A stretch of 11,400 nucleotides of DNA from Candidatus Poribacteria bacterium (GTDB lineage: Bacteria; Poribacteria; WGA-4E; WGA-3G): assembly GCA_009845505.1 (NCBI GenBank), contig VXZL01000389.1, positions 1 to 11,400 of the forward strand, written 5' to 3'. This document shows positions 1 to 11,400 of the stretch, one piece after another. Under the pieces are notes generated by a model, which had not been told where the DNA came from, searched no databases, and saw only the letters and a list, made by a program, of their open reading frames with translations. Each line of letters opens with the position of its first letter. Position 1 is the stretch's first letter. Position numbers and translations under genes: made by a program.

Positions 1-1
1 C

Positions 2-1687
2 TTTGATAAGAACGTGCCAATGACATGGGGCATCAATGCCGGACGTGGGATGGCGCGTTCACGAGAAGAAGCAATCTGGAACCCCGTCCCCTCCTCTTAC
101 GGCGGTAGAGCCAAATACCGAACAGCACACGTCGGAAGCCTCGTCGGATTAGAAGGGATCGCACCCTCCCGAAACTTAGAAGTTCTCCCTTATATTCTGC
201 CCGGAATCGCCCAGGTCAGTGACGACGACGCAAACCTCGAAACGACCCGCGAATTTAAACTCGGTTTTGACGCAAAATACGGTATCACTTCAAACCTCAC
301 CGCTGATATTACCTATAACACAGACTTTGCCCAAGTTGAAGCAGATGACGAACAGGTAAATTTAACCCGATTTAGCCTCTTCTTCCCCGAAAAACGTCCG
401 TTCTTTTTGGAAGGCGCAGGACTTTTCGATTTTGGAGTCCCGCGGACGAGTTTCCGCCGACCCCCACCGATGCTCCTTTTCTATAGTCGACGCATTGGAC
501 TTGCTGAAGGAAACGCCATTCCTATTATTTTCGGTGGAAAAACAACAGGTAAAATCGGATCTTACGGGGTTGGGTTTCTCAACGTCCTTACCGATGAATT
601 CCACGATGACATTACCGATGATGATCCTGTCAATGTACCCCGAACGAACTTTTCCGTGCTTCGACTCACAAAAGACATTGCCGCGGGTTCGCGGGTCGGA
701 GTAATTGGCGTCAATAAAGACGAATTCGGGGATTACAACCGCGCCGGCGGTCTCGACTTTGAATATCGACCCAGTGATCGTTTAAATGTACGGGGTATGT
801 GGGCATTGACTGCCGAACCCGGGACGTCCAGTATGTTTGGGCAAAACAACTCTTGGTATCTCGGTTCCCAATGGCAGAGCAATGTTTTTCGTGTAGAGGG
901 TTCATATACCGACATCGGCGAGGATTTCAATCCCGCCGTAGGATACGTCCGCCGTACCGGCATCCGTCATTTCCGAAGCGAGATGCGCTGGACACCAAGA
1001 CCCCAAAAATTCGGGGTCCGGCAGGTTTGGACAGGACCCGAGATGAATTATCTGCTCGATCACGACAACAAAGTGCAAGAATGGGATATCTCCTATCTCA
1101 ATTGGTTTGAGTTCAACACCGGTGACTATATCATGTTCAGGGGTAGGCGCAGTTTTGAGCGGTTGGACGAGATTTTCGATTTTCGGGACGGTGTAGAAAT
1201 TCCGATAGGCGGCTACTACGCTAACACGTACAGTGTCCGTCTCTCCAGTAATGATAGTCGAGTAATTGGTGGGACGCTTGATGTCGGTATTGAGGATTTC
1301 TACGAGGGTGAAGTTCGCAGAGCATCTATAGAAACCGTCCTTAAACCGAATGGAAATATCGCTATGCGGGCAGAATACCAATTTAATCAGATCGTTGACC
1401 TGCCGGTAACTTACTTTACCGACGGAGAACCTCATCCTGTTTATGTCAATCTTTTCCGAGGTAGACTCGACTATTCCTTTTCCACGGAACTCTTCGCAAA
1501 AGTCTTTGCACAATGGAATACGGATGCAGACGTTGTGTCTATGAACTTCCTGGTTAATTACATCTATCGTCCGGGAAGTGATTTCTACTTCGTTTTCAAT
1601 CAGACTTACGATACCGATGGCGCAACACAATCTACGCTATTAGACTCAACTGTTGTGGCAAAGATGACCTATTGGTGGAACCCATAG
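2..1687 (+). CDS. DUF5916 outer-membrane beta-barrel protein, C-terminal part (5' end outside window)
   Basis: The reading frame is open to the left edge (frame beginning at base 2), so the GTG at 14 is probably not the true start and the gene is truncated by the window. About 561 residues are visible. The region reading NPVPSSYGGRA, then the block from about base 295 to 435 (ADITYNTDFAQVEADD, then NLTRFSLFFPEKRPFFLEG), is the hallmark of the DUF5916 family, which usually carries an N-terminal CBM9-like carbohydrate-binding domain that would lie upstream. After it the protein alternates short polar and aromatic-rich strands (FRGRLDYSFS, KVFAQWNTDA, FYFVFNQTYD) and ends in MTYWWNP, as expected for an outer-membrane beta-barrel with an aromatic last strand. 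Its substrate is unknown; family members are often annotated as carbohydrate-binding or hydrolase-like outer-membrane proteins. A tonB-like gene lies about 300 bp downstream on the same strand but has its own promoter. Family assignment is strong; function is unproven. Confidence 0.85.
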   Translation, partial: FDKNVPMTWGINAGRGMARSREEAIWNPVPSSYGGRAKYRTAHVGSLVGLEGIAPSRNLEVLPYILPGIAQVSDDDANLETTREFKLGFDAKYGITSNLTADITYNTDFAQVEADDEQVNLTRFSLFFPEKRPFFLEGAGLFDFGVPRTSFRRPPPMLLFYSRRIGLAEGNAIPIIFGGKTTGKIGSYGVGFLNVLTDEFHDDITDDDPVNVPRTNFSVLRLTKDIAAGSRVGVIGVNKDEFGDYNRAGGLDFEYRPSDRLNVRGMWALTAEPGTSSMFGQNNSWYLGSQWQSNVFRVEGSYTDIGEDFNPAVGYVRRTGIRHFRSEMRWTPRPQKFGVRQVWTGPEMNYLLDHDNKVQEWDISYLNWFEFNTGDYIMFRGRRSFERLDEIFDFRDGVEIPIGGYYANTYSVRLSSNDSRVIGGTLDVGIEDFYEGEVRRASIETVLKPNGNIAMRAEYQFNQIVDLPVTYFTDGEPHPVYVNLFRGRLDYSFSTELFAKVFAQWNTDADVVSMNFLVNYIYRPGSDFYFVFNQTYDTDGATQSTLLDSTVVAKMTYWWNP

Positions 1688-1728
1688 GATCAGAAACCAA
1701 ATCCGTTGGATTATTGGACTCTAAAAAA

Positions 1729-1757
1729 TTGACAAAAAAAAAGAAATGTGGTACAAT
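1729..1757 (+). promoter_or_regulatory. Sigma-70-type promoter upstream of tonB
   Basis: TTGACA (1729-1734, perfect -35) is followed by a 17-bp spacer and TACAAT (1752-1757, one mismatch to TATAAT). TG at 1749-1750 makes it an extended -10 (TGGTACAAT). The expected start of transcription is near 1764. It points to the tonB-like gene and gives it a leader of about 230 nt. The -10 box lies inside the left arm of an 18-bp inverted repeat, so a protein bound there could occlude the promoter. The motif match is direct; activity is inferred. Confidence 0.75.
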
Positions 1758-1818
1758 TTGTAATTAAAGTATCTTTATACGCGAATAAAGCGTTTTTATA
1801 TACAAATTGTGCCACATT
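1745..1818. repeat. 18-bp inverted repeat straddling the tonB promoter start
   Basis: Left arm 1745-1762 (AATGTGGTACAATTTGTA) and right arm 1801-1818 (TACAAATTGTGCCACATT) are reverse complements with a single mismatch, separated by 38 bp. The left arm contains the -10 hexamer. Because transcription should start between the arms, both arms would not be in the same transcript, so a DNA-level role (paired operator sites or a facing promoter) or an insertion remnant is more likely than an RNA terminator. On the minus strand the left arm is followed by a T-rich run, so a terminator for leftward transcription is an alternative, but no leftward gene needs one here. Confidence 0.7.
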
Positions 1819-1981
1819 CTATAGAGGCTATTAAACCTTCTCTTAGCATTTGATGTCAAAAATAAGTACGTGCGATCATAAATGGTTTTTAGTTTCTTGA
1901 CGGACTCGTTTCAGTTAAATCTCTTAGAATCGGGTCCATATAAACAGGTTCCGAACCGAAATCATAGGTTCTTCTTTTTAT

Positions 1982-1987
1982 AGGAGG
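1982..1987 (+). promoter_or_regulatory. Shine-Dalgarno site of the tonB-like gene
   Basis: AGGAGG, a full anti-16S match, 7 nt before the ATG at 1995. It fixes the start and suggests strong translation. Confidence 0.85.
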
Positions 1988-1994
1988 AAGACAG

Positions 1995-2954
1995 ATGAGT
2001 AGCAGAACTTCCGGCATGCTTAGTGAGATGCAGCAACGTCGGGCAGAGCGCAAAAAACCGAAGCGTTTTGTTGCACTGAAAAAGGTTTCGCTGGATACCA
2101 GTCAACAGCAAGGTATTTCCACTGCGCAAGCAAACGTAGTGAAGCATCCGATCACGCAAAAGCACGTCGGGCGGAGTTCCACAGCGTTTTCAGTAGCAAT
2201 CGCATTTCACGTAATTATTGGGTTTGTTATTAGTGCTTTCTTTATCGCCGAGCAGATTGAAATGAATCAAGAGACGTTTGATATTAGCATCGTCACAGAA
2301 GAGCCAAAAACCAAGCGTCGACTCCGACGCAGAGAGACACCAAAGTTTGAAACAAAACCACAACAGCAGCAAGTTCTTATTCAGCGTCCGCTTGCGACCG
2401 CCACTTCACAATTGCCCTCAAGAGACGGATTCGTCATCCCGCAAGGCGCGGAAGCAACTGTTGACCTTTCAACACCTGGCGCGGATGAAGGTCCCAAAAT
2501 GATAGAGGTCGAGCGAAATTTCGCCCAACCCTCGCGGTCATTGGAACCAGAGGCAAAGACACAGGGCTTTGAAATTCAGCGTGAAGCACCATCACTGATT
2601 AACAAGCTTGATGTCGGTGACTCATTAGAAGCAGGCCCCGGACTGGGGAGTGTCGATTTCGAACCTGAACCTGGTGTTGTTCCACCAGCAAGGAAGTACA
2701 TTCCGGATCCGAAGGATTATTATCCAGATGCAGCAAAGAGAGCAGAGAAAGAAGGCAAGGTTATTCTGAAAGTAACTATCGACGAAAATGGTATTCCACG
2801 AGACATTGTAGCACTGACAAGCCTCGGGTTTGGATTTGAGGAAGCGGCAATTGAGATCTTAAAGAAGAGCACCTTTCGTCCCGCTACAAAAGGTGGAGAA
2901 CCGATCAGTCTGGAAGTCGAAATACCCGTTGATTTCAAGCTTAAGGATAACTAA
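1995..2954 (+). CDS. tonB: TonB-like energy transducer
   Basis: 319 residues. A basic cytoplasmic N-terminus (1-62, rich in Lys/Arg) precedes one hydrophobic segment at about 64-85 (AFSVAIAFHVIIGFVISAFF). A long periplasmic linker of low complexity rich in Pro, Gln, Glu and Arg follows (about 90-240), then a TonB C-terminal domain at 243-316: YYPDAAKRAEKEGKVILKV, then IDENG, and a closing FRPA...PVDFKL. This is the standard TonB order: membrane anchor, spanning linker, and a box that contacts TonB-dependent receptors. The cytoplasmic tail of about 60 residues is longer than in E. coli TonB. The start is fixed by AGGAGG at 1982-1987, 7 nt before ATG. No exbB or exbD lies in the window. The role is coupling proton motive force to outer-membrane transport; the partner receptor is unknown. 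Gram-negative TonB paralogues are common, so the symbol is generic. Confidence 0.9.
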   Translation: MSSRTSGMLSEMQQRRAERKKPKRFVALKKVSLDTSQQQGISTAQANVVKHPITQKHVGRSSTAFSVAIAFHVIIGFVISAFFIAEQIEMNQETFDISIVTEEPKTKRRLRRRETPKFETKPQQQQVLIQRPLATATSQLPSRDGFVIPQGAEATVDLSTPGADEGPKMIEVERNFAQPSRSLEPEAKTQGFEIQREAPSLINKLDVGDSLEAGPGLGSVDFEPEPGVVPPARKYIPDPKDYYPDAAKRAEKEGKVILKVTIDENGIPRDIVALTSLGFGFEEAAIEILKKSTFRPATKGGEPISLEVEIPVDFKLKDN

Positions 2955-3003
2955 GAATACCACTTACTGATGTAGCGTCTCCGTCCTTACTTCAGGACAG
3001 AAT

Positions 3004-3735
3004 TTACCTTATTTTCAGTAACCCCTTTGCTGCGAAATTCCGCACTAAATTGACAACAGATTGACGGGCTGTCTCAGCGATTTGCGTCTGTTCAAACGTC
3101 AGTGCTGCGATTTCCGCTTCCAATGCTTCTGCCTCTGACCCAGACATATTCTCAAAGAATCGATCGTGTACTGTAACGGGCGCGTTGTGCAACGCAACCG
3201 CTAAGGTCTGCTTGTCGAGTACTTTCAGGACGGTTTTAATCGCCTCGTTCTCCAATTCACCTAAACCCTCAAAGGTAAACAGTTGTTCAGAGACACTATT
3301 TACCATCTTGGGGTTTTTTTCTGCCAAAGTTTCCAACAACTGATTCTGTTCCGCTACATCCATGTAGGATAATAGCTTGGCAAGGTTTGTTGTGCCTTTC
3401 CCTAAGAAAGTGGTTTGCTGGAGTGTCTCCTTAATTTTAGCGATATGCTCATGCCATATTTGAGTCGCACGTTCAGCATCAACAACCTCTGTAGCAGTTA
3501 TCTGCTCAGCAATACTCACCTTCCTGTCGAAGGGTAACTGCGCGAAAAGTTTCCCGGCGTATGCAGCAAGAGCATTGCCGATGAGGTCACTCTCCAAGTG
3601 GGCACACATCACAAAAAACACAGCAGCATCGGTGTCGTCTACATTTTGGAACGCTGTCAAAACAACTTGTGGATGGGTCTCATCAAGCAAAACCACCAAT
3701 TCTTTTAGCGCAGCTTCATCTAAAAGCGGAGACAT
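3004..3735 (-). CDS. Stand-alone FliG-like protein (FliG middle + C-terminal domains)
   Basis: 243 residues from the ATG at 3735. A GTG at 3765 preceded by AAGGGGG at 6 nt would add 10 residues and overlap the purM end by 14 nt, and is a real alternative. FliG middle-domain features are THPQVV (20-25, the EHPQ motif region), the Gly-containing linker LGKGTTNLAKLL (111-122) and SYMD. The C-terminal part matches FliG_C: NPKMV (141-145), LFTFEGL (152-158), AIKTVLKVLD (165-174), LAVALHNAP (178-186), FFENMS (193-198) and a last helix VVNLVRNFAAKGLLKI. FliG is normally about 330-340 residues; the N domain that binds FliF is absent. In flagellar FliG this part forms the rotor face contacting the stator and FliM. 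Here it is the last gene of a purM-containing operon with no flagellar gene in sight. Most charged torque positions appear replaced, so a non-flagellar role is likely. What that role is cannot be read from the sequence. Confidence 0.75.
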   Translation of the reverse strand: MSPLLDEAALKELVVLLDETHPQVVLTAFQNVDDTDAAVFFVMCAHLESDLIGNALAAYAGKLFAQLPFDRKVSIAEQITATEVVDAERATQIWHEHIAKIKETLQQTTFLGKGTTNLAKLLSYMDVAEQNQLLETLAEKNPKMVNSVSEQLFTFEGLGELENEAIKTVLKVLDKQTLAVALHNAPVTVHDRFFENMSGSEAEALEAEIAALTFEQTQIAETARQSVVNLVRNFAAKGLLKIR

Positions 3736-3751
3736 CGCCTGTGCGTCTGTA

Positions 3752-4792
3752 TTAGGAAGTGACACCTCGTACCCCCTTTTCGCCTGCGACCACTTCACCG
3801 ATGAGGTAGGTAGACTCTCCAGATGCATTGAGAGACGATAGCGCAATATCGACATCATCTGGCGAAAGGACGACCACCATCCCAACTCCCATATTGAAAA
3901 CCCTATACATCTCTGCGTCTTCAACGTCCCCTTTTGCCTGTAAAAACGAAAAAATAGACGGAATCTTCCACGTCCCTTTTTGGATTTCGGCTACACAGTC
4001 ATCGGGTAGAATCCGCAGCACATTCGCCGGGAGCCCACCACCGGTGATATGCGCCAGTCCTTTAATCTGACATACCTCGCGGAGTGCCAACACAGATTTT
4101 ACATAACTCTTGTGGGACGCGAGGAGGGTGTCCCCAACCGTTTCTGAGAGTTCTGGTAGGTAGGTGTCAACGTCGTAGTTGCACCGTTCAAACAGAATAC
4201 GACGCACCAACGAAAAGCCGTTAGTATGTAAACCCGCCGAGCCTAACCCGATGAGCTTATCCCCGGGTGCAATTGTATCGCCAGTAATCACATCTTTTTT
4301 TTCTACTACACCGACGATCGTACCAACCAAATCGTATTCACCAACGGCGTAGAAGTCAGGGAGTTCCGCGATCTCACCACCGATTAGCGCGCATCCAATC
4401 TCCCGGCAACCCGATGCCAAACCGTCAATAACCTGCTCAATCACCGATGGCACCACTTTATTAATGCCGATATAATCAAGAAAGAAGAGCGGCTCAGCAC
4501 CCTGCACAACGATGTCGTTTCCACAATGTGCAACAATATCAAACCCAACGGTATCGTGTCGCGAGGCTTTAAACGCAACTTTTAATTTCGTACCGACACT
4601 ATCTGTACTGGAGACGAGAACAGGTTCGTCGCACGCTTTAAGTGCGAACAGCCCGCCAAAACTCCCAACATCACTGAGTACTTCGGGACGATAGGTCGTC
4701 TGAACCAGTCCTTTTAGCCGTTTTATCGCCTCGGCTTCGGCTTCAAATGAGACACCCGCATCGGCGTATGTCAACGGCTTTTTATCTGCCAT
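3752..4792 (-). CDS. purM: Phosphoribosylformylglycinamidine cyclo-ligase (AIR synthetase)
   Basis: 346 residues, the family's usual length. PurM converts FGAM and ATP to AIR, step 5 of de novo purine synthesis, in the cytoplasm. Visible signatures are YADAGV (9-14), VSSTDSVGTKLK (60-71), GNDIVVQGAEPLFFLDY (91-107), the ATP-site region ALIGGEIAELP (135-145), GEYDLVG (151-157), GLHTNGFSLVR (187-197), AHITGGGLPANVLR (247-260) and FNMGVGMV (299-306). GGEIAELP has Ile where most PurM proteins have Thr (GGETAEMP), and HCGND replaces the common VND context; the rest is canonical, so the enzyme is probably functional. The ATG overlaps the end of the upstream small membrane gene by 11 nt, indicating translational coupling, and a FliG-like gene follows within a few bases. 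Confidence 0.97.
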   Translation of the reverse strand: MADKKPLTYADAGVSFEAEAEAIKRLKGLVQTTYRPEVLSDVGSFGGLFALKACDEPVLVSSTDSVGTKLKVAFKASRHDTVGFDIVAHCGNDIVVQGAEPLFFLDYIGINKVVPSVIEQVIDGLASGCREIGCALIGGEIAELPDFYAVGEYDLVGTIVGVVEKKDVITGDTIAPGDKLIGLGSAGLHTNGFSLVRRILFERCNYDVDTYLPELSETVGDTLLASHKSYVKSVLALREVCQIKGLAHITGGGLPANVLRILPDDCVAEIQKGTWKIPSIFSFLQAKGDVEDAEMYRVFNMGVGMVVVLSPDDVDIALSSLNASGESTYLIGEVVAGEKGVRGVTS

Positions 4793-5090
4793 CTGATTTT
4801 TCTTGTTCCTTCATTAATTGTTTGCGCAGCGGTGAAACACTTTGTTTTCGCGGTCTCAATAGGCTAATGACCAATACAATGCCGCTAATAACCAACGCAA
4901 TGAGAACACCTGTATCCTCGGCTTCAGCCGGTGTCATACCGGGTCGTAATTTCCCAATTAGGGGCGGGAGAGCCCTGCTGAGAACCATACCGAGGATCGC
5001 ACATCCGAGCAAAGAGATGAGCGTATGCCGCCCTTGCGCTGTCCCTATCGGATTCGGTCTTTTCTGTTTACCACGTTGTCTATACTGCAT
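4782..5090 (-). CDS. Small two-helix membrane protein of unknown function
   Basis: 102 residues. A basic N-terminus (RQRGKQKRPN) is followed by hydrophobic helix 22-44 (HTLISLLGCAILGMVLSRAL) and helix 61-79 (GVLIALVISGIVLVISLL), and a basic, Lys-rich tail (80-102). By the positive-inside rule both ends would face the cytoplasm. I do not recognise a family. AGGAA lies about 5 nt before the ATG at 5090. The stop overlaps the purM start by 11 nt, and purF ends 75 nt upstream, so it sits between two purine enzymes in one transcript. The tight overlap with purM and the clean membrane pattern argue that it is real, but its link to purine synthesis may be only co-transcription. Confidence 0.75.
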   Translation of the reverse strand: MQYRQRGKQKRPNPIGTAQGRHTLISLLGCAILGMVLSRALPPLIGKLRPGMTPAEAEDTGVLIALVISGIVLVISLLRPRKQSVSPLRKQLMKEQEKSDGR

Positions 5091-5165
5091 AAAAGTTCCT
5101 CGTCGGGCAACACTAATCCAAACTTACACCGGACTTACGCACTTCAACCCACAATCCATAACTCA

Positions 5166-6599
5166 CTAATCTACAATCAAGGGCAGCTGCTCTGAAGGCT
5201 CGTCCACAAACGGGATTGGATATTCTCCATCAAAACAGGTGGTACAAAAGTCTTGAGATGCCTTCACCGAGTTGAGCATGCCATCAATGCTCAGATAACC
5301 GAGGCTGTCGGCACGAATATATTTACGGATCTGTTCAATCGTGTGTGAACTGGCAATCAACTCGCCACGTGTCGGCGTGTCCACACCATAGAAACATGAG
5401 AACTTATTCGGAGGGGATGCAATACGGAGGTGTACGGCGGTCGCGCCGCCTTGCCGAACGATTTTGATGAGTTTCCTACTATTTGTCCCACGCATAATTG
5501 AATCATCTACAAGCACGACCCGTTTGCCGCGGAGGACATCGCGTATCGGATTCAACTTTATCTTCACCATGAGCTCTCTGATATCCTGCGTAGGATTCAT
5601 AAAAGAACGTCCAACAAAGGTATTTCTTGACAATCCCAAATCGAAAGGAATACCAGACTCCTCAGCATAACCGAGGGCGGCAATCGTTGCGGAATCAGGA
5701 ACTGGGATAACGACATCCGCTTTGATGGGATGTTCACGGGCGAGCTGCCTGCCGAACTCACGACGCGTACTATTCACGCTCTGACCGAACATCATACCAT
5801 CGGGACGTGCCAGGTAGATATATTCAAAGATACACTGCGATAATTCCGGCTCTCTCCTACGAAAACGGAAGGATTCTACGCCGCGACGCGCAGAACGTAT
5901 AAATATCAACTCACCAGGTTCCACCTCACGGATCGGCTCCGCTTCAATCACATCAAGCGCACACGTTTCGGACGCAAGGACATAAGCATCATCAAGTTTA
6001 CCCAGCCAGAGCGGACGGAATCCGTGCGCATCGCGCGCACCTATGAGTGTATTCTTATCCATGCACACGAAGGAATAAGCCCCTTCAACACTCCGAAGTG
6101 CGTCAATAATTCTATTTTCCAAAACCTGTTTCCGAGAATGTGCTATAAGATGGAAAAAAACCTCGGTATCTAAACTTGTGCTGAAGATTGAACCCGCATT
6201 CTCCAGATGGTTCCGAATGTACGATGAGTTGACCAGATTGCCGTTATGACCAAGCGCGAGGGGACCCTGCTTGTAATTCCGAACCAGCGGCTGCGCGTTC
6301 TCCAGTGTACTTTCCCCCGCTGTGGAATATCGGTTGTGTCCAATAGCGATATGGCCATTGAGTTGCGCTAAAACCTCAGTCGTAAAGACAGAATGGACAA
6401 GACCCATGCCGTGGTGATACGTAAACTTTTCACCATTTGACGCGATAATCCCACTACTCTCTTGTCCCCGATGCTGCAGAGCACGTAACCCCAAATAGGT
6501 TAGCTCTACCGCTTTAGGGTGACCGAAGACACCGAAGACACCGCATTCGTCCTTTGGTTTATCATCATATTGCATGTTGGCGAGTAAAACCTCCAGCAT
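5166..6599 (-). CDS. purF: Amidophosphoribosyltransferase, Fe-S type
   Basis: 477 residues from the ATG at 6599; an in-frame ATG at 6575 would put the nucleophile at Cys11, close to the 11-residue propeptide of B. subtilis PurF. It makes phosphoribosylamine from PRPP and glutamine, the committed step of purine synthesis. The N-terminal Ntn glutaminase shows DECGVFGVFG (18-26, nucleophile C19 after propeptide removal), LQHRGQESSG (41-50), GHNRYSTAG (87-95) and GHNGNLVN (117-124). The C-terminal phosphoribosyltransferase shows PVPDSA (299-304), the PRPP loop VVLVDDSIMRGTNSR (361-375) and SPPNKFSCFYG. Four cysteines (C256, C402, C452, C455, the last two in FCTTCFDG) match the [4Fe-4S] ligands of the B. 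subtilis-type enzyme, implying oxygen sensitivity. No strong Shine-Dalgarno precedes either start. It lies 49 nt downstream of the membrane-protein gene, in the same operon. Confidence 0.97.
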   Translation of the reverse strand: MLEVLLANMQYDDKPKDECGVFGVFGHPKAVELTYLGLRALQHRGQESSGIIASNGEKFTYHHGMGLVHSVFTTEVLAQLNGHIAIGHNRYSTAGESTLENAQPLVRNYKQGPLALGHNGNLVNSSYIRNHLENAGSIFSTSLDTEVFFHLIAHSRKQVLENRIIDALRSVEGAYSFVCMDKNTLIGARDAHGFRPLWLGKLDDAYVLASETCALDVIEAEPIREVEPGELIFIRSARRGVESFRFRRREPELSQCIFEYIYLARPDGMMFGQSVNSTRREFGRQLAREHPIKADVVIPVPDSATIAALGYAEESGIPFDLGLSRNTFVGRSFMNPTQDIRELMVKIKLNPIRDVLRGKRVVLVDDSIMRGTNSRKLIKIVRQGGATAVHLRIASPPNKFSCFYGVDTPTRGELIASSHTIEQIRKYIRADSLGYLSIDGMLNSVKASQDFCTTCFDGEYPIPFVDEPSEQLPLIVD

Positions 6600-6648
6600 A
6601 CGCTTTTAGATCTTCGCAACCGTTCATGAAAAATAACCTTTCTAATAT

Positions 6649-7191
6649 TTATCCATGTTCCGCGCTGACTTCGGTATTTTCAGATGCTGCCAATCGGTAT
6701 CCGAATATCGCGCCGATAGGAACAGCAAGAATATACCAAATCTCGACCGGCAAACCCAGCGATACCCACCCGCGCATGGGTAATGAAATGACATACGCCA
6801 GTGCCTTAAGCAGCGGAAGGATCAACGCCAAAATCAGGTTCGGTCTACCAAATATCTCCCATGGAACGTTAAGCAGCGCAAGCAAACCGACGACAGCGGG
6901 CGGCCCCAAGAATGCACCTGAATAAAGCGGTTTTAAGGGGATACTAACACCGAATCTTTGGCTCACAAAGCGGATACCTTGGCTCGCTCCAATGATCACC
7001 GTTGCGTACCAGACACTCAAGGAAATGAGGAGCAGCAAACCGACCCAAAAGCCGTGGCGAATCCGATCCCCGAGTAGCACTTGCCAAATAAAATTCTCAA
7101 ACACCAATAGGCAGATCCAACCGCCTAATAGCCCAACAATACTCCCAGCAGCAATTTGCCCAAGGGTTAACGTGACACTACTTTTTTTCAT
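6649..7191 (-). CDS. Multi-pass membrane protein, first gene of the purF-purM operon
   Basis: 180 residues from the ATG at 7191. An upstream ATG-like start at 7251 lies in the -35 box of the promoter at 7223-7251 and would be outside the transcript, so the shorter form is chosen; GGAG sits just before this ATG. Hydrophobic stretches at about 9-31, 47-70, 89-108, 116-136 and 148-168 indicate four or five membrane helices. Short polar loops include RFVSQRFGVSIP and a charged tail ENTEVSAEHG. I do not recognise a family; it lacks obvious catalytic motifs. As the promoter-proximal gene of a purine operon it could be a transporter subunit or simply co-transcribed; nothing in the sequence decides this. 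Confidence 0.75.
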   Translation of the reverse strand: MKKSSVTLTLGQIAAGSIVGLLGGWICLLVFENFIWQVLLGDRIRHGFWVGLLLLISLSVWYATVIIGASQGIRFVSQRFGVSIPLKPLYSGAFLGPPAVVGLLALLNVPWEIFGRPNLILALILPLLKALAYVISLPMRGWVSLGLPVEIWYILAVPIGAIFGYRLAASENTEVSAEHG

Positions 7192-7222
7192 ACACTCCAG
7201 TCTCTCTCTTAAATTTAATTCT

Positions 7223-7251
7223 ATTGTACCATTATCCAACATAAATGTCAA
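7223..7251 (-). promoter_or_regulatory. Sigma-70-type promoter of the purine operon
   Basis: On the minus strand TTGACA (7251-7246, perfect) is followed by 17 bp and TACAAT (7228-7223), with TG one base before it giving the extended -10 TGGTACAAT. The expected start is near 7216, giving a leader of about 25 nt to the ATG at 7191. That is too short for a riboswitch, so no purine riboswitch is present here. The same nine-base -10 element occurs upstream of the tonB-like gene. Confidence 0.8.
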
Positions 7252-7367
7252 AAAAATCTAATCTTTCTTCTGTAGGAGAGAACTCCCAAAAACACCTCAT
7301 CCACTGTCAGTGTTCAAGTAATTGTGCGTCTTACACAATTGATCCTTACTTTACACTTAGGGACGGT

Positions 7368-7589
7368 TCAATCCGTCGCGCCCCAAGTCGAAAAAGGGCA
7401 TCGTTTGCTGGAGCAGAAAAGTGCCCAGAGGTCTCCATTTAAGGCGGTGGTTTGTCCAGGTAACAAGTTGAGATTGCCGCGTGCCCAGATCGTTTCTGGA
7501 GTTTCTGTTTTTAAATACCGCTCCAATCCTGCTGGATAATTCGTGTCTGTTCGTCTGATAACTTGAACGGGTTGCATCACTTCACTCAC
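7368..7589 (-). pseudogene. Decayed N-terminal fragment resembling DprA/Smf (SLOG) proteins
   Basis: 73 codons starting at a GTG (7589; ATG at 7577 also in frame). The stretch RRTDTNYPAGLERYL, then ETPETIWARGNLNLLP and ALFCSSKRCP, follows the order of DprA-like proteins: a YP..L motif, a P..I/L..RGN..LL motif and the start of the Rossmann/SLOG fold. An intact member would continue for 150-250 more residues, but here a stop follows at 7368 and no matching continuation is seen in the other frames. The insertion of about six residues (NGDLWA) between TTAL and ALFC also looks like decay. Family members bind single-stranded DNA for RecA loading or bind nucleotide ligands. Identification is by motif memory only, so this is tentative. 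Confidence 0.4.
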
Positions 7590-7664
7590 AAGGTTTCTTA
7601 CCTGTTATGGTAAGTATTTTAACAAAGCTCGGCAATTGGTGCAAGGATATAAGGTGCTAAGGCG

Positions 7665-7802
7665 AGGGCATTTAGTTTTAAAAATTCGCTTTATATGTGT
7701 ATATTTTCCGCTGTAGGAGCGAGCTGTGCTCGCGATATTTGAGAAAAAACGTCAACTTATCTAAACGAAAATCGAAATCAAAACCGAAAACTAAATAGCC
7801 CT
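7665..7802. repeat. Roughly 138-bp unit bounded by imperfect inverted repeats
   Basis: Left end AGGGCATTTAGTTTT (7665-7679) and right end AAAACTAAATAGCCCT (7787-7802) are reverse complements apart from one inserted base. The interior is AT-rich and non-coding, with a GC-rich REP-like hairpin close to the midpoint. The octamers GGTGCTAA (7653-7660) and GGTGATAA (7803-7810), one mismatch apart, flank it, though four bases separate the left one from the arm, so they are not a clean target duplication. It looks like a miniature non-autonomous element; no transposase is encoded. Confidence 0.5.
7712..7734 (+). repeat. REP-like palindrome (GTAG/GGAG head with GCGAGC-TGT-GCTCGC hairpin)
   Basis: TGTAGGAGCGAGCTGTGCTC followed by GCGA. 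The stem GCGAGC (7719-7724) pairs perfectly with GCTCGC (7728-7733) around a TGT loop, and a GTAGGAG head precedes it. This closely resembles Pseudomonas-type REP elements, which are moved by REP-associated tyrosine transposases. It stands out as GC-rich within AT-rich DNA. A transposase is not present in the window, and copy number cannot be judged from one copy. Confidence 0.6.
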
Positions 7803-7902
7803 GGTGATAACGTAAGCAGTTTTTAGCGGATTTATCGCCGCATCTACATCACTATACGCAGGAATATACGAGTATTGACTTGGCGTGGCGAGGGTAAACT
7901 TT

Positions 7903-8448
7903 CTATTCTGTTGGATAAGCAGAAAGCCGTCGATGCGCTTCAGGCGGTGCGCCGTTTCGGAGCCAAGCGATGGGTTGCTCTTCCGCCTTGTCAGGATTTA
8001 CCCAGATGATATTTCGGATTTCGCCAACCTGCTGGGAGGCGCGTACGAAAAGATGTCGGATAGTTTCATCAAGCGAGATGACGGTTTGATCCGTTGCAAG
8101 TGCTGCGTGGAGGAGATGAAAATCTTCCCGCAGTGCTTCAATATCTGTTTCTCTGGTTGCTGTTGTGTCGATTTTGTCGGACAACGCTGTATCTTGGGGA
8201 GGCGTGATGTAATCAAATCTCTTTCGGGCAATCATTGATTTCAACCATCTGGCTGCAAAATTCGATTGATGTGCGTTCCACTCCTCGGATAACTCGGGTG
8301 TCATCACAATGTGATGCGAGCATTCATCTCGAAAGGTTTCAAGAAATTCGGTACAGTTGATTGATACGGAGGCAGTCGCTCCTCTACCACCAGCAGCACG
8401 GGCAACCGAGGCGTTCACAACAAGCCGCTTTAAACCCCTTGAACGCAT
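7903..8448 (-). CDS. PIN-like nuclease partner of the upstream AAA ATPase
   Basis: 181 residues from the ATG at 8448. GAAGGG lies about 7 nt upstream, so this start is preferred to a TTG at 8463 that would overlap the ATPase end. The first strand LKRLVVNASVARAAGG (6-21) is the PIN-domain beta-1 with the usual metal-binding Asp replaced by Asn12. Further PIN-like features are the acidic TPELSEEW helix, a late REDFHLLHAALATD helix and TVISLDE (the T.D motif of the fold). Other conserved-looking stretches are HQSNFAARWLKSMIARKR and IIWVNP. PIN domains are Mg-dependent RNases and common toxins. The gene starts one base after the ATPase stop, so translation is tightly coupled and the two probably act together. 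Loss of the first Asp could abolish or alter cleavage. Fold assignment is by motif, and whether the family normally has Asp here is from memory. Confidence 0.65.
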   Translation of the reverse strand: MRSRGLKRLVVNASVARAAGGRGATASVSINCTEFLETFRDECSHHIVMTPELSEEWNAHQSNFAARWLKSMIARKRFDYITPPQDTALSDKIDTTATRETDIEALREDFHLLHAALATDQTVISLDETIRHLFVRASQQVGEIRNIIWVNPDKAEEQPIAWLRNGAPPEAHRRLSAYPTE

Positions 8449-8449
8449 G

Positions 8450-9745
8450 CTATGTCCCTTCAATGAAACGCGACTGCGCTGCTTTTATATAACGACTTTG
8501 CGCTTTGAGGTCGACATCATCAAAATCTTCAGGCCACTCTCCATAAGCCCCCGCTTCGTCTAAGTCTGCACTGTTAACTTCTGTTACGCCATCTTCACGC
8601 CGTGTGAACCAATGTAATTTGACTAACTCCGGTGAGAGGTCCCCTTCTGCAACAAGCGTTTGAACCCCCAAAAGCAGGAGTGAACTATGCGTTTCAACAA
8701 CGACGCGTACCCCCCGTTTCGCTGCGTCCGCCAGCACTTGCGCTAACGCAACTTGGGCGCGAGGGTGCAGGTGTAGTTCAGGTTGTTCAATATAAACTAA
8801 CCGACCTGGCTCTGCCGCAACTAATGCCACTATAACCGGTAAGAGTTGGGACACACCAATCCCTACATCGGCAATGTTAACCATGTCGGTCTCGCCAGTC
8901 CTGCCGTGCGGAAGACGACCGACTTGAACTTCAATACTAACATCGCCAACTTTTTGGGTGCTGACTTTTCCTGTTAATCTAAGAATATGAAGGGCATCGC
9001 CTAATGTCTTTAGACGTTCATCTTTTGCATCTTGCCATTTATGAATGACGCTCGCAGCGTAGTTTTCAAATGTCCCAGGATATTGGGGGCCGGTGCTGCT
9101 TAGTTTGTAGGTACGTTCTGGATTTCCGCGTAATCCGGGGAGGTGAATAGTGTTGAGAATACTGGGCTCAAGTGGATAGGTAACATCGTAAAGGCCTCTA
9201 CCGTCTGGAGCTTCAAAACCCAAAAAACAGCGGAAACGTTTCACTCCCTTAAAATCCCGGCTCATCGGATATTGGTCAATCCGCGATATAGCTTCTTCAA
9301 GCGGCATTTCAGGATATAAAGTAAGATGAAGCGAGGGAGATGATGGGTCAACCGTTGATTTTATTTCTCTCGTCATTTCGACAATTTCAATCCCATCCGA
9401 TCCTTTTCTGAAAGTCGTCTTCACTGAGTAAAAAACATCATATACACGATTCTCAATCCGAACCTGAAAGCGATCTGTCTTCTTTCCATCGGTTAATTTG
9501 GACAAAAACTGCGACATCTCAGTAAATTGAACATTCGGTCCATCAATCAATAGCGGTCCGGGATCATAGGGAACCTCCAAGGTCTGCTTCAACATCAGGA
9601 GCGGTTGCATGATGCTTGATTTCCCAGAACTGTTCGCACCGGCAAGGAGGGTCAACGGATAGATGTCAATCTCACATTCCTCCGCTATTGACTTGAAACC
9701 CTTCACAGTTATTTTGGTGATGCCTTCAAGTTTTTCTTCCGACAT
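8450..9745 (-). CDS. AAA family (SMC/OLD-like, DUF3696-type) ATPase
   Basis: 431 residues. The N-terminus ITKITVKGFKSI (9-20) is the typical first strand of RecF/SMC/OLD-like ATPases. Walker A is GANSSGKS (36-43), an ABC-like signature VGIGVSQ lies at 294-300, Walker B LVYIEQPELHLHP at 316-328 (Glu320 the likely catalytic base) and the switch VVVETHSSLL at 348-357. The C-terminal EWPEDFDD (403-410) resembles the DUF3696 tail. There is no TOPRIM domain, so this is not a full OLD nuclease. Such ATPases often sense phage or DNA damage and control an effector; here the effector candidate is the PIN-like gene that begins one base after this stop. GGGAG lies about 10 nt before the ATG. Upstream, 55 nt away, is a split AlbA_2 regulator and a 12-bp tandem repeat. 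The ATPase class is secure; the cellular role is inferred. Confidence 0.9.
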   Translation of the reverse strand: MSEEKLEGITKITVKGFKSIAEECEIDIYPLTLLAGANSSGKSSIMQPLLMLKQTLEVPYDPGPLLIDGPNVQFTEMSQFLSKLTDGKKTDRFQVRIENRVYDVFYSVKTTFRKGSDGIEIVEMTREIKSTVDPSSPSLHLTLYPEMPLEEAISRIDQYPMSRDFKGVKRFRCFLGFEAPDGRGLYDVTYPLEPSILNTIHLPGLRGNPERTYKLSSTGPQYPGTFENYAASVIHKWQDAKDERLKTLGDALHILRLTGKVSTQKVGDVSIEVQVGRLPHGRTGETDMVNIADVGIGVSQLLPVIVALVAAEPGRLVYIEQPELHLHPRAQVALAQVLADAAKRGVRVVVETHSSLLLLGVQTLVAEGDLSPELVKLHWFTRREDGVTEVNSADLDEAGAYGEWPEDFDDVDLKAQSRYIKAAQSRFIEGT

Positions 9746-9766
9746 CTGAAACTTACTCCCTATAAT

Positions 9767-9812
9767 AATCGTTCACTTAATCGCTTACCTAATCGCTTAC
9801 CTAATCGCTTAC
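9767..9812. repeat. 12-bp tandem repeat, about four copies
   Basis: Units on the plus strand: AATCGTTCACTT (9767-9778, degenerate), AATCGCTTACCT (9779-9790), AATCGCTTACCT (9791-9802) and AATCGCTTAC (9803-9812, partial). Read on the minus strand each unit is GTAAGCGATTAG, that is Val-Ser-Asp-stop in the frame of the upstream regulator gene, so the last codons and stop of that gene are the first repeat copy. The array fills the spacer before the ATPase gene and could be a protein-binding array or a slippage product. Confidence 0.8.
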
Positions 9813-10676
9813 TTTTTGTACGTACTTGGTTCCTCTTCCCTTGCCTATTACATGTAATAAACCTTTATCAGTCATGTTCTTTAGTTCCTCATAGGCAACC
9901 CGGCGCGAGACATTGTTGAGCTCTACGTATTCTTTTGTCGCAATTTGTCCGTGTCTTTGTACATAGAAAAAAGCGTTCCTTTGACGTTCGTTCAACTGCT
10001 CTGAAATATCATCGATTTCTATAAAGGTCGTCTCTTGAATCGGGGAATCAAAGATGATTTTCGTCTCAAGTGGGTGAAATACATAACGCGGTGCTTTGTT
10101 CCCCCATTCCCGACATAACCGCTGCATCATTCTGATACCAGCACCATACCGTTCAATGAAACCAACATCAAACATGAATTGACTCAAAGTCGGGTTTACC
10201 GGTTTGTGAGTCGGTTCATCTGGACTAACACCTTCTGGAAAAGTGCCGGGGTTAATCACCTCAACACGGTTGTCAAATATGAAAACGCGGACATCCGCGG
10301 TTTCTTGATAGTCTCGATGAATCAAGGCATTGATAATCGCCTCTCGCAGGGCATTGAGTGGGTATTCAAACTTATCGTCTCGTTGGAAACTCCTTGAGGT
10401 CCGAAAACTGAGAAGGCGAATGTTTTTTCTTATGAATTCCTCGGCAGTATTGACGTTCTCCCATAAGGTTTCAAAGCAGTCAATGCGATCAATGACTGGA
10501 TGGATAACAGATGTTCCTTTGAATCTGACAACCCGTAATTGGGCATTGTGGAAAAATCTTCTTTGGGGGTGTTTACTGAAAAAGAGAAGACCCGCGTGGG
10601 TTGGTGTTCCGTCATCGCCGACACCATTAATGTTCTTCAAAAATGCTGCCATGCTCATACCTTGCGGTTTAGACAC
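9801..10676 (-). CDS. GHKL-ATPase / winged-helix part of a frameshifted AlbA_2 regulator
   Basis: 291 codons from a GTG at 10676, but this is most likely the 3' part of one 460-codon gene whose 5' part is at 10700-11182. After an AFLKNINGVG...HAGLLFF stretch typical of the family, an ATPase domain (HATPase_c_4) shows YPLNALREAIINALIHRDY (105-123, the N-box), VFIFDNRVEVINPG (131-144) and IERYGAGI (174-181). The C-terminus (229-288) is a winged helix: LNERQRNAFFYVQ, then VSRRVAYEELKNMTDKGLL and GKGRGTKYV. Proteins of this AlbA_2-HATPase-wHTH design (COG2865) are predicted transcriptional regulators. It precedes an ATPase-nuclease pair by 55 nt and may control it. The stop codon lies in a 12-bp tandem repeat. 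Independent translation from the GTG is possible, but no Shine-Dalgarno site is evident. Confidence 0.75.
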   Translation of the reverse strand: MSKPQGMSMAAFLKNINGVGDDGTPTHAGLLFFSKHPQRRFFHNAQLRVVRFKGTSVIHPVIDRIDCFETLWENVNTAEEFIRKNIRLLSFRTSRSFQRDDKFEYPLNALREAIINALIHRDYQETADVRVFIFDNRVEVINPGTFPEGVSPDEPTHKPVNPTLSQFMFDVGFIERYGAGIRMMQRLCREWGNKAPRYVFHPLETKIIFDSPIQETTFIEIDDISEQLNERQRNAFFYVQRHGQIATKEYVELNNVSRRVAYEELKNMTDKGLLHVIGKGRGTKYVQKVSD

Positions 10677-10699
10677 ATTTCGGATTGTTTCTCGACGGG

Positions 10700-10720
10700 T
10701 CAGATACCATTCAACTTTTT
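10700..10720 (-). other. Frameshift site in the AlbA_2 regulator (A5 tract)
   Basis: On the minus strand the codons GAG AAA AAG TTG lead to the stop. Either one more A, or a ribosomal -1 slip on AAA AAG, gives GAG AAA AAG GTT GAA TGG TAT CTG and fuses the two parts precisely. The heptamer is G AAA AAG, close to but not the classic A AAA AAG. No strong stimulatory hairpin or upstream Shine-Dalgarno is apparent, so a deletion or a sequencing error in the homopolymer is the simpler reading. Confidence 0.7.
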
Positions 10721-11182
10721 CTCATCTATATCATCCATGCCAGCGCGTGTAACCAAGAGTCCATCCCAAGTTTGTCCTGTGGCGTTGAGGTGCATCTGCG
10801 CAATCTCTTGTGGGGACATGACGCGGTTGCTATTCCCTACTCTTTTATAGCACCGTCCTTTAACAGAAACGGGTTTTATCGAGCATTCTGCAACACGTAT
10901 CCACAGCACCGATTTCCCTTCCACGTCAACCACTCCAATTTCTATATCCACCCGTGGCTCAGTCGCTTGGGAAATCCGGTTTGACCAGTTTCTTAGCGTC
11001 TCTTTACCGATAGTAATTCCCCTAATTTCTCCGCTATCAGACACACCTATAAGAACAGTGCCACCATCAGTATTTGCAAATGCAGCAGCGGTCTCAATGA
11101 CTTCTTGATCGAAGTTTTCTTTGAATTCGGTCGTGGCGTTTTCGCCTTGAGCAATGTGTTGTTTGAGATCAGTGATTTCCAT
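10700..11182 (-). CDS. AlbA_2 (Schlafen-like) DNA-binding part of a frameshifted regulator
   Basis: 160 codons. The AlbA_2 domain spans about 10-130: ENATTEFKENF (14-24), AAAFANTDGGTVLIGVSDSGEIRG in two overlapping motifs (FANTDGG 35-41, LIGVSD 44-49) and YKRVGNSNRVMSPQEI (112-127, the R.G..N.V.....I pattern). AlbA_2 domains occur in predicted transcription factors and related Schlafen-group proteins. The frame ends at a stop at 10700-10702 soon after residue 150, where related proteins continue. Reading in the next frame from the A5 tract (10716-10720) gives VEWYLTRRETIRNVSKPQG and joins the GHKL part without a gap. The start at 11182 lacks a clear Shine-Dalgarno; an extended -10 promoter lies 64 bp upstream. 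Together the two parts make one 460-residue protein if the frame is restored. Confidence 0.8.
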   Translation of the reverse strand: MEITDLKQHIAQGENATTEFKENFDQEVIETAAAFANTDGGTVLIGVSDSGEIRGITIGKETLRNWSNRISQATEPRVDIEIGVVDVEGKSVLWIRVAECSIKPVSVKGRCYKRVGNSNRVMSPQEIAQMHLNATGQTWDGLLVTRAGMDDIDEKKLNGI

Positions 11183-11245
11183 ACATAACTTTTAAGGTTT
11201 GATTGTCTTGTCTTTATAGGCTGTTTAGAATTGCCTTTGCATACA

Positions 11246-11274
11246 ATTTTAGCACAAAGTTAGCATACGCGCAA
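11246..11274 (-). promoter_or_regulatory. Promoter of the AlbA_2 regulator cassette
   Basis: On the minus strand TTGCGC (11274-11269) is followed by 17 bp and TAAAAT (11251-11246), with TG one base upstream of the -10 (TGCTAAAAT). The expected start is near 11239, giving a leader of about 57 nt. The -35 is poorer than in the other two promoters of the window, but the extended -10 compensates. It would drive the regulator and possibly the ATPase and PIN genes, since no clear separate promoter is seen in front of the ATPase. Confidence 0.55.
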
Positions 11275-11400
11275 CCGTATTGCTAGGGCATCCAGTTCTC
11301 CGAAATCGAGACTTCTTCTGCACAAGCCCAAGCATTTATGCGAATCAACGGTATGAATGCTGTATGGCATTCCCCGGGATCCGTCTACAGTGTTCTATAA
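11275..11400. other. Right-edge sequence without an identifiable gene
   Basis: No Shine-Dalgarno-led ORF is evident. A minus-strand frame ending near 11287 reads AWACAEEVSISENWMP before its stop and could be the tail of something, but it is broken by a stop about 31 codons upstream, and I do not recognise it. Confidence 0.3.

Follow-up and report, generated by a model that had tools for sequence, protein, structure and literature searches.

One genome of the Poribacteria, bacteria known mainly from sponges, carries a gene resembling that of the flagellar rotor protein FliG beside purM and purF in the window (the whole stretch of 11,400 nucleotides from contig VXZL01000389.1 that was analysed). 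The locus raises the question of whether this protein is a FliG by descent, whether it can still belong to a flagellar motor and what it might do next to genes of purine synthesis. A sequence-only reading had proposed a FliG fold exapted to a non-motility role.

That reading had placed the gene at positions 3004 to 3735 without giving a strand. An open reading frame (ORF) encoding the FliG-like protein was found there on the minus strand, and frame 1 of the plus strand contains many stops over the same positions. The proposed start was not retained: GTG at 3765 is the likelier start compared to ATG at 3735, because AAAAGGGGG lies just upstream of it and a GTG or TTG is kept at this position in relatives (25/25 of the loci L089-L113, and L130). 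The likely start overlaps the purM stop by 14 nt. No terminator-like site was found directly behind the gene in the site scan. The features are listed in the table.

Features of the window and of related poribacterial loci, with positions in the window or in the locus named
Feature	Location	Positions	Strand	Basis or remark
Short FliG-like gene (FliG middle and C-terminal domains, no N domain)	window	3004-3765	minus	253 aa from GTG 3765 (likely start); 243 aa from ATG 3735
FFENMS, equivalent in position to the FRNMS motif of FliG	window	3142-3159	minus	sequence, alignment
purM (AIR synthetase)	window	3752-4792	minus	Pfam AIRS_C 2.4e-28, AIRS 4.3e-23
Small predicted membrane protein, 102 aa, between purF and purM	window	4782-5090	minus	hydrophobicity; conserved
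purF (amidophosphoribosyltransferase)	window	5166-6599	minus	GATase_7 2.4e-19; Pribosyltran 0.011, below cut-off
Predicted multi-pass membrane protein upstream of purF, 180 aa with ATG 7191 as presumed start	window	6649-7191	minus	hydrophobicity; conserved
Promoter-like site TTGACA-17-TACAAT, upstream of the block's first gene	window	7223-7251	minus	consensus match only, 11/12
TonB-type gene	window	1995-2954	plus	
AlbA_2 piece (160 aa) and HATPase_c_4 piece (291 aa), separate ORFs	window	9801-11182	minus	
Single 516-aa ORF clustering with both pieces	L031	1501-3051		
Short FliG paralogues, other families	L044	8166-8870	minus	
	L045	7917-8594	minus	
	L047	6608-7432	plus	
	L048	7677-8495	minus	
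Cyclic-nucleotide-binding and FliG_C protein	L062	3025-4236	minus	with 2201-3013 and 1434-2237, both minus
The same kind of protein	L061	126-1478	minus	
FliG_C piece at contig edge	L066	8393-8731	minus	with adjacent genes 7566-8375 and 6763-7599
FlhA N-terminal-only ORFs, family f3	G037:C34, G042:C505, G040:C403			
Weak FliM-like ORFs, family f3	G037:C5, G040:C279, G040:C329			

By descent the gene is a FliG, with the middle and C-terminal domains only. The Pfam family FliG_C (PF01706) matches the window protein at 1.4e-22 (80.4 bits, against a curated cut-off of 23.3), and FliG sequences from the PDB match it from 1.8e-16. FliG_M (PF14841) is not listed by Pfam for this protein at E ≤ 1, and its middle part is covered by MgtE_N (PF03448, 1.1e-6); in relatives FliG_M is detected above its cut-off (L042, and the distant L043 at 4.2e-13). 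The NCBIfam equivalog TIGR00207 gives 74.1 bits for the window protein, below its cut-off of 226.7, and 130.9 for L043. When 22 short forms were compared with 18 FliGs using hhalign, the profiles aligned at 99.95% (E 7.3e-38) over FliG profile columns 118-338 only; the FliF-binding N domain is therefore missing, as had been claimed. A FliG_N match at residues 59-139 (0.12 in Pfam) is below cut-off and not N-terminal.

An AF2 model of the short form, built from 22 sequences (mean pLDDT 86.5, pTM 0.58), is nearly all helical, with a domain arrangement that is uncertain because the pTM is only 0.58. After structural alignment of 988 PDB chains to this model, rows 1-16 were FliG or FliG-complex entries by title and rows 17-18 were FliF-FliG complexes. 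The best domain fits were to the FliG C-terminal domain (1qc7_B, 1.6 Å over 89 residues) and to MotAB-bound FliG (8ucs_H, 1.9 Å over 88). The middle domain was covered by the profile-profile alignment and by the structure comparison. The sequence-only reading had named the lack of a FliG profile match as evidence against itself, and such matches were obtained. The MgtE magnesium channel was rejected as an identity, since the long match of the short form is to FliG and the protein has neither a CBS or channel match in Pfam nor a hydrophobic segment.

For the residue comparison, 121 short forms (P0001-P0121, i.e. the window protein plus its best 120 matches out of 267) were aligned with 112 of the 116 FliGs P0126-P0241, namely those of at least 310 residues. 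Five charged positions were followed, three of which (264, 288 and 297) we take to be stator-facing in FliG. The FliGs carry K or R at 264 (E. coli K264; 112/112), R or K at 281 (R281; 112/112), E or D at 288 (D288; 110/112) and at 289 (D289; 112/112), and R or K at 297 (R297; 110/112). Among the 121 short forms these read H (118/121), S (113/121), A or T (113/121), E (117/121) and Q (118/121), respectively, so that four of the five charged stator-facing positions are replaced and the acid at 289 alone is kept. FliG R281 and D289 are contacts of MotA according to excerpts of PMC6445934 and PMC4030992. The distant forms of family f6 have R or K at 264 in 3/4, D at 288 in 3/4 and E at 289 in 4/4, with 281 reversed to D or E and S at 297 in 4/4.

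EHPQ is presumably a motif of FliG's FliM-binding middle domain. At this site E and Q occur in 112/112 FliGs, and the short form reads mostly V-D-D-S/N/T (VDDT in the window protein) and E-D-x-L in the f6 forms. Five FliG signatures had been named in order along the window protein; ALHNAP and FFENMS are well placed, but THPQVV was misassigned as the EHPQ motif, as its THPQ aligns about 10 residues earlier, with the ADPQ segment. LFTF keeps its second F and GKG (loop G) its second G in all 121 aligned short forms, and charged motor-relevant residues around ALHNAP and FFENMS are replaced. Judged by this alignment, most of the residues through which FliG engages FliM and the stator protein MotA have been lost from the short form. 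Its most conserved block is residues 231-250 (221-240 in the 243-aa numbering; mean 0.946), which consists largely of residues not usual in FliG and which we assume to lie near FliG's stator-facing loop.

Flagellar genes were surveyed by profile search in 60 genomes, comprising the window's own and its relatives, with 36 of them in the genus; MotA, whose model also matches ExbB/TolQ, was left out. None of FliM, FliF, FlhA, MotB_plug and FliMN_C was detected in the 36 genus genomes. The same models were matched in other families of the phylum (FliM, FlhA, MotB_plug and FliMN_C in 14 of the 60 genomes each, FliF in 13), and therefore work in Poribacteria. The sequence-only reading had also named a full flagellar set with this gene as its only FliG as evidence against itself, and fliF, fliM and fliN-type genes were found in 0/36. 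At the level of the family FliM was detected in 0/58 genomes, against 14/82 in the phylum (completeness of 70% or more), and FliG_C in 55/58 with one match each. The remaining three (G003, G006 and G066) also have no purM match and thus lack the locus.

All 42 relatives from the contig scan belong to Candidatus Poribacteria, and a contig scan with the short form of G051 as the single query gave no relative among 128 stretches. Weak tblastn matches in L146, L148, L150, L070 and L080 were treated as chance. Among the best 120 of the 267 matches of the window protein, four carry source names, three being hypothetical proteins of Poribacteria and one FliG. When proteins were searched with this form, 194 matches were obtained. 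The best 120 of them were four short clusters near the query (of which one bears the name Poribacteria and one the label FliG), followed by 116 FliGs from many phyla; 112 of the latter have at least 310 aa, and the other four, shorter than 300 aa, come from contigs no longer than 2,625 bases. These matches were compared as proteins, and a purM-linked form may occur elsewhere too.

Selection on the short form is purifying, with a median dN/dS of 0.12 (calculated from 30 sequences, of whose 435 pairs 150 were unsaturated) compared to 0.077 for purM (227 of 435 pairs), from which it follows that the protein is in use. No stop interrupts the match in any of the 34 genus genomes with the gene (36 searched); in G048 a stub of about 70 residues remains. 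In a tree of 62 rows, 25 short forms make up one side of a branch (support 100/99), with a branching order consistent with the kinship labels, and 15 of the 18 full-length poribacterial FliGs fall in the other half. Three divergent full-length FliGs (two from f3, one from G052) and the paralogues in L044 and L045 stand beside the short clade (90/83), and deeper forks are weak (43/87). Since divergent FliGs adjoin the short clade, its source may be a second flagellar FliG lineage. In flagellate relatives the short form is separate from full-length FliG and coexists with it.

The neighbourhood was compared across the phylum. In 41/42 named loci purM lies directly upstream on the same strand, and the contig of the 42nd ends inside the FliG-like gene; the purM synteny proposed for checking is thus kept, and purM and purF are the neighbours originally described, separated from each other by the ORF of a small membrane protein. 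The block of membrane protein, purF, membrane protein, purM and FliG-like gene recurs in the genus, in the rest of the family and in G038 of another family. In G049 (same family as G038) purM and the FliG-like gene are separated from purF by two ORFs on the opposite strand. In a third family (G037, G040 and G042) purM and the FliG-like gene are still neighbours, and purF is encoded on the other strand or beyond the stretch; a single transcript is therefore not general. The order in G051, of a distant family, is purF, small ORF, purM, FliG-like gene and purH. In G053, where the locus has no purM, the FliG-like gene comes after purF and an ORF of 159 aa; this speaks against PurM as a strict partner. 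Overall five poribacterial families show the purine link: f1, f3, f4 and f6 with purM, and f8 with purF. At least five genomes from two lineages (G036, G039, G041, G044 and G046) have kept purF and purM and have no FliG-like gene, and purH directly follows purM in L074 and L077 of a further family.

Neither membrane protein of the block has a Pfam or NCBIfam match above cut-off. Both remain next to purF across several poribacterial families, even where the FliG-like gene is absent. The promoter-like site ahead of the block's first gene matches 11-12 of the 12 consensus bases in 22/22 loci examined, with a 17-nt spacing in 21, and single-base shuffles equalled this match in 0-3 of 100 per locus. 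Over the whole region 3 promoter-like sites were observed vs 5.2 in shuffles, i.e. no excess. The TonB-type gene is convergent with the FliG-like gene and is matched behind it, on the other strand, in 40/42 named loci, the exceptions being L127 and L128. Its strand led us to reject it as an operon partner, and in the loci L037-L043, from other families, no such gene was recognised next to the short one.

The missing N domain, the flagellar genes not found, the purM link and purifying selection together make a role outside motility very probable, and we hold with high confidence that the protein derives from FliG and was exapted away from motility. To that extent the original proposal is supported; the protein-interaction scaffold that it also offered is a putative role. 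An ordinary flagellar FliG whose companion genes were missed might be suspected from the window's assembly (86.5% complete, 691 contigs), but four single-contig genomes (G005, G010, G022 and G029) hold the FliG-like gene and none of the five flagellar families; this is exceedingly improbable, and a motility role was rejected on the absence of these families from the 36 genus genomes. A flagellar FliG on its way to being lost, or an artefact of assembly or annotation, would suit the stub in G048 and the lineages without the gene. The low dN/dS, the absence of stops in the genus and the coexistence of two distinct forms in flagellate relatives led us to reject this as very improbable. Somewhat different is a non-flagellar, ion-driven motor of ExbB/TolQ type in which the protein would be the rotor or clutch, its C-terminal domain contacting a MotA relative: the stator-binding fold is kept (see the fit to 8ucs_H), a TonB-type gene converges on the locus and the flagellate relatives G048 and G049 encode another FliG_C protein beside motAB. 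With four of five stator-facing charges replaced, the TonB-type gene on the other strand and unrecognised in L037-L043, and MotB_plug in 0/36 genus genomes, we consider such a motor improbable.

As to what the exapted protein does, the leading guess, held tentatively, is an adaptor of purine-pathway proteins with a putative partner. An ancestor within the Poribacteria would have carried the short form beside a full-length FliG, and tree and distribution suggest that the short form was inherited vertically and, in the window's family, persisted after the flagellum was gone. Less securely, one promoter may drive PurF, PurM and the FliG-like protein (the lack of excess promoter-like sites in the region speaks against this). 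The FliG-like protein would act as a soluble adaptor of armadillo type and bind a new partner through its rebuilt C-terminal face (around residues 231-250). This partner would most likely be a product of the same operon, i.e. PurF, PurM or either small membrane protein, and the adaptor would organise or tether a purine-synthesis complex. For the account as a whole, from exaptation and vertical inheritance to co-expression with PurF and PurM and binding of an operon product, we see an even chance.

Against a purine adaptor it may be said that operon membership can reflect expression only, that purF and purM persist without the gene in five genomes, that purH takes its place behind purM in L074 and L077, that G048 retains a stub, that G053 has the gene by purF without purM and that the arrangements in G049, G037, G040 and G042 break a single transcript. 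The protein may instead be a passenger in a well expressed operon, with a new non-motility function unrelated to purines (e.g. on envelope or cell-pole proteins). The same gene-free genomes and the purH arrangement favour this, as do the two uncharacterised membrane proteins in the block and the other short FliG copies located elsewhere (L044, L045, L047 and L048), but the purine link holds in five families; we regard the passenger as possible, if doubtful. It is unlikely that the short FliG stacks through its armadillo domains into a ring or filament holding PurF, PurM and PurH, in a bacterial version of the purinosome. Stacking would then proceed as FliG does in the C ring, through the retained middle and C-terminal domains, with tethering to the membrane perhaps via the two small operon membrane proteins.

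The short form of our preferred, non-motility reading shares with FliG (TIGR00207; PF14841 and PF01706) the order of its armadillo-type domains, loop G, the LFTF hinge and the fold of the C-terminal domain, and differs in the absent N domain, the replaced EHPQ site and four of five stator-facing charges likewise replaced, its place in a purine operon and the absence of five other flagellar families from the genus. Borrelia burgdorferi FliG1 is likewise a second FliG copy beside a structural one; according to an excerpt of PMC7225975 it serves torque generation, whereas the short form occurs where no flagellar genes were found. Lysobacter was dropped as a precedent, since it lost fliG according to an excerpt of PMC9927559. 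In a partial coverage of the literature, no title or beginning of an abstract described such a protein. If the reading is true, rotor parts are reusable outside motility, as a FliG derivative in several families outlived the flagellum and became tied to purine genes, and two conserved uncharacterised membrane proteins gain a context. Labels of 'flagellar motor switch protein FliG', as carried by P0121, can mislead motility predictions where there is no flagellum.

Other FliG_C proteins occur in the phylum. The short paralogues in L044/L045 and L047/L048 (225-274 aa) have no purine or recognised flagellar genes beside them in the stretches read and lie outside the short clade, the first pair beside it, as noted, and the second in the other half of the tree. 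Flagellate relatives also encode a protein with cyclic-nucleotide-binding and FliG_C domains (403 aa in G048, 450 aa in G052). Its gene directly precedes those of MotA and MotB in G048; in G049 a FliG_C piece at the edge of a contig takes this place. One may read the protein as a FliG decoy or brake that acts on the stator under cyclic-nucleotide control. In f3, ORFs with only the N-terminal part of FlhA (about 230-260 aa) and weak FliM-like ORFs (251 aa) were seen, and G037 and G040 have two fliF-fliG-fliM-flhA sets as well. At the far end of the window, the AlbA_2/HATPase_c_4 gene is perhaps broken or frameshifted, as its pieces are separate ORFs and both cluster with a single ORF in L031.
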